This document shows positions 1-64,000 of a stretch of 64,000 bases of DNA, one piece after another. Both the position numbers and the translations under genes were made by a program. The DNA is from Thioalkalivibrio sp. ALMg11 (GTDB lineage: Bacteria > Pseudomonadota > Gammaproteobacteria > Ectothiorhodospirales > Ectothiorhodospiraceae): contig NZ_KB898871.1 in the NCBI RefSeq assembly GCF_000377905.1, positions 97,001 through 161,000 on the forward strand. Reading direction: 5' to 3'. A model generated the notes under the pieces. The model was not told the DNA's origin and made no database searches. It saw nothing but the letters and a program-made list of their open reading frames with translations. Position 1 is the first letter of the stretch, and each line of letters begins with the position of its first letter.

Positions 1-726
1 CTGCTTCAGGGTGTCCTGCCCCGCCAGGTTCACCGCCCGCTGGCGCATGTGCGATTCGATCTCCGCCACGAACGCCTTTTCCGACTCCGCCGGGCTGCCG
101 ACCAGGATCACCCGCGCCCCGTGGGCCGTGATCGCATGGTCCGCCAATGCCGCATACCGCTCCGGCAGCCAATTGCGCAGCGGATGACTGGCACAGGGGC
201 TGAAAACGATATTGAGCCGGCCAGGCTCCAGATGTTGCTCCGCGAACGCCCGGTCGCCATCGCCCAGCGGCATCTCCCAGCGCGGTTCCGCCGCCTCCAG
301 CCCAAGCGGCTCGAGGAAACTCGCCAGACAGTCGCGCACGTGCTGACGCGGCACCGCGTTGATGCGCCGGTTGACCACCAGACCATGCAGATCCTTGCTG
401 CGCGCCCGGTCATAGCCCACCCGGACCGACGCGGACACCAGCGCCGCGGCCAGACTGGCCCGCAGCGCCACCTGCATGTGCAACAGCGCATCGAAGCGCC
501 GCCCGCGCAGCTGGCGCCGCAACTCCCGATACCCCGCAAGCCCCGCCTTCTTGTCGAAGACGATGAACTCCACGCCGGGCAGATCGCCGGCCAGCTTGGC
601 CTCCAGCTTGCCGATGATCCAGGTGATGCGGACATCCGGCCGCTGACGCTGCAGGCTCAGCACCACCGGCACCACATGCGTCACGTCCCCGATCGCCGAC
701 AACCGCAGAATACACACCGACTTCAT
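1..726 (-). CDS. Glycosyltransferase family 9 (heptosyltransferase-like), 3' end outside window
   Basis: Reads inward from the window edge: 242 codons are visible without a stop, so the C-terminus is missing. The N-terminus MKSVCILRLSAIGDVTHVVP is the typical ADP-heptose:LPS heptosyltransferase start (Rossmann-type GT-B N-domain), and the motif CASHPLRNWLPERYAAL begins the C-terminal nucleotide-sugar-binding domain of GT9. The family adds heptose or a related sugar to the lipopolysaccharide inner core on the cytoplasmic face of the inner membrane. The start at 726 is preferred for family alignment and a G-rich purine stretch just upstream; an in-frame ATG at 771 is the alternative. It is divergent from the GT2 gene at 1067 in an LPS gene neighbourhood. 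Whether it is WaaC, WaaF or another GT9 cannot be settled from the partial sequence. Confidence 0.88.
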   Translation of the reverse strand, partial: MKSVCILRLSAIGDVTHVVPVVLSLQRQRPDVRITWIIGKLEAKLAGDLPGVEFIVFDKKAGLAGYRELRRQLRGRRFDALLHMQVALRASLAAALVSASVRVGYDRARSKDLHGLVVNRRINAVPRQHVRDCLASFLEPLGLEAAEPRWEMPLGDGDRAFAEQHLEPGRLNIVFSPCASHPLRNWLPERYAALADHAITAHGARVILVGSPAESEKAFVAEIESHMRQRAVNLAGQDTLKQ

Positions 727-963
727 CGCCCCGCCCCGCTCGTTTCGATGCAACACCAGACGCTCCGGCATTACCGTGCCCCGATCACCACAGACTCGTG
801 GCAAACGCGCGATTCTATCTGATGCGCGCGGCCAGAATAGGCCGCCCCCGAAGTATCGGCTATGGCGCACATCGCTCACCGAGGCCGAGAGCTGCGCCTT
901 GTTCTCCCGCTGCGTGCGCCGCTAGACTGCCCCACCGCCCCGGCGTTCCGCGACGCGAAGCTT

Positions 964-1000
964 CGCCGCAAGCGGACCCCGGGCTGGTCCGCTTGCGGCG
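964..1000. repeat. Perfect 15-bp inverted repeat with 7-nt loop
   Basis: The arms CGCCGCAAGCGGACC (964-978) and GGTCCGCTTGCGGCG (986-1000) are exact reverse complements around a 7-nt loop. No T-run follows on either strand. The element lies between the divergent GT9 and GT2 genes, so a terminator role is not expected from its position. It may be a transcript-stabilising hairpin, a protein-binding site or a REP-like unit. Confidence 0.7.
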
Positions 1001-1066
1001 ACTGGCAGCCGATATCATGGCATCGTTCGGAAAACGCCTGACGAGATGGTCCGACCCGAGAACCCT

Positions 1067-1972
1067 ATGACCAGCACCCCGCGCGTAAGCGTCGTGATCC
1101 CAACCTACCGACGTCCTGAACTGCTGCGGCGCTCCATCCGCAGCGTACTCGAGCAGACGTTTTCCAGCCTCGAGGTGGTTGTCGTCGATGACAACGGCGA
1201 AGGGCACCCGGAACAGAAGAGGACCCGGAAGGTTCTTGCGGAAGCCTTCGACGACCCGCGCATCCGGTACATCGTCAACGATGGCGAGGGGGGCGGCTCC
1301 GGGGCGCGGAACACCGGAATCCACCACGCCACAGGCTGTTACATCGCATTCCTGGATGACGACGAGGACTGGGAACCGGACAAACTGAAGAAACAGGTCG
1401 CCCTGCTGGATTCGGCGCCGTCTGACGTTGGCGTGATCGATTCCGGATTCCTCGATCACAAGGCGGACGGCCGCATCCGGACGGTACGCCCCAAGATGCA
1501 GGGATGGATCCTGGAAAGACTGCTGCGCAAGACCGGCGGCCGGGCGCCGAAGCTTTCAACGCTGCTTTGTCGCCGCGAAGTCTTCGACACCGCCGGTGCG
1601 TTTGACGCAAGCCTCCCTGCCCGTCAGGACTATGACCTCTACATCCGCATCGCCCGGCATTTCCGCTTCGAATCCGTGATGGAACCGCTTGCCAACAAGC
1701 GCTCGGACGCGGATCAGCGGATCACGGGGAACATCAACAATTTCATCGAGGGGTTCGAGGGGCTGTACCGGAAGATCGCGCCGGATCTCCGCACCCGCCC
1801 AAAGACCCACGCGATCTACCTGCTCAAGCAGGCCGAGGTCCTGGCGCTGGGCGGCCAGCAAAAGGCCGCCAGACAGAAATACCTCCAGGCGCTCCGGCTC
1901 TGGTGGTTCAACCCGCGCCTTGTCCCCTATGGGCTCAAGGTCCTGCGGAAACCGCAACCCACGAAAGACTGA
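1067..1972 (+). CDS. Family 2 glycosyltransferase (GT-A fold)
   Basis: 301-residue protein with the classical GT2 layout: VSVVIPTYRR near residue 7, the nucleotide-binding VVVVDDNG near 37, GSGARNTGI near 76, and an acidic metal/nucleotide-sugar motif FLDDDEDWEPDKL near 94. GT2 enzymes transfer a sugar from a nucleotide sugar to a lipid or oligosaccharide acceptor at the cytoplasmic membrane face. Placement among LPS core/O-antigen genes suggests core or O-antigen assembly. The ATG at 1067 is preferred to an in-frame GTG at 1046 because the family domain starts within a few residues of it; no strong ribosome site is visible for either. It converges with the kinase gene ending at 1977. The acceptor and sugar cannot be predicted. 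Confidence 0.9.
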   Translation: MTSTPRVSVVIPTYRRPELLRRSIRSVLEQTFSSLEVVVVDDNGEGHPEQKRTRKVLAEAFDDPRIRYIVNDGEGGGSGARNTGIHHATGCYIAFLDDDEDWEPDKLKKQVALLDSAPSDVGVIDSGFLDHKADGRIRTVRPKMQGWILERLLRKTGGRAPKLSTLLCRREVFDTAGAFDASLPARQDYDLYIRIARHFRFESVMEPLANKRSDADQRITGNINNFIEGFEGLYRKIAPDLRTRPKTHAIYLLKQAEVLALGGQQKAARQKYLQALRLWWFNPRLVPYGLKVLRKPQPTKD

Positions 1973-1976
1973 AGCG

Positions 1977-2723
1977 TCAGCGCTTCCGCCGGGAGCTCCC
2001 TCCGGCGCGCTCTTTCAACCGCGCCAGCAGCCTCCGCCTCGTGTGCTTCCACCATTGGGTCACACCCGTGAATCCGCGCGCGAGCTGGTAGGCCCAGGAA
2101 CTCGTTATCCGATCGGGAATGTATGCCAGAGCCGTCGGAGACGTGCTGGTAAAACGGATCAATTCCCGTCGCAGGCGCATGGTCCGGAACAACCGCGGGC
2201 GGCGGAGGGTGGCGTCGATGAACACCACCCCTTCATCGTCGATCAGGTAGTTCTTCGCATGCGGATCGTTTCGCGTATAGCCCATTTCGTGCAAGCGCAG
2301 CAGTTCGGGGGTCAGCAGGGCCGCATCATCGCGAGTCGCCTTCCGTCCCTCGGCGTATTCATACAGGAGAAACGAATCGGTCAGCATGCCCATTGCACGA
2401 CGCTCTCCGGCACACACCGGCTCCGGCGTCCTCAAGCCCAATTGCCGCAGTTGCACCATGCTCTCCATCTGGCGCACGGCCGAACTGGGCCGAAAAAACG
2501 ACATCAGTCGTTGCGAAAGGCGGCTATTACGGGCGTGCGGAACCTTCAGAACGTAGGTCTGCCCCTCGATTTCGACCAACCCGCTGTAGGTCTGCCCGTC
2601 ATTCTTGAACACCACCTTCTCGGCAATAGCCCCATCCACCACCGCCTGGAACAGGCGTTCCGTATCCGGCCGCCCCCCGGGACGGTGCACACGGTAGCCA
2701 CGATGAACACAATCTTCGGACAT
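1977..2723 (-). CDS. waaY: WaaY/RfaY-like LPS core heptose kinase
   Basis: 248 residues with a minimal protein-kinase-like fold: a candidate ATP-binding lysine in YVLKVPHAR (K60), the catalytic loop MGYTRNDPHAKNYL (D153, N158) and a metal-binding aspartate in VVFIDATLRRPR (D170). The HEMGYTRNDPHAKNYL context and size match the RfaY family, which phosphorylates heptose II of the LPS inner core. The C-terminus is very basic, fitting membrane or LPS association. It starts 6 bp after the stop of the upstream kinase-like gene on the same strand, so the two are probably co-transcribed. The WaaY assignment is by family resemblance; the exact phosphorylated residue is inferred. Confidence 0.8.
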   Translation of the reverse strand: MSEDCVHRGYRVHRPGGRPDTERLFQAVVDGAIAEKVVFKNDGQTYSGLVEIEGQTYVLKVPHARNSRLSQRLMSFFRPSSAVRQMESMVQLRQLGLRTPEPVCAGERRAMGMLTDSFLLYEYAEGRKATRDDAALLTPELLRLHEMGYTRNDPHAKNYLIDDEGVVFIDATLRRPRLFRTMRLRRELIRFTSTSPTALAYIPDRITSSWAYQLARGFTGVTQWWKHTRRRLLARLKERAGGSSRRKR

Positions 2724-2729
2724 GAGGTC

Positions 2730-3602
2730 TTAATGTGGCTCCAGTTTCCGGAAAAGGCGTCTGGCCTTCAGACGGCGGCCCTTGGTCAGGGATTTGAGCC
2801 CCTTCCTAAGCACACGGAAATCGTCCCAGACAGGCTGGTGCGAATAAAGCGAAGGCATGGGGCACCGCCGATGGAAGGCGTCTACATATTCCTTGATCGC
2901 AGACGGATTACGGAAGCCGAACAGCGCCTCGCCGGAATTCCAGACATCAAACTCGCATCCGGCTCCAACCGAAATCACCTCGTTGTCGATGATCACCGGC
3001 CCATCGTCGGTCACCACGATATTCGCCGGGGTAAGGTCCGGGTGGATCAGATGAACGTCCACTGCTTCCGGGAGACAAGCTCTTAGGCGATCGACAATCC
3101 CCTGGATAGTCGTCCCAGGCAGGACCCGCGGACCGACCAGCTCGAGCCTGGCCAGCAGGCTTTCGAGGTGCACATATCTCGGCGGCGCCCGCAGGTCCGG
3201 CGCGGCAATATTCCACAGCGCGGCCTGGCATTCGAGCACAACCTCGGACTGCTGCGCCGCCGGCAGCGACTTGCAGCTCGGCCCCTCAACCCACTCACAC
3301 ACGATCACGCCCCCCGTCCGGGCAATCAACCGAGGCACCGGGCCACCCCGGGCGTAAGCTGCCTCCAGAGCCTGTTCCGCCAACAGCGCGCCCTCTACGC
3401 TCTCGCATTCGGCGATTTTGAATGCATGCCCACTGGCCTCCGCACGGAGGGACAACCGACCGTGATAGTTGAGGATGAAGGCCGACGCCGGCCGGCTGCC
3501 CAACACGGCCTCGAGGACGCCCATCACGTCGCGCCCGTCCTCGAAACATTGACCGGGGGGAAGTTCACGCGGAGTCTTCGGTTTTCCGGGCCAGAGTCGC
3601 AT
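2730..3602 (-). CDS. Aminoglycoside-phosphotransferase/kinase-like protein in LPS locus
   Basis: 290 residues with kinase-fold catalytic motifs: HLIHPDLTPANIVV (H187, D189, N194) followed by PVIIDNEVIS (D206), the Brenner motif and DFG equivalent of APH/choline-kinase-like enzymes. The N-terminal lobe is divergent (FILNYHGRLSLRAEASGHAFKIAE, with K62 as a possible ATP lysine). The substrate is unknown; its neighbours suggest a sugar or lipid in LPS biosynthesis. It lies 6 bp upstream of the WaaY-like gene, giving two successive kinases. The start at 3602 (MRLWPGKPK) is chosen arbitrarily over an in-frame ATG at 3653; neither has a convincing ribosome site. Confidence 0.75.
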   Translation of the reverse strand: MRLWPGKPKTPRELPPGQCFEDGRDVMGVLEAVLGSRPASAFILNYHGRLSLRAEASGHAFKIAECESVEGALLAEQALEAAYARGGPVPRLIARTGGVIVCEWVEGPSCKSLPAAQQSEVVLECQAALWNIAAPDLRAPPRYVHLESLLARLELVGPRVLPGTTIQGIVDRLRACLPEAVDVHLIHPDLTPANIVVTDDGPVIIDNEVISVGAGCEFDVWNSGEALFGFRNPSAIKEYVDAFHRRCPMPSLYSHQPVWDDFRVLRKGLKSLTKGRRLKARRLFRKLEPH

Positions 3603-3653
3603 GATCAATAGCAAGCACCGTGTGTCGCAACGAGAGAGTTCCCCGATCCCCAT

Positions 3654-4048
3654 CCAATCATAGCGACATGTGGACTGGGGCCGTATCCGGCAACCTCAAC
3701 GGGAAAGGCCGTGCGAACCGGGTGTGGTGCATGCCACGCGCAGGAACCGCGCCATCGCATGGAGCCCTCCTGCCGACACCGGTCCGGCGCTGCAAAGTAG
3801 AGCTTTCGTCCGCGCGACGCAACGGCCGGCCCGCGGCACATTGGTGTGGGGCATACTCCCCTCGCCCGGTACCCGGCGCCGTTCCCAGGCAATGGCCTGC
3901 GTGGCAGACTCTCTGCGCGCTGTGCGCCTCTGCCACGTCGAGCCACAGGAACGGGCTTGGCAACCGGGCCTTCATGGTGGAATGGCACCGGGCCCACGGC
4001 CGCCCGCAACCTCCAATCATCATCCAGAACCACGCCGAGCCTGCCACA
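3654..4048. other. Divergent intergenic region without recognisable gene
   Basis: About 395 bp between the divergent kinase-like gene and the O-antigen ligase gene. Open frames cross it, including an N-terminal extension of the ligase frame from 3620, but these translations are low-complexity and lack family features. Promoters for both flanking units are expected here; none could be assigned with confidence by eye. Confidence 0.5.
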
Positions 4049-5410
4049 ATGTCCAATCCCGATACTCACCCGCCCCTCTGGATTTCCCGTATTGTTCACG
4101 CCCTCGGGGTCACCGGGCTGGTCATGCTGCTCTTGGGCACGGGCTTTTCCAAGGCGGCACAAAATGCCGGCATGGCATTCACGCTGCTCGCATTCCTGGC
4201 CGGGACCTGGGTTCACCGACATCAATGGTGGCCGCGCCTGAAGGCTGACTGGGTGATTCGATGGACCGCGGTCTGGATCCTCTATGTAATTGGCCTGGCC
4301 ATCATAATGGCGCAGGTCTACCCGGAAATCGCCGAACGACACTACGAGTATGCCTGGAAGCTCTCGCGGTTCTTCCTGATCGGGTTAGTGGCCTGGTGGG
4401 TTGCGATGGCATTCCGGAACGCGATCACTGGGTACTTCCTGATGCTTGCCGGATTCGTGCTCGGCGCGCTGCTGTTTCACCACGCGCAGGGCTGGCCCTG
4501 GGGCCTTGCCGGAGCGCGGGTGGACCTGTGGGAGGGGCGCCAGTTCTACACCCTGTTCAGCGCCTCGGTACTCGCCGTCACGCTGATCCTGACCCGGGAC
4601 ATCTGGGGTCCGCGGCACGACCGCTGGTTCTGGTTCCGCGGCGCCATGTGGGCGACCACTGTACTGGTGGCGGCCAACGGCCTGCTGGTGTCGCAGTCCC
4701 GCGGCGGGCTTCTGGGGCTTGCGGTCGGACTGGTCCTCGCCAGCGCTGCCCTAGGTTACCGCCAGCTGCGCGTGGATGCCGCCCGATCCCACTCGAGCCG
4801 AAGTCAATGGCTTGTGATGACCATCGCTGTCGCGTTCCTGGCATTCATCCTCTGGCTGGGCTGGCAGGCGAACAGTGATCGCATCGGTCACGACGTTGCG
4901 GTGATCGCCGAGACCATCGAATCCGGCGACATCCAGCGCAGCAGCATGGGGGTCCGCCTGGGACAATGGATGCATGGAATGGAACTGTTCCGGGAGCGGC
5001 CCTGGTTCGGCTGGGGCCCGGGAGCCGGAGAGCAATTGCAGGAGCTCGCGGCGCTTCCGGAGCGGTATCAAGCGGGCGGCATCCACTTTCACAGCGCACC
5101 CCTTGACCTGCTCTTGTGGACCGGGATCGTCGGGTTGGTGATCGCAACCCTGCTGTTCGCCAGCCTTGCACTCGGCCTCTGGCGGCTGTTCCTGCGGGGC
5201 GGCCCCGAGGCGCGCTTGGCACTGGCCGCCCTGACCGTAATGGCGATGGCGTTCATCGCCAGCATCACCCAGACCTACCTGACCTCGCAGGTCAGCTGGT
5301 ACTACCTCGCGGCCTTCCTCGGGCCCGCCCATGCGCTGCTGCTGAAGCGCAGCGCGACCGGGTCGGGAATGGCCGCGGCGCGGCGCGAGGGTTCCGGGGC
5401 CGGCGGGTGA
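4049..5410 (+). CDS. waaL: O-antigen ligase / Wzy-type polymerase family membrane protein
   Basis: 453 residues, with about ten hydrophobic segments and a large periplasmic loop before the last ones. The motif NGLLVSQSRGGLLGLAVGL is the conserved SRGG segment of the Wzy_C/WaaL superfamily, and the loop carries the arginine- and histidine-bearing RERPWFGWGPG and GIHFHSAPLDLLL stretches expected around the catalytic region (H in HFHSAPL). WaaL joins undecaprenyl-linked O-antigen to lipid A-core in the periplasm. ATG 4049 is chosen because it precedes the first transmembrane helix; the open frame runs back to 3620 without family character. The stop overlaps the next gene in GTGA. A Wzy polymerase role cannot be excluded. 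Confidence 0.82.
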   Translation: MSNPDTHPPLWISRIVHALGVTGLVMLLLGTGFSKAAQNAGMAFTLLAFLAGTWVHRHQWWPRLKADWVIRWTAVWILYVIGLAIIMAQVYPEIAERHYEYAWKLSRFFLIGLVAWWVAMAFRNAITGYFLMLAGFVLGALLFHHAQGWPWGLAGARVDLWEGRQFYTLFSASVLAVTLILTRDIWGPRHDRWFWFRGAMWATTVLVAANGLLVSQSRGGLLGLAVGLVLASAALGYRQLRVDAARSHSSRSQWLVMTIAVAFLAFILWLGWQANSDRIGHDVAVIAETIESGDIQRSSMGVRLGQWMHGMELFRERPWFGWGPGAGEQLQELAALPERYQAGGIHFHSAPLDLLLWTGIVGLVIATLLFASLALGLWRLFLRGGPEARLALAALTVMAMAFIASITQTYLTSQVSWYYLAAFLGPAHALLLKRSATGSGMAAARREGSGAGG

Positions 5411-6522
5411 AGAGGATCGCCTTCATCATCGACTCGCTGACGGGCGGCGGGGCGGAACGCTCGGTGGTAACCCTGGCCACCGAGATGGCCCGGCGCGGAC
5501 TCGAGACCTGCATCGTCACTCTCGGCGACGAGTCCGCCTACACCCTGGACCCGGCGATCCGCCACCTCCCATTGATTGGGAATGGAGAGCGGATGCCGGG
5601 CAACCGGACCTTGGCGCGGCGCCTGCGGGCGAGAATGGCGCAGCTGGAACAGGAGGCCCCATTCGACCTGGTTGCCGCGAACCTTCTCCATAGCAGCGAA
5701 GTGGTCAAACGCGCCGGCATACCGGGCTCATACCACTGCATACACAACCCGCTGGGTCACCAGATCCAACGTACCCGTCACGTCCTCGTGCTCCCATGGT
5801 GGCGCCGGCATGTCCGCAGGCTTTACAACGGAGAACACCTGCTACCGGTATCCAGGGGGGTTGGCGAGAACCTCGAACTCGATATAGGGGTGCGGCCGGC
5901 GTCCATGAAGACGATCTCCAACGGATTCGACCTCGAAGGGTCCCGGAAGCTCGCGCTGGCGCCCCAACCGGATGCGGATGGCCTGCGCCCATTCGTTCTG
6001 CATGTCGGGCATTTCAAACGCCAGAAACGGATCGACCGTCTGCTCGAGGCTTGGGCCCGGCTCGATGTCGAACACCGTCTCGTGCTGCTCGGCACCGGAT
6101 CGCGGCGCAAGACCCGGCAGCTGCGCGAACAGGCAGAACGCCTGGGCATTGCCGATTCGGTGGTGTTTCCGGGGTTTCAAGAAAACGTCTACGCGTGGAT
6201 GGCCCGGGCGGACCTGCTGGTGCTGGCCTCCGACTTCGAGGGATTCGGGCGCGTCATTGTCGAGGCGCTGGCCACCGGCACTCCGGTCGTCAGTACCGAC
6301 TGCCCATCCGGCCCATCCGACATTCTGACCGGCCCCCTGGCGCGTTATCTGGCTCCACTCGACGACCCCACCGCACTTGCCGAGCGAATGGGCGACGCGC
6401 TGGCGAACCCGCCCGCCATCGACGATACGGTGGTGCGCCCCTTCGCCATCGAGAGGGTAGCGGACCAGTACCTGGCGCTGCCGAGCCGAGCGCAGATGAC
6501 CGCGGATAGGGAGGAAGTCTAG
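5407..6522 (+). CDS. GT4-family glycosyltransferase
   Basis: 371-residue GT-B enzyme. The N-terminal domain opens with RIAFIIDSLTGGGAERSVVTLA, the GGAER motif typical of GT4 enzymes of surface-polysaccharide loci. The C-terminal domain has FVLHVGHFKRQKRIDRLLEA, the VVFPGFQENVYAWMARADLLVLASDFEGFGRV region and the E-x7-E-type donor motif (EGFGRVIVEALATGTPVV). These retaining enzymes use UDP- or GDP-sugars. The GTG start at 5407 overlaps the waaL stop (GTGA), indicating translational coupling and so a shared role in O-antigen or core assembly. The sugar and acceptor are not predictable. Confidence 0.9.
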   Translation: MKRIAFIIDSLTGGGAERSVVTLATEMARRGLETCIVTLGDESAYTLDPAIRHLPLIGNGERMPGNRTLARRLRARMAQLEQEAPFDLVAANLLHSSEVVKRAGIPGSYHCIHNPLGHQIQRTRHVLVLPWWRRHVRRLYNGEHLLPVSRGVGENLELDIGVRPASMKTISNGFDLEGSRKLALAPQPDADGLRPFVLHVGHFKRQKRIDRLLEAWARLDVEHRLVLLGTGSRRKTRQLREQAERLGIADSVVFPGFQENVYAWMARADLLVLASDFEGFGRVIVEALATGTPVVSTDCPSGPSDILTGPLARYLAPLDDPTALAERMGDALANPPAIDDTVVRPFAIERVADQYLALPSRAQMTADREEV

Positions 6523-6526
6523 GGTG

Positions 6527-7642
6527 ATGGATATGGCACTCGGCACCGACCGGTCCCCGCCGGTCATCCTTTACATACCGGTCAGCGGTCCTCACGGGGC
6601 CGGCGAGTACTATCGCGCCCTCACCATTGCCCAGGCATGCCGCGCGAGTCACCCGGACTGGGATCTGCATGTCTGCGTCAGCCACGATGCGGACGTCGAA
6701 AAACCCGCGGGGCTCGGCTACCACACCCTGCAGGGCTCCCCCACACGCGACACTGACGGCATCGAACGGATCCTGCGCGAGGTCCGCCCGGACCTAGTGA
6801 TCTTCGACAGCACGCTGCGCCAACGCCAGTTGAAGCTTTGCCGCCAACTTGGCATCAACAAGGTGGTCTACATCAGTTCACGGCCTTCGAGCAGGCGCCG
6901 GGGTTTCGGCCTGCGAAAACTGCGTGCCCTGGACGAGCACTGGATGATCGCGCCCCCCGGGGAGCAGCAACTGACACGCCGGGAGCGGCTGCTCGCCCGG
7001 ATCAACCCGCGGCTCCAGATCCGGTTCCTGTCGACCCTGCTGAACCCCGGTGCGCCCGAACGGGAACTGCCGATCGCGGACCGGGCAGACTTCCCGCATG
7101 ACGGTTATGTCCTGTTTGTCTCGGGCGGTGGCGGTGGCGCCGTCAATGGTGAGCCCATCGACCGCACGTTCCAGCAGGCCGCGCGCCGCTTCCACGCTGC
7201 CACCGGCCACCCCACCCTGCTGGTGGCCGGCCCACTCAGTTCGGTCCCGCTGGAATCCGACGACCTGCGGCTCGAGGTGCGCTCTGTACCACCCGGCGAT
7301 CTCGTGACAATGATCGACCGGGCGACCCTGGTCGTCAGCGGCGGGGGCAGTCTGGTGCAGCAGACCCTGGCGCAGGGCCGCCCGCTGCTCGCGGTGCCCG
7401 CCGGCGGCAGCGACCAGCCGGCTCGGCTCGCAAGGCTTGCACGGGAAAACGTACTGGAAACATGCGGGACCGCCCCCAAACCGATGGCGAACCGGACAGC
7501 AGCGCTACTGCAGGACCGGCAAGCTCGGAACAGATTGATCACCCACGCCCGGGAACACGGTTTTCGCAATGACATGCCGGAAGTGGTTTCGGCGATCCGG
7601 CAACTCCTTGCGGACGGCGACGTGCACTACGGCAGAGTGTGA
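6527..7642 (+). CDS. MurG/GT28-like GT-B glycosyltransferase
   Basis: 371 residues from ATG 6527, with a purine-rich GGAGGAAG 9-10 nt upstream; GTG 6524 is also possible. The N-terminus VILYIPVSGPHGAGEYYRALTIA resembles the glycine-rich acceptor loop of GT28/MurG-like proteins, and the C-terminal half has YVLFVSGGGGGA and LVVSGGGSLVQQTLAQGRPLLAVP followed by a Q/D-rich stretch, the UDP-sugar-binding signature of GT28 C-domains. It begins immediately after the GT4 stop and closes the waaL-led unit. Likely another surface-polysaccharide glycosyltransferase, or a nucleotide-sugar hydrolase of the PseG type; the former is preferred. Confidence 0.75.
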   Translation: MDMALGTDRSPPVILYIPVSGPHGAGEYYRALTIAQACRASHPDWDLHVCVSHDADVEKPAGLGYHTLQGSPTRDTDGIERILREVRPDLVIFDSTLRQRQLKLCRQLGINKVVYISSRPSSRRRGFGLRKLRALDEHWMIAPPGEQQLTRRERLLARINPRLQIRFLSTLLNPGAPERELPIADRADFPHDGYVLFVSGGGGGAVNGEPIDRTFQQAARRFHAATGHPTLLVAGPLSSVPLESDDLRLEVRSVPPGDLVTMIDRATLVVSGGGSLVQQTLAQGRPLLAVPAGGSDQPARLARLARENVLETCGTAPKPMANRTAALLQDRQARNRLITHAREHGFRNDMPEVVSAIRQLLADGDVHYGRV

Positions 7643-7727
7643 CGCGCGAAGTCTCCCGGCGGGGAACCGGATACTCCAGCCCGCCTATGGCAGGCGACCG
7701 GAACGCGGATATTGAGACATCGGGGAA

Positions 7728-7955
7728 TCAGCCCTCAGCGTCCTTGAGAATGAACTGGGTACCGCAGTAGGGGCACAGGAAGCGGCCGTCGGGGGTCTCG
7801 TCGATCGGCAGGAAGACGCGCGGATGCGAGGACCACAGCGCCATCTTCGGCGTGGGGCAGTGCAGCGGCAGGTCCTTGCGCGTGACCGTGATTTCGGTCT
7901 GCGCGTTGGCGGTCGGGTACTGATCCTGGTGGTGGGCGGTATCGGGGTTCACCAT
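7728..7955 (-). CDS. Zinc-finger protein of the zf-CHCC family
   Basis: 75 residues. The C-terminal half shows the C-H-C-C ligand pattern: HCPTPKMALWSSHPRVFLPI followed by GRFLCPYCGTQF. The family is related to a small accessory subunit of mitochondrial complex I (NDUFS6), but the free-standing bacterial versions are uncharacterised. The gene lies 39 bp downstream of ilvE on the same strand and so is probably the last gene of a glnE-ilvE-zinc-finger transcript. A structural zinc-binding role is inferred; no enzymatic motif is visible. Confidence 0.85.
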   Translation of the reverse strand: MVNPDTAHHQDQYPTANAQTEITVTRKDLPLHCPTPKMALWSSHPRVFLPIDETPDGRFLCPYCGTQFILKDAEG

Positions 7956-7994
7956 GGTTTTTCTCGCATCCGGTTGACGGAAAGTTCGGGCGCC

Positions 7995-8915
7995 TCAGAC
8001 GAAGGTCAGCCAGCCCTCGTGGCGGCTGTCCCGGCCCTGCACCACATCGAAGTAGCGCGACTGCAGGCGCTCGGTGATGGGGCCGCGGGTGCCGGTGCCG
8101 ATCGGGCGATCGTCGACCTCACGGATCGGGGTCACCTCAGCGGCGGTACCGGTGAAGAAGGCCTCGTCGGCGATGTACACCTCGTCGCGCGTGATGCGCT
8201 TCTCGATGACCTCCAGCCCCTCCTCGTGCGCCAGGTCGATGACCGTGCGGCGGGTGATACCGTCCAGCGCAGAGGTCAGGTCCGGCGTGCACAGCATGCC
8301 GTCACGCACGATAAAGATGTTCTCGCCGCTGCCCTCGGCCACGTAGCCCTCGGTATCCAGCAGCATGGCCTCGTCGTAGCCGCAGCGGGTGGCCTCCTGC
8401 AGGGCCATCATGGAGTTCATGTAGTTGCCGTTGGCCTTGGCCTTGCACATGGTCACGTTGACGTGGTGCCGGCTGAAGGAGGAGGTGCGAATGCGAATCC
8501 CCTTCTCGATGCCCTCGTCGCCCAGATAGCTGCCCCAGTGCCAGGCCGCAACCATCGCATGCACCAGGAGATTGTCGGCGCGCAGGCCCATGCCTTCGGA
8601 ACCGAGGAAGCACATCGGACGCAAGTAGGCGCTTTCCAGCCCGTTGTCGCGTACAGACGCGATCTGGGCATCGTTCAGCACCTCGGCGGTATAGGGGATG
8701 GTCATGCCGAGGATCTTGGCCGAGTTGAACAGCCGTCGGGTATGGTCCTGCAGGCGGAAGATCGCGGGGCCGCGCTCGGTCTTGTACGCGCGCACACCCT
8801 CGAACACCCCCATGCCGTAATGCAGCGTGTGGGTGAGCACGTGGGTCTTCGCCTCGCGCCAGGGCACCATCTGCCCGTCCAGCCAGATCACCCCGTCGCG
8901 GTCGGCCATCGACAT
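7995..8915 (-). CDS. ilvE: Branched-chain amino acid aminotransferase
   Basis: 306 residues, the usual length for class IV PLP aminotransferases of the IlvE type. N-terminal DGVIWLDGQMVPWREAKTHV and the HYGMGVFEGVRAY segment are diagnostic; the PLP lysine lies in VTMCKAKANGNYMNS, and EGSGENIFIVRDG plus the late motif FFTGTAAEVTPIREVD are conserved in BCAT. It catalyses the last step of valine, leucine and isoleucine synthesis in the cytoplasm. The window also carries ilvD (39651-41504), but the two are not linked. It starts 12 bp after glnE, indicating co-transcription with nitrogen-regulatory glnE. Confidence 0.97.
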   Translation of the reverse strand: MSMADRDGVIWLDGQMVPWREAKTHVLTHTLHYGMGVFEGVRAYKTERGPAIFRLQDHTRRLFNSAKILGMTIPYTAEVLNDAQIASVRDNGLESAYLRPMCFLGSEGMGLRADNLLVHAMVAAWHWGSYLGDEGIEKGIRIRTSSFSRHHVNVTMCKAKANGNYMNSMMALQEATRCGYDEAMLLDTEGYVAEGSGENIFIVRDGMLCTPDLTSALDGITRRTVIDLAHEEGLEVIEKRITRDEVYIADEAFFTGTAAEVTPIREVDDRPIGTGTRGPITERLQSRYFDVVQGRDSRHEGWLTFV

Positions 8916-8927
8916 CGTCTAGTTCCT

Positions 8928-11855
8928 CTATGTGGTCTCGTTCGCGGCCGATTTCGGCTCGCCGAACAGGTCATTCCAGGCTTCGATCACGCCATCGCGC
9001 ACGGCGCAGAGCTCGTCGTCGGGCTTCTCGACCCGGGCGTCCAGGCCCGCCAGCGTCAGGCGGTGGATACGGTTGCGCAGATCGCGGTAGGCATCCGCCA
9101 GCGCCTCGCTCAACGCCGCGTCGATCACGCCCTCGCGCCCCAGCGCATCCAGCGTGCGGATCTTGTCCGGCCAGTCACACACGGCGGGATGATCGTGAGC
9201 AGATACCAAAACCCAGTATTGAACCATGAATTCGATATCAGTGATACCGCCGCGGTCGCGCTTGAGATGGAAGCCGTGGCCCCGCTTCGAGGCGTGCTCG
9301 GCCAGCATGCGATCCCGCATTTCCACAACCTCGGCGCGCAGGCGATCGACATCGCGTTCGCGGGTCAGCACCTCGCGCCGCAGGGCATCGAACTGCTCGC
9401 CCAGCTCGGCTTCCCCGGTCACGAAGCGCGCGCGCACGAGCGCCTGGTGCTCCCAGGTCCACGCGGACTCGTCCTGGTAACGCCGGAACGCCCGCAAGCC
9501 GCTAACCAGCAGGCCCGCAGTCCCACTGGGGCGCAACCGGGTATCCACTTCGTACAGGCGACCCGCCGAGGTGAAGGCCCCCAGCAGGTGCACCACGCGC
9601 TGGGCCACGCGGGCGAAGAATTCCGTGTTGTCGATCACCTTGGGGCCCGCGGTCTGCGCCTCGTCGCCCTCGCTGTCGTGCAGGAACACCACGTCCAGAT
9701 CCGAGCCATAGCCCAGCTCGAAGCCACCCAGCTTGCCGTACCCGATCACCGCGAAACGCGCCACGCGGCGGTCATCCGCCGCCCCACACTGCGGCGCACC
9801 GTGGCGCTCCATCATCTTCTCCCAGGCCAGTTGCAGCACCCGCTCCAGCAACACCTCGGCCAGCCAGGTCAGATGGTCGGAGACCTTCATCAAAGGCAGG
9901 AAACCCATGATGTCGGCGGCCGCCACGCGCAGCGTCTGCACCTGCTTGAACTGGCGCAGCCGGTCCAGCATCTGCTCATGGTCCTGCCCGGGGAACTGCG
10001 CCAGTTCGGCCTCCAGCTCCTCGCGCAGCCCGTCACGATCGGGCGGCGCATACAGCGCGCGCGGGTCGAGCAGCTCGTCCAGCAATACCGGGTGGCGGGT
10101 CAACTGCTCGTTGATCCACGGGCTGGCGGCCACCAGCTTGACCAGCTGCGACAGCGCCAGCGGGTTCTCCACCAGCAGCGACAGGTACACCGAGCGCCGG
10201 GCGATGGTGCGCACCATCTGCAACGCCCGCGGCAAAACCGCGTCCGGCGTGTCCATCTCCGCGATCGCCCCGATCAGCAGCGGCATCAGGCGATCCAGGC
10301 GCTGGCGCCCGGTCACGCTCATCGCCCGCACGCCCGGGCTTTCGCGCAGATCAGCGATCCCGCGCAGGGCCTCGTCCGCATCCTGAAAATCCATCGCCTC
10401 CAGCATCGTGCGGGCGTCCGACTCCGGCAGCGAGCCCTGCCACAGACGATTGAGCTGCTGCTCGCGCCCGGTCTCGGGCGAGGCCTCCATGGCCTCCCCG
10501 TCCGCGCGCTGCGGGGCACTGAACACCTGCTCGAATTGGGCATGCACCCGCCGCTGCTCGCGCAGCAGCGCCATCTCGAAGGCAGCCTCGTCGTCGAAGC
10601 CCAGCGACAGCGCCAGCCGATGCCGGTCCTGGCCATTGAATGGCAGGCGGTGAGTCTGCTGGTCATTCAGCATCTGCAGACGATTTTCCACTCGGCGCAG
10701 GAAGCGATAGGAACGCTCCAGCTGTTCGACCGCATAGCCGGGCAGCAGGTCGCGCTCCTGCAATGCCGCCATCACACCCAGCAGGTCGCGCCGCTGCAGT
10801 CCCTGGTCGCGCCCCCCACGGATCAGCTGAAACGACTGCGCGATGAATTCGATCTCGCGGATCCCGCCCTCGCCGTGCTTCACGTCCTCGAAGCGGCCGC
10901 GCCGCGCCGACTCGTCATTGATCATCTGCTTCAGCTCGCGCAGGTTGGCGAGCGTGCCGTAGTCCAGATAGCGGCGGTAGATGAACGGGCGCAGCCGGCG
11001 CATCAGGCGCGCCCCGGCCTCCGGGTCGCCCGCCAGTGGGCTTGCCTTGATCAGGGCGTAACGCTCCCACTCGCGCCCGTGGGCCTGGTAGTAGTCCTCC
11101 ATCGCGTCGAAATGCATCACCAGCGGCCCGGAATCCCCGAACGGGCGCAGGCGCATGTCCACGCGATAGCAAAAGCCGTCCGCAGTCACGTCCGACAGCG
11201 CCGCGATCAGCTGGCGCCCCAGACGTTGGAAGAACTCCCGATTCTCGATCACGCGCTTGCCATCGGTCTCCCCCGCCTCCTCGAAGGCGAAGATCAGATC
11301 GATATCGGAGGAGAAATTGAGCTCATTGCCACCCAGCTTGCCCAGCCCCAGGACCACCATGGACTGTGCCTCGCCCGCGGGGCTGCGCGGCTGGCCATAA
11401 CGCTCCTGCAAATGGCGGTCCAGCCATTGCAGGCCACCCTCGATGAGGGAGCGGGCCAGACGGCTCAGGTCGTGCATTACCTCGTCGAGATCGGCGTGCC
11501 CGGCCAAATCGCGCCAGGCGATGCGGATCATCTCGCGATGCCGCGTCTCGCGCAGCGCGTGACGCAGCCCGGCGTCGTCAGTCACGGGCTGCAGGCGCGC
11601 CTGCAGCGTGCGCTCAAAGGCCGCGTCGTCACAAGCCGGTATTTGGCCGTGTGGATCCAGCGCCTCGAGCAAGTATTCCGGATGCTGACGCACCGTCTGC
11701 ACCAAGTAGTGGCTGAAGGCAAACGGGGCCGGCGTCGACGCCAGGAAGGTGTCCGGCCAGGCAAGCTTTTCGTCCAGCTCGGCCAACAGATCGCGGACCT
11801 CCTGCTCCAGCGGCGGCGACAGGCGGGCGGGGGATTCGGGCAGGGGCTTGTCCAT
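8928..11855 (-). CDS. glnE: Bifunctional glutamine synthetase adenylyltransferase/adenylyl-removing enzyme
   Basis: 975 residues, close to the usual ~950. Two nucleotidyltransferase domains are visible: an N-terminal one with GGNELNFSSDIDLIFAFEE and a C-terminal one with GGFELGYGSDLDVVFLHD, each with the G-S-D-x-D metal site, separated by the PII-responsive helical region. Both copies also have the partner ITDIEF or IREIEF motif. The enzyme adds AMP to, or removes it from, glutamine synthetase in response to PII and glutamine. It heads a glnE-ilvE-zinc-finger gene group. The start at 11855 is the only ATG giving the full family N-terminus. Confidence 0.97.
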   Translation of the reverse strand: MDKPLPESPARLSPPLEQEVRDLLAELDEKLAWPDTFLASTPAPFAFSHYLVQTVRQHPEYLLEALDPHGQIPACDDAAFERTLQARLQPVTDDAGLRHALRETRHREMIRIAWRDLAGHADLDEVMHDLSRLARSLIEGGLQWLDRHLQERYGQPRSPAGEAQSMVVLGLGKLGGNELNFSSDIDLIFAFEEAGETDGKRVIENREFFQRLGRQLIAALSDVTADGFCYRVDMRLRPFGDSGPLVMHFDAMEDYYQAHGREWERYALIKASPLAGDPEAGARLMRRLRPFIYRRYLDYGTLANLRELKQMINDESARRGRFEDVKHGEGGIREIEFIAQSFQLIRGGRDQGLQRRDLLGVMAALQERDLLPGYAVEQLERSYRFLRRVENRLQMLNDQQTHRLPFNGQDRHRLALSLGFDDEAAFEMALLREQRRVHAQFEQVFSAPQRADGEAMEASPETGREQQLNRLWQGSLPESDARTMLEAMDFQDADEALRGIADLRESPGVRAMSVTGRQRLDRLMPLLIGAIAEMDTPDAVLPRALQMVRTIARRSVYLSLLVENPLALSQLVKLVAASPWINEQLTRHPVLLDELLDPRALYAPPDRDGLREELEAELAQFPGQDHEQMLDRLRQFKQVQTLRVAAADIMGFLPLMKVSDHLTWLAEVLLERVLQLAWEKMMERHGAPQCGAADDRRVARFAVIGYGKLGGFELGYGSDLDVVFLHDSEGDEAQTAGPKVIDNTEFFARVAQRVVHLLGAFTSAGRLYEVDTRLRPSGTAGLLVSGLRAFRRYQDESAWTWEHQALVRARFVTGEAELGEQFDALRREVLTRERDVDRLRAEVVEMRDRMLAEHASKRGHGFHLKRDRGGITDIEFMVQYWVLVSAHDHPAVCDWPDKIRTLDALGREGVIDAALSEALADAYRDLRNRIHRLTLAGLDARVEKPDDELCAVRDGVIEAWNDLFGEPKSAANETT

Positions 11856-11920
11856 GTGCCAAGCGTATCAGCGTTGCGACCCAGGGAGGTCAGCCCATGG
11901 CACGCACGGGTCGCGGACTA

Positions 11921-11949
11921 TTGACTTGGATGCAAACACAAATAACAAT
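11921..11949 (+). promoter_or_regulatory. Sigma-70-like promoter for fbpA
   Basis: TTGACT (11921-11926) is followed after 17 bp by AACAAT (11944-11949, four of six matches to TATAAT). It lies 55 bp before the fbpA ATG and its -10 element is overlapped by the Fur-box-like sequence, the usual arrangement for Fur repression. Confidence 0.5.
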
Positions 11950-11958
11950 CGTTCTCGT
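11940..11958 (+). promoter_or_regulatory. Putative Fur box upstream of fbpA
   Basis: The 19-nt sequence AAATAACAATCGTTCTCGT resembles gammaproteobacterial Fur sites (consensus GATAATGATAATCATTATC and AAT-rich/TTCTC variants). It overlaps the predicted -10 box upstream of an iron-binding protein gene, so repression by Fur with iron is the natural reading. Imperfect match; judged by eye. Confidence 0.55.
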
Positions 11959-12003
11959 CTACTCGAACGTCCGCCGAATGGAACCACACGAGGATCCCTC
12001 GCC

Positions 12004-13041
12004 ATGAACTTTCGCCCGTTTGCCTGGCTGATCGCCACGGCCGCCGCCATCGCCGTCAGCATGCCCCTGGTCGGCTGCAGCCCCGCCGACGAGGACGAGG
12101 TCAACCTCTACTCGGCGCGCCAGGAAAACCTGATCAAGCCGCTGCTGGACGACTTCACTGATCAGACCGGCATCCCGGTCAATCTGGTAACCGGCGGGGC
12201 GGACAGCCTGCTGCAGCGCCTGCGCCTCGAGGGCCGCAACTCCCCCGCCGATCTCTTCATCACCGTGGACGCGGCGCGCCTGCACCAGGCCAGCGAGGCC
12301 GGCGTGCTGCAGGCGGTCAAATCGGACGTGCTGCGCGAGAATATCCCGGAACGCTACCGCGACCCGGACGGACAGTGGTTCGGCCTGTCCTCGCGCGCGC
12401 GCCCCATCCTCTACCACAAGGACCGCGTGGATCCGGAAGCGCTCTCCACCTACGAGGCGCTGACCGACGCGCAATGGGAGGAACGTATCTGCATCCGCTC
12501 TTCCAGCAACGTGTACAACCAGTCGCTGGTGGCCGCGATGATCGCCACCGAGGGTGCCGAAGCCGCCCAGGACTGGGCCGCCGGGATCGTGGCCAACATG
12601 GCGCGCCAGCCGCAGGGCGGCGACCGCGACCAGATCCGCGCCGTGGCCGACGGGGTCTGCGACGTCGCGATCGCCAACACCTACTACCTGGGCCTGATGC
12701 TGGACGGCGAGGGCCGTGACCGCGAGGTCGCCGAACAGATCGGTGTGTTCTGGCCCAACCAGGACGGCCGCGGCACGCACGTGAACATCAGTGGCGCCGG
12801 CGTAACCGCGCATGCCCCGAACCGGGACAACGCGATTCGCCTGCTGGAGTTCCTCTCCTCCACCGAGGCGCAGGAGTGGTACGCCAAGGTCAACCAGGAA
12901 TACCCGATCCGCGACGACGTGCCCGCCAGCGACGTTCTCCAGGGCTTCGGCGAATTCCGGTCCGACGACATCGAGCTCTACCGCCTGGGCAACCACAACG
13001 CCGAGGCCGTGCGCATCATGGACCGCGTCCGCTGGCGCTGA
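12004..13041 (+). CDS. fbpA: Ferric iron ABC transporter substrate-binding protein
   Basis: 345 residues. The N-terminus MNFRPFAWLIATAAAIAVSMPLVGCS is a signal peptide ending in a lipobox-like LVGC, so the protein may be a lipoprotein. The mature part begins VNLYSARQENLIKPLLDDFTDQTGI, typical of FbpA/IdiA/FutA ferric-binding proteins, and contains GLSSRARPILYHKD and ANTYYLGLML, the paired tyrosines expected to bind iron. It captures Fe(III) in the periplasm for FbpBC. ATG 12004 is chosen because the signal peptide starts there. A Fur-box-like site lies upstream. Unusually, a 374-bp repeat-filled gap separates it from fbpB, which has its own Fur-like site. Confidence 0.93.
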   Translation: MNFRPFAWLIATAAAIAVSMPLVGCSPADEDEVNLYSARQENLIKPLLDDFTDQTGIPVNLVTGGADSLLQRLRLEGRNSPADLFITVDAARLHQASEAGVLQAVKSDVLRENIPERYRDPDGQWFGLSSRARPILYHKDRVDPEALSTYEALTDAQWEERICIRSSSNVYNQSLVAAMIATEGAEAAQDWAAGIVANMARQPQGGDRDQIRAVADGVCDVAIANTYYLGLMLDGEGRDREVAEQIGVFWPNQDGRGTHVNISGAGVTAHAPNRDNAIRLLEFLSSTEAQEWYAKVNQEYPIRDDVPASDVLQGFGEFRSDDIELYRLGNHNAEAVRIMDRVRWR

Positions 13042-13098
13042 TGCTCGTCCACGACGCCTCACTCACTCGCCCACGGTCCTCCGGGGGCGTCTGTTTGG

Positions 13099-13292
13099 CA
13101 CCACAGAGGGCACGGAGAAAACCAGGGAGGGCACGGGGCCGAGCAGGAGGCACGAATGTGGGATGTGTTGAGCGTAGCGAACCACATCCTCGCGCCGGCG
13201 GGTTAGGTCCGATGCGTTTCGCTGCGCTCAACACATCCTACGTAGTTCCTGAGTTTGCGGTTTTCTCTGCGTCCTCCTTGCCCTCTGTGGTG
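13099..13292. repeat. Nested inverted-repeat mosaic between fbpA and fbpB
   Basis: The outer pair consists of 13099-13123 (CACCACAGAGGGCACGGAG then AAAACC) and 13259-13292, which reads the same motif on the other strand with a small insertion. The inner pair is 13161-13189 (GGATGTGTTGAGCGTAGCGA...) and 13211-13238 (its inverted near-copy). The inner unit belongs to the same family as the copies at 39426-39593; the outer unit belongs to the CACAGAG/CACGAAG family seen at 22364-22397. No coding sequence is evident within it. Confidence 0.85.
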
Positions 13293-13388
13293 CTCACAAG
13301 CGGCCTGGCCACCGGCACCCCCGCATGAGCCCAGTCACCGCGCCCCCCGGCAATCCGCCAGTCGCAAGGCGGCCATAGTGGTATTCGA

Positions 13389-13407
13389 AACAAGAACCTT
13401 TACTATT
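13389..13407 (-). promoter_or_regulatory. Putative Fur box upstream of fbpB
   Basis: On the minus strand this reads AATAGTAAAGGTTCTTGTT, matching about 13 of 19 positions of the AATGATAATGATTCTCATT-type Fur site. It lies 8 bp before the fbpB start codon. A second site here would let fbpBC be iron-regulated independently of fbpA. Weak match, by eye only. Confidence 0.35.
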
Positions 13408-13415
13408 CGCACTCC

Positions 13416-15182
13416 ATGAGCGCCCAGACCACCAACCCGGCCGCGACCACCGCGAACCCCGCGGTTCGCCAGCGCCTGCCGTTCAGCCCGTGGTCGGCGG
13501 TCGCCATCGTCGTGGCACTGACCCTGTCGCTGCCGATCCTGGTGATCTTCGGGCACGTCTTTATCCCCGCCGGCGAGGTCTGGACCCACCTGCGCGAGAC
13601 GGTACTCGCGGACTATGTCGTGAACTCCCTGGCCCTGTTGATCGGCGTCGGGATCGGGGTGCTGCTGATCGGGGTACCGGTCGCCTGGCTGGTCAGCGTG
13701 TGCGAATTCCCCGGGCGCAGCATCTTCCAGTGGGCGCTGATGCTGCCGCTGGCCATGCCGGCGTACATCATTGCCTACACCTACACCGGCATGCTGGATT
13801 TCAGCGGCCCGGTACAAAGCCTGATCCGCGACCTCACGGGCCTGGGGTACGGCGAGTACTACTTCCCCGAGATCCGCTCGCTGGGCGGCGCCATGGCCAT
13901 GTTGACGCTGGTGCTCTACCCCTATGTCTACCTGCTCAGCCGCGCCGCCTTCCTCGAGCAGTCGGTCTGCGTGCTGGAGGTCTCCCGCACTCTGGGCGCC
14001 GGCCCGTTCGGTGGCTTTCGCCGGGTCGCCCTGCCGCTCGCGCGCCCGGCCATCATCGCCGGGTTGACCCTCGCGCTGATGGAGGTGCTGGCTGACTACG
14101 GCACGGTCGCCTACTTCGGCGTGAGCACCTTCACCACCGGCATCTTCCGCACCTGGTACGCCCTGGGCGACCCGGCCGCGGCGGCCCAGCTCGCGGCCGT
14201 GCTGCTGACCTTCGTGTTCGTGCTGATCGTGCTGGAGCGCTGGTCGCGGGCCAAGGCGCGCTTCCATCACACCAGCCGCCGCTACTCCACCCTCCCTCGC
14301 TACCAGTTGCGCGGCTGGAAGGCCGCAGCGGCCTTCCTCGGCTGCCTGTTCCCGGTCCTGCTGGGCTTCCTGCTGCCGGCCCTCCAGCTCGGGCTGTGGA
14401 CCGTGCAGACGACCGACCAGTGGATGAACCCGGCCTTCGGTCGGCTGGTGTTCAACAGCTTCTGGCTGGCCATCGCCGCGGCCGTGATCGCGGTCGTCCT
14501 GGCGCTGGTCCTCGCCTACGCCCGGCGCATGGAGGGCGGGCGCTTCACGGCCGCTGCCGTGCGCGTCGCCGGGATGGGCTATGCGGTGCCCGGCATCGTG
14601 ATCGCGATCGGCGTGATGATCCCGTTCGCGGCCTTCGACAACGCCCTGGACGGTTTCATGCGCGACACCTTCGGGGTATCCACCGGCCTGTTGCTGTCGG
14701 GCACGCTGTTCGCCCTGCTGTTCGCCTATGCCGTGCGCTTCCTCGCCGTCTCGCTGCAGACGGTCGAGGCCGGGCTGGGCAAGATCCAGCCGAGCATGGA
14801 CGATGCCGCCCGCTCGCTCGGCATGCGCCCATTGCAGACCCTGACCCGGGTGCACCTGCCGATCATGCGCGGCACCCTGCTGACCGCATTGCTGCTGGTG
14901 TTCGTCGATGTCCTTAAGGAGCTCCCGGCGACGCTGATCCTGCGCCCGTTCGACTTCAACACCCTCGCGGTGCGCGCCTTCGAGCTGGCCAGTGACGAGC
15001 GCCTGGCCGAATCCTCCAGCGCCGCCCTGGCCATCGTGCTGGTCGGGCTCGTTCCCGTTATCCTGCTGTCGGTGACCATCGGCCGCTCGCGCCCCGGCCA
15101 GCAGGGCCAGACCCGCGCGGCGGACGAAGAGGCGCCGCAAAAACCCCTCGCGATGCCCGCAGGCACGACGAATACGCCATGA
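13416..15182 (+). CDS. fbpB: Ferric iron ABC transporter permease (duplicated domain)
   Basis: 588 residues with about twelve hydrophobic segments in two homologous binding-protein-dependent permease halves. Each half carries an EAA-type cytoplasmic loop: ...VSRTLGAGPFGGFRRVALPLARPAI in the first and ...AARSLGMRPLQTLTRVHLPIMRG in the second, where the ATPase docks. It forms the inner-membrane channel for Fe(III) delivered by FbpA. The stop overlaps the fbpC ATG by four bases (ATGA), so fbpB and fbpC are translationally coupled. The start follows a putative Fur box; no clear ribosome site is seen. Confidence 0.95.
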   Translation: MSAQTTNPAATTANPAVRQRLPFSPWSAVAIVVALTLSLPILVIFGHVFIPAGEVWTHLRETVLADYVVNSLALLIGVGIGVLLIGVPVAWLVSVCEFPGRSIFQWALMLPLAMPAYIIAYTYTGMLDFSGPVQSLIRDLTGLGYGEYYFPEIRSLGGAMAMLTLVLYPYVYLLSRAAFLEQSVCVLEVSRTLGAGPFGGFRRVALPLARPAIIAGLTLALMEVLADYGTVAYFGVSTFTTGIFRTWYALGDPAAAAQLAAVLLTFVFVLIVLERWSRAKARFHHTSRRYSTLPRYQLRGWKAAAAFLGCLFPVLLGFLLPALQLGLWTVQTTDQWMNPAFGRLVFNSFWLAIAAAVIAVVLALVLAYARRMEGGRFTAAAVRVAGMGYAVPGIVIAIGVMIPFAAFDNALDGFMRDTFGVSTGLLLSGTLFALLFAYAVRFLAVSLQTVEAGLGKIQPSMDDAARSLGMRPLQTLTRVHLPIMRGTLLTALLLVFVDVLKELPATLILRPFDFNTLAVRAFELASDERLAESSSAALAIVLVGLVPVILLSVTIGRSRPGQQGQTRAADEEAPQKPLAMPAGTTNTP

Positions 15183-16288
15183 CCCAGCCCATCGAAACCA
15201 CACTGCAGGTGCCCCACACCCCGCTGATCGCCCTCGACCGCGTGGACATCGGCTATGACGGTACCGCCGTGGTCCACCAGGTATCGCTGGCCCTGCCCAA
15301 GGGCCAGATCGGCTGCCTGCTGGGCCCCTCCGGCTGCGGCAAGACCACATTGCTGCGGGCGATCGCCGGCTTCGAACCCCTGATGGCAGGAAACATCCAG
15401 CTGGATGGACGCAGCGTCAGCGATGCCCGCAGCACGATCCCGCCGGAGAAACGGGGGGTCGGCATGGTGTTCCAGGATTTCGCCCTGTTCCCGCACCTGA
15501 GCGTGGCCGACAACATTGGCTTCGGCATCCGCCACTGGAGCCGCAAGGAGCGCCATGAGCGCATCCACTCGCTACTCAAACTGGTGGGGCTGTCGGGCTA
15601 TGGCGAGTCCTACCCGCATGCCCTGTCCGGCGGCCAGCAGCAGCGCATCGCCCTGGCCCGGGCCCTGGCACCGCGACCCAAGCTGCTGCTGCTGGACGAG
15701 CCCTTCTCCAGCATGGACGTGGAACTGCGCAGCGAGCTTGCCCGCGAGGTGCGGCGCATCCTGCGGGCGGAGAACACCACCGCCATCCTGGTCACCCACG
15801 ACCAGCACGAGGCCTTTGCCTTCGCCGATCGCATCGCGGTGATCCACCAGGGTCGCGTGGCCCAGTGGGACACCGCCTACAACCTCTACCATCGCCCGGC
15901 CGATCGCTTCGTCGCCGACTTTGTCGGCGAGGGGACTCTGATCCCCGGCATGGTCTGTGCCGAGCACGTAGTCGACACCGCCTTTGGCCAGATCGAGGGC
16001 ACCCTGTCGGAACAACTGCCCCCCGGCACCGCCGTGGACGTCCTCGTGCGCCCGGACGACATCGCCATCGACAACGAAGTGGGCACCATCCGCACCGAGA
16101 TCCTCGACAAGGCCTTCCGCGGGGCGGACTTCCTCTACACCCTGCGCCTGCCGGACGGCCTCAGCGTGCTGTGCATGGCCCCCAGCCACGACAATTTCGT
16201 GATCGGCGAGCATGTGCGCCTGCGCCTCGACTTTACCCACCTGGTGGTGTTCTCGCGCGGCAGCGGGGTCGACTGCCCGGCCTCCTGA
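15179..16288 (+). CDS. fbpC: Ferric iron ABC transporter ATP-binding protein
   Basis: 369 residues. Walker A GPSGCGKTT near residue 50, Q-loop VFQDFALFPHLSVADN, ABC signature LSGGQQQRIALARAL, Walker B LLLLDEPFSSMD and the H-loop VTHDQHEAFAFADR are all intact. The C-terminal ~130 residues form a TOBE-like regulatory domain (VLVRPDDIAIDNE). It powers FbpB-mediated Fe(III) import on the cytoplasmic side. The start codon overlaps the fbpB stop. The gene ends 115 bp before tamA, in a stretch with no evident terminator. Confidence 0.95.
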   Translation: MTQPIETTLQVPHTPLIALDRVDIGYDGTAVVHQVSLALPKGQIGCLLGPSGCGKTTLLRAIAGFEPLMAGNIQLDGRSVSDARSTIPPEKRGVGMVFQDFALFPHLSVADNIGFGIRHWSRKERHERIHSLLKLVGLSGYGESYPHALSGGQQQRIALARALAPRPKLLLLDEPFSSMDVELRSELAREVRRILRAENTTAILVTHDQHEAFAFADRIAVIHQGRVAQWDTAYNLYHRPADRFVADFVGEGTLIPGMVCAEHVVDTAFGQIEGTLSEQLPPGTAVDVLVRPDDIAIDNEVGTIRTEILDKAFRGADFLYTLRLPDGLSVLCMAPSHDNFVIGEHVRLRLDFTHLVVFSRGSGVDCPAS

Positions 16289-16403
16289 CTCGCGCACGGT
16301 CCACGGCGCCAGGATCGCTAGTGCGGGCCCACCGGGAACTCGCGTGAGTTCGCGCGTTCCATTGTCGACACGGACCCCATTCCGCAACCGTTATCATCGT
16401 TCC

Positions 16404-18185
16404 ATGACTCACGCCCGCGCCCCTGTTGCCCACCGCCCGGCCCGCACCGGGCTGGGCGTGATTGTGATGCTACTTGTCGCCCTGGCGAGCACCCCGGGAG
16501 CGGCCGTCGCAGAGGATGGCCCGACCCCTGGCTTGCAGGTCGAGGGCGGCACCGACGCCCAGCGCAGCAATATCCACAACAGCGTCAACCTGTCCCGCTA
16601 CCCCTGCGACTTGCCGGGGTTTCGCGAAGGCCGCGTGCTGCGCGACACCCAGGCGCGTGCCACCGATGCCCTGCGCGCCATCGGCTTCTACGACCCCGAA
16701 CTGGATCTCGACTTCGAACGCCACGAGGCCTGCTGGGATATCCGCATCACCCTGGAGCCCGGTCCGCCGACCACGGTGGAGCAGGTGGACCTGCAGATCA
16801 CCGGCGAGGGCGCCGGTGATCTCGGCTTCGAGGCCGTGCTCAGCCAGACCGAGATCCGCGAAGGCGACACCCTGCGCCATGATCGCTACGAGGCCCTGCG
16901 CAACCGCATGACGCGGATCGCGTCGGATCGGGGCTATTTCGACGCCGATCTCCACACCCGACGCCTGGAAGTGGATCGCGACACCCGCACCGCCACCATC
17001 CACCTGCACATGGATACCGGCGATCGCTACCGCGTGGGACGAGTCCGCATCGACCAGGACATCCTCTCCGAGGACTTCGTCCAGCGCATGGTGCCGTTCG
17101 AGACAGGCGACCCGTACAGCTCGGCGCAGATCATCGCGCTGCAGCGCAACCTGAACGACAGCGGCTACTTTGGCGGCGTACGTGTGCGTCCACAACGCGA
17201 CGCGGCAGAGGGGCTGCAGGTCCCGATCCTGGTCGAGCTGGAGCCGCGCAAGCGCCACAGCTACGAGGCCGGCATCGGCTACTCCACCGATATCGGCCCG
17301 CGCGTTCGCCTGCGCTACGAGCATCGCTACGCCAACCAACGCGGCCATCGCTACCAGGCCGAGATCGAGGCGTCGCCGGTGCGTTCCGGGATCGGCTACA
17401 ACTACGAGATCCCGCTGCGCGACCCGCTGCGCGAACGCCTGAACCTGTTCACCACCTACCGCACGGAAGACACCGACACCCAGCAGTCCGATCGCTTCCA
17501 GATCGGGGCCAATCGCATCCTGCAGCGCCGCAGTGGCTGGCAGACCACCGAGGGGCTGCGCTACGAGTACGAGGACTACACAGCCGGCGAGGACGACAGC
17601 GGCCGCAGCAACCTGCTGATCCCGTCCTACCGCATCAGCCGCATGGAAGCAGACGAACCGATGACCCCGCGTCGCGGCTACCGCTTCGAGACCACCGTGC
17701 AGGGCGCGCGCGAGGAGATCCTGTCCAGCACCTCGTTCGCCCAGGTCCTGGCCAGCGGCAAGGTGGTTCGCGGCATCGGCACGGGCCGGGTGCTAGCCCG
17801 CGTGGATGCCGGCTTTACCGACGCGGACTCGGTCAGTGACCTCCCCAGCTCCCTGCGCTTCTATGCCGGGGGCGATGCCAGCATCCGTGGCTACGGCTAC
17901 CAGACTGTGGGGCCGCGCAACGACCACGGCGACGTAATTGGGGGTCGCCACAAGGTGGTGGGCAGCCTCGAGTATGACTACCCGGTCGTCGGCAACTGGA
18001 GTGCCGCGGTCTTCGTCGACGCCGGCAACGTCGTCAACGAGTGGGACGAGTTCGACCCCGTCTATGGCGCCGGGGTCGGCGTACGCTGGCGCTCCCCGGT
18101 CGGCCCGATCCGCGTGGACCTGGCCCACGGGCCCGACTCGAAGGATGACTTCCGCATCCACTTCTCCATGGGCCCGGATCTGTGA
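16404..18185 (+). CDS. tamA: TamA, Omp85-family outer-membrane translocation assembly protein
   Basis: 593 residues. A signal peptide (hydrophobic VIVMLLVALASTPGAAVA) precedes three POTRA-like repeats, recognisable in RVLRDTQARATDALRAIGFYDPEL, REGDTLRHDRYEALRNRM...GYFDADL and TGDPYSSAQIIALQRNLNDSGYF. The C-terminal 16-strand Omp85 barrel contains the lid-loop motif FYAGGDASIRGYGYQTVGP and the terminal strand segment GVRWRSPVGPIRVDLAHG. TamA works with TamB in inserting outer-membrane proteins or moving phospholipids. ATG 16404 is chosen at the signal peptide. The stop overlaps the tamB start. Confidence 0.94.
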   Translation: MTHARAPVAHRPARTGLGVIVMLLVALASTPGAAVAEDGPTPGLQVEGGTDAQRSNIHNSVNLSRYPCDLPGFREGRVLRDTQARATDALRAIGFYDPELDLDFERHEACWDIRITLEPGPPTTVEQVDLQITGEGAGDLGFEAVLSQTEIREGDTLRHDRYEALRNRMTRIASDRGYFDADLHTRRLEVDRDTRTATIHLHMDTGDRYRVGRVRIDQDILSEDFVQRMVPFETGDPYSSAQIIALQRNLNDSGYFGGVRVRPQRDAAEGLQVPILVELEPRKRHSYEAGIGYSTDIGPRVRLRYEHRYANQRGHRYQAEIEASPVRSGIGYNYEIPLRDPLRERLNLFTTYRTEDTDTQQSDRFQIGANRILQRRSGWQTTEGLRYEYEDYTAGEDDSGRSNLLIPSYRISRMEADEPMTPRRGYRFETTVQGAREEILSSTSFAQVLASGKVVRGIGTGRVLARVDAGFTDADSVSDLPSSLRFYAGGDASIRGYGYQTVGPRNDHGDVIGGRHKVVGSLEYDYPVVGNWSAAVFVDAGNVVNEWDEFDPVYGAGVGVRWRSPVGPIRVDLAHGPDSKDDFRIHFSMGPDL

Positions 18186-21100
18186 GGCCACTGCTGCGCG
18201 CCACGCTGTGGGGATTCTCCACGGTCCTCACGCTGATCCTGATCCTGCTCGGCACCCTCGGGGCCCTGCTCGCGACGGAATCGGGGACCCGCTGGCTGGT
18301 CGAACTGGGTGAACGCCTGGCCCCCGTGGAACTGCGCATCGACCGGGTCGAGGGGACCCTGTTCACCGAGCTGCACCTGCACGGGTTGCACCTGGCACTG
18401 CCCGACGGCCCGACGATCGACCTGCCCGCCGGGCGCGTCGGGGTCAGTGCCCGCAGCCTGCTCCGTGGCGAGCTGAACGTCCGGATCCTGACCGCCACGG
18501 GGCTGCGCGTGGACCTGCCACCGCCCGATCCGGATGAGCCACCCGCGGACGAACCCTTCGCCCTGCCCGATTCCATCCGGCTGCCGCTGGCAGTGCGCCT
18601 GGGCCAGCTACGGGTCGAGGACATGGAGATCCTGCAGGCGGGCGAACCCCTGGCCTCGATCACCCGCCTGACAGCCCGCGCCCGGTCCAGCGGCTCGCGC
18701 ATCGAACTTCACGAGCTGGAGCTGGACATGCCGGAGATCCGGGCCCGTCTGGCCGGCGAGATCGAGGCCGATGGCGACTACCCCGTGCATCTGCGTGGCC
18801 AGTGGCAGGCACCCCTGCCCACGGCCCTGGCCGAAGGCCTGGGCACGGACGAGGCGCGCGGCAAGCTGGAGGTCACCGGGGCCTTGCGCGAACGCGTGCA
18901 GCTCGAACATGACCTGCGCGCCGGCATCGAGCTGAACCTGCAGGCCAGCGCCCGCGAGCTGTTCAGCACCCCGGCGCTGGAACTGGTGGCGCAGTGGCAG
19001 CCCTTCACCTACCAGCTCGATCCGGAACAGGACATCGCCCTGGAGGCCGGCCGCCTCGACCTGCAGGGCACACCCGAGGATTGGGCACTGGGCCTCGAGA
19101 CCGCGGCCACCCTGGCGCCCTGGCCCCGCCTTGCGCTGAACACCCGGGCACACGGGGATCTCGAATCGCTGCTGCTCGAGACCCTGGAGATCCACTCCGA
19201 GGCCGGACGGGTCACCCTCGCCGGTCCGATCCGCTTCGTCGACGCCCTGGACTGGGACCTGACCCTGGAGGCCGAGGACCTGACAACCACCGGAATGGGC
19301 GTGGAGTTCGATGCCGGGGTCGAGCGCCTGAAGGGACAGCTGCAGGGCGCCCTGCCACTGGGGACCGACACCCCGCCTCTGGTGGCCCTGGACGCGAGCG
19401 TCACCATTGACGAGCTGACCGGCCACTACGAGGGTGAACCCCTCACCGGCAGCCTGAACGCCTGGCTGGTCGATGGTCAGGCGCGGATCGAGGACACCCG
19501 CCTGACGATCCGCGATACCGCACAGCTGGACTTGAGCGGTTCGGCCACAGGCCTGGCGGGCGACCTGACCGACCCCGACCACCGCATCGTCTTCGACCTC
19601 GGGCTGGATCTGGAGGCCCCGGATTTGGCGCGCCTGCACTCGGAGCTGGATGGGCAGATCGAGCAACTGCGCCTCGCGCTGGACGGCAACTACGCCCCCG
19701 CCAGCGGCGCCCTGAACGCGCAGCTCGGCCTGGACCCGTTGCGCGCCCGCCTGCGCGGCATCGACATCACCGGCGATGCGCAGATCGCGCTAACCGAGAC
19801 CGGTGGCCAGATCGAGCAGCTACAGATCACCACCGACACGGGTACCCGGCTCGCCCTGGCCGGCAACCTCGACTGGTCCCAGGGCCTGAACTGGGACCTC
19901 GCGCTGGAAGGCGAAGGGCTGGATCCATCGCTGGTGGTCGCCGAGGCGCCCGGCCAGATCGCCCTCGCCCTGACCAGCGAGGGGCACCTGGACGCGGACG
20001 GCACCCCCCGCCTGCAGGCCCGGCTCCAGCGCCTCGAGGGTACACTGCGCGACCAGCCCGTCTCCGGCCAGGGCCAACTGCAGCTGGAGGGGGAGCACCT
20101 GCGAGTGGATCAGCTCGACCTGGCGCTGGGCCGGAACACCCTGACCGCCAACGGCGAATGGGCCGAGACCCTGGACTTCGAGCTGCGCCTGGATGCCCCG
20201 GAACTGGACCGGCTCTGGCCCGAGCTCGCCGGACGACTGGAGCTCGATGCGCATATCACCGGTGAACCCGACCGGCCGCGCGTGGCGGCGCGCGGCACCG
20301 GTACGGGGCTGCGTCTCGCGGATATCACCCTCGAGCAACTGGACCTCGAGGCCGACGCCGGCCTCGAGGTCGCCGCCCCGGCCGAGATCGACCTGCGTCT
20401 GACCGGCCTCGAGCTGGCCGACGGCACACGCGTGGAGACCCTGCGCCTGGATGCCTCCGGTCGCATCGACGAGCATCGCGTGACACTGGCGGCCGATGCC
20501 GGGGATCTGGGCTCGCTGGACCTGGCCCTGCAAGGCGAACTGAACCCCGACACCCTGCATTGGCGCGGCCAGATCGCACGGCTCGATCTGGATCAACCCG
20601 CGGGCGGCCCCTGGCAACTGACCGAACCGGTCGCGCTGGAGGCCGGGCCGGAGCGTGCACACCTGGAACGCCTGTGCCTGGCGCGCGAGGACGGACGGCT
20701 GTGCGCCGAGGGGCGCTGGAATGCGGCGACAGGGGCCGAGTTCGCCGCCGATGCCCGGGCCGTCGACCTGGCCTGGCTGGAACCCTTCCTTCCGCCGGAA
20801 CTCGCCATCGCGGGCCAGCTGAATGCCGATGCCAGCGGCCGCATGGATGCCGATGGCACCGTGACGGCCGACCTGACCGTGACCCCCACCGATGGCCACC
20901 TGATCGTGCGCGACGAGGACGGAGACCTGGAGGAGGTGCCCTACCGGGATGTGCGGCTGACCGCCCGGGTGCGGGATCGCGACGTGGACGCCGCCCTACG
21001 GCTCGATTTCCTGGACGGCGGGACGGCGCGCAGCGACATCCGCCTGCGCCCGGACGGCGACGACCTGCGTATCGACGGCGACTTCGTCGCCCGCCTCGAC

Positions 21101-22333
21101 GACCTCACCTGGCTGGGTGCCCTGAGCCCCGAGATCCAGCGCCTGCGCGGCTCGCTCAACGCCCGCCTGGACTTCGGCGGCCGCCTGGATGCGCCGCTGG
21201 TGGAGGGCGAGGTGGCGTTCCGCGATGGCGGGGTCCTGATCCCCGAGGCCGGCATCGACATCGTCATTCCCGAGATCACGGCCCGGGTCGTCTCGGCCGA
21301 ACAGCTGACCCTGACCGGCCGCCTGGAGTCCGGGGACGGCGGCATCGACCTCGACGGTCGCGTGGACCTCGGCGACGCCGGGCCCCGTGCCGAGCTGAGC
21401 CTGACCGGCGAGGACTTCCTGGTGGTCAATCGGATCGACGCCGAGGCACGCATCACGCCGGACTTGCAACTGGTCTTTACCCCCGACGACGGCATCCGCG
21501 TGCGCGGCGAGGTCTTCCTGCCCTGGGCGCGCATCCGTCCGCCGGACCTGCCACCCAGCGCCATTCGCGTCTCCGGCGACGAGGTCATCCTTGGCGAGGA
21601 CATCGCGGAGGCGCAGGGGCTCAAGACCGACATCCGCATCCGGATTCGCCTCGGGGATGACGTGCGCTTCGACGGCTTCGGCCTGACCGCGCGCTTCGCC
21701 GGGGAGGTGGATGTCGAAGAGGTCACCGGGCAACCGACCCAGCTATTCGGCGAGATCACGATCCCCGAAGGCGAATACAGCGACTACGGCCAGGACCTGC
21801 GGGTGGAACGCGGCAGCCTGGTGTTCCAGGGGCCGGCGGAGACACCGGAACTGGATCTGCGCGCGGTACGCACCGTGCGCGAATACAACGTGACGGTCGG
21901 GCTGGAGATCCGCGGCACGCCGGACAACCTGCGCTCGCGGGTGATCTCGGACCCGCCGATGGACGAGACCGAGGCGATGTCCTACCTGCTGACCGGACGC
22001 CCGCTATCCGGCGCCTCGCAATCCGACGGCAACATGATTGCGGCCGCGGCGGCCGCTTATGGTCTGGAACAGGGGGCGCTGATTACCGAACGCATCGGCC
22101 GGGAGCTGGGGCTCGACGAAGTGGAGCTGGACACCGAGGGCGGGCTGGACGAGAGCGCGCTGACGCTGGGGCTCTACCTCTCGCCGCGCCTGCTGCTGCG
22201 CTACTCCATCGGGTTGTTCGACAATACCTCGAAGGTCCTGCTGCGCTACGAACTGACCCGCAACCTGAGCGTGGAAACCGCCTCCGGCACAACGGAACAG
22301 TCGGTAGACCTCATCTATCGCTTCGAGCGCTAG
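18182..22333 (+). CDS. tamB: TamB, inner-membrane-anchored translocation/assembly module subunit
   Basis: 1383 residues. One N-terminal transmembrane helix (LLRATLWGFSTVLTLILILLG) is followed by a very long repetitive beta-rich region in which L, D, G and E-rich strands alternate (AsmA/TamB-like groove), and by a conserved C-terminal TamB domain (DUF490) with the GEITIPEGEYSDYGQDLRVERG and SYLLTGRPLSGA motifs. It spans the periplasm and acts with TamA or in lipid transport between membranes. The GTG start overlaps the tamA stop in GTGA. The final residues resemble an outer-membrane strand (SVDLIYRFER). Confidence 0.94.
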   Translation: MRPLLRATLWGFSTVLTLILILLGTLGALLATESGTRWLVELGERLAPVELRIDRVEGTLFTELHLHGLHLALPDGPTIDLPAGRVGVSARSLLRGELNVRILTATGLRVDLPPPDPDEPPADEPFALPDSIRLPLAVRLGQLRVEDMEILQAGEPLASITRLTARARSSGSRIELHELELDMPEIRARLAGEIEADGDYPVHLRGQWQAPLPTALAEGLGTDEARGKLEVTGALRERVQLEHDLRAGIELNLQASARELFSTPALELVAQWQPFTYQLDPEQDIALEAGRLDLQGTPEDWALGLETAATLAPWPRLALNTRAHGDLESLLLETLEIHSEAGRVTLAGPIRFVDALDWDLTLEAEDLTTTGMGVEFDAGVERLKGQLQGALPLGTDTPPLVALDASVTIDELTGHYEGEPLTGSLNAWLVDGQARIEDTRLTIRDTAQLDLSGSATGLAGDLTDPDHRIVFDLGLDLEAPDLARLHSELDGQIEQLRLALDGNYAPASGALNAQLGLDPLRARLRGIDITGDAQIALTETGGQIEQLQITTDTGTRLALAGNLDWSQGLNWDLALEGEGLDPSLVVAEAPGQIALALTSEGHLDADGTPRLQARLQRLEGTLRDQPVSGQGQLQLEGEHLRVDQLDLALGRNTLTANGEWAETLDFELRLDAPELDRLWPELAGRLELDAHITGEPDRPRVAARGTGTGLRLADITLEQLDLEADAGLEVAAPAEIDLRLTGLELADGTRVETLRLDASGRIDEHRVTLAADAGDLGSLDLALQGELNPDTLHWRGQIARLDLDQPAGGPWQLTEPVALEAGPERAHLERLCLAREDGRLCAEGRWNAATGAEFAADARAVDLAWLEPFLPPELAIAGQLNADASGRMDADGTVTADLTVTPTDGHLIVRDEDGDLEEVPYRDVRLTARVRDRDVDAALRLDFLDGGTARSDIRLRPDGDDLRIDGDFVARLDDLTWLGALSPEIQRLRGSLNARLDFGGRLDAPLVEGEVAFRDGGVLIPEAGIDIVIPEITARVVSAEQLTLTGRLESGDGGIDLDGRVDLGDAGPRAELSLTGEDFLVVNRIDAEARITPDLQLVFTPDDGIRVRGEVFLPWARIRPPDLPPSAIRVSGDEVILGEDIAEAQGLKTDIRIRIRLGDDVRFDGFGLTARFAGEVDVEEVTGQPTQLFGEITIPEGEYSDYGQDLRVERGSLVFQGPAETPELDLRAVRTVREYNVTVGLEIRGTPDNLRSRVISDPPMDETEAMSYLLTGRPLSGASQSDGNMIAAAAAAYGLEQGALITERIGRELGLDEVELDTEGGLDESALTLGLYLSPRLLLRYSIGLFDNTSKVLLRYELTRNLSVETASGTTEQSVDLIYRFER

Positions 22334-22363
22334 GGCGCTGCGGATTGAAGGTCAAAGGCTTCA

Positions 22364-22397
22364 TTCACCACGAAGCACACGAAGGCACGAAGAAAAC
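22364..22397 (+). repeat. Dispersed short repeat (CACGAAG family)
   Basis: Reads TTCACCACGAAGCACACGAA then GGCACGAAGAAAAC. This family of short AC/GA-rich units occurs scattered in many bacterial genomes; related arms flank the mosaic at 13099-13292. No coding or structural role is visible. Confidence 0.6.
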
Positions 22398-22512
22398 AGC
22401 AGGGCGGTTGCACCCCAGAGGACACCAACCTCACGGAGACCCCCGGGCGTTCTCTCGGTGGCCGATAGACACTCGCGGTACGTCACCTGAAAACTCTTCC
22501 CAAGAGTCGCCC

Positions 22513-22544
22513 GTCATCGCGAGGAGCGAAGCGACGTGGCGATC
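22513..22544 (+). repeat. Dispersed repeat (GTCATTGCGAGGAGCGAAGC family)
   Basis: GTCATCGCGAGGAGCGAAGC then GACGTGGCGATC closely matches a widespread proteobacterial intergenic repeat. An inverted related pair lies at 38517-38623. It ends 9 bp before the stop codon of the thioredoxin-like gene. Confidence 0.7.
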
Positions 22545-22553
22545 AGCGCCTCC

Positions 22554-23066
22554 CTAGCTTGAGGTATCGCGAGCGCCGTTACGCGCGGCGTCGATGCGTA
22601 CCCGGATCTGGCTGCGGTAGAGCTGTTCGTTGGGGATGCCCACCAGGGGACGCCCGACCGGCTGGCCCTCGGCATCGAACGCCATGATCGTCGGCACCAC
22701 CCGCACGCCGTAGGCACGGCCCAGCTCACTGCCCAGCTTGGTCGTGCCGTCGAAATCGCGCACTTCTTCGCGATCCAGCATGACCTTGCGGATATTCACA
22801 CCCTCGAGGGCCGGGTCCGCGGTCATCGGGCCGAGATAACGCTGTTCGGCACGATCACAGTAGGGACAGCTATTCGACGCGAACATGATCACAGTCGCCT
22901 TGCCATCGCCCTGGGCGCTCAGCGCCTGGAGGTCCGTTGAACGTTCGACGCCACCCGCCGCGACCGCAGTAGCCAGCAGCATGCCGACCAACAAGGCGCC
23001 GGAGCGCAGAAGCATCGGGCCGAACGGGGGGCGGGGAAGGTTCGTATTCGGGGTCATGGTCATCAT
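22554..23066 (-). CDS. Periplasmic thioredoxin-fold protein (SoxW/TlpA-like)
   Basis: 170 residues. A hydrophobic signal or anchor (MLLRSGALLVGMLLATAVAA) precedes a thioredoxin-like domain with the redox motif SNSCPYCDRAEQ (CPYC) and the cis-proline loop VRVVPTIMAFD. Such proteins reduce or oxidise disulfides, heme-ligating cysteines or sulfur carriers in the periplasm. It stands alone between tamB and the OmpA-type gene, with a dispersed repeat just beyond its stop. A second CPxC protein is encoded at 27206-27745. The physiological partner cannot be named; DsbD in the same window could supply electrons. Confidence 0.82.
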   Translation of the reverse strand: MMTMTPNTNLPRPPFGPMLLRSGALLVGMLLATAVAAGGVERSTDLQALSAQGDGKATVIMFASNSCPYCDRAEQRYLGPMTADPALEGVNIRKVMLDREEVRDFDGTTKLGSELGRAYGVRVVPTIMAFDAEGQPVGRPLVGIPNEQLYRSQIRVRIDAARNGARDTSS

Positions 23067-23190
23067 GGATCCTCGGGTGTTTGGAACCAGTCTAGGGGCG
23101 CCACATTAACGCAAGCTGAAGAGCCATCAATCACCCTCCCGCCTCCGGCCGCCCCGAAGATTCGCCGAATGGCGCCCACGAGTTGCCCAC

Positions 23191-23216
23191 AAAAAAGGCC
23201 CCGCCGGAGCGGGGCC
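23191..23216 (-). terminator. Rho-independent terminator of the OmpA-type gene
   Basis: On the minus strand, AGGCCCCGCTCCGGCGGGGCC forms a strong GC stem with a short loop, followed by TTTTTT. It lies about 50 bp beyond the stop of the OmpA-family gene. Confidence 0.9.
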
Positions 23217-23264
23217 TGGTTCCAACTCGCCGGCGAACCGGCGGTCAGGGTCTTGCGGGCAACC

Positions 23265-23906
23265 TTAGTCGGCGCGCTTGCGCACGTCGGAGGTCACTTC
23301 CACGCGGCGGTTGGCTTCGCGGCCTTCCTGGGTGGCGTTGTCGGCGGTCGGACGGTCTTCACCGTAGCCGACGGTGCGGATGTCGCCCTGACGCACGCCT
23401 TCGCTGGCCAGGAATTCGGTGACGGCCTGGGCGCGACGCTCGGACAGGCCCTGGTTGTAGTCGGCCGGGCCGATGGTGCAGGTGTGACCTTCGACCAGCA
23501 CCGAGCTGTACTCGGCATCGTCGGAGGTCAGGCTGCGGGCCAGATCACGCAGGGCAGAACGGCCTTCAGAACGCAGATCAGCGCTGTCGAAGTCGAACAG
23601 GGCCTGGGCGCTCAGCGTGGTGGTGGTGAATTCCGGCTCCGGCTCCGGCGCCGGGGCAGCCGCCGGCTCGGGCTCGGGGGCCTCGGCAACTTCTTCGATG
23701 TAACCCGCGCAATGCGGGAACTTCACGTTTTCTTCCGTCCAGGAGCGCGTACGCACGCACTCGCCGGAACGATCCACGACAACCTTGCCGCTACGATCGG
23801 TCACGTTGGCGGCCGGCGGTTCCTGCGCGACAACCTGCCCGGCGGCGCCCAGCACCAGCGAGGCCACGGACGCGGCCAGAATATTCTTAACAAGCTTATG
23901 ATTCAT
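23265..23906 (-). CDS. OmpA-family outer-membrane/peptidoglycan-binding protein
   Basis: 213 residues. A signal peptide (MNHKLVKNILAASVASLVLG...VVAQ) is followed by a short cysteine-containing region (GECVRTRSW...FPHCAGYI), a Pro/Glu/Ala-rich linker and a C-terminal OmpA domain (LFDFDSADLRSEGRSALRDLA, GHTCTIGPADYNQGLSERRA, EANRRVEV) that binds peptidoglycan. There is no eight-strand barrel, so this is a short OmpA-like protein. ATG 23906 has an excellent AAGGAGG site 7 nt upstream; longer reading starts up to 24062 are not needed. A terminator follows and a possible promoter lies at 23986-24014, so it is monocistronic. Confidence 0.93.
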   Translation of the reverse strand: MNHKLVKNILAASVASLVLGAAGQVVAQEPPAANVTDRSGKVVVDRSGECVRTRSWTEENVKFPHCAGYIEEVAEAPEPEPAAAPAPEPEPEFTTTTLSAQALFDFDSADLRSEGRSALRDLARSLTSDDAEYSSVLVEGHTCTIGPADYNQGLSERRAQAVTEFLASEGVRQGDIRTVGYGEDRPTADNATQEGREANRRVEVTSDVRKRAD

Positions 23907-23985
23907 TGCATAGCCTCCTTGAAAAAACAATCGACGTCGGACCCGGCTTAGGACGCGTGACCAGCATGGTACGCGCCACAACCGC

Positions 23986-24014
23986 AATCCAAAGCAGCGA
24001 GCTGCTTGCGTCAA
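23986..24014 (-). promoter_or_regulatory. Possible promoter of the OmpA-type gene
   Basis: On the minus strand TTGACG (24014-24009) is followed after 17 bp by TGGATT (23991-23986), a good -35 with a poor -10. It lies about 80 bp before the start codon. The rest of the 450-bp gap up to groEL is AT-richer than its surroundings and shows no gene. Confidence 0.35.
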
Positions 24015-24294
24015 GCCCTCTACAGTACCCTTGATAGTGGCACACAAGTTCGGGTTTTGCACGCATCAGAACGCAAATTATGTGTCGACATCACAACGTC
24101 GTCACATTCCGTAAATTTCCGAAGATCCAGTGACTTTCGGCGCTGGTGTCTCGGCATTGCAACAGTCGGCACCCGAATCCCACAGGGATTTTCCAGCGAA
24201 CTGTATTCCAACAGACACACAGTAACGCTATGGGTTCCGAGCACCCCAGATTCAGCACCGGAGTCGCGGCCCGAAATGGCGGCATGGGCCAGAC

Positions 24295-24319
24295 AAAAAG
24301 ACCCCGCCGAAGCGGGGTC
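24295..24319 (-). terminator. Rho-independent terminator of groESL
   Basis: On the minus strand, GACCCCGCTTCGGCGGGGTC makes a GC-rich stem with a TTCG loop, followed by TTTTTGT. It lies about 40 bp beyond the groEL stop. Confidence 0.92.
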
Positions 24320-24356
24320 CCAAGGTACATCAACGATGCACGGGTAAAGCGGCGAA

Positions 24357-26048
<1,692 letters not shown>

Positions 26049-26072
26049 TTAGACGGTCGCGGTTCGGGGCGT

Positions 26073-26363
26073 TCAACCCTCGATGACGGCCATGATGTCG
26101 TCTTCGCGCATCACGAGGACTTCGTCGCCTTCGACCTTGACCTCGGTGCCGGAGTACTTGCCGAACAGGACCGTGTCCCCGGCCTTCACGTCCAGGGGAC
26201 GGGCTTCGCCGTTGTCCAGGATCTTGCCGTTGCCTACTGCAACCACTTCGCCACGGATCGGCTTCTCGGCCGCGGAATCCGGGATCACGATGCCGCCGGG
26301 GGTGGTGCGTTCTTCTTCCATACGCTTCACGATGACTCGATCGTGCAAAGGACGCAGGTTCAT
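26073..26363 (-). CDS. groES: Co-chaperonin GroES (Hsp10)
   Basis: 96 residues, the standard length. [20 protein letters not shown] and the mobile loop region [16 protein letters not shown] are canonical, as are [14 protein letters not shown] and the C-terminal [14 protein letters not shown]. It caps the GroEL chamber. AAGGAG lies 10 nt before the start. First gene of groESL; the promoter and CIRCE lie 63-116 bp upstream. Confidence 0.99.
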
Positions 26364-26425
26364 GGCGCGAACTCCTTAATAAAATGTCTCAAACAGGAAA
26401 ATTGGTTTGTCGGGCAGGCACCCTG

Positions 26426-26452
26426 TTAGCACCCGCCCCTGACGAGTGCTAA
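26426..26452 (-). promoter_or_regulatory. CIRCE operator (HrcA-binding site)
   Basis: TTAGCACCC, nine bases, GAGTGCTAA: the inverted repeat matches the CIRCE consensus TTAGCACTC-N9-GAGTGCTAA except for one base in one arm. It lies between the groESL promoter and groES, the standard position for HrcA repression of chaperonin genes. Confidence 0.95.
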
Positions 26453-26479
26453 TAATAGGGGCACACGAGGGCGAGTCAA
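26452..26479 (-). promoter_or_regulatory. Sigma-70 promoter of groESL
   Basis: On the minus strand TTGACT (26479-26474), a 16-bp spacer and TATTAT (26457-26452, five of six matches). The -10 box abuts and overlaps CIRCE by one base, consistent with HrcA control. A sigma-32 element was not recognised. Confidence 0.75.
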
Positions 26480-26515
26480 GAGCGCGCGTTACGAAAGCGG
26501 GGCCAGAAACGTGAA

Positions 26516-26998
26516 TCAGCGACGGTCGTCGTGGTCCAGCCGGTCGTCGGGCGCCTCGGTGCGGTCGTCGTGTTGGCGGAATTCGCCCTCGATGGTACCG
26601 CCGCCCTGCGGCCCGCCAGGGCCGCCGGTACGCGTGCGGACCATGCCGCGGCGCAGGATGCCGGCCGCCGCCCAGCGCCGCAGCGGCGGAATCAACAGCA
26701 CGAAGCCGGCGGCATCGGTAAAGAACCCCGGCAGCAACAGCAGCACCGCGGCCGACATCAGCAGCCAGCCCTCGACCAGCCCGCGCGCCGGAACCTTCCC
26801 CTGCGCCAGGCTTTGTTGCAGCCGCCGCCAATGGTAGAAGCCCTGCAATCGGAACAACATCAGCCCGGCCGCCGCCGTGACGATCACCAGCACCACCGTC
26901 ATCAGGGCGCCTACGGCATCACCTACCCAGGCGAAGCCGAAGATCTCGAGCAGCACCAGACCGAGAAAGACAAACAGGGGAAAGAGGGGGTTGCGCAT
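26516..26998 (-). CDS. fxsA: FxsA-family inner-membrane protein
   Basis: 160 residues. About three to four hydrophobic segments lie in the first 110 residues (LFPLFVFLGLVLLEIFGFAWVG; ALMTVVLVIVTAAAGLMLF; LLMSAAVLLLLPGFFTDAAGFVLLIPPLRR), matching the FxsA family motif around PGFFTDAAG...LLIPP. The C-terminal ~45 residues are charged and Gly/Asp/Arg-rich, ending in a cytoplasmic tail. E. coli FxsA overproduction relieves F-plasmid exclusion of phage T7; its normal role is unknown. The gene lies just upstream of groESL on the same strand, a neighbourhood often seen in gammaproteobacteria, but has its own coding unit before the CIRCE-controlled promoter. Confidence 0.9.
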   Translation of the reverse strand: MRNPLFPLFVFLGLVLLEIFGFAWVGDAVGALMTVVLVIVTAAAGLMLFRLQGFYHWRRLQQSLAQGKVPARGLVEGWLLMSAAVLLLLPGFFTDAAGFVLLIPPLRRWAAAGILRRGMVRTRTGGPGGPQGGGTIEGEFRQHDDRTEAPDDRLDHDDRR

Positions 26999-27205
26999 CG
27001 AAGGGGTTCCGCAGATCAGGCCTGTTTATTGGAACATGCGCCCCGGGTGGTGTCGATTGGAACCCCGCTGATACGCGGATACTCCAACAATCAGGCACCC
27101 GCGGGGAGCCCGGCCCCTTTTCCTTGCACGACAAAGGGAATTAAGCCAGTCTCCTGCACGTCATTGGTGCATACGGCTATCTACATATTCGGAGAGTGAC
27201 CGCTC

Positions 27206-27745
27206 ATGTTGCGTAATCCCATCCTGATGCTGGTCCTGCTGGCCTTCCTTGTCCCGGCTCTGGCAACCGCCGCCGTGGAAGACCCGCGCGATCCGACACA
27301 CCACTTTTTCGACCCGACCTTCGGCGAATTCCCCGAAGAACTGGAAGAAGCGCGCGCGGCCGGCAAGAAAGGCATCCTGATCTTTTTCGAGATGGCCGAC
27401 TGCCCGTTCTGCCACCGCATGAAGAACCAGGTACTGAACCAGCCCGAGGTCCAGGAGTACTTCAGCGAGCACTTCCGGGTGTTTAGCGTAGATGTCGAGG
27501 GCGCCATCGAGATCGTCACCTTCGAGGGTGAGACCAAGACCCAGATGGACTGGGCCACCCGCGACTACCGGGTGCGCGCCACACCGGTGTTCCAGTTCTT
27601 CAACCTGGAGGGCGAGCCCATCGCCCGCTTCATCGGCGCCACCCGCGACTCCCGCGAATTCCTGCAGCTGGGCGAATTCGTCGCCGAGGGGCACTACAAG
27701 GACCAGAACTTCACGCGCTTCAAGCGCGAGCAAGACGGCCGTTAA
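27206..27745 (+). CDS. Periplasmic thioredoxin-like protein (CPFC, SoxW-like)
   Basis: 179 residues: signal peptide (MLRNPILMLVLLAFLVPALATAA) and a thioredoxin fold with the redox motif EMADCPFCHRMKNQ, then VDVEGAIEIVTFEGE and the cis-proline region VRATPVFQFFNLEG. Resembles the SoxW/thioredoxin_7 type proteins of sulfur-oxidising proteobacteria that reduce periplasmic sulfur carriers or cytochrome thiols. GGAGAG lies 9 nt before the start. First gene of a six-gene run that ends with dsbD and a TlpA-like lipoprotein, so it probably exchanges electrons with DsbD. Confidence 0.85.
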   Translation: MLRNPILMLVLLAFLVPALATAAVEDPRDPTHHFFDPTFGEFPEELEEARAAGKKGILIFFEMADCPFCHRMKNQVLNQPEVQEYFSEHFRVFSVDVEGAIEIVTFEGETKTQMDWATRDYRVRATPVFQFFNLEGEPIARFIGATRDSREFLQLGEFVAEGHYKDQNFTRFKREQDGR

Positions 27746-27778
27746 CCCTTACTCGTTTACTCCGAGGATCGACGCCTG

Positions 27779-29155
27779 ATGCCGCCGATGCACCCCCGCT
27801 CGCGCCGCACCGGCCGCCGGCAGCCGCTGGCTTGCCTGCTGCTGGCCAGCCTGCTCCTGTGGCCCCTGGCCGGACCGGCGACCGCACAGGATGCCGGCGG
27901 CGCGGCCGACCTCGGCCCTCTGCCCAACCCGATGCGGGTGGGCGACGCCCTGGATCGGGTCGACGCCCTGCACCCACGGGTGCGCCAGGCGCGCGCCGAC
28001 CGTGAACAGGCCCGCGCCGCCCTGGAGGCGACTCGAGCCGAGCGCGACGTCACCGTGAACGCGCGGCTCGAGGCCCGCTGGATCGAGCCCAACGATCGGG
28101 TCGAGGACCGCACCCGCAACGACTCCCGCGCCGCCATCGTCGCGCGCAAGCTGCTGAGCGACTTCGGCCAGTCCCATGCGCGCGAATCCGCCAGCGAGCA
28201 GCGCCTGGAGGCCGCCCACCAACAGGAAGCGCTGACCCATGCCCGTCACCGCATCCACGTCCTCGAGCGCTACTTCGACGTGCTGCTGGCGGATCTCGCC
28301 TTCGCTCGCGACACCGAGGCCATGGCCGCCGCCTACGTATCCAAGGAACGGGCCGAGGAGCGCAACCAGCGCGGCCAGGTCTCGGACATCGAAGTCTTCC
28401 GCCTGGAATCCGAATACCAGACCCTGCGGGTGCAACGTACCCGCGCCCTGCAGGACCAGGCCCGGACCCGGGCCGCGCTGGCCGAGGCCCTGAACCGCCC
28501 GGACCGGCGCGTGCGCACCGTTCTCGCCCCCATGCTGCCACTCGATCTGCCCGAGCTGCCCGAGCTGGATGCGCTGCTGGCCGAACTCGACAACACCAGC
28601 CCGCGCCTGATGGCCGAGCGCCGCCACGTCGAGGCCGCGAGCCGCGAGGTGGCGGCCTCGCGCGCGCAGCGGCGTCCGCGCCTGTACGCCGAGGCCGAAT
28701 CCGGCTGGTGGCACCGCGACCTGGGTGGCGGCGACCGCAACCCGTTCGCCGCCGGCCTGGTCCTGGAGATCCCGCTATACGAGGGCCGGCGCCACGACAG
28801 CCGGGTCGGCCAGGCGGTCGCCGCCCGCCATCGGGCCGAGGCCGAACTGGGCGAGGCACGCATCGAGGCGCGCAACCGCCTGCGCGAGCTGTACGACGAG
28901 ATCCGCGCACTGCAGACTCAGCGCGACGAAGCCGCCTGGCGCATGGACTACCGAGAGCTGTACATCGACCGCGCGCGTTACCTGTACGACATCGAGGACC
29001 AGGCCGACCTGGGCGACTCGATGGTCCAGCAAAGTGCCGCGGCGCATTTCAATGCGGGCACCGAATTCCAACTGGCCCTGGCCTACGAACGCCTGGCCCT
29101 GCTGAGCGGCCGCGACGAGCTGAGCCCGTTCCGCGCCACCGACGAAAACCCTTGA
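27779..29155 (+). CDS. TolC-family outer-membrane efflux protein
   Basis: 458 residues. A signal peptide (LACLLLASLLLWPLAGPATAQ) precedes two TolC-type helical repeats, each with long Ala/Arg/Glu-rich coiled-coil segments; GDALDRVDALHPRVRQARADREQAR and the mid-protein DNTSPRLMAERRHVEAASREVAASRAQRRP are family hallmarks. It forms trimeric outer-membrane exit ducts for export. It is 33 bp after the thioredoxin-like gene and 38 bp before an adaptor gene. No inner-membrane pump gene accompanies it, which is unusual for such pairs. Confidence 0.88.
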   Translation: MPPMHPRSRRTGRRQPLACLLLASLLLWPLAGPATAQDAGGAADLGPLPNPMRVGDALDRVDALHPRVRQARADREQARAALEATRAERDVTVNARLEARWIEPNDRVEDRTRNDSRAAIVARKLLSDFGQSHARESASEQRLEAAHQQEALTHARHRIHVLERYFDVLLADLAFARDTEAMAAAYVSKERAEERNQRGQVSDIEVFRLESEYQTLRVQRTRALQDQARTRAALAEALNRPDRRVRTVLAPMLPLDLPELPELDALLAELDNTSPRLMAERRHVEAASREVAASRAQRRPRLYAEAESGWWHRDLGGGDRNPFAAGLVLEIPLYEGRRHDSRVGQAVAARHRAEAELGEARIEARNRLRELYDEIRALQTQRDEAAWRMDYRELYIDRARYLYDIEDQADLGDSMVQQSAAAHFNAGTEFQLALAYERLALLSGRDELSPFRATDENP

Positions 29156-29193
29156 GCCACCGGCCCGCCGGCGACCAGACGGGAGACCTGTAC

Positions 29194-29991
29194 ATGCCCC
29201 GCGCATTCCATGCCCCATCCCTGCTGACCACCGGCGGCCTGCTGGCCCTGCTCGCCCTGGCGCCCACGCCTCTGCTGGCCGAGGAAGGCTTCGCGGCCCA
29301 ACTCGACTGGGGCGAGCGCCACCGCATTACCGCCCCGATCGCGGGCCGCATCGAGGCAATCGAGGCCCGCGCCGGCGACCGGGTCGAGGCCGACGCCGTA
29401 CTGTTCCGGCTGGATACCCGACGCGGCGATGCCGACCTGCGCGCTGCCCGCGCCACCATGGAGCGCCTGCAGATGGAGCTGGACGAGGCCGAACGCGAGC
29501 GTGACAAGGCCGAGGATCTCTACGACCAGACCCTGATCGCCGCCCGCGAACTGGAGCTAGCGCGCATCGATTACGCGACCGTCGCGGCGCGCCTAGCCGA
29601 GGCCCGCGCCCAGCGCGACCGTATCCGCGCCGACCTCGAGGACGCGACCATCCGCGCCCCGACCAGCGGGCGCCTGGTGCGGATCGACGCCAACACGGGG
29701 CAGTACGTCAATCCGGCACTGCTGCCGCCGGTCCTGGCGATCCTCGGTACCATCGACCCGATGCGCGCCGTGGCCACGGTCCCGGCCGCCACCGCCGCCA
29801 GCCTGGAACCCGGGGAGACCGTCACGGTCGTAGTCGGCGACCATCGTCTTTCCGGCACCATTGCGACCATCGGCTGGGAGCCGACCGGCGAGGAACCCGA
29901 TCGCGGCTACCGCGTCGAGGTCGAATTCTCGCCGCCGGACGACACACCGCTGCGCCCGGGTCAGCATGCACGGATCGAACGGGACTCCTGA
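29194..29991 (+). CDS. HlyD/RND-type periplasmic adaptor (short)
   Basis: 265 residues. A signal peptide (LLTTGGLLALLALAPTPLLA) leads into a lipoyl-like domain (ITAPIAGRIEAIEARAGDRVEADAVLFRLD), an alpha-helical hairpin rich in Glu/Arg, the second lipoyl half (DATIRAPTSGRLVRIDANTGQYV) and a beta-barrel domain ending at ...LRPGQHARIERDS. It is shorter than typical ~350-residue adaptors because the C-terminal membrane-proximal domain is reduced. GGGAGA precedes the ATG at 29194. It follows the TolC-like gene, but no ABC, MFS or RND pump is adjacent; cutA starts 3 bp later. Confidence 0.85.
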   Translation: MPRAFHAPSLLTTGGLLALLALAPTPLLAEEGFAAQLDWGERHRITAPIAGRIEAIEARAGDRVEADAVLFRLDTRRGDADLRAARATMERLQMELDEAERERDKAEDLYDQTLIAARELELARIDYATVAARLAEARAQRDRIRADLEDATIRAPTSGRLVRIDANTGQYVNPALLPPVLAILGTIDPMRAVATVPAATAASLEPGETVTVVVGDHRLSGTIATIGWEPTGEEPDRGYRVEVEFSPPDDTPLRPGQHARIERDS

Positions 29992-29994
29992 TTT

Positions 29995-30336
29995 ATGAGC
30001 AACGAGCAGTCGCCATCCAGTGCCCGCGCCTGGCTGGTCATTACCACGCTCGACGACCCGGACACGGCGGACGCCCTGGCCGGCGCCCTGGTGAAACAGG
30101 GCCTGGCCGCGTGCGTGCATATCCTGCCGCCCGGACGCTCGGTCTACATGTGGAAAGGGAATATCGAGATCGACTCCGAAGTCACTCTACTGATCAAGAC
30201 CTCGCCCGCACGCCTGAACGAACTCCAGGCGCAGCTCGCGGACCAACACCCCTACGACACACCCGAGATCATCGCCCTGCCGATTGAACGCGGGCTGCCC
30301 GATTACCTGGACTGGATAACGCAATGCACCTCCTGA
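29995..30336 (+). CDS. cutA: Divalent-cation tolerance protein CutA
   Basis: 113 residues. The CutA1 fold is indicated by WLVITTLDDPDTADALAGALVKQGLAACVH, SVYMWKGNIEIDSEVTLLIKT and the C-terminal HPYDTPEIIALPIERGLPDYLDWI. The protein forms very stable trimers related to PII; it was named for copper tolerance but its role is unresolved. It overlaps the start of dsbD by 13 bp, the same cutA-dsbD linkage as in E. coli, here embedded in a longer redox/export run. The TolC-HlyD pair upstream might relate to metal export, but that is speculation. Confidence 0.96.
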   Translation: MSNEQSPSSARAWLVITTLDDPDTADALAGALVKQGLAACVHILPPGRSVYMWKGNIEIDSEVTLLIKTSPARLNELQAQLADQHPYDTPEIIALPIERGLPDYLDWITQCTS

Positions 30337-32642
30337 ATCCGCGCACCTGGCTGGCAACCCTGCTGGTCGCATTCCTGCTGACCCCCGGACTGACGCACGC
30401 CATCTTCGAGGATGACCTGCTGGACCCGGACGACGCCTTCGCCCTGAGCGCCGAGGCGATCGACGCCGACACCGTACGGCTGACCTGGGACATCGCGGAC
30501 GAGTACTACATGTACCGCGAACAGTTCGACTTCACCCCGGAGAGCGACGGGCTGGAACTGGGCGAGGCCGAAATCCCGGACGGCGAGGTCAGCGAGGACG
30601 AATTCTTCGGGCGCGTCGAGACCTATCGCGGACAGGTACAGGTGGAGCTGCCGATCAAGGCGGCCGACAGCACCCGCATCGAGCTGACTGCGCGGTCGCA
30701 AGGCTGTGCCGACCTGGGCGTGTGCTACCCGCCGCATTTCCAGACCGTGTCCATCGAGCTGCCTGGCCTGCCCAGCGGCAATGGCGAGACCCGCGCGGAC
30801 GAAGAGGCCGAGCAAGAACGCAGCGCGCTGGGTGACCTGGGCAGCCTGTCCGGCGACCTCGGCGCCGCCGATGACCTGCTGGAACCGGAGAAGGCCTTTG
30901 CCGCCTCGCTGGAGGCGATCAGTCAGAACGCGGCGATCCTGCGCTTCGACATTGCCGAGGGATACTATCTCTACCGCGAGCAGCTGGGTGTGCGGATCGC
31001 CGAGGGCGACGGCATCGAGCTTGGACCGATCAACCCACCGGATGGCGAGCTGCAGGAAGACGAGTTCTTTGGCGAGAGCCAGGTCTACCGTGGCCAGGTG
31101 GAGATCCTTGTTCCGATCCTGCGCGATGATGATGACGTCTCCGAGATCACCCTGGCGATCGACTATCAGGGCTGCGCCGACGCCGGCGTGTGCTACCCGC
31201 CACTGACCCAGGAGGCCTCGGTCTCCTTTGCTGCCGACCTGGCCGCCGAGGCCGACACCGACGCCCTGCCGGAGACCGGCGAGGCGGCCCCGGAAGACGA
31301 CGAGGCCGCGGCACCGGTCACCCAGCAGGACCGCATCGCGGCCCAGCTGGCGGACGGCCAGATCTGGCTGGTGGCCCTGGCCTTCTTCGGCTTCGGGCTG
31401 CTGCTAACCTTCACCCCCTGCGTGTTCCCGATGATCCCGATCCTGTCGAACATCATCGTCGGGCAGAAGAACCTGACCACACGCAAGGCATTCCTGATCT
31501 CGCTGGTGTTCGTGCTGGCAATGGCGCTGACCTACACCATTGCCGGGGTATTCGCGGGCCTCGCGGGTGCCAACCTGCAGGCGGCTTTCCAGAACCCCTG
31601 GATTATCGGGACCTTCGTGGCCATCTTCATCGCGCTGGCGATGTCGATGTTCGGCTTCTACGAGCTGCAGATGCCGGCCGGCGTGCAGAGCAAGCTGTCG
31701 CAGATCAGCAACAAGCAGGAAGGCGGCACCTACCTCGGCGCCGGCATCATGGGCTTCCTTTCCGCCCTGATCGTCGGTCCCTGCGTGACCGCGCCGCTGA
31801 TCGGGGCTCTGCTCTACATCAGCCACACTGGCGATGCGGTCCTGGGCGGGATCGCGCTGTTCGCGCTGAGCATGGGCATGGGGGCGCCGCTGCTGGTCAT
31901 CGGCACCTCCGCCGGGCGCCTGCTGCCGAAGGCCGGGCCGTGGATGGACACCATCAAGGCGGTGTTCGGGATCGGCCTGCTGGCCATCGGCATCTGGCTG
32001 CTCGAACGGGTGATCCCGGGCGAGCTCGCGATGTTCCTGTGGGCCATCCTGCTGATCGTGACCGCCGTCTACATGGGCGCGCTGCGGACCCTGCCGGACA
32101 ATGCCTCCGGCTGGTACAGCCTGTGGAAGGGCCTGGGCGTAGTGCTCCTGATCTACGGCGTGCTGCTGATGCTCGGCGCGGCCACCGGCGGCAAGGACAT
32201 CTTCCGCCCGCTGGCCACGCTCAACCAGCCCGCGGTGACGGCCACCGGCGAGCAGTCCGGACCGACGGAGATGGCGTTCACCTACGTCGACAGCCTGGAG
32301 GACGTGGAGCGCGAAGTGGCCCGGGCCCGCGAAAACGGTCAGCCCGTGTTCCTCGACTTCTACGCCGACTGGTGCGTGGACTGCGTGCGCCTGGACCGCA
32401 CCACCTTCCAAGACCCGCGCGTGCTCCGAGCGATGGGCGACGTGCACCTGCTGAAGGCCGACGTGACCGACAACACCTCCGAGCACCGCGACCTGATGCG
32501 TCACTTCAACCTGTTCGGGCCGCCGGCGATGATCTTCTATGACCGCGACGGCAACGAGCTGCCCAACTACCGCAATGTCGGCTACCTGAATGCCGACCGC
32601 TTCCTGGCACACGTGGAAAGCGCCATCGGGGTGACGCCATGA
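30324..32642 (+). CDS. dsbD: Thiol:disulfide interchange protein DsbD with duplicated alpha domain
   Basis: 772 residues, about 200 longer than E. coli DsbD. After a signal peptide come two tandem DsbD-alpha domains: residues ~31-148 with C128-x5-C134 (GCADLGVCYPP) and ~184-303 with C284-x5-C290 (GCADAGVCYPP). The membrane beta domain has eight helices with TPCVFPM (C366) and VGPCVTAPL. The C-terminal gamma domain has the thioredoxin motif FYADWCVDCVRL. DsbD carries electrons from cytoplasmic thioredoxin to periplasmic proteins. The duplication is visible by direct alignment of the two N-terminal segments. It overlaps cutA upstream and the TlpA-like gene downstream (ATGA). Confidence 0.97.
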   Translation: MHLLNPRTWLATLLVAFLLTPGLTHAIFEDDLLDPDDAFALSAEAIDADTVRLTWDIADEYYMYREQFDFTPESDGLELGEAEIPDGEVSEDEFFGRVETYRGQVQVELPIKAADSTRIELTARSQGCADLGVCYPPHFQTVSIELPGLPSGNGETRADEEAEQERSALGDLGSLSGDLGAADDLLEPEKAFAASLEAISQNAAILRFDIAEGYYLYREQLGVRIAEGDGIELGPINPPDGELQEDEFFGESQVYRGQVEILVPILRDDDDVSEITLAIDYQGCADAGVCYPPLTQEASVSFAADLAAEADTDALPETGEAAPEDDEAAAPVTQQDRIAAQLADGQIWLVALAFFGFGLLLTFTPCVFPMIPILSNIIVGQKNLTTRKAFLISLVFVLAMALTYTIAGVFAGLAGANLQAAFQNPWIIGTFVAIFIALAMSMFGFYELQMPAGVQSKLSQISNKQEGGTYLGAGIMGFLSALIVGPCVTAPLIGALLYISHTGDAVLGGIALFALSMGMGAPLLVIGTSAGRLLPKAGPWMDTIKAVFGIGLLAIGIWLLERVIPGELAMFLWAILLIVTAVYMGALRTLPDNASGWYSLWKGLGVVLLIYGVLLMLGAATGGKDIFRPLATLNQPAVTATGEQSGPTEMAFTYVDSLEDVEREVARARENGQPVFLDFYADWCVDCVRLDRTTFQDPRVLRAMGDVHLLKADVTDNTSEHRDLMRHFNLFGPPAMIFYDRDGNELPNYRNVGYLNADRFLAHVESAIGVTP

Positions 32643-33205
32643 ACCACCGTACACACGCACTCGCAGGCCTGGCAGTCGCCACGGCCAGTGCATTCATCCT
32701 GACAGCCTGCGGCGACCCGGAACCCGAGATGGACGCGGGCGGGGCCTCCGCCAACGCAGCGACCGAGGTCGCCAACCAGGAGAGCCCGGGTGCTCAGCGC
32801 ATCGACTTCGCCTTGCCGGATCTCGCGGGTGAAGAACGCCAGTTAAGCGAGTGGGACGGCGACCTGATCGTGCTGAACTTCTGGGCCACCTGGTGCCCGC
32901 CCTGCAAGAAGGAGATGCCGCTGTTCCAGGACACCTATGATGCCAACCGCGAGGACGGCTTTACCATCGTTGCGGTCGCAGTGGACGAACAGACAGCCAC
33001 GCAGCATTTCGTCGACGATTTCGGCATCGGATTCCCGGTGCTGATCGGCCAGGACGACGCGGTCGCGATTGGCCGGAAATACGGCAACCGCATCGGCGCC
33101 CTGCCCTACACCGTCCTGATCGCCCGTGACGGCACCATCCTCGACACCCACCGCGGCGAGGTGGAGCCCGCTGACCTGGATGGCTGGCTGGAGGCGCACC
33201 TGTAA
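32639..33205 (+). CDS. TlpA/ResA-like thioredoxin lipoprotein
   Basis: 188 residues. A lipoprotein signal ends in FILTACGDPEP (lipobox L-T-A-C), so the protein is probably membrane-tethered. The domain shows NFWATWCPPCKKEMPLF (redox CPPC), VAVAVDEQTATQHFV and LPYTVLIARDG with the cis-proline. TlpA/ResA proteins reduce apocytochrome c or other periplasmic thiols and take electrons from DsbD-type proteins. Its start overlaps the dsbD stop, so the pair is coupled. It is the last gene of the run that starts at 27206; ubiA follows after 87 bp. Confidence 0.93.
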   Translation: MNHRTHALAGLAVATASAFILTACGDPEPEMDAGGASANAATEVANQESPGAQRIDFALPDLAGEERQLSEWDGDLIVLNFWATWCPPCKKEMPLFQDTYDANREDGFTIVAVAVDEQTATQHFVDDFGIGFPVLIGQDDAVAIGRKYGNRIGALPYTVLIARDGTILDTHRGEVEPADLDGWLEAHL

Positions 33206-33292
33206 CGCCCCCACAAGGACGCCAGGGGAGACGCTGATCAACTCGCACGGCCGCGGGACCCTTCCGCAACAAGGCTGGTAAGCTTGGCCGCC

Positions 33293-34162
33293 ATGACCGA
33301 GCGCGAACGCCTGTGGGAACTCGCCCGCCTGATCCGGCTGGATCGCCCGGTGGGCATCTACCTGCTGCTGTGGCCCACCTTCTGGGCCCTGTGGGTGGCC
33401 GCCGAGGGCTGGCCGCCGGCCTATCTGATCTTCATCTTTGCCGCCGGCGTGGTCCTGATGCGCTCGGCCGGTTGCGCGATCAACGACTACGCCGACCGCG
33501 ACTTCGACGGCCATGTGGCGCGTACCCGCGACCGGCCGCTGACGCTGGGTACCATCACCCCGCGCGAGGCCTTGGGCACCTTCGTAGCGCTCAGCGTGGT
33601 CGCCTTCGTACTGGTGCTGTTCACCAATGTCCTGACCATCCTGTATTCCCTGGTGGCCGTGGCACTGGCCGGCACCTACCCGTTCTCCAAGCGCTTCCAC
33701 CACTTCCCGCAGGTCCACCTGGGCGCCGCCTTTGCCTGGGCCGTGCCGATGGCCTTCACCGCGGTCACCGGCGAGCACCCGCCCGAAGTGGCCTGGCTGT
33801 TGTTCGTGACTGTGCTGGCGTGGACGGTGGTGTATGACACCTTCTACGGCATGGTGGATCGCGAAGACGACCTGAAGATCGGGGTGAAATCCACGGCCAT
33901 CGCGTTCGGCGAGCTCGACCGTCTGATCACCGGCGGGCTGCAGGTGCTCGTGTGGCTGGGGCTTTATCTCGTCGGCCAGCACGCCGATTTCGGTGGCTAT
34001 TACACCGCCGGGCTGGTGATAGTCGCGATGCTGATGTTCTACCAGCAGTTCCTGATCTTCGAGCGCGAGCCCGCCGACTGCCTGCGCGCGTTCAAGAACA
34101 ACCACTACCTGGGTGCCGTGGTGCTGCTGGCGATGATTGCCGACCACCACCTGGGGGCCTGA
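33293..34162 (+). CDS. ubiA: 4-hydroxybenzoate octaprenyltransferase
   Basis: 289 residues with about eight to nine hydrophobic segments. Both aspartate-rich motifs of the UbiA superfamily are clear: NDYADRDFDGHVARTRDRPL and DTFYGMVDREDDLKIGVKST. It prenylates 4-hydroxybenzoate in the ubiquinone pathway in the inner membrane; coq7 of the same pathway is at 54904-55545. The ATG at 33293 (MTERERLWEL) is preferred to an in-frame TTG at 33284. Converges with comF. No chorismate lyase gene is nearby. Confidence 0.96.
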   Translation: MTERERLWELARLIRLDRPVGIYLLLWPTFWALWVAAEGWPPAYLIFIFAAGVVLMRSAGCAINDYADRDFDGHVARTRDRPLTLGTITPREALGTFVALSVVAFVLVLFTNVLTILYSLVAVALAGTYPFSKRFHHFPQVHLGAAFAWAVPMAFTAVTGEHPPEVAWLLFVTVLAWTVVYDTFYGMVDREDDLKIGVKSTAIAFGELDRLITGGLQVLVWLGLYLVGQHADFGGYYTAGLVIVAMLMFYQQFLIFEREPADCLRAFKNNHYLGAVVLLAMIADHHLGA

Positions 34163-34179
34163 ATGCCGAGCCCGGCCCC

Positions 34180-34962
34180 TCAGGCGCGCGCGAGGACCAG
34201 CCCCTCCACGCGTGCGGCACCCGCCCGGCGCAGCACTTCGGCCAGTGCGGCCAACGTCGCGCCCGTGGTCGCCACGTCATCCACCACCAGCACGTATCGG
34301 CCGGCCAGACTCGGCCCGTCCCAGGCGAAGGCGCCCCGGACATTACGCCGGCGCGCCTTGCGACCCAGTGCCTGCTGCGAATCGGTCGCGCGGATGCGCC
34401 GCAGTCCGCGGGTGTCCAGCGGGACATCCAGTACCCCCGCCACACGCCGCGCCAGGTAGTCCGACTGATTGAAGCCCCGCTCGCGCAGCCGCTTGCCATG
34501 CAGCGGCACGGGGAGCACCCGATCGGGCGAATCGCCTTTCTCGCCCACCAGACGGCCCGCCATCTGCTCCGCCAGGGCCGCGAGGATGCGTTCGGCCCGT
34601 GCATTGGCGCCGTGCTTGTAGGCGAGGATCAGCTGGTCCAGCGGCCAGGCATAGGCCCAGCCGGCATGCAGCGCATCCAGGACCGGCGCCCGACGGATAC
34701 AGGCCGGGCATACTCCGGCTACCGGCAAGGGCAACGCACAGGTGGGACAGGGGTGCTCGAGCCGCGGAAGATCCGCCCGGCACCCCGCACAGATCGCCGG
34801 TCCGGGCGCCAGGCACAGTCCGCACTGGCCGGGATACAGGGCCTCTCCGAGCCAGTCGACGCAGGCCGCAGCCCGGGCCTGCAAGCGGGCGGCCGAAGAC
34901 CGCCTGGAAACGGGGCGCGATGAAGGGTCCGGGGCCATAATGGTATGCTCTGGTTTTTGCAT
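34180..34962 (-). CDS. comF: ComF-family phosphoribosyltransferase-like protein
   Basis: 260 residues. An N-terminal zinc-ribbon-like region has paired cysteines (CGLC...CAGC...CPTC...CPAC), followed by a type I phosphoribosyltransferase domain with the PRPP loop [20 protein letters not shown]. ComF helps natural DNA uptake in several bacteria, but gammaproteobacterial homologues (GntX/YhgH) are also linked to biotin genes. The start may be 34962 (used here) or ATG 34938 (MAPDPSS); the longer form leaves only 12 bp to the divergent gene at 34975. The biotin-linked context (comF next to bioB) fits a common gammaproteobacterial arrangement. Confidence 0.88.
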
Positions 34963-34974
34963 GCAGGGTAGACC

Positions 34975-35433
34975 ATGGCCACCAGGACCGTCTCCGGGCG
35001 CAGCTCGCGGCGCGCCGCGTCGATGTTCGATATCGGCAACCTGATCAGCGTGTCGATTGCCGGCATCCCGCTGTTCCTGGTGAGCAGCGAGGGCGTCGGG
35101 GTCGGCTTCATCATCGCCGCGATCATGGGCATCGTCCCGCTAGTGCTTTGGTTTGGCGGCTCGATGCTGGTCTATGCCCTGAACAAGCACCACCCCGATC
35201 CGCGCGTCGGCCACCACACCCAATGGGCCGCCTATCGCTACTACGCCCTGATGGGCCTGCTGATCGGGGTCGCCACCTTCTTTCCTCCGGATCTGGCCTA
35301 CTACCGCGCCTACTGGGCGGTGGCCGCGGCCATCCTGCTGCCGTGGACGATCTACGCCCTGTTCACCATCTATCGCGAGCCCTGGGCGGATGTCGAGATC
35401 CCGGCCGAGGCCGACCAGGAGCACCACCTATGA
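34975..35433 (+). CDS. Unknown four-helix membrane protein coupled to bioB
   Basis: 152 residues with about four hydrophobic segments ([78 protein letters not shown]) and a histidine-rich loop [11 protein letters not shown] do not recognise the family. Its stop overlaps the bioB start (ATGA), so it is translationally coupled to biotin synthase and probably shares its promoter. A role in biotin or precursor transport, or in regulation of membrane-associated lipid metabolism, is possible but unsupported. The ATG at 34975 lies 12 bp from the divergent comF start; no ribosome site is obvious. Confidence 0.75.
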
Positions 35434-36425
35434 GCACGCCCCGCCACGACTGGAACACCAACGAGGTCGAAGCACTGCTCGACCTGCCCCTGAACGACCT
35501 GATCTTCCGCGCGCAGACGGTCCACCGCGAACACTTCGATCCGAACGCGGTACAGGTCAGCACACTGCTGTCGATCAAGACCGGGGCCTGCCCCGAGGAT
35601 TGCGCCTACTGCCCGCAAAGCGCGCACCACGAGGTCGAGATCGAGCGCGAACGCCTGCTGCCGCTGGACGAGGTGCTGGAGGCGGCGCGCAACGCCCGCG
35701 CCCAGGGTGCGACCCGCTTCTGCATGGGCGCGGCATGGCGCAACCCCACTGACAAGAACCTGGAGCGCGTGATCGAGATGGTCCGCGCGGTGAAGGACGA
35801 GGGTCTCGAGACCTGCATGACCCTCGGCATGCTGAAGGCCGAGCAGGCCAAACGCCTGTCCGAGGCGGGACTGGACTACTACAACCACAACCTCGACACC
35901 TCGCCGGAGTTCTACGGTCACATCATCTCGACGCGCACCTACGACGACCGCCTCGAGACCCTGGAGCACGTACGCGAGGCGGGCATGAACGTCTGCTGCG
36001 GCGGCATCCTCGGCATGGGCGAGTCGCGCCGCGATCGCGCGCGCCTCCTGCAACAGATGGCGAACCTGCCAAAACACCCGGAGTCGGTGCCGATCAACCA
36101 GCTGATCCAGGTCGAGGGCACGCCGCTGCACGGCATCGAGGACCTGGACCCGCTGGAGTTCGTGCGTACCATCGCGGCCACCCGCATCCTGATGCCGGCC
36201 TCCTACGTGCGCCTGTCCGCCGGGCGCACCGAGATGTCCGACGAGATGCAGGCCCTGTGCTTCCTCGCCGGTGCCAACTCGCTGTTCTATGGCGACACCC
36301 TGCTGACCACGCCAAACCCCGGCGAGAACCACGACCTCGCACTGTTCGAGCGCCTGGGCCTGCGCCCGGAAACCGGCCCGGAAGCCCCCGCGAAATCGGA
36401 CCAGCCCGCCTCCGCGTCGGCCTGA
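35430..36425 (+). CDS. bioB: Biotin synthase
   Basis: 331 residues. Radical-SAM cysteines are in [16 protein letters not shown] (C-x3-C-x2-C), and the secondary [2Fe-2S] ligand region and [41 protein letters not shown] and [15 protein letters not shown] are canonical. It inserts sulfur into dethiobiotin. The start at 35430 overlaps the preceding membrane-protein gene. bioB is followed 12 bp later by a methyltransferase and then bioF. bioA, bioD and a recognisable bioH are absent from this window. Confidence 0.98.
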
Positions 36426-36437
36426 GCCAGACCGGCG

Positions 36438-37190
36438 GTGAGCGGCGGCTTCCCCGACCATTTCTCGGCGGTGGCTACCGACTACGCCCGCCATCGCCCG
36501 GACTACCCCGCCGAGCTGTTTGACTGGCTGGCGGTGCGTACCCCGCGGCACGCACGCGCGTGGGACTGTGCCAGCGGCAACGGTCAGGCCGCGCGGGGTC
36601 TGGCACCGCACTTCTCGCACGTCATCGCCACGGATGCCGCCCCGGCACTACTGGCCGCGCTGCCGGGCGATACCGGGATCGACCGTGTCGCCTGCGCCGC
36701 CGAGGCCTGTGCACTGGCCGATGACTCTATCGACCTGGCCTGTGTCGCCCAGGCTGCGCACTGGTTCCGTCACACCGAGTTCCACGACGAGGTCGCCCGC
36801 GTCCTGCGCCCGGGCGGGCTGCTGGCGATCTGGGGCTACGGCGTGCTGCGCGCCGAGGACCCGGCGCTGGACCACCTGCTGATCGACTTTCACGATGCCA
36901 CCCTGGCCCCCTGGTGGCCAGAAGAGCGCCAGCACATCCGCCGCCACTACCGCGACCTCCCGTTCCCCTGGCCCGAGCTCGAAACGCCCGAGTTTCACAT
37001 CGAGCGCGTATGGGATCGCACCACCCTGCTTGGCTATCTCGGTACCTGGTCCGCGATCCGCCGCGCCCGCGCCGCCGGCCAGGACCCACTGGCTGCGCTG
37101 GCGCCGGCCCTGCAAGCACTGTGGTCAAATCCGAGCATGCCGGCGCGGGTGCACTGGCCGATCTTTCTGCGCGCGGGCCTGCGCCCATGA
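36438..37190 (+). CDS. SAM-dependent methyltransferase (Crg1/TMT-like) in biotin operon
   Basis: 250 residues. The class I methyltransferase signature is WDCASGNGQAARGLAPHF (motif I) with ATDAAPALLAAL following; the N-terminal FSAVATDYARHRPDYPAELFDWL and AAHWFRHTEF are typical of the Crg1/trans-aconitate methyltransferase-like group. BioC (malonyl-ACP methyltransferase) has a similar length and is the methyltransferase expected in this position, but these motifs are not BioC-like by eye. It starts with GTG at 36438, 12 bp after bioB, and overlaps bioF by four bases, so it is embedded in the operon. It might replace BioC, or protect an intermediate; unproven. Confidence 0.85.
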   Translation: MSGGFPDHFSAVATDYARHRPDYPAELFDWLAVRTPRHARAWDCASGNGQAARGLAPHFSHVIATDAAPALLAALPGDTGIDRVACAAEACALADDSIDLACVAQAAHWFRHTEFHDEVARVLRPGGLLAIWGYGVLRAEDPALDHLLIDFHDATLAPWWPEERQHIRRHYRDLPFPWPELETPEFHIERVWDRTTLLGYLGTWSAIRRARAAGQDPLAALAPALQALWSNPSMPARVHWPIFLRAGLRP

Positions 37191-38362
37191 GCGACTCGCT
37201 GGATCACTACCTGGAGAAACGCCTGAACGCCGTGCGCGACGCCGGACTCTGGCGCCACACCCGCATCCTCGATGGCCCGCAACGCCCCGAACAGGTCATC
37301 GACGGCCACCGCGTGATTGCCTTCTGCTCCAACGACTACCTGGGCCTCGCCGGCGACCCGGCGGTCGCCGCGGCCGCTCACGCGGCGCTCGACCAGTACG
37401 GTGTCGGCGCTGGTGCGGCCCACCTGATCAACGGCCACACCCGCGCCCACGACGAACTGGAACAGGCCCTGGCCCGCTTCACCGGACGCGAGCGGGCACT
37501 CGTCTTCTCCACCGGCTACATGGCCAACCTCGCCCTGGTCCAGACCCTGGTCGGTCGCCACGACATCGTCTTCGAGGACCGCCTGAACCACGCCTCGCTG
37601 ATCGATGCCGTGCGTCTGTCGGGCGCGCGCAGCCAGCGCTACCGCCACGCCGACCCCGAGCACCTGCGCGCGCGTCTGGAGAAGGCGCCAACCAACAGCC
37701 AGCGCCTGATCGTCACCGACGGCGTGTTCTCCATGGATGGCGACATCGCCCCGCTACCGGAACTCGCCGCCCTGGCGCGCGAGTACGATGCCTGGCTGAT
37801 GGTGGACGACGCCCACGGCCTGTCGGTGCTGGGCGAGACCGGCGGCGGCAGTTGCCAGCACTTCGGCCTCGGCGCGGACAACGTCCCGATCCTGATGGGG
37901 ACGCTGGGCAAGGGCTTCGGCACGGCCGGGGCCTTCGTTGCGGGCTCCGAGCATCTGATCGAGACCCTGATCCAGACCGCCCGCCCCTACATCTACACCA
38001 CCGCGATGCCAGCCGCCCTGGCCGCCGCCACCCTGGCCTCGGTGCGGATCGCCGCGACCGCACAGGACCGCCGCGAGCATCTGCAACGCCTGTTGCAGAT
38101 GCTCGGCGACGGCCTGGATCGGCTCGGCTTGCCACACCCGCCACCGGTCACACCCATCCAGCCCGTCACCCTGGGCACCGCCACTCGCGCCAGCGCCGTC
38201 GCCGAGCGCCTGTTCGAGGCCGGCTTCCTGGTCCCCGCGATCCGCCCCCCGACCGTCCCGGAAGGCGAGGCCCGCCTGCGCATCACCCTGTCCGCCGCCC
38301 ACACCCAAATGCAGGTCGACGCACTGCTGCAGGCGCTGGAACGCGCCCTCGATCAGACCTAG
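37187..38362 (+). CDS. bioF: 8-amino-7-oxononanoate synthase
   Basis: 391 residues, alpha-oxoamine synthase family. Visible landmarks are FCSNDYLGLAGDP, LINGHTRAHDELE, the PLP-lysine motif GTLGKGFGTAGAFV, VDDAHGLSVLGETGGG and PTVPEGEARLRITLSAAHT. It condenses pimeloyl-ACP (or CoA) with alanine. The start overlaps the methyltransferase stop in ATGA. It is the last biotin gene here; repeats follow from 38517. A short open frame of about 42 codons after the bioF stop (VTLRKRRNRNNGSRGF..., ending at 38490) has no recognisable family. Confidence 0.98.
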   Translation: MSDSLDHYLEKRLNAVRDAGLWRHTRILDGPQRPEQVIDGHRVIAFCSNDYLGLAGDPAVAAAAHAALDQYGVGAGAAHLINGHTRAHDELEQALARFTGRERALVFSTGYMANLALVQTLVGRHDIVFEDRLNHASLIDAVRLSGARSQRYRHADPEHLRARLEKAPTNSQRLIVTDGVFSMDGDIAPLPELAALAREYDAWLMVDDAHGLSVLGETGGGSCQHFGLGADNVPILMGTLGKGFGTAGAFVAGSEHLIETLIQTARPYIYTTAMPAALAAATLASVRIAATAQDRREHLQRLLQMLGDGLDRLGLPHPPPVTPIQPVTLGTATRASAVAERLFEAGFLVPAIRPPTVPEGEARLRITLSAAHTQMQVDALLQALERALDQT

Positions 38363-38516
38363 ACGTGACTCTGCGCAAACGCCGCAACCGCAACAACGGC
38401 AGCCGCGGCTTCGAGATGACCATCGACGGCCAGAGCCACACCGGCACCGCGTGCCCAGACGAACCCGGCCACAGGGAGATCCGCGGATAGACCCAGTTGC
38501 GGACGATCCACCAACC

Positions 38517-38623
38517 GTCATTGCGAGGAAGCAATCGCCATCCGGATGCCCCCGGGCAGATTATTGGCAGATTGCCTACCCCGGCAGATTGCTTCGTCGC
38601 CTTCGGCACTTCGCAATGACGAC
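38517..38623. repeat. Inverted dispersed repeat (GTCATTGCGAGG family)
   Basis: GTCATTGCGAGGAAGCAATC (38517-38536) faces an inverted partner at 38587-38623 (GATTGCTTCGTCGCCTTCGG...CAATGACGAC). Same family as 22513-22544. Situated between bioF and radC with no gene in the roughly 310-bp gap. Confidence 0.85.
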
Positions 38624-38675
38624 TTGGTCGTCTCACCGCGTTGCAGCGCGGACGTGTGAATGAATCAACGTCGCC

Positions 38676-39347
38676 CTAAAGCTCGCCGCGTTCGGCGAGG
38701 GAGACGGTCTCGTCGGCGATGATTACGTGGTCGAGGACGCGGATGTCGACCAGCCCCAGGGCCTCGGCCAGGCGGCGGGTGATGGCGACGTCCGAACGTG
38801 ACGGCTCGGCCACGCCCGATGGGTGGTTATGGGCCAGGATGACGGCGGCCGCGTTGTGGTGCAGGGCGCGGCGCACGACCTCGCGCGGGTGCACCGAGGC
38901 GCCGTCGATGGTGCCGCGAAAGAGCTCCTCGAACGCGATCACCCGGTGACGGTTGTCCAGGAACAGGACGCCAAAGACCTCGAACGGATAGTCGCGCAGG
39001 CGCGCCGCAAGAAACTGGCGAGTGGTCGCGGGCGAGGTCAGGGCATCGCCACGCTCGAGGTCCGCGGCCAGGTGCCGCCGCCCCATCTCCAGCACGGCCT
39101 GGAGCTGGGCGTACTTGGCCGCACCCAGTCCCGGCGCCGCGCAGAACCCGGCCTGATCGGCCTGTAACAGCGGCCGCAGCCCACCGAAGCGGCTGAGCAG
39201 ATCCCGCGCGAGATCGACCGCGCTCTTGCCGGCCACGCCGGTGCGCAGAAAGATTGCCAGCAGCTCCGCATCCGACAGCGCAGCCGCGCCGCGCTCGATC
39301 AGCTTTTCCCGCGGGCGCTCGGCCGCGGGCCAGTCGGTAATCGCCAT
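38676..39347 (-). CDS. radC: RadC family JAB1/MPN+ metalloprotein
   Basis: 223 residues. N-terminal helix-hairpin-helix-like region ([34 protein letters not shown]) and a C-terminal JAB/MPN domain with [21 protein letters not shown] and the zinc motif [14 protein letters not shown]. RadC family proteins may be JAMM peptidases or DNA-associated, despite the old radiation-sensitivity name; function is unsettled. ATG 39347 is chosen for GGGAGG a few bases upstream rather than the in-frame GTG at 39353. It stands alone between repeats, without its common neighbour coaBC. Confidence 0.95.
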
Positions 39348-39425
39348 CACCACCTCCCTGTGGTTGCGTTACGTTCGATTTTTTCGGTCCGGGTCCGCCT
39401 CCGCGGAATGCGTCACCCAATGAAG

Positions 39426-39593
39426 GTAGGGTGCGTTGAGCCCCGCGAAACGCACCGTTCAAACGCTCGGACCATCCCCCATCGTCCGGGGGCGCCCCAC
39501 ACTTCCGTGATGCGATTCGCGGCGCTCATCCGCATCCTACAACCCGGAACTACACCCAACCGTAGGATGCGTTGAGCGCAGCGAATCGCATCA
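39426..39593. repeat. Three copies of a dispersed hairpin repeat
   Basis: Copy 1 (39426-39457, direct) GTAGGGTGCGTTGAGCCCCG..., copy 2 (39509-39540, inverted) and copy 3 (39561-39593, direct) CGTAGGATGCGTTGAGCGCA.... These belong to the same family as the inner arms of the mosaic at 13161-13238. The unit is TAGGATGCGTTGAGC...GCGAATCGCATC, itself partly palindromic. Gap between radC and ilvD; no gene. Confidence 0.85.
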
Positions 39594-39650
39594 TTTCAGC
39601 ATTAGACGCCGCACCGAAGCGGGATGAAATGCAGCCCCCCGGGCCCTGGG

Positions 39651-41504
39651 CTAATCCTCGAAGCGCGAGATATCGCGCACGGCGCCGTAGGCGGCGGAGG
39701 TGGTCATCAGGGCATAGGCGCGCAGGGCCTGGGACACCTGGCGCTCGCGCGACTCGGGCTTCCAGGCCTTCGCGCCGCGGGCCTCCATGGCCTTGCGCCG
39801 GGCCGCCAGCGTGGCGTCGTCGACGTCAATGCGGATCTCGCGGCCGGGGATATCGATCACGATGGTGTCACCCTCCTCGATCAGGCCGATCGCGCCGCCC
39901 TGCGCCGCCTCCGGCGAGACGTGGCCGATCGACAGCCCGGAGGTGCCACCGGAGAAGCGCCCGTCGGTGATCAGCGCGCATTCCTTGCCCAGGCCCTTGG
40001 ACTTCAGATACGAGGTCGGATAAAGCATTTCCTGCATGCCCGGGCCGCCCTTCGGGCCCTCGTAGCGGATGATCACCACGTCGCCCGCCTGGATTTGGTC
40101 GCCGAGGATGGCCTCCACCGTCGCATCCTGGCTCTCGAACACACGAGCCGGACCCGAGAATTTCAGGATGCTGTCGTCCACCCCGGCGGTCTTCACGATG
40201 CAGCCGTCCGGGGCCATGTTGCCGTAGAGCACCGCCAGGCCACCGTCCTTCGAGTAGGCGTGCTCGATGTCGCGGATGCAGCCGTTCTCGCGGTCGATGT
40301 CCAGGCTGTCCCAGACCTTGTCCTGGCTGAACGCTACCTGGGTAGGTACGCCGCCCGGGGCCGCCTGATACAGCGTCTCCGCCTCAGCGGCGTGGCGCAT
40401 CACGTCCCACTGCTCCAGCGCCTGACCCATGGTTTCGGCATGCACGGTGGGGATGTCGCGATGGAGCAGCCCGCCGCGATCCAGCTCGGCGAGGATCCCG
40501 ACCACGCCACCGGCGCGGTGGACATCTTCCATGTGGTAGAGCTGGGTGGCCGGGGCGACCTTGCACAGGTTCGGCACCTTGCGCGACAGACGATCGATGT
40601 CGGCCATGGTGAAGTCGACCTCGCCCTCGCGCGCGGCCGCCAGCAGGTGCAGCACGGTGTTGGTGGAGCCGCCCATCGCGATATCCAGGCTCATCGCGTT
40701 CTCGAACGCCTCGAAGGTGGCGATGGAACGCGGCAGCGCGGACTCGTCGTCCTGCTCGTAGTAACGCTTGGCCAGCTCGACCACACGCCGCCCGGCCTGC
40801 TCGAACAGGCTCTTGCGCCCGGCGTGGGTGGCCAGCAGCGAGCCGTTGCCCGGCAGCGACAGGCCCAGCGCCTCGGTCAGGCAGTTCATCGAGTTGGCGG
40901 TAAACATGCCGGAGCAGGAGCCGCAGGTCGGGCAGGCGGAACGCTCGATGGCCTCCACCTCTTCGTCACTGGCGCTGGAGTCGGCAGCCTTGACCATCGC
41001 ATCCACCAGATCCAGGTGGATGACCTTGTCGCTGCCCGGGACCTTCACCTTGCCGGCCTCCATCGGCCCGCCGGAGACGAACACCACCGGGATGTTCAGA
41101 CGCATCGCGGCCATCAGCATGCCGGGGGTAATCTTGTCGCAGTTCGAGATGCAGACCAGGGCATCGGCACAATGCGCGTTGACCATGTACTCCACCGAGT
41201 CGGCGATGATCTCGCGCGAGGGCAGCGAATAGAGCATGCCGCCGTGGCCCATCGCGATCCCGTCGTCCACCGCAATGGTATTGAACTCCTTGGCCACGCC
41301 GCCGGCCTTTTCCACCTCGCCGGCCACCAGCTGACCCAGGTCCTTCAGGTGCACATGCCCGGGCACGAACTGGGTGAAGGAATTGGCAATGGCGATAATT
41401 GGCTTGCCGAAGTCGCCATCCTTCATGCCGGTGGCGCGCCACAGGGCGCGGGCGCCGGCCATGTTGCGGCCGTGGGTGGTAGTGCGGGAACGATAGGCGG
41501 GCAT
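39651..41504 (-). CDS. ilvD: Dihydroxy-acid dehydratase
   Basis: 617 residues. [22 protein letters not shown], the metal and cluster segments [11 protein letters not shown] and [20 protein letters not shown], and GPAKGGPGM-like [13 protein letters not shown] are all present, and the C-terminal [14 protein letters not shown]-type motif is [19 protein letters not shown]. It is a [2Fe-2S] or [4Fe-4S] enzyme for the third step of valine and isoleucine synthesis. It is not linked to ilvE or other ilv genes here. Divergent from the HMA protein gene. Confidence 0.98.
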
Positions 41505-41585
41505 GGATTTTCTCGTGAACGATTACGGTGAACGCAGATCGTACATAATGAGTGCCACGAACCCCAGCTTCCCAAGGAAACGACC

Positions 41586-41858
41586 ATGAAAATCGAAGTC
41601 GAGAACATCAAGTGCGGCGGCTGCGCCAGCTCCATCCGCAAGGGCCTTCTGCAGGTCGAGGGCGTCACCGGCGCCGAAGTGGACGTGGAAGGCGGTGCGG
41701 TCGATGTCGAGGCCCCGGACAGCGCCCGTGAAGCGGTCGCCGCCAAGCTCGCCAACATGGGCTACCCCGAGGTCGGCTCGGTCTCCGGCCTGCGTTCCGC
41801 CAGCGCCAAGGCCAAGTCGTTCGCCAGCTGCGCCGTGGGGCGCATGAACGGCGAATAA
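41586..41858 (+). CDS. HMA-domain metal-binding protein (copper-chaperone-like)
   Basis: 90 residues. An N-terminal heavy-metal-associated domain has the metal site NIKCGGCASSIRKGL (C10-x2-C13) and the family's beta-alpha-beta pattern through VDVEAPDSAREAVAAKLANMGYPE. The C-terminal ~25 residues (SASAKAKSFASCAVGRMNGE) are an extension with a further cysteine. Free-standing HMA proteins deliver Cu(I) or other soft metals to P-type ATPases. It is divergent from ilvD and lies 3 bp before the DUF192 gene. No metal-transporting ATPase is in the window. Confidence 0.85.
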   Translation: MKIEVENIKCGGCASSIRKGLLQVEGVTGAEVDVEGGAVDVEAPDSAREAVAAKLANMGYPEVGSVSGLRSASAKAKSFASCAVGRMNGE

Positions 41859-41861
41859 CCC

Positions 41862-42335
41862 GTGATAAGCCTGCTGCGGGGGCGCTCGCAGCCCGGCCTT
41901 GTCGGGCTGGTGCTGCTGTTCGTCCTGGGCACGGGGCTGGCGCAGGCCGAAAGCGGGCTGCCGACCGCCGAGCTGCAACTCGGCGAACAAGCCCTGACGA
42001 TCGAGATCGCCGCGACCGACCGTAGCCGCCGGATCGGGCTGATGCACCGCGACCACCTGCCCCCGGACCGCGGCATGCTGTTCATCTGGCCGCGGCCGGC
42101 GCAATACGGCATGTGGATGCAGAACACCCGCATCCCGCTGGACGTGGCCTTCATCGATGCCGACTTCACGATCGCCAACATCGCCAGCATGACGCCCCAC
42201 TCCACCCGCATTCACGACGCGAAGCGGCCGGTGCTCTACGCCCTGGAGGTCAATGCCGGGTGGTTCGAGGAACACGGCATCGCCCCCGGCGACACCGTCC
42301 CGGACCTCGAGCGCCTCGTGGGCGAGATCGACTAA
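41862..42335 (+). CDS. DUF192-family exported protein
   Basis: 157 residues. A signal peptide (GLVGLVLLFVLGTGLAQAES) is followed by a DUF192 domain: IEIAATDRSRRIGLMHRDHLPPDRGMLFIW, the core motif YGMWMQNTRIPLDVAFID and LEVNAGWFEEHGIAPGDTV. DUF192 proteins are small beta-rich secreted or archaeal proteins of unknown function. It begins 3 bp after the HMA gene, so the two are probably co-transcribed; a link with metal handling is guesswork. argA follows after 111 bp. Confidence 0.88.
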   Translation: MISLLRGRSQPGLVGLVLLFVLGTGLAQAESGLPTAELQLGEQALTIEIAATDRSRRIGLMHRDHLPPDRGMLFIWPRPAQYGMWMQNTRIPLDVAFIDADFTIANIASMTPHSTRIHDAKRPVLYALEVNAGWFEEHGIAPGDTVPDLERLVGEID

Positions 42336-42446
42336 CACCCCTTCCCGCAGGACCGGGCCGACAGGCCTGACTGTTCCCACGTGTACATTGATCCGTGATT
42401 CCCTAGACTGTCTGCTCAAGGACATCATCAGGAAACGGACACGCCC

Positions 42447-43814
42447 GTGACCGCCACACCCAACCCAGCCGCCCGCAATCACGCGCCCTCGCGCCGGACC
42501 CCGCAGCCCGGGGAGCTCGCGTGGTTCCGTGATGCGGTGCCGTACATCGCCGCCCACCGCGGGCGCACCATGGTGATCGCGCTCGCGGGCGAGGCCGCCC
42601 AGGCGCCGGAGTTTCCGGCGCTAATGCGCGATATCGCCAAGCTCAATGCCCTGGGTATCCGGGTGGTACTGGTCTACGGGGCGCGCCCGCAAATCGAGGC
42701 ACGGATGAGCGAGCGCGGGCTAACCCCCGCCTACGCCAACGGGTTGCGCGTGACCGATGCCGCGGCGCTGGAAGCGGTGCTGGATGCGGTCGGTCGGCTG
42801 CGCCTGCAGATCGAGGGGCTGCTCTCGCGCAGTCTCGGCCAACCGGGCACCGGCAATGCGCGCCTGCGGGTGGCCAGCGGCAACTTCGTCACCGCGCGCC
42901 CGCTGGGTGTACGAGATGGCGTGGACTTCCATTACACCGGCGAGGTGCGCGGGGTGGACACCACCGCGCTCGCGGCCTTGCTGGACCGCGAGCAGGTGGC
43001 CCTGGTCTCCCCGCTCGGGTACTCGCCCACCGGCGAGGTGTTCAACCTCTCCGGCGAGGACGTCGCCACCCAGGTGGCGATCGCGCTGAACGCCGACAAG
43101 CTGATCTTTCTCACCGAAGCCGGGGTGTTGCGTGACCCCGAACACGGCGTGCTGGACCAGCTCACCGTGCCGGCCGCGCAGGAGCTGCTCGAGACCGCCG
43201 CCGACCTGCCGCAGGAACTGGCCAACCACCTGAAGAGCGCGATTGACGCCTGCCGTCAGCGCGAGATTCGGGTGCACCTGGTGGACCGTCACAACGACGG
43301 CGGACTGCTGACCGAGCTGTTCACCCGTCTGGGGATTGGCACGCTGGTCTCGCGCGAGCCGCTGGAACGGCTGCGCCCGGCTACGCTCGACGATGTGGGC
43401 GGCATCCATGCGCTACTGGAACCGCTGGAGGCCGAGGGCATCCTGGTACACCGCGCGAGGGAACACCTGGAGCTGGAGATCGACCGCTTCCAGGTGCTGG
43501 AGGCCGACGGCCTGATCATCGGCACCGCCGCGCTCTACCCATTCGAGGCGGACGCCGCGGAGATTGCCTGTCTGGCCCTGCACGCGGACTACCGCGGGAG
43601 CGGCCGCGGCGACCGCCTGCTGCAGGCGATGGAAGACCTGGCGCAGGAAAAGGGAATCCGGCGGGTATTCGTGCTCACCACGCGCACCGCCCAGTGGTTC
43701 CAGGAACGCGGTTACACGTCAGGCAAGGTGGACGACCTGCCCGCCAGCCGCCAGACCCGTTACAACCAGGCACGCAACTCGCGGGTATTCACCCGCACCC
43801 TGACCGGCGAGTAA
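42447..43814 (+). CDS. argA: N-acetylglutamate synthase (classical ArgA)
   Basis: 455 residues. The N-terminal amino-acid-kinase-like domain (AHRGRTMVIALAGEAAQ, VLVYGARPQIEARMSERG, LFLTEAGVL-like KLIFLTEAGVLRDPE) binds arginine; the C-terminal GNAT acetyltransferase has ACLALHADYRGSGRGDRLLQAMEDLAQEKGIRRVFVLTTRTAQWF. It acetylates glutamate with acetyl-CoA in the first step of arginine synthesis and is normally inhibited by arginine. Start is GTG 42447 with AGGAAA upstream. It converges with dksA and stands outside any arg operon here. Confidence 0.97.
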   Translation: MTATPNPAARNHAPSRRTPQPGELAWFRDAVPYIAAHRGRTMVIALAGEAAQAPEFPALMRDIAKLNALGIRVVLVYGARPQIEARMSERGLTPAYANGLRVTDAAALEAVLDAVGRLRLQIEGLLSRSLGQPGTGNARLRVASGNFVTARPLGVRDGVDFHYTGEVRGVDTTALAALLDREQVALVSPLGYSPTGEVFNLSGEDVATQVAIALNADKLIFLTEAGVLRDPEHGVLDQLTVPAAQELLETAADLPQELANHLKSAIDACRQREIRVHLVDRHNDGGLLTELFTRLGIGTLVSREPLERLRPATLDDVGGIHALLEPLEAEGILVHRAREHLELEIDRFQVLEADGLIIGTAALYPFEADAAEIACLALHADYRGSGRGDRLLQAMEDLAQEKGIRRVFVLTTRTAQWFQERGYTSGKVDDLPASRQTRYNQARNSRVFTRTLTGE

Positions 43815-43833
43815 ACCCGCGGCCAGGGAGACA

Positions 43834-44256
43834 CTATTCGTAGCGGGCCTCGTCGCGCTCGTGGGCCTCCTGGGCAACCACGCTCAGGGTAGCAATCGGG
43901 CGCGCCTCCAGCCGGGCGATGCCGATCGGCTCGCCGGTCTCCTCGCAATAGCCGTATTCGCCCTGATCGATACGCGCCAGCGCCGCGTCGATCTTGTTCA
44001 GGAGCTTGCGGTAACGATCCCGGGTGCGCAGTTCCAGACCGGCATCGGTCTCGTGGCTGGCGCGGTCATTCGGGTCCGGCTCCTGCCAGCTCTCGCTGCG
44101 CAAGTGCTCCAGGGTCTGTTCCGATTCTTCGATCAGCTCGGCACGCCAGGCCTCGAGCTTGGCGCGAAAGTAGTCCAGTTGACGCGGATTCATGTAGGGT
44201 TCGTCCTCGGACGGACGGTACCCGGAATCCGGGCGGGTCTTGGCTTCTTGGCTCAT
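43834..44256 (-). CDS. dksA: DksA-type transcription factor lacking the zinc-finger cysteines
   Basis: 140 residues. The long coiled-coil hairpin has the tip DPNDRASHETD (D61, D64, A66 equivalent to DksA D71/D74/A76). The C-terminal finger region is YGYCEETGEPIGIARLEARPIATLSVVAQE: of the four zinc cysteines only C104 remains, the others being T, S and A. DksA enters the secondary channel of RNA polymerase and with ppGpp represses rRNA and activates amino-acid promoters. Start 44256 has GAGGGG 8 nt upstream; longer reading to 44448 is unlikely. Related finger-less DksA proteins occur in other proteobacteria. Divergent from cpdA. Confidence 0.95.
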   Translation of the reverse strand: MSQEAKTRPDSGYRPSEDEPYMNPRQLDYFRAKLEAWRAELIEESEQTLEHLRSESWQEPDPNDRASHETDAGLELRTRDRYRKLLNKIDAALARIDQGEYGYCEETGEPIGIARLEARPIATLSVVAQEAHERDEARYE

Positions 44257-44419
44257 TTTGGACCCCTCGCCAGGCCCCCTCTCGCCCCATGCGGGAAGGC
44301 CCCGGCGCATTGCGCGGTACACCCGATCGAGTATAGGGCAATAACCCCGCCAGACGGCAAACGCGAAAGCGCGCCCGAACACACACAACCGGCACCATAC
44401 GGAAAACGATACCGGCCGC

Positions 44420-45195
44420 ATGCAGCACATCCTCCAGATCAGCGACACCCACCTCGGCCGGGAGCCGGGCCCGATTCGACCGGGTTATCCCGACAGCGAC
44501 CGCCAGCTCGCTCGCGTGCTCGAGGCCCTGCGCCGGAACGAGGCCCGGCCGGACCTGCTGTGGCTCACGGGTGACCTGGCCGAAGACCCCGAGCCGGCGG
44601 CCTACACGCGACTTCTCGGAATGCTCGACGAACACGTGAAGGGCTGGCCGCTCGCTGGCCTGGCCGGCAACCACGATGACTGGTCCCTGCTGCACCGTGC
44701 CTTTACGGGCGCCGGACATGCCCTGGACGGCCACCGGCTGCTCGGCGACTGGCTGCTGGTCGGGATCAATTCTGCGGTCGAGGGGCAGGCGTCCGGGCGC
44801 ATCGAGCCGGCCGAGCTGTCGCGGCTGAATCAGGTACTGAATGCACACCCCGATCACTGGGGCATGGTCGCAGTTCACCACCCGGTCGTGCCCGTCGGCA
44901 GCGCATGGATGGACCGGATCGGTCTGGCCAATCCCGACGACCTGTTCGCGATCCTGGATCGCCACCCGCGCGTGCGCGCCTGTCTGTTCGGCCACATCCA
45001 CCAGGATTTCCGCGCCGAGCGCCAGGGCGTCGAACTCCTGGGCTGCCCCTCCACCTGCGTCCAGTTCGCCCCCGGCTCCGAGCAGTTCGCGCTGGATACC
45101 GAACACGGCGGATACCGCGTACTGGCACTGCATGCCGATGGCCGCATCGACACCCGAGTCGAGCGCATACCCGGCGAACTTCCCGAGGCCCGCGC

Positions 45196-45199
<4 letters not shown>
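44420..45199 (+). CDS. cpdA: 3',5'-cyclic-AMP phosphodiesterase (CpdA/Icc family)
   Basis: 259 residues. All class III metallophosphoesterase motifs are intact: ISDTHLG (residues ~8-13), GDLAED (51-56), GNHDD (83-87), HHPVVPVGSAWMDR and the C-terminal LFGHIHQDF. The protein hydrolyses cAMP to AMP and is thus expected to lower Crp activity; crp is at 57165-57812. Its stop overlaps the amgK start by four bases, so it is in one operon with amgK and murU. Confidence 0.92.
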
Positions 45200-46870
<1,671 letters not shown>

Positions 46871-46907
46871 CCCGCCTGTGCATGCCCGCATGGCCGGCGG
46901 GCGCGGA

Positions 46908-47396
46908 TCAGGGCTTGATGTAGGTATAACCGACGCGTTGCAGGCGGGTGAGCTCGACGATGCCGCTCGGCACCACATCCTCCTCGGCGACCTCGTGCAA
47001 ATCGCCGCGCTCGAGCCCGCGCGACGCCAGCGTGTTGCCGCACACCAGGAAGCGGACATCCTGCAGCTTCAGGGTGTTCACGGTACTGCGCAGGTCCGGA
47101 TCGGTACGGGCGTGCTGTAGCAGACTGATGCCGCTTCCATGAGTCAACACCTTGATTTTGAGCGAGACATCATCGGGGCTGCCATCGATGTGATTCTGCA
47201 GGTTGCGCAGGGCGTTCAGGTGGAGCTCCGGGTCATCGGTGTTGATGTGATAGACCACCCGCAGCGGCTCTTCGGCCGCCGGCGCCTTGGCGACGGTGCC
47301 AATCAATACAGCGGTCGCGCCGCCCGCCGCCAGCATCAACAAGAGCGCCCCGGCCAGGAACCAGCCGGGGCGCAGCATTCGTGGATCGGGTGGCAT
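46908..47396 (-). CDS. Membrane-anchored DsrE-like protein downstream of anti-sigma factor
   Basis: 162 residues. A transmembrane or signal segment (residues ~11-34, GWFLAGALLLMLAAGGATAV) precedes a DsrE/DsrF-like domain: LRVVYHINTDDPELHLNALRNL, the conserved cysteine site DVRFLVCGNTLASRGLE (C119) and C-terminal VELTRLQRVGYTYIKP. DsrE-fold proteins are usually cytoplasmic sulfur carriers with an active-site cysteine; this one is predicted to face the periplasm. It lies 21 bp after the anti-sigma gene and aligns with that protein's C-terminal domain (LRFTACAQTLNRL...EGWIYIKV), so the two are paralogues. Probably sensing or sulfur-carrying; not known. Confidence 0.85.
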   Translation of the reverse strand: MPPDPRMLRPGWFLAGALLLMLAAGGATAVLIGTVAKAPAAEEPLRVVYHINTDDPELHLNALRNLQNHIDGSPDDVSLKIKVLTHGSGISLLQHARTDPDLRSTVNTLKLQDVRFLVCGNTLASRGLERGDLHEVAEEDVVPSGIVELTRLQRVGYTYIKP

Positions 47397-47417
47397 CGAG
47401 ATTCCGGCTGTACCGGA

Positions 47418-48245
47418 TCAGACCTTGATGTAGATCCAGCCTTCCGCCTGACGGCGGGCCGCCTCGGCGACGCCGGAATCGATCAGTTCAGCCTGTGGCA
47501 GGATATCCACCTTCTGGCCTTCCTCGCGCGCCAGACGGTTGAGGGTCTGGGCACAGGCGGTAAAGCGCAGCGTGGGGTAATCCTGCGCCATACTCGCGAC
47601 GCGCTCCGGATAGGGTGCGCTGTCGGTTCGCAGCATGCCCATCGCGTTGTTGTGCACTACCACCTGCACGTTCAGGTCGCGCCCGACCGTGGCCGCCTCG
47701 CGGTACATGCTCTCGATATCGTCCAGCAACTCGCCCATCGCGCGGGTGTCCGCCTCGTTAATGTGCAGCAGAATCTGGTCGGTCTCGCTGGCCGAAAACA
47801 CCTGCTGCGGGGCCGCGGCCCCGCCGGCCGCGTCATCGCTGGCGGCCACCTGCGCCAGGGCCCCGGACGCCTGTCCGGCCGCAGCCGAATGGTCGCCCCC
47901 GAAGAAACCGGAATCGCGAGTGATCTCGTATCCACCCAGCGAACCCACGACCAGCGCGAGCACCCCGGCCGCCACCGACGGGAACCAGGCCGAACGTCCA
48001 CCGCGCGACAATCGGCAACGGCCACCAGTGGTGCCGGCTGCGCGCCCGGCCGGCACGTCCTCGTAGGCCATGTTCACCAGCTCCTTGAGCTGGTGCATAT
48101 CGCAGACTTCGCGGCTCAGGTGCTCATTGGAGGCGATCGTCTTCAAGGTATTCAGGCGGTCCTCCGGCGAAAACTCACCATCCACGAAGGCGTTGAGAAT
48201 CTCCTCGCTGGGCCGATTCTTCGCACTTAGTCGTTCATTCGACAT
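47418..48245 (-). CDS. Anti-sigma factor fused to a periplasmic DsrE-like domain
   Basis: 275 residues. N-terminal ~60 residues (EILNAFVDGEFSPEDRLNTL...EHLSREVCDMHQLKELV) resemble the zinc-dependent anti-sigma domain, but with H42-x5-C48-x2-H51 in place of the usual H-x3-C-x2-C. One transmembrane helix (~87-104, WFPSVAAGVLALVVGSLGG), then an Ala/Gly linker and a DsrE-like domain from ~155 with a single conserved cysteine (LRFTACAQTLN, C231). Its start overlaps the ECF sigma stop by 11 bases, so the two are coupled. This is a classical ECF anti-sigma layout with a sulfur-carrier-type sensor. I know of no described example. Confidence 0.85.
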   Translation of the reverse strand: MSNERLSAKNRPSEEILNAFVDGEFSPEDRLNTLKTIASNEHLSREVCDMHQLKELVNMAYEDVPAGRAAGTTGGRCRLSRGGRSAWFPSVAAGVLALVVGSLGGYEITRDSGFFGGDHSAAAGQASGALAQVAASDDAAGGAAAPQQVFSASETDQILLHINEADTRAMGELLDDIESMYREAATVGRDLNVQVVVHNNAMGMLRTDSAPYPERVASMAQDYPTLRFTACAQTLNRLAREEGQKVDILPQAELIDSGVAEAARRQAEGWIYIKV

Positions 48246-48798
48246 GCCGATTCCTCACTACCTTGAGATAGGGTGTATCGGCCGCTGTCCCCGTGTCGGC
48301 CTGCTGCTCCAGCAGCACCTTCTTCAACTGCGCCCGAGCCCGGCTCAGGCGACTCATCACGGTGCCGATCGGTACATCCAGCACCTCCGAGACCTCGGAG
48401 TAGGCAAAGCCCTCCAGGTCCACCAGCGCGACCACCTGACGGTGATCGGTACTCAGTTCGGCCATCGCCCGGTGGACATCCGCGATCATGCGATTGCGCT
48501 CGGTCTGCTGCTCCGGGCACTCATCGCCGGACAGCTCCATGCTGTCCACATCCACCGTGTCCTTCTGCCGCCGGCCCCAGTCGCGGTAGCAGTTGGTCAT
48601 GATGCGGAACACCCAAGCCTTCAGGGCGTTCTCGTCCTGCAATGACTTCAGCCGGGTCAGGGCCTTCATCATTGCCTCCTGCACCAGGTCATCCGCCAGC
48701 GCGGCATCGTGACACCACGCGAATGCCATGCGGTACATCTGGGGCCGCAGGTCGCACACCTTCTGACGCAGCCTGCGCTGCGCGAACCAGGTCGCCAT
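48235..48798 (-). CDS. ECF-subfamily RNA polymerase sigma factor
   Basis: 187 residues. Region 2 at ~17-81 (MYRMAFAWCHDAALADDLVQEAMMKAL...AWVFRIMTNCYRDWGRRQ) and region 4 at ~107-162 (AMAELSTDHRQVVALVDLEGFAYSEVSEVLDVPIGTVMSRLSRAR) are typical of ECF sigma factors; no region 1 or 3. ATG 48798 has GGAGGA 9 nt upstream and gives the expected length; the frame is open further upstream. It is followed by an overlapping DsrE-domain anti-sigma gene and a DsrE-like gene, so its activity is probably held by the membrane protein until an extracytoplasmic signal arrives. Target promoters are unknown; autoregulation is likely. Confidence 0.95.
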   Translation of the reverse strand: MATWFAQRRLRQKVCDLRPQMYRMAFAWCHDAALADDLVQEAMMKALTRLKSLQDENALKAWVFRIMTNCYRDWGRRQKDTVDVDSMELSGDECPEQQTERNRMIADVHRAMAELSTDHRQVVALVDLEGFAYSEVSEVLDVPIGTVMSRLSRARAQLKKVLLEQQADTGTAADTPYLKVVRNRHVE

Positions 48799-48819
48799 GT
48801 TGTCGATTCCTCCATCCGC

Positions 48820-48837
48820 AGGCCGTACGTGCGGCCT
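48820..48837. promoter_or_regulatory. Imperfect 18-bp palindrome in the ECF sigma leader
   Basis: AGGCCGTACGTGCGGCCT reads as its own reverse complement at 16 of 18 positions. It lies 22 bp upstream of the sigma start codon, between divergent genes, and could be an operator or a leader hairpin. Function unknown. Confidence 0.4.
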
Positions 48838-48939
48838 TGCTTGTTCTTGTACCCTGTAGGACGCTACGAGGCGCGGGGCTATTCCGGCCTCTCCACCGCT
48901 CGCGCCGCCCATTCCGGACTCCGGCACTCAGGATACCCA

Positions 48940-49395
48940 ATGCCATTCGATCCGCAACAACTGGAGCGCTCGTTCGCCTTTGACCCCGATACCGTGCGGG
49001 ATCTACGCGAGCGCTGGGCCCGCCTGATCACAGATGCAGTCTGGGGCGAGCTCAAGACCGGCACCATCGGCGCCGTCCCACGCCTGCGCAAGCGCCTGCT
49101 GGAACTCGGCGAAAACCTGCGCTCCATGCTGTCGGACCGCGCCTGGATCCCGCACGAGCGCGAACGCGTCAAGGGTGCGATGGCCGCCAGCCTCAACCTG
49201 CGAGACAGCCTGCAGCAGACCGACCGAGCCGCCAAGCTGCTCAACGGCGGGGCCGACTTCGAAGCCTTCGAGGCCGACTATCTCGCCTTCCGCAAGAGCC
49301 TGCTGACCTTCATCGAGCAACACGAACAGATCTGGGGCGATCTTCTGGAGAGCCTCTACGACGACGCACCAGACGACGACCGGGACGAGGACTAG
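48940..49395 (+). CDS. Unknown alpha-helical protein upstream of GCS2-like ligase
   Basis: 151 residues, predicted mostly helical from its Leu/Arg/Glu-rich pattern (VPRLRKRLLELGENLRSML, RERVKGAMAASLNLRDSLQQTD) with an acidic tail DDAPDDDRDED. No signal peptide, membrane segment or catalytic motif is visible and I do not recognise the family. It lies 3 bp before the GCS2-like gene, so it is co-transcribed and may be a partner or regulator of that enzyme. ATG 48940 begins the most plausible frame; the frame is open further upstream to 48709, overlapping the divergent sigma gene. Confidence 0.75.
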   Translation: MPFDPQQLERSFAFDPDTVRDLRERWARLITDAVWGELKTGTIGAVPRLRKRLLELGENLRSMLSDRAWIPHERERVKGAMAASLNLRDSLQQTDRAAKLLNGGADFEAFEADYLAFRKSLLTFIEQHEQIWGDLLESLYDDAPDDDRDED

Positions 49396-49398
49396 GCC

Positions 49399-50838
49399 TT
49401 GGGCCGGGAGATCCGTGAGGAGCACTTCGGCGCGGCGGACTTCGACCGCTTCCACCAGGCCCTCGCGGACGAGACCGCCCAGCTGCTGGACTGGCTGCGC
49501 ACGCAACCGCCCGAGGATCCCGCCCCACCCCCGCGGTTGGGCTTCGAGATCGAAGCCTGGCTGTGCGACACCCAGGGGCGACCGCTTCCGGTCAATGATG
49601 CCTTCCTTGCGGCGATGGACAGCCCGCTGGCCACCCTTGAACTGGCGCAGTTCAATGTCGAACTGAACAGCGGCGTCTTCCGCGCCGGTCCCGGCTGCTT
49701 CAGCGCAATCCTCGACGAATTGAACGAGACCCTGCGCCGCGCGCGCCGGGCCGCCCGCCACGCCGGGGCGGAACTGCTGATGGCCGGCAGCCTGCCCACC
49801 CTGGAACCGGACGACCTCGGGATCCACCACATGTCGCAGCAGGCCCGCTACCGGGCCCTGAACAGCGCGATCCTGGAACAACGCGCCCAGCGCCCGCTGC
49901 AGGTGGATATCGTCGGTCACGAGCACCTGCAGCACCGCCACGCGGACGTGATGCTGGAGGCCGCGGCGACCTCCTTCCAGGTGCATATCGAGACCCGCCC
50001 CGAGGTCGCCCACCGCGCCTACAACGCCTCGCTGGTCGCCGCGGCACCGGTGCTGGCCGCCGCCGGCAATACGCCCTACATCTTCGGCCACGACCTGTGG
50101 GCCGAGAGCCGCATCCCATTGTTCGAGCAATCGGTGGAGGTCGGCGGGTTCGCCAACTCGGCGCGTGGCCCGATCCGCCGCGTGACCTTCGGCACCGGCT
50201 ATCTGCACGCATCCATCGGCGAGTTGTTCACCGAAAACCTCGAGCACTTCCCGGTGTTGTTGCCGGTAGCCCTCGACGAGCCGGCCGATCAACTGGCCCA
50301 CCTCGCCTTCCACAACGGCACGATCTGGCGCTGGAACCGGCCGATCGTCGGCTGCGACGCGGACGGCCGACGCAGCCTGCGCCTGGAGTTTCGCTGCCTG
50401 CCGGCCGGGCCGTCGCTGATCGACATGCTGGCCAACACCGCCTTCACCCTGGGCCTGATCGAGTACCTGGTGGCCGAATCGCCCAACGGAACGCTGGAGA
50501 CCCCGTTTTCCGAGGCGCGCGACAACTTCTACAATGCCGCCCGCTACGGGCTGGACGCCCGCCTGCGCTGGGGCCATCGCGACCCCGTCCCGGCGCCACG
50601 CCTGATCACGCGGGAGCTGCTCCCCCGGGCGGCCGAGGGTTTGGAGCGCCTGGGCATCGACCGTAGCGAACGCGACAACCTGCTTGGCATCATCGCCGCG
50701 CGCGTCGCCAGCCGCCAGACCGGCACGCACTGGCAACGCGACTGGGTCGCGCGCCACGGCCGCGACTGGCCGGGCCTGGTCCACGCCTACCGCGGCTGGC
50801 AGAACACCGGCGCGCCGGTTCACACCTGGGGACTTTGA
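49399..50838 (+). CDS. GCS2-type carboxylate-amine ligase (glutamate-cysteine-ligase-like)
   Basis: 479 residues. The fold is indicated by GFEIEAWLCDTQGRPLPVND near the N-terminus, AQFNVELNSG, PSLIDMLANTAFTLGLIEYL and the C-terminal region; the E-x-E acidic pairs that coordinate Mg-ATP in gamma-glutamyl ligases are visible. Such enzymes form gamma-glutamyl or similar amide bonds. Whether the substrate is cysteine, glutamate or another amine is unknown; the homologous E. coli YbdK has weak glutamate-cysteine ligase activity. It is flanked by an unknown gene (3 bp before) and a hydrolase (8 bp after), suggesting a shared peptide-like product. Confidence 0.87.
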   Translation: MGREIREEHFGAADFDRFHQALADETAQLLDWLRTQPPEDPAPPPRLGFEIEAWLCDTQGRPLPVNDAFLAAMDSPLATLELAQFNVELNSGVFRAGPGCFSAILDELNETLRRARRAARHAGAELLMAGSLPTLEPDDLGIHHMSQQARYRALNSAILEQRAQRPLQVDIVGHEHLQHRHADVMLEAAATSFQVHIETRPEVAHRAYNASLVAAAPVLAAAGNTPYIFGHDLWAESRIPLFEQSVEVGGFANSARGPIRRVTFGTGYLHASIGELFTENLEHFPVLLPVALDEPADQLAHLAFHNGTIWRWNRPIVGCDADGRRSLRLEFRCLPAGPSLIDMLANTAFTLGLIEYLVAESPNGTLETPFSEARDNFYNAARYGLDARLRWGHRDPVPAPRLITRELLPRAAEGLERLGIDRSERDNLLGIIAARVASRQTGTHWQRDWVARHGRDWPGLVHAYRGWQNTGAPVHTWGL

Positions 50839-50846
50839 GGAAACCC

Positions 50847-51857
50847 GTGACTCATTCGATCAACGAATATTTCGAACTGCCCGACGGCTTCCTTGAGGCC
50901 ACGCCCGCCACCCTGCACCAGTGCGTGCCCGGGCCGGCGCTGATTCACCTGGAGGGCCAGCGCGAACCCGCCGTGGCCGTGGTCCTGCTGCTGCACGGAA
51001 ACGAACCGGTGGGCCTGCACGCGGTGCAGCAACTCCTGCGCCACTACACCGGGCGCCCGCTGCCGCGCGCGCTGACCCTGGTCGTGGGCAACCCGCAGGC
51101 CGCGGCGCTCAACCAGCGCCACCTGGACGACCAGCCGGACTTCAACCGCATCTGGCCGGGGACCGAGCAGGGCGGCTCGCGCGAGGCCGACGTCTTCGCC
51201 GAACTCTGCCGGCGCCTGGAAGGACGCGGCCTGTTCGCCGCAATCGACCTGCACAACAACACCGGGCGCAATCCCCATTACGCCTGCATCAACCGCCTGG
51301 AGGCGCCGTTCCTCAATCTGGCCGCGCTGTTCGGACGCACGGTGGTCTACTTCACCCGGCCGCGCGGGGTCGCCTCCATGGCACTGGCGCGTATCGCACC
51401 GGCCGTCACAGTGGAATGCGGCCACCCCGAGGACGCGGCCGGCGTGGACCACGCGCGCGAGATGATCGATGCAGTGCTGCACCTGGACCACTTCGCCCAG
51501 GAGCCGCCGCGGACGGGCGCCATCGAGATCTTCCACACCGTGGCCCAGGTACGGGTGCGCCCCGGACTGCAGGTCGGACTGGACGCGCAGCACGACGTCC
51601 GCCTGGAACCCGACCTGGACGGCCTGAATTTCCAGCTACTGCCCGCCGGCTCGCGCCTGGTGAATGTGCACGCGGACGCCCAGGACCCGCTGATCGCGAT
51701 CGCCGAGGACGGTTCGGAGGTGACCGGGGAATATCTGGAGCGGGCTGGTCAGGAGATCCGCCTGAAGCGCCAGGCGATGCCGTCCATGCTCACGCTGAAC
51801 ACCCGCGTGATCGCCCAGGACTGCCTGTGCTATCTGATGGAGCCGCTGACGCTCTGA
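50847..51857 (+). CDS. Succinylglutamate desuccinylase/aspartoacylase-like M14 metallohydrolase
   Basis: 336 residues. The zinc-binding motifs of the AstE/ASPA family are clear: VVLLLHGNEPVGLHAV (H50, E53), AAIDLHNNTG (H136) and the substrate-binding DFNRIWPG; TVECGHPEDA carries the later catalytic glutamate. These enzymes remove an N-acyl or gamma-glutamyl-type group from amino acids. The GTG at 50847 with AGGA five bases upstream is preferred to a TTG at 50835 that overlaps the previous stop. It completes the unit with the GCS2-like ligase: one enzyme may build, the other hydrolyse, the same amide. Substrate unknown. Confidence 0.9.
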   Translation: MTHSINEYFELPDGFLEATPATLHQCVPGPALIHLEGQREPAVAVVLLLHGNEPVGLHAVQQLLRHYTGRPLPRALTLVVGNPQAAALNQRHLDDQPDFNRIWPGTEQGGSREADVFAELCRRLEGRGLFAAIDLHNNTGRNPHYACINRLEAPFLNLAALFGRTVVYFTRPRGVASMALARIAPAVTVECGHPEDAAGVDHAREMIDAVLHLDHFAQEPPRTGAIEIFHTVAQVRVRPGLQVGLDAQHDVRLEPDLDGLNFQLLPAGSRLVNVHADAQDPLIAIAEDGSEVTGEYLERAGQEIRLKRQAMPSMLTLNTRVIAQDCLCYLMEPLTL

Positions 51858-51891
51858 TCCCGCCGCGGGTCGCGACGGATTCGAGTCAGGG

Positions 51892-52101
51892 TCAGGCGTC
51901 GCGCTCGACGCGCTCGAGAACCTGGGCGACGTGATCGCCCTTGCGGTAGTTCGGGAGGTCGCGCTGCATGTCCACCAGCGCCTTCTCGCGCGCCGGCTCG
52001 CTGTCGTACCAGCGATAGGATTCCCAGTCCGGCCCCAGCAGGTGCGGCATGGCCATGGTGCTGCCTTCCGGCAGGCGGATGCGGATTCCGTAGCGTTTCA
52101 T
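51892..52101 (-). CDS. Small conserved-looking hypothetical protein
   Basis: 69 residues, MKRYGIRIRLPEGSTMAMPHLL... with the segment GPDWESYRWYDSEPAREKALVDMQRDLPNYRKGDHVAQVLERVE. No membrane segment, signal or cofactor site. The dense aromatic/charged pattern is that of a real small soluble protein rather than an antisense shadow. It converges with the hydrolase gene and is followed upstream by a roughly 120-bp gap before the tRNA terminator. Family not recognised. Confidence 0.65.
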   Translation of the reverse strand: MKRYGIRIRLPEGSTMAMPHLLGPDWESYRWYDSEPAREKALVDMQRDLPNYRKGDHVAQVLERVERDA

Positions 52102-52231
52102 GGATTCGTCCGAGGTTGCTTCCTTTAGGGGCCGCCGCGTTCACGACGCGACCCGGCGCGCAGTCTAGCCGAGCCCCTGCAGACCGGCAATACGGATGCC
52201 GGCACAACCAGTGCACCAACGCCATAAACAA

Positions 52232-52265
52232 AACAGGGGCTGTCATCGATATGACAGCCCCTGTT
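52232..52265 (-). terminator. Rho-independent terminator downstream of tRNA-Met
   Basis: On the minus strand a perfect 15-bp stem (AACAGGGGCTGTCAT / ATGACAGCCCCTGTT) with loop ATCG, followed by a T-rich stretch TTGTTTATGG. It sits just 3' of the tRNA. Confidence 0.92.
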
Positions 52266-52275
52266 CGGGATTCAG

Positions 52276-52352
52276 TGGTGGCTACGCCCTGATTCGAACA
52301 GGGGACCCCATCATTATGAGTGATGTGCTCTAACCAGCTGAGCTACGTAGCC
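52276..52352 (-). tRNA. tRNA-Met (elongator, CAU anticodon)
   Basis: 77 nt on the minus strand, beginning GGCTACGTAGCTCAGCTGG and ending in an encoded CCA. The anticodon loop is CTCATAA (anticodon CAU) and the T-loop segment is GTTCGAAT. Sequence of the acceptor and D arms matches elongator tRNA-Met rather than the initiator (no CCC/GGG anticodon stem triplet). A terminator lies directly downstream. Confidence 0.97.
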
Positions 52353-52417
52353 ACGCGGGCTGCGAATTCTCCGGAGGCCGGCGCATAAAGTCAAGCCAGC
52401 GCGGCGCCCGGCGGGGT

Positions 52418-52723
52418 TCAGATCTGCAGGCGCTCGACCACGCGGCCGTTCTTGAGGTGCTCTTCCAGGATCTCGTCGATGTCGCGTTCGTCCTGGTAGG
52501 TGTACCAGACGCCCTCCGGATAGACGACCGCGACCGGTCCCTCGTTGCAGCGGTCCAGGCAGCCGGCGGTGTTCACCCGCACCTGGCCCTTGCCGTGGAT
52601 GCCCATGGCCTTGGCCTGGTTCTTGGCATAGGCGCGCATCTCGGTCGCCCCGTGGTCCTCGCAACAGTTGCCGTCCTCGCGGCAGTTGGTGCAGAAAAAG
52701 ATATGGCGCTGGTAGTAGCCCAT
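52418..52723 (-). CDS. Thioredoxin-like [2Fe-2S] ferredoxin
   Basis: 101 residues. Cysteines at 11, 14, 20, 21, 55 and 59 include the C-x3-C pair GCLDRCNEGP typical of the Shethna-type thioredoxin-fold [2Fe-2S] ferredoxins; the motif GQVRVNTAGCLDRC and the C-terminal ERDIDEILEEHLKNG are family features. It transfers single electrons in the cytoplasm, with partners varying by organism. It lies next to tRNA-Met and downstream of the DUF481 gene on the same strand; an inverted repeat separates them. Confidence 0.93.
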   Translation of the reverse strand: MGYYQRHIFFCTNCREDGNCCEDHGATEMRAYAKNQAKAMGIHGKGQVRVNTAGCLDRCNEGPVAVVYPEGVWYTYQDERDIDEILEEHLKNGRVVERLQI

Positions 52724-52757
52724 GGAAGTCTCCGGTGATCCCTGCGGCTCATGATAA

Positions 52758-52789
52758 CGCTGCCACCGGCAAAACGGCGGGTGGCAGCG
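52758..52789 (-). terminator. GC-rich hairpin after the DUF481 gene
   Basis: CGCTGCCACC and GGTGGCAGCG (10-bp stem, 12-nt loop) lie 17 bp beyond the DUF481 stop. No clear T-run follows, so it may be a weak or factor-assisted terminator. Confidence 0.45.
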
Positions 52790-52805
52790 TGCGCTGTCCG
52801 TGCAT

Positions 52806-53543
52806 TCAGCGGAAGCGGTAGACCAGGCTCACGTCCGTGATGGTGTCGGTATTCTCCACGCCGGGCTCGACGTCGGTGTTGTGCTTCACGGTGAAGCTGG
52901 TACGCAGGGACATCCGGCTGGTGACATCCGCGGTCAGGGCGAGGATGTTCTCGATCTCGGTGTTGTCGCTACCGGTCAGGATCAGCAACTCGTCGGTGAG
53001 GCGGGCGCTTTCGCTGATCTCCCAGCGGAAGTTGCCGGCCAGGCGGCCGACCGGTTCGCTGTCGGTCTCCCCGGTCGTGCGGATGCGCACCTGGCGCATA
53101 CCGGCACCGATCTCGCCGTCCAGCTGCACCCGCTCGCCGTCGATCAGGCGACGACCATAACCAGCCGTGGCCGAACCCTGGTAGTCATAGTTGCTAAAAC
53201 GGTCACGCTCGTAGCGCAGCGCCCCGAACAAATAGTCGTGCTCGCCCAGCTTGCGGTCCGCCTGATAACCGGCGATGTAGCGCTCGCCGGTGGTTTCGTC
53301 GTCTTCCTCGTGAAAGTACGCGTCCAGGCGGATGCGATTGCGCCAGTCAATGGTGGTGTGCTCGGCGCGGAAACGGCCCGTGGCCGTGGTGGACTCGGTG
53401 TTCCCGGTGGTCTTGGAGGCCCCGAGCTCGATCGTCGATTGCCAGCCCTCGGCCTCCCAGGCCAGGGCCTGCGAGACTGGTATGCTCAGCAGGATGAGCG
53501 AGGCAAACGCAGACCCGACGGGCCGGAACGAACGCACGAGCAT
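52806..53543 (-). CDS. DUF481 (YdiY-like) outer-membrane beta-barrel protein
   Basis: 245 residues. A signal peptide (FASLILLSIPVSQALAW) precedes amphipathic beta strands with alternating aromatic residues ending in the strand DTITDVSLVYRFR (terminal aromatic-R-F-R typical for outer-membrane proteins). The family (salt-induced outer membrane protein) has unknown function. ATG 53543 has GGGAGGT 6 nt upstream and is preferred to the in-frame ATG at 53573. Its start codon overlaps, on the other strand, the possible start (53542) of the iron-sulfur gene in the same CATG. Confidence 0.88.
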   Translation of the reverse strand: MLVRSFRPVGSAFASLILLSIPVSQALAWEAEGWQSTIELGASKTTGNTESTTATGRFRAEHTTIDWRNRIRLDAYFHEEDDETTGERYIAGYQADRKLGEHDYLFGALRYERDRFSNYDYQGSATAGYGRRLIDGERVQLDGEIGAGMRQVRIRTTGETDSEPVGRLAGNFRWEISESARLTDELLILTGSDNTEIENILALTADVTSRMSLRTSFTVKHNTDVEPGVENTDTITDVSLVYRFR

Positions 53544-54840
53544 GGGAGACCTCCCGGAATCGAATGAGGGCAAGACCCTAGCAAAGCCGCTCGGCGCATC
53601 GGACCAGCCCCTGAGATTCCGGGGACTTTCCGCCGCGGACCAGTGCGTGCACTGCGGGCTGTGCCTGCCGCACTGTCCGACCTACGGCTGGCACGGGGTC
53701 GAGGGCGACTCCCCGCGCGGGCGGCTGACCCTGATGCAGGGCCTGGCCCAGGGCCGGCTGGAGCCGGAATCCGAACGCCTGCGCAGCCATCTGGAAGGCT
53801 GCCTGGGTTGTCGCTCCTGCGAGACGGTGTGCCCGGCACGCGTGCCCTTCGGGGCACTGATGGACCGCGCCCGCGAGATCCTGACCGAACACCCCACCAC
53901 GCCGTCGCGCGGGGAGCGCTGGCGCCAGGCGCTACAGCACCAGGCCCTGCTACATCCGAGCCTGCGCAGCCTCGGGGGGCTGGCGGCGCGCACTGGCGCC
54001 CGCCTGGGTGTAGACCGCCTGCTGCCGCGCGGCGGCTGGGAACGCAGTCTCGCCCACACCCGCGACTCCCTGGCACCCGCCCCCCGGCTGCGAGCGACCG
54101 CGACCCCGGAAACGGCCGACGCCTTGCTGTTTACCGGCTGCATGGACCGCTTCTTCACCGGACCCGACCTGGAGGCCGCGCTGGAGGTCCTCGACGCCCT
54201 CGGCGTGCGCATCGCCATCCCGCAGGGCCAGGTTTGCTGCGGAGCGCTGGACCAGCACACCGGCCACCGCGCGGCGGCGCAGGCGCTGCAGGCGCGGAAT
54301 GGCAAAGCCTTCGGCACCCGCGAGGTGCCGGTGATCGCGCTGGACAGCGGTTGCGAGGCCACGCTGCGCGAATACCCCGAGGGCACTGTGTCGGCACGCA
54401 GCCAGAGCCTCACCCGGTTTCTGGCGCAGTGGCTGGACACCAACACCAACGGAGATATCTGGGACGCCACACCGATACGCATCGCGCTGCATCGGCCCTG
54501 CACCCTGCGCAACGTCACCCGCGAGGCCCACGAGCTGCCCGCGCTCCTGGCACGCCTGCCTGGGGTCACGCTGGCGCCGGTCGCCGACGCGCCGAACTGT
54601 TGCGGCGCCGGCGGCACCGCGATGCTGACGCAGGCAGCCATGGCCGACGACCTGGGCACCGAGACCCTGAAGGTCCTGACCGCCGATGCGCCGGACGTGA
54701 TCATCAGCCCCAATGTCGGTTGCAGCGTGCACCTGCGGGCGCTGGCCAGCGAACAATCGGGCCTGCCGGAGATCCTGTCGCCCGCCCGCTTTCTGGCACG
54801 GCGTCTGAAAAACCACACCCACCACTCCGCCGGGCGCTGA
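53542..54840 (+). CDS. GlcF-like (Fe-S)-binding protein with two CCG domains
   Basis: 432 residues. Two [4Fe-4S] motifs lie near the N-terminus (CVHCGLCLPHCP and CLGCRSCETVCP), followed by two CCG domains with QVCCGALDQHTGH and NCCGAGGTAML that bind an iron-sulfur cluster in heterodisulfide-reductase and glycolate-oxidase (GlcF) subunits. No glcD or glcE homologue is adjacent. It is probably the electron-transfer subunit of a flavin oxidoreductase (glycolate, lactate or similar). ATG 53542 or the upstream in-frame ATG 53494 could be used; 53494 overlaps the divergent gene. coq7 follows after 63 bp. Confidence 0.85.
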   Translation: MGDLPESNEGKTLAKPLGASDQPLRFRGLSAADQCVHCGLCLPHCPTYGWHGVEGDSPRGRLTLMQGLAQGRLEPESERLRSHLEGCLGCRSCETVCPARVPFGALMDRAREILTEHPTTPSRGERWRQALQHQALLHPSLRSLGGLAARTGARLGVDRLLPRGGWERSLAHTRDSLAPAPRLRATATPETADALLFTGCMDRFFTGPDLEAALEVLDALGVRIAIPQGQVCCGALDQHTGHRAAAQALQARNGKAFGTREVPVIALDSGCEATLREYPEGTVSARSQSLTRFLAQWLDTNTNGDIWDATPIRIALHRPCTLRNVTREAHELPALLARLPGVTLAPVADAPNCCGAGGTAMLTQAAMADDLGTETLKVLTADAPDVIISPNVGCSVHLRALASEQSGLPEILSPARFLARRLKNHTHHSAGR

Positions 54841-54903
54841 TCCCTGCCCGCGCTTGCGGTACCCTTGAGGGGTACACCACGACGCCCCAACCGGACCGGA
54901 ACC

Positions 54904-55545
54904 ATGCGCCGACTTTCCCCGCTGGACCACCTGATCAACCAGGCCGACGCCTTCGTGAAGGTCGTCTCCGGACAGGCCCGCTCCACCGGCCGGCCATCCC
55001 CGGGTGGGGACGACATCGGGCCGCACCTGGAGGATCACGAACGCGACCTGTCCGCCCGCCTGATGCGGGTCAATCATGCCGGCGAGGTCGCGGCGCAGGG
55101 GCTGTACCAGGGCCAGATGCTGACCGCCCGCAACCCGGAGATCCGCGGCCACCTGGACCAGGCCTCGCGCGAGGAGGGCGATCACCTGCACTGGTGCGCC
55201 CGCCGGGTACACGACCTGGGCGGCCGCACCAGCCTGCTGGGGCCGTTCTGGTACATGGGTTCGTTCGGGATGGGCGCGCTCGCCGGCCTGACCGGCGATG
55301 CCTACAGCCTGGGCTTTATCGACGAGACCGAGCGCCAGGTGGAACGCCACCTGGACCGCCACCTGGAGCGCCTTCCGGCGCACGACGAGGTCTCCGCGCG
55401 CATCCTGGCGCAGATGAAGCAGGACGAGGTGGAACACGGCGCGCACGCGATGGCACTGGGCGGCAAGGCGCCCCCGTGGCCGGTGCGCAACCTCCTGATG
55501 CCGCTGACGTCCAGCGTGATGACGCGCACCGCCTACTGGATCTGA
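54904..55545 (+). CDS. coq7: 2-polyprenyl-3-methyl-6-methoxy-1,4-benzoquinone hydroxylase (Coq7)
   Basis: 213 residues. The di-iron ligand motifs RVNHAGEVAAQGLYQGQ, EEGDHLHW, DETERQVERHL and QDEVEHGAHA (E and E-x2-H patterns) match the Coq7/CLK-1 family. It hydroxylates demethoxyubiquinone in ubiquinone synthesis at the membrane; ubiA of the same pathway is at 33293-34162. ATG 54904 is the family-consistent start. It converges with speD; the region between them has a hairpin. Confidence 0.95.
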   Translation: MRRLSPLDHLINQADAFVKVVSGQARSTGRPSPGGDDIGPHLEDHERDLSARLMRVNHAGEVAAQGLYQGQMLTARNPEIRGHLDQASREEGDHLHWCARRVHDLGGRTSLLGPFWYMGSFGMGALAGLTGDAYSLGFIDETERQVERHLDRHLERLPAHDEVSARILAQMKQDEVEHGAHAMALGGKAPPWPVRNLLMPLTSSVMTRTAYWI

Positions 55546-55573
55546 CCCGCAACACGGGACGCCCGAAGATCAT

Positions 55574-55594
55574 CGCCGCGTGCAACACGCGGCG
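55574..55594. terminator. Hairpin between convergent coq7 and speD
   Basis: CGCCGCGTG and CACGCGGCG form a perfect 9-bp stem with a 3-nt loop, placed between two convergent stops. No T-run on either side; it may terminate both ways or act with Rho. Confidence 0.5.
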
Positions 55595-55603
55595 AGCACG
55601 GCC

Positions 55604-56413
55604 TCAGCCCGGACTGCTCATGTTCTTGCCGTAGAAGATCTCCATCATCTCGTGCTTGAGCAGCTTGGAGATGCGCTTGGCCTCCTTGGCCGAGTAATCA
55701 TCCTTGCCCAGCCCGAACAGGTAGCTGTCCAGGTCGAAGTCCTTCAGCACCATCTTGGTGTGGAACAGGTACTCCTGGTACACGTTCACATCCACCATCT
55801 GGTACTTCTCCTGGGTGTCACGCGACAGGAAGTCCTGGATGGAGTTGATCTTGTGATCGATGAAGTGCTTCTTGCCACGCACGTCGCGGGTGAAGCCGCG
55901 CACGCGGTAGTCCATGATCACGATGTCGGACTCGAAGCTGTGGATCAGGTAGTTCAGGGCGCGCAGTGGCGAGATACGCCCGCAAGTGGACACGTCGATA
56001 TCCGCGCGGAAGGTCGCGATCCCGCCCTCCGGGTGCGCCTCCGGGTAGGTGTGCACCGTGATGTGGCTCTTGTCCAGGTGGCCGACCACGGTCTCCGGCA
56101 GCGGGCCGGGGCCTTCGGTGTAGCCGATCTTTTCGGTGGCCACCGGCTCTTCCGAGATCAGCATGGTCACCGACGCGCCCTGCGGATCGTAGTCCTGGCG
56201 GGAGATATCGAGGATGTTGGCCCCGATCAGGTGGGCCACATCGGACAGGATCTGCGTCAGACGCTGGGCGTTGTACGCCTCGTCGATGTACGCGATGTAT
56301 TCATCGCGATGCCGGTCACCCGAGGCATAGCAGATATCGTAAATGTTGAAGCTCAAGCTCTTGGTCAGGTTGTTGAAACCGTGGAGCTTGATCTGCTTCT
56401 TGTGACGAGGCAT
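55604..56413 (-). CDS. speD: S-adenosylmethionine decarboxylase proenzyme (class I)
   Basis: 269 residues, close to the ~264 of E. coli SpeD. The self-cleavage site [15 protein letters not shown] (Lys-Ser; Ser becomes the pyruvoyl group) and the proton-donor region [17 protein letters not shown] are conserved, as is FFIDHKIN-like [15 protein letters not shown]. It makes decarboxylated SAM for spermidine. ATG 56413 is the family start; the frame extends to 56479 only because no stop intervenes. speE is absent from the window. Convergent with coq7. Confidence 0.97.
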
Positions 56414-56503
56414 GGCGTGTCCTCTTGGCCCGGGCCGCAGCGAGCGGCGAATTGTAGACGCCCCGGCCCGCAAGTCCAAGGACGGGCCCAGGGAGACGCG
56501 GCT

Positions 56504-56932
56504 TCAGCGCGGCGCCGGCCCCTCGATGATCTCGAAGTCATGGGTCACCTTCGCCGAGGCCCCCAGCATCAGCGAGGCCGAGCAGTACTTCTCGGCCGAG
56601 AGCCCCACCGCACGCCCAACGTGCTTCTCCGACAACGCGTGGCCGTACACGCGAAAGTGCACGTGGATATCGGTAAAGACCTTGGGCACGGTCTCCGCCC
56701 GCGTGCCCTCCACGGTCACCTCGCAGTCCAGCACCTGCTGGCGCGCCTTCTTCAGCATCGCAATCACATCGAAGCTGGTACAGCCGCCCATCCCCAGGAG
56801 CAGCATCTCCATCGGGCGTGCGCCCAGGTTGCGCCCCCCGGCGTCCGGCGCCCCGTCCATTACCACCGCGTGGCCGCTGTCGGTCTCGCCGACAAAGGCC
56901 ACCTGGTCCAGCCATTTCACTTTCACCTGCAT
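56504..56932 (-). CDS. OsmC/Ohr-family protein (YhfA-like)
   Basis: 142 residues. The two cysteines of the OsmC fold are in LGMGGCTSFDVIAML and SAEKYCSASLML, with the charged pattern GRNLGARPMEMLLLG. Members reduce organic peroxides; the YhfA branch is usually divergent from crp, as here (crp starts 233 bp away). Substrate unknown. Its position next to crp is a conserved gammaproteobacterial arrangement. Confidence 0.9.
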   Translation of the reverse strand: MQVKVKWLDQVAFVGETDSGHAVVMDGAPDAGGRNLGARPMEMLLLGMGGCTSFDVIAMLKKARQQVLDCEVTVEGTRAETVPKVFTDIHVHFRVYGHALSEKHVGRAVGLSAEKYCSASLMLGASAKVTHDFEIIEGPAPR

Positions 56933-57164
56933 CGGGCTCGTCCTTTAAACAAACGCTGCGTCAAACGCACGTCCGCGTTGTTGCTGTTGAATGGAGAAAT
57001 CCATGCCTATACTTCACATGGAACTCTACCCAGGGCGGACCTGCCGCACAAAACCGGCGGCCGTCAGGGTATTTTGTGAACGGTGCCAGCCAGCCCGGCG
57101 TGCGAGGCACGGGTGCTGCATTACACTGGCGCACATCTTCAGGAAACTGAAATCGGACGTGACC

Positions 57165-57812
57165 ATGGAAGCCTTGAACAACCCGTTCGTCTACCGCCCG
57201 GCGCAGTCGTCGCCCGCGCTGGAGCGTTTCCTCGGCTACTGCCACCGGCGCCAGTACCGCAAGCGCACCACGATCATTCACTCGGGCACGGTGCCCGACA
57301 CGCTGTATTACGTGGTCAGTGGCTCGGTCTCGGTACTGGGCGAGAACAACGGCCACGAACTGGTGCTCGCCTACCTGAACAAGGGCGAGTTTTTCGGCGA
57401 GCTGGGCATGTTCGAGGACGACCCGCGTAGCGCGACGGTCACTACCCGCGAGGACACCGAGACCGCGGAGATCCCCTACACGCAGTTCCGCGAGATCGCC
57501 CAGCGCGACCCCGAGATCCTGATGCTGCTGACCAGCCAGATCGCGGCCCGCCTGCGTCAGACCTCGCGCAAGGTGATGGACCTCGCGTTCGTGGATGTCA
57601 CCGGACGCATCGCCCACACCCTGCTGGACCTGGCCCACCAGCCCGACGCGATGACCCACCCCGACGGCATGCAGCTGCGCATCACCCGTCAGGAGATCGC
57701 ACGCATCGTCGGCTGCTCGCGCGAGATGGCCGGGCGCGTGCTCAAGGATCTGGAAGAACGCGGCCTGATCACCGCCCACGGCAAGACCATCGTGGTGTTC
57801 GGCACCCGCTGA
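57165..57812 (+). CDS. crp: cAMP-responsive transcription regulator (Crp/Vfr)
   Basis: 215 residues. The cyclic-nucleotide pocket has GEFFGELGMFEDDPRSATVTT (E. coli GELGLFEEGQERSAWV), with the cAMP-binding E and R-S present. The winged HTH is TRQEIARIVGCSREMAGRVLKDLEERGLI, nearly identical to the Crp/Vfr recognition helix (CSRE...GR). It is a homodimer that activates promoters with TGTGA-type sites. ATG 57165 is the family start; a GTG at 57159 is unlikely. cpdA at 44420-45199 would limit its ligand. Convergent with trpC. Confidence 0.96.
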   Translation: MEALNNPFVYRPAQSSPALERFLGYCHRRQYRKRTTIIHSGTVPDTLYYVVSGSVSVLGENNGHELVLAYLNKGEFFGELGMFEDDPRSATVTTREDTETAEIPYTQFREIAQRDPEILMLLTSQIAARLRQTSRKVMDLAFVDVTGRIAHTLLDLAHQPDAMTHPDGMQLRITRQEIARIVGCSREMAGRVLKDLEERGLITAHGKTIVVFGTR

Positions 57813-57845
57813 CGCTGCGTCTCCCGCCACCTCCCACGGACGAGG

Positions 57846-58661
57846 CTACTGTTCGCCGCGGAACAGCTGGCCCAGGGCCGCGCCCGGATCCTCGGTACGC
57901 ATGAAGGCCTCGCCCACCAGAAAGGCATTCACCCCGGCCGCCTGCATGCGCGCGACATCCTCGCGCGTGTGGATGCCGCTCTCGGTCACCAGCAGGGCCT
58001 CGTCCGGCACCTGATCCTTCAGCTCCAGCGTCGTCTCCAGGCGGGTCTCGAAGTTGTGCAGGTCGCGGTTGTTGATGCCGATCAGGTCGGCCCCGATTCG
58101 CTTGGCCCGCTCCAGCTCTTCGGCGTCGTGTACCTCCACCAGCGCATCCATGCCCAGCTCGCGGGTCAGGAAGAAGAGCTCGTGCAGCGCCGTGTCATCC
58201 AGCGCCGCCGCGATCAACAGCACGCAGTCCGCGCCCAGCACGCGCGCCTCGTAGACCTGGTAGAGATCGATCACGAAATCCTTGCGCAGGATCGGGATCT
58301 TGCAGGCCACACGCGCGTCCCGCAGATCGCCGTCGCGCCCCTTGAAAAAGTCCATGTCGGTCAGCACCGACAGGCAGGTGGCGCCGTGCTCCTCGTAGCT
58401 GCGCGCAAAGGCCTCCGGATTGAAGTTCGGGCTGATCTGGCCCTGGCTCGGGCTGGCCTTCTTGATCTCCGCGATCACCGCCGCGCGCCCACCATCGATG
58501 TCGCGCTGCAACGCGGCGCGAAAGCCGCGCGGCGCCGGCGCCGAGCCCATCCAGCCGCGCAGTTCGCGCAGCGGCCAGTACACCTGGCGCTCCTTCAGCT
58601 CCTCGCGTTTGCGCTCCAGGATGCGCTGCAGGATGTCGGGTACTGCGTTGCCTTCACTCAT
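57846..58661 (-). CDS. trpC: Indole-3-glycerol-phosphate synthase
   Basis: 271 residues, monofunctional. The (beta/alpha)8 barrel shows VIAEIKKASPSQGQI, LSVLTDMDFFKGRDGDL, ILRKDFVIDLYQVYEARVLGADC, GADLIGINNRDLHNFET and LVTESGIHTREDVARM, all canonical. It closes the indole ring in tryptophan synthesis. Its start overlaps the trpD stop by four bases (ATGA). trpF, trpA and trpB are not in the window. Convergent with crp. Confidence 0.98.
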   Translation of the reverse strand: MSEGNAVPDILQRILERKREELKERQVYWPLRELRGWMGSAPAPRGFRAALQRDIDGGRAAVIAEIKKASPSQGQISPNFNPEAFARSYEEHGATCLSVLTDMDFFKGRDGDLRDARVACKIPILRKDFVIDLYQVYEARVLGADCVLLIAAALDDTALHELFFLTRELGMDALVEVHDAEELERAKRIGADLIGINNRDLHNFETRLETTLELKDQVPDEALLVTESGIHTREDVARMQAAGVNAFLVGEAFMRTEDPGAALGQLFRGEQ

Positions 58662-59692
58662 TGTGCTTCCTTGTTTGCCAGTCTTGTGCTGGTCGCTTGC
58701 AGGCGCTCCAGCCGTTCGCGCGCCGCGCCGGAATCGATCGCCCGGGCGGCGGCCTCGATCCCCGCTGCGAGCGTGTCCGCCCCACCGCCGGCGTAGATCG
58801 CGGCCCCGGCATTCAGCAGCACGATGTCGCGCGCCGCACCCGCCTGCCCGTCCAGCACGCCGCGCAGCATGCTGGCCGAGGCCTCCACGCTGTCGACCCG
58901 GACTGCGTCCAGCGCTGTGGTCGTCAACCCGAAATCCTCCGGGCGGATGGTGTATTCGCGGATCTCGCCGTCGTGCAGCTCCGCCACCCGGGTCGGCGAG
59001 GCGATGCTGATTTCGTCCAGGCCGTCCTCGGCATGCACCACCAGCACATGCTCGCTGCCCAGTCCCTTCAGGGCCTCCGCCAGCGGGCGCACCCAGTCCT
59101 GCGAGAACACGCCCAGCACCTGATTCGGCGCCCCGGCGGGGTTGGTCAGCGGTCCCAGCACATTGAACAGCGTACGCACGCCGAGTTCCTTGCGCGGACC
59201 GATCGCGTGCTTCATCGCGCCGTGATGGGCGGGGGCGAACAGGAAGCCGACACCGACCTCGTCGATGCAGGTCCCCACTGCCGCCGGCGACAGACCGAGG
59301 GAGATCCCCAGCGATTCCAGCACGTCGGCACTGCCGGATTTCGACGACACCGAGCGATTGCCGTGCTTGGCCACTCGCACACCGCCCGCCGCCGCCACCA
59401 GCGCAGCGGCGGTGGAGATATTAAAGGTACCCGAGGCATCGCCGCCGGTCCCGCAGGTATCCACCAGCCCGGTACGCGGCACATCCACGCGCGTGGCCAG
59501 CGAGCGCATCACGCCGGCGGCCGCGCGGATCTCCTCGATGGTCTCGCCCTTCATGCGCAGGGCCACCAGGAACGCGCCGATCTGGGCATCCGTCGCCTCG
59601 CCGGTCATCACCGCCTGCATCACGGCGGTCATGGTCGCCTCGTCCAGGTCGCGGCGCTCGATGAGGGCCGCTATCGCTTGCTGCACGGTCAC
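58658..59692 (-). CDS. trpD: Anthranilate phosphoribosyltransferase
   Basis: 344 residues. MKGETIEEIRAAAGVMRSLA, the PRPP-binding DTCGTGGDASGTFNISTAAALVAA, VAKHGNRSVSSKSGSADVLESLG and HHGAMKHAIGPRKELGVRTLFNVLGPLTNPAG are family hallmarks. It joins PRPP to anthranilate. Start is GTG 59692 with AGGAG upstream. Overlaps trpC; the Bcr/CflA-type gene lies 30 bp upstream, on the same strand, separating it from trpG. Confidence 0.98.
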   Translation of the reverse strand: MTVQQAIAALIERRDLDEATMTAVMQAVMTGEATDAQIGAFLVALRMKGETIEEIRAAAGVMRSLATRVDVPRTGLVDTCGTGGDASGTFNISTAAALVAAAGGVRVAKHGNRSVSSKSGSADVLESLGISLGLSPAAVGTCIDEVGVGFLFAPAHHGAMKHAIGPRKELGVRTLFNVLGPLTNPAGAPNQVLGVFSQDWVRPLAEALKGLGSEHVLVVHAEDGLDEISIASPTRVAELHDGEIREYTIRPEDFGLTTTALDAVRVDSVEASASMLRGVLDGQAGAARDIVLLNAGAAIYAGGGADTLAAGIEAAARAIDSGAARERLERLQATSTRLANKEAQ

Positions 59693-59722
59693 GGGCTTGC
59701 TCCTGCGGGAAAATCGAAGCGG

Positions 59723-60952
59723 CTAGTGTAACGTCCGCGCGGTGCCCGCACGACCACCGCCCGGCGCGACCAGCCAGACGACCAACGCCAGGGCCCAGAT
59801 CAGCAGCGCGGCGAGGACCAGGTGGCCCATGGCGTCGTCCAGCCAGTCGACCAGGAACAGCGCCAGCAGCGCGCTGAAGCCCAGCTGCACGAAGGCCTGC
59901 ATGGCCGCAGCCATGCCGCGCGCGCCGGGATAGCAATCCAGCGCCAGCAGGGTCAGCGACGGCATCGCCGTGGCCAGGGCGAAGCTGTATAGCGCGAACG
60001 GCCCCGTGATCGCGGCCACCGGGCCGTCGGCCAGCACCGCCAGGCCCACCAGCGCCAGCGACAGCCCGGACAACCCGAGCCCGATCGCCACGGCCCGCCG
60101 CGGACTCACCACCCCGGCCACACGCCCGGCGACGAAGCCGCCCACCACCAGTCCGGCGACCAGCGGCCCGAACAACCACCAGAAATCTTGCTCCCCGCCC
60201 TGCAGGTGCTCGTAGATGATGGTCGGGGACGCGGCAATGAACAGGAACATCGCCCCGAACATCCCCGCATGGACCGCGACCGGGAACAGGAAGGCCGGGT
60301 TGTGCAGCGTGCCCAGGTAGCCACGGATGACCGGGCGCGGGTGGCTGGAGACGCGGCCCACCGGCGGCAGGGTCTCCGGCATCCAGGCGCGCACCGCCAA
60401 CAGCAGGAAGACGCCGTAGAGCATCAGGAAGGCGAACACCGAGCGCCAGCCAAAGGCCGCCTGCAGCCAGCCACCGATGATCGGCGCGACCGCCGGCCCG
60501 ACCGCGAACATCATGGTGACCAGCGCGAATACCCGCCGCGCATCGGTGGGATCGAAGCGGTCGCGGATCAGCGCCCGTCCGACCACCACCCCGGCCGCCG
60601 CCGCCAGCCCCTGCCCCATGCGCAGCGCCAGCACCTGCCAGTACTCCACCGCGACCACCAGCAACGCCGAGGTCAGCACGTAGGCCAGCAGGGCCCACAA
60701 CACCACCGGGCGCCGGCCATAGGCATCCGACAACGGGCCGGCAATCAGGGTAGCGACGGCGAACGCGACCAGATAGGCCGACAGCGTCGCCTGCATGGCC
60801 ACGCTGTCCACGGCCAGGGCCTCGGCCATCGCCGGAAACGAGGGCAGATAGGTATCCAGCGAGAACGGCGCCAGCATGGACAGCGGCGCCACCAGCAGGG
60901 CGAAGCGCAGCCGCGTGCGGCGTTCCGTGGCGGCGCCCCTCAAGCGAAGCAT
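59723..60952 (-). CDS. Bcr/CflA-type major facilitator multidrug transporter
   Basis: 409 residues with about 12 hydrophobic segments. The N-terminus LAPFSLDTYLPSFPAMAEAL and GPLSDAYGRRPVVLWALL (MFS signature between helices 2 and 3) match the Bcr/CflA family of drug:proton antiporters. It lies between trpG and trpD on the same strand, an unusual insertion in a tryptophan cluster; whether it exports a pathway intermediate or is unrelated cannot be said. ATG 60952 is chosen; 60988 is also open. Confidence 0.92.
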   Translation of the reverse strand: MLRLRGAATERRTRLRFALLVAPLSMLAPFSLDTYLPSFPAMAEALAVDSVAMQATLSAYLVAFAVATLIAGPLSDAYGRRPVVLWALLAYVLTSALLVVAVEYWQVLALRMGQGLAAAAGVVVGRALIRDRFDPTDARRVFALVTMMFAVGPAVAPIIGGWLQAAFGWRSVFAFLMLYGVFLLLAVRAWMPETLPPVGRVSSHPRPVIRGYLGTLHNPAFLFPVAVHAGMFGAMFLFIAASPTIIYEHLQGGEQDFWWLFGPLVAGLVVGGFVAGRVAGVVSPRRAVAIGLGLSGLSLALVGLAVLADGPVAAITGPFALYSFALATAMPSLTLLALDCYPGARGMAAAMQAFVQLGFSALLALFLVDWLDDAMGHLVLAALLIWALALVVWLVAPGGGRAGTARTLH

Positions 60953-61118
60953 GCGCGCCGGAATCGAGCGTGTGCAGCAACCGTACACGGCGAACGACAG
61001 GTCGCCACGCGAGCGGTGCGAGCCGCAATGCCGTCAGCGGGCACGGCCAGGCGGGCCCTTCCTGCCGCCAAAACCGAGCAGCGGGTGCCGCGTGGAGGGG
61101 TGTCGATTGCCCCGTGCT

Positions 61119-61712
61119 TCACGCCGGCTGGGGCAGGCGACTCAGGAAGTTGCCGAGCAGTTCGTGGCCCTGGCGGGTCAGGATGGATTCCGGGTGGAAC
61201 TGCACGCCCTCGACATCCAGCTCGCGATGGCGCAGGCCCATGATCTCGTCGCGCGAGCCGTCCTCGCGCTGGGTCCAGGCGGTGACCTCCAGACATTCCG
61301 GGAGGCTCGCGGCGTCGACCACGAGCGAGTGATAGCGCGTGGCCTCCAGCGGATTCTCCAGCCCGGCAAACACCCCGACCCCGGTGTGATGAACCGGCGA
61401 GGTCTTGCCATGCATGATCTCGCGGGCGCGCACCACGCGACCGCCAAAGACCTGGCCGATCGCCTGGTGTCCAAGACAGACCCCGAGGATCGGGATCTGT
61501 CCGGCAAAGCGCCGGATCACCTCCAGCGACACCCCCGCCTCGTTCGGCGTGCAGGGGCCGGGGGAGATCACGATGCCGGCGGGGTCGAGCTCCGCAATCT
61601 GCTCCGGGGTGATGCAGTCATTGCGGTGCACCACCACCTCCGCCCCCAACTCGCCCAGGTACTGGACCAGGTTGAAGGTGAACGAGTCATAGTTGTCGAG
61701 CATCAGGATCAT
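61119..61712 (-). CDS. trpG: Anthranilate synthase glutamine amidotransferase component
   Basis: 197 residues, class I glutamine amidotransferase: [19 protein letters not shown], the nucleophile [16 protein letters not shown] (Cys) and the His-Glu pair [12 protein letters not shown]. It supplies ammonia to TrpE; the same protein may serve as PabA. GGGAGG lies 7 nt before the start. The lipase-like gene lies between it and trpE on the same strand. Confidence 0.96.
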
Positions 61713-61853
61713 GGCAAGCCTCCCTGGAGGCCGAAAGAAACGGGGCAGACGAATAAAGCCGAGGTCATGCGCGCCCCGGCAGGGTCAAAGCATACCCCGG
61801 GTCCCGGGGTGGTTGCCCCGCAACCGCAATCGCGCTGGCGAAACCATGCGCGT

Positions 61854-62657
61854 TCATCGCGGCAGTAACAGCGCCACCAGCAGGGTGCCATCGGCGGCCT
61901 CCAACCGGTGCCCGCCAGGGCTGGGCAGGGTGTGAGCCCTTCCGCGCAGGGCCGGGAGGCGGTTCATGTCCTGGCTGGCGGCATCCACCCACGGGTCGGC
62001 CAGGCGCACCACCGAGACATAGCGGATGGGCGGATGCGCCTGCGTGTTCAGCCACTCCAGATGCATCGCATCCGGCGAACCACCCTCCGGGCCCCACAGC
62101 CCTTCGCGCCGGTGCAGCCCCTGCACGCCGGCGAACGGGGCGTACAGCCCCAGCGGGGAATCGGCCAGCGCATCCGTCACCGAACGCGCCAGCGCGGACC
62201 AGCCACCCCCCGCATGCGGCGCGGAGAAGGTCACCAGGGTGGAGATGGCCGGGTGCGGCTGACGCACCAGCAGCTCGCGCGCCACGACCCCGCCGGTGGA
62301 ATGCCCGACCAGCACCAGCTCGCGGCCGGGATGGCGCCGGGTCAGGCCATCCACCACCCGGCCGAGCGCCCGCGCCCGGTCCGGTGGTGCCACGCCGGTT
62401 GGCAGATCCACGGTATAGAACTGGCGTACGGCGGGGTCGGGGGCGCGATCGAATCGCGTGGTACCCGCACTTGCGCGGGCACGCCCGCCATCGGCATAAC
62501 CGGCGGCGTTCAGGGCCGCGGTGAATCCGGCCTGGCGAAAGCCGTCGCCGCGATCCCAGCCACCGGGCACCAGCACCACAATCTGCGCCGCCGCCAGCCC
62601 CGGCAGCAACCAAAGCCCGAGGACCAGCAACAGGATGCGAAGGCCAGTGCCGCGCAT
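61854..62657 (-). CDS. Secreted alpha/beta-hydrolase (lipase-like)
   Basis: 267 residues. A signal peptide (ILLLVLGLWLLPGLAAAQ) precedes the hydrolase fold: IVVLVPGGW oxyanion region and the nucleophile elbow ELVLVGHSTGGVVAREL (GHSTGG), with FSAPHAGGGWSALA following and a late GGHRLEAADG carrying a likely catalytic histidine. Substrate may be a lipid or ester in the periplasm. It sits between trpE and trpG, on their strand and 11 bp after trpE. The ATG at 62657 is chosen since the signal peptide begins there. Confidence 0.85.
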   Translation of the reverse strand: MRGTGLRILLLVLGLWLLPGLAAAQIVVLVPGGWDRGDGFRQAGFTAALNAAGYADGGRARASAGTTRFDRAPDPAVRQFYTVDLPTGVAPPDRARALGRVVDGLTRRHPGRELVLVGHSTGGVVARELLVRQPHPAISTLVTFSAPHAGGGWSALARSVTDALADSPLGLYAPFAGVQGLHRREGLWGPEGGSPDAMHLEWLNTQAHPPIRYVSVVRLADPWVDAASQDMNRLPALRGRAHTLPSPGGHRLEAADGTLLVALLLPR

Positions 62658-62668
62658 CGTCACGACCC

Positions 62669-64000
62669 TCAGTCGCGGTGGCGCCGGGGTCCCAGACCGC
62701 CCAGGGCGGTCTCGGCCGCGCGCACCACCGCGCGCCCCTTGTTCAGGGTCTCCTGCCACTCGTTTTCCGGCACCGAGTCGTGGACCACACCGGCCCCCGC
62801 CTGGATATGCAACTCCCCGTCGTGCAGCACGGCGGTGCGGATCGCGATCGCGGTATCCATGTTGCCGGACCACGAGAGATACCCCACCGCACCGGAGTAG
62901 GGCCCGCGCTTGACCGGCTCCAGCTCGTCGATAATCTCCAGCGCGCGGATCTTCGGCGCGCCGGAGACGGTCCCGGCCGGGAAGGTCGCGCGCAGCACGT
63001 CCATCGGCGAGTGGCCCGGGGCCAGCCGCCCCTCCACGTTGGAGACGATGTGCATCACGTGCGAGTAGCGCTCGATGCTCATGGTGTCGGTCACCTCCAC
63101 CGAGCCGATCTCGCAGACCCGGCCGACGTCATTGCGCCCGAGGTCAATCAGCATCAGGTGCTCGGCAAGCTCCTTGGGATCCGCCAGCAGCTCGGCCTCC
63201 AGCGCGCGGTCTTCCTCCTCGGTACGCCCGCGCGGGCGGGTGCCGGCGATCGGGCGCACCGTCACGCGGTCGTCCTCCAGGCGCACCAGGATCTCCGGCG
63301 AGGCACCGACCACGTGGTGGTCGTCAAGGTCGAGGTAGTACATGTAGGGCGACGGATTCAGCGCCCGCAGGGCACGGTAGAGGTTCAGCGGCGGCGCGGA
63401 GAACGGCACGCTCATGCGCTGCGCCAGCACCACCTGCATCACGTCGCCGTCCATGATGTATTCCTGCGCCCGTTTGACCGCGGCCTGAAAGCCCGCGGAC
63501 GACCAGCCGGACACATACTCCGGCACCGCGTGCGGATGCGGCGGATCCTCCGGCGGCACCAACGGCTCACCCAGGCGGGTCTCCAGCTCGTCCAGGCGGG
63601 CGGCGGCCACGGCCTGGCCGTTGGCCTGCGTCGTATCGGCATGGACCACCAGATACAGCCGCCCGGAGAGGTTGTCGTAGACCACGACCTCCTCGGAGAC
63701 CATCAGCAGGATATCCGGCAACCCCAGGGCGTCCGGCTTCTCCGGGCCCTCCAGGCGCGGCTCGATCAGGCGCACGGTCTCGAAGCCGAAGTAGCCGACC
63801 AGACCACCAGTAAAGCGTGGAAGCCCCGGCAACTCCGCGGCCTTGAAGCGCGCCTGATAGGCCTCGATCCAGGCCAGCGGGTCGGTCTCGGTGGTTTGCT
63901 CCACCACCGCACCGCCGGTCTCCACAGTGATGTCGTGGCCATGCACGCGCACCAGGGTGCGCGCCGGCAGGCCGATAAAGGAATAACGCCCCCAGCGCTC
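62669..64000 (-). CDS. trpE: Anthranilate synthase component I, 5' end outside window
   Basis: 443 codons are visible before the stop; the N-terminus (about 50-60 residues) lies beyond the edge, where the frame continues as [19 protein letters not shown]. The chorismate-binding domain is intact: [63 protein letters not shown] and [19 protein letters not shown]. It makes anthranilate from chorismate with TrpG. First gene of the trp group here; a leader or attenuator would lie outside the window. Confidence 0.97.

Follow-up and report, generated by a model that had tools for sequence, protein, structure and literature searches.

An ECF26-like sigma factor with a DsrE-type anti-sigma factor in Thioalkalivibrio: a candidate sulfur-responsive regulator of sox genes

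Results

Organisation of the locus

The DNA analysed (the window) was a stretch of 64,000 nucleotides of Thioalkalivibrio sp. ALMg11. Its minus strand bore, between positions 48801 and 46908, a unit of three genes coding for an ECF sigma factor, an anti-sigma factor and a second DsrE protein, confirming the gene order given in the preliminary description. The features of this unit were the following:

48857..48885, minus strand: sigma operon promoter, GGAATA-N15-GCGTCCTA, kept in front of the sigma gene throughout the genus
48235..48801, minus strand: gene of the ECF sigma factor, 188 aa (matches to PF04542 and PF08281 above the cut-off)
47418..48245, minus strand: anti-sigma factor, 275 aa, whose C-terminal domain has the DsrE fold (AF2 model, PDB matches, EcfR6-type N-domain)
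48063..48245, minus strand: anti-sigma domain at the N-terminus, residues about 1-61 (modelled as four helices; its profile matches EcfR6)
47913..47981, minus strand: predicted transmembrane helix, residues 89-111 (one membrane-length helix in the AF2 model)
47421..47783, minus strand: DsrE-fold domain with C231, residues 155-275 (AF2 model, PDB matches)
46908..47396, minus strand: second DsrE-family protein, 162 aa, with C119 (Pfam DsrE match, model)

The first gene product contained sigma-70 regions 2 and 4 only, as in ECF sigma factors. When 107 full-length anti-sigma frames were gathered from the fetched loci, which are related to one another so that the counts are not independent, a sigma gene adjoined the anti-sigma gene in all 105 judgeable cases, lying directly upstream in 104 and 263 nt upstream in one (L123); the two other frames were at a contig end. 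The nearest named relative of the anti-sigma factor was that of Thioalkalivibrio versutus AL 2, with 95% identity, records very near the window being possibly excluded from this comparison.

The profile of the anti-sigma N-domain matched the N-terminus of EcfR6 of Sinorhizobium meliloti pSymA, a member of group ECF26, with an E value of 9.4e-11 among 198 ORFs. The sequence record was unannotated, and the ORF was taken as EcfR6 because of its place behind a sigma ORF and because the ecfR6 promoter, as printed, was found at this locus. This N-domain would be cytoplasmic by inference, and an Arg-rich stretch on the N-side of the predicted helix suggests that the N-terminus is inside; the DsrE-fold domain is predicted to be periplasmic. 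The structure search of the anti-sigma factor returned matches to the DsrE part only, the other parts being barely covered, and the closest solved structures of both DsrE domains of the unit were MTH1491 (1l1s) and ST0148 (2pd2), neither of which has an anti-sigma part. The PF02635 (DsrE) profile did not match the anti-sigma C-domain at E values up to 1, nor was this domain among the 13 matches of the profile in the whole genome; because of this, we call it a DsrE-like fold, related by its fold and its kinship to 1l1s, and do not place it in PF02635.

An alignment of 91 anti-sigma sequences (the one of the window and 90 from other loci) had only two invariant columns, C231 and W270, while C48 of the N-domain was common (66 of 91). 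The anti-sigma character of the N-domain, the DsrE-like nature of the C-terminal domain and the conservation of both cysteines, all three put forward in the preliminary description, were thus borne out by homology to EcfR6, by the agreement of the AF2 model with the PDB matches, and by the homologues, in which C231 was present in 91 of 91 anti-sigma factors and C119 in 57 of the 60 DsrE neighbours (the exceptions were L037, L038 and L129).

The second protein passed the PF02635 cut-off (43.3 bits against 22.7) and is probably exported, be it as a soluble or as a membrane-anchored protein. The membrane anchor first attributed to it is uncertain, since homologues such as L050 and L092 start, judged by eye, with signal-peptide-like and seemingly cleavable ends. 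Its gene was located directly downstream of 37 of the 107 anti-sigma genes and divergently upstream of the sigma gene in 29; the remaining 41, some of which lie at contig ends, had no DsrE gene nearby. A second DsrE gene thus adjoins 66 of the sigma/anti-sigma pairs, and the idea of a universal, fixed partner was rejected. Both the profile of the second DsrE and a profile of mixed kind placed the invariant cysteine on Cys78 of TusD, although with weak local-alignment scores only, whereas the anti-sigma profile alone gave no alignment at this residue; the correspondence is only suggestive. Cys78 is the sulfur-binding residue reported for DsrE. Relatives restricted to the DsrE part were also noticed in 15 plasmid records, from Azospirillum, Runella, Methylosinus, Rhizobium, Pontibacter and Indioceanicola, in each of which the match extended over less than 80% of the query, and in a Methylosinus plasmid the genes soxZ-soxB-DsrE-DsrE lie in a row.

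Promoter of the sigma operon

Alignment of the regions upstream of the sigma gene in the genus and its family showed that a block made of GGAATA, 15 or so bases and CGTC was kept in all 30 sequences. This promoter agreed with the ECF26 consensus as printed, GGAATA at -35 and CGTC at -10. In the wider set, genus included, 75 of the 105 sigma upstream regions fitted a fixed GGAA[T/C]-CGTC pattern, for which the rate in shuffled sequences was 0.009, and the remaining 30 had, by eye, mostly GGAATA or GAATA followed by CATC. Of 24 genomes of the genus, 22 contained a single copy of the strict form of the promoter, in every case immediately ahead of the sigma gene, and 13 genomes from other genera contained none; a single reversed-control match was obtained, in genome G037. 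When the flanks of 27 named loci, 372 kb in all, were scanned for GGAATA-N15-17-CGTC (L080 was left out), 26 occurrences were obtained, each one at a sigma promoter, the 27th locus starting inside the anti-sigma gene.

Candidate targets in the genome and in the genus

The genome of the strain (3.04 Mb, 18 contigs) was searched with the patterns GGAATAN{14,17}GCGTC and GGAATAN{15,17}CRTC, which gave 5 and 26 sites, respectively, against 1 and 1 in the reversed controls. Over both lists there were ten CGTC-type sites, six of which precede the sigma gene, soxA, soxYZ, a rhodanese gene and two DsrE genes. The other four had no sulfur gene behind them, three of these lying within or at the end of coding frames. 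Besides the sigma gene itself, the genes behind these sites, together with one CATC-type example, were:

C1:6997: soxA followed by two cytochrome-c genes, CGTC site upstream
C1:400255: soxYZ, CGTC site upstream
C5:80677: 287-aa rhodanese with a signal-like N-terminus, CGTC site upstream
C8:110916 and C8:111675: tandem DsrE pair, a CGTC site upstream of each gene
C5:69049: histidine kinase and sigma-54 response regulator, CGTC site about 170 nt before
C3:323953: TauE/SafE gene, CATC-type site upstream

SoxA, SoxY and SoxZ passed the NCBIfam equivalog cut-offs and the rhodanese was assigned by Pfam; the rhodanese, kinase and TauE sites refer to this genome only. The sox sites were followed through the genus. 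soxY was found in 27 of 30 genomes, and GGAATA-N15/16-CGTC was present at all 27 best soxY loci, 93-114 nt before the start codon; three further soxY paralogues had no site. soxA was found in 28 of the 30, and each of the 27 best loci whose upstream sequence is available had the site, at a distance of 177-184 nt from the start; two soxA paralogues were without it and one further locus lay at a contig edge. The spacers had diverged, with a mean information of 0.68 and 0.40 bits against 2.00 in the boxes; the value of the boxes is 2.00 by construction, yet no orthologous region failed the pattern. A chance origin of the sites was rejected, considering a first-order Markov rate of 0.0006 per region of up to 350 nt and the flanks mentioned above, in which only sigma promoters were hit. 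In the paralogous tandem-DsrE locus, each of the 23 DsrE genes of 12 genomes (one or two per genome) was preceded by the site, and nine other DsrE loci, of genome G018, of six deeper-branching genomes of the genus and of two genomes of another genus (G031 and G034), lacked it.

Distribution and the sox link outside the genus

A search with the anti-sigma factor gave matches in 40 of 58 genomes, the own one included, some of them to the DsrE part only. With an alignment of 20 anti-sigma factors as the query, matches were obtained in 110 of 369 genomes sampled from the class, and among the matches listed 64 genomes, picked by hand, were read as carriers of a full-length or nearly full-length anti-sigma factor, 7 of them matching only from model position 29-54 on. 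SoxY was present in 56 of these 64 genomes and in 134 of the 305 others of the sample (odds ratio 8.9, p 5e-11, kinship ignored). The link to sulfur oxidation, which had been suggested at the outset together with a co-occurrence check, was supported by this association and by the presence of the promoter of the sigma operon at sox and DsrE genes.

Outside the genus, a site within 250 nt upstream of soxY was detected at only 3 of 68 loci, some of which are at contig edges, and the same-family genomes G030 and G034 had the anti-sigma gene and no site at soxY. Because soxX is often the first gene in many genera, the count was moved to the region upstream of the first sox gene. A site within 450 nt was then found in 15 of 60 regions of genomes with the anti-sigma gene (soxX-soxY, 12 of 37; soxY first, 3 of 23) and in 1 of 23 regions of genomes without it (Fisher p 0.034; Markov expectation 0.13 and 0.03). 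These numbers refer to regions and not to genomes, several of which gave two or three, 7 of 90 loci having been skipped and the sox loci of the anti-sigma-negative genomes having been chosen by hand among the SoxY matches listed. The other 45 anti-sigma-positive regions had no site and the one negative genome that had it was G100; both counts, 3 of 68 and 15 of 60, led us to reject a universal sox regulon outside the genus.

At 26 loci there was a further neighbour encoding a protein of 435-538 aa (290 in one frame), which, read from its sequence, resembles an outer-membrane barrel and which gave no Pfam or NCBIfam match in the one example scanned. Its gene is a divergent neighbour of the unit in other genera. 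As a target in the genome studied here it was discarded, since one such protein matched nothing in 27 of 28 genomes of the genus, the own one included. Where a DsrE or barrel-like gene diverges from the unit, a site pointed towards the sigma gene at 27 of 33 loci and towards the neighbour at 23 of 33, as counted with a looser pattern (first G dropped, CGTC or CATC) that has no chance rate attached.

Discussion

Proposed mechanism

The sigma factor very probably reads the shared promoters, as far as can be judged from their sequences, and these promoters support a putative regulon comprising the sigma gene, soxYZ, soxA with two cytochrome genes, DsrE genes and the rhodanese gene. If it reads both the sox promoters and its own, it would induce thiosulfate oxidation as well as its own operon. 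We consider it reasonably probable that the unit is a sensor of periplasmic sulfur species which switches on thiosulfate oxidation through an ECF26-like sigma factor and a DsrE-type anti-sigma factor. The sigma factor would be held by the anti-sigma factor, whose sensor part would be a DsrE-type sulfur-carrier domain. The signal would be a reactive sulfur species of the periplasm (thiosulfate-derived sulfane sulfur, persulfide, polysulfide or thiosulfonate) and would modify C231 either directly or via the second DsrE, acting as an accessory of the RseB kind; we lean slightly towards C231 as the sensing cysteine. DsrE3A is reported to bind thiosulfate groups from tetrathionate and to be unreactive with persulfide or polysulfide, which counts against the proposed reading. 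The modified anti-sigma factor would then let the sigma factor go, and cleavage in the flexible linker and afterwards in the membrane is, by analogy with RseA, a possible rather than a probable way of release. Once freed, the sigma factor would drive sox, the DsrE genes and its own operon.

More speculatively, sulfur-carrier proteins might have become a receptor: sulfane sulfur or thiosulfonate that SoxYZ releases in the periplasm might be taken over by the exported DsrE, which would hand it on to C231, loading being what frees the sigma factor. If this were true, the anti-sigma factor would in effect accept sulfur as in a sulfurtransferase reaction and, once loaded, switch on sox, the carriers and its own gene; it would be, to our knowledge, the first transmembrane sensor of an intermediate of the Sox pathway itself, and several families of Gammaproteobacteria would have recruited it to sox. 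SoxR is reported to act inside the cell, and thiosulfate oxidation begins in the periplasm. The unit would also give a role to exported DsrE proteins, whose function is described as unclear in PMC6620896. With the promoter at both sox loci throughout the sampled genus, it might provide a sensor part for engineering; one Thioalkalivibrio species is used in biodesulfurisation (PMC9062515), although, according to PMC6382920, there was as of 2019 no genetic system of general use.

The same arrangement can be read in other ways. It is rather unlikely, but has points in its favour, that the Sox pathway uses the exported DsrE proteins as sulfur carriers and that the DsrE domain of the anti-sigma factor, itself unmodified, gauges how far they are loaded by pairing with their empty or loaded form. 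Hetero-oligomers of DsrE proteins are known (DsrEFH, TusBCD), a DsrE gene adjoins 66 of the 107 anti-sigma genes, further DsrE genes bear the site in 12 genomes, and the row of sox and DsrE genes of the Methylosinus plasmid would fit as well; however, for 41 anti-sigma genes the pair lacks a DsrE neighbour, and a mere docking domain would not need the C231 that all 91 sequences keep. That very invariance, shared only by W270, makes it very improbable that the domain is a structural or dimerising element devoid of chemistry and that an unrelated envelope signal triggers release: domains are often reused as scaffolds, but the identified targets are sulfur genes.

The nature of these targets also bears on the signal. 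The wiring could be the one proposed and answer to sulfite, as is believed of the ECF26 factors RpoE4 and SigE, or to a general oxidant or thiol stress, in which case sox would belong to a wider protective response. Compounds that generate sulfite elicit a response of ECF26 factors, which drive sulfite oxidases, and under arsenite, a thiol poison, RNA-seq showed soxYZXXAB up in Tv. thiocyanoxidans and DsrE/F-like genes up or down (PMC6620896, a text in which the term sigma factor does not occur). In Tv. jannaschii, in contrast, sox was stable or slightly down under arsenite according to the same paper, the targets identified here are genes of thiosulfate oxidation, and no sulfite dehydrogenase was found behind those sites of the genome that have identified genes, a set outside which most CATC-type sites lie; we therefore regard a sulfite or stress signal as unlikely. 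Finally, the sox promoters might be served by another ECF26-type sigma factor with an unrelated anti-sigma factor, control by the DsrE unit being limited to its own operon and a small number of DsrE genes. ECF26 factors are reported to cross-activate each other's promoters, but no second anti-sigma factor with the same N-domain was found in the genome at E values up to 1 and the sigma profile gave no second sigma gene in the stretches around the motif sites, so that this seems quite improbable. The reading that we prefer remains that of a periplasmic sulfur-species sensor acting on sox.

Comparison with known systems

The layout of the unit, with a single membrane-length helix (89-111) in the anti-sigma model, would be of the RseA type. 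In Escherichia coli the order rpoE-rseA-rseB corresponds to a sigma factor, a one-helix anti-sigma factor and a periplasmic accessory, and the Thioalkalivibrio unit has this same order; the E. coli system differs in lacking the DsrE fold and in responding to an unrelated signal. The DsrE fold is shared with DsrEFH/TusBCD and DsrE3A-TusA, and so may be the cysteine placed at TusD Cys78 by weak alignments; these proteins, in contrast, are cytoplasmic carriers without sigma control, whereas here the domain is fused to an anti-sigma factor and predicted to be periplasmic. As to sox regulators, SoxR (ArsR family; Hyphomicrobium and others) is reported to control sox by means of cysteines responsive to sulfane sulfur, but it is a DNA-binding repressor and not a membrane anti-sigma factor. 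Sensor-regulator pairs reported for sox, such as TspS/TspR (sigma-54 two-component system located beside sox in Acidithiobacillia) and RegSR (Bradyrhizobium), resemble the unit in being pairs and differ from it in being histidine kinases and response regulators with neither sigma/anti-sigma factors nor DsrE. Among the matches listed in the open-licence literature, no description of a DsrE anti-sigma factor or of an ECF sigma factor for sox genes was found.

The closest precedent is group ECF26. In Sinorhizobium and Starkeya its sigma factors govern the oxidation of sulfite; the printed consensus is GGAAT(A)/CGTC, and in its anti-sigma factors a membrane segment links the N-domain to a periplasmic domain described as somewhat similar to RsiW (PMC3511301, PMC6180224, PMC6527743). 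Because its promoter and the N-domain of its anti-sigma factor match this group, the sigma/anti-sigma core described here is considered ECF26-like. It resembles RpoE1, RpoE4 and RpoE6 of S. meliloti and SigE of Starkeya novella in the GGAAT(A)/CGTC promoter and in the location of sigma and anti-sigma genes in one operon, and the S. meliloti systems also in the homology of the anti-sigma N-domain to that of EcfR6; RpoE4 and SigE control sulfur oxidation genes, as we propose for the Thioalkalivibrio unit. An earlier tentative label of ECF26, regulation of thiosulfate oxidation, is cited in PMC3511301 as lacking experimental support, and in Starkeya and S. meliloti strong matches to the printed consensus were restricted to the sulfite-oxidase and sigma genes, which implies that control of sox is not general in the group. 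An RsiW-like C-terminal domain in the periplasm, which is typical of S. meliloti and does not define ECF26, was absent from the Thioalkalivibrio protein, whose C-terminal domain has the DsrE fold, and where ECF26 targets are sulfite oxidases, those identified here are sox and DsrE genes. The opinion, expressed in the preliminary description, that no system of this architecture had been described must accordingly be narrowed, as the ECF26 core has precedent; what is new with respect to the known members of the group is the DsrE domain of the anti-sigma factor and the putative Sox regulon.

Genes adjoining the sigma and DsrE genes

The sigma operon and the related DsrE genes were accompanied by the following neighbours:

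Window 48940-49395, + strand: 151-aa gene, oriented divergently to the sigma gene
Locus L154, 8130-9539: outer-membrane-barrel-like protein, judged by eye from its sequence; 25 similar frames

The 151-aa gene, which had no Pfam match, also adjoined the sigma gene in other loci of the genus (for example L024, L032 and L045). A divergent DsrE gene adjoined the barrel-like gene in 21 loci, and the one barrel-like example that was scanned gave no Pfam or NCBIfam match.

Two sigma/anti-sigma-DsrE pairs were arranged in tandem in L116 (genome G145) and L117 (G261), with one DsrE gene downstream and another one divergent. The ECF26-like promoter motif, GGAATA-N15/16-CGTC, was present at one soxY locus of each of these genomes (L393 and L392). 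The anti-sigma N-domain also occurred on its own, as an 86-aa frame at 3977-4237 of both L181 (G011) and L182 (G009), from genomes of the genus Thioalkalivibrio; no sigma gene was found in the stretch around it in these two loci, of which L181 was inspected closely.

Possible further target and plasmid-borne DsrE genes

In the genome of the window, a motif site (L398, contig C5, 69049) was localised about 170 nt upstream of two genes encoding a histidine kinase and a sigma-54 response regulator; this pair may be a further target of the sigma factor. Exported-looking DsrE and DsrE-like genes were also found on plasmids:

L400, 2703-4360, Azospirillum brasilense plasmid p2: site-2 protease family gene adjoining an exported-looking DsrE-like gene
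L401, 804-3843, Methylosinus trichosporium OB3b plasmid pOB3b1: a consecutive run of soxZ, soxB and a pair of DsrE genes with exported-looking products

The A. brasilense DsrE-like gene is annotated as hypothetical, and its domain was similar to the DsrE domain of the anti-sigma factor. The pOB3b1 row is an independent tie between DsrE pairs and Sox.
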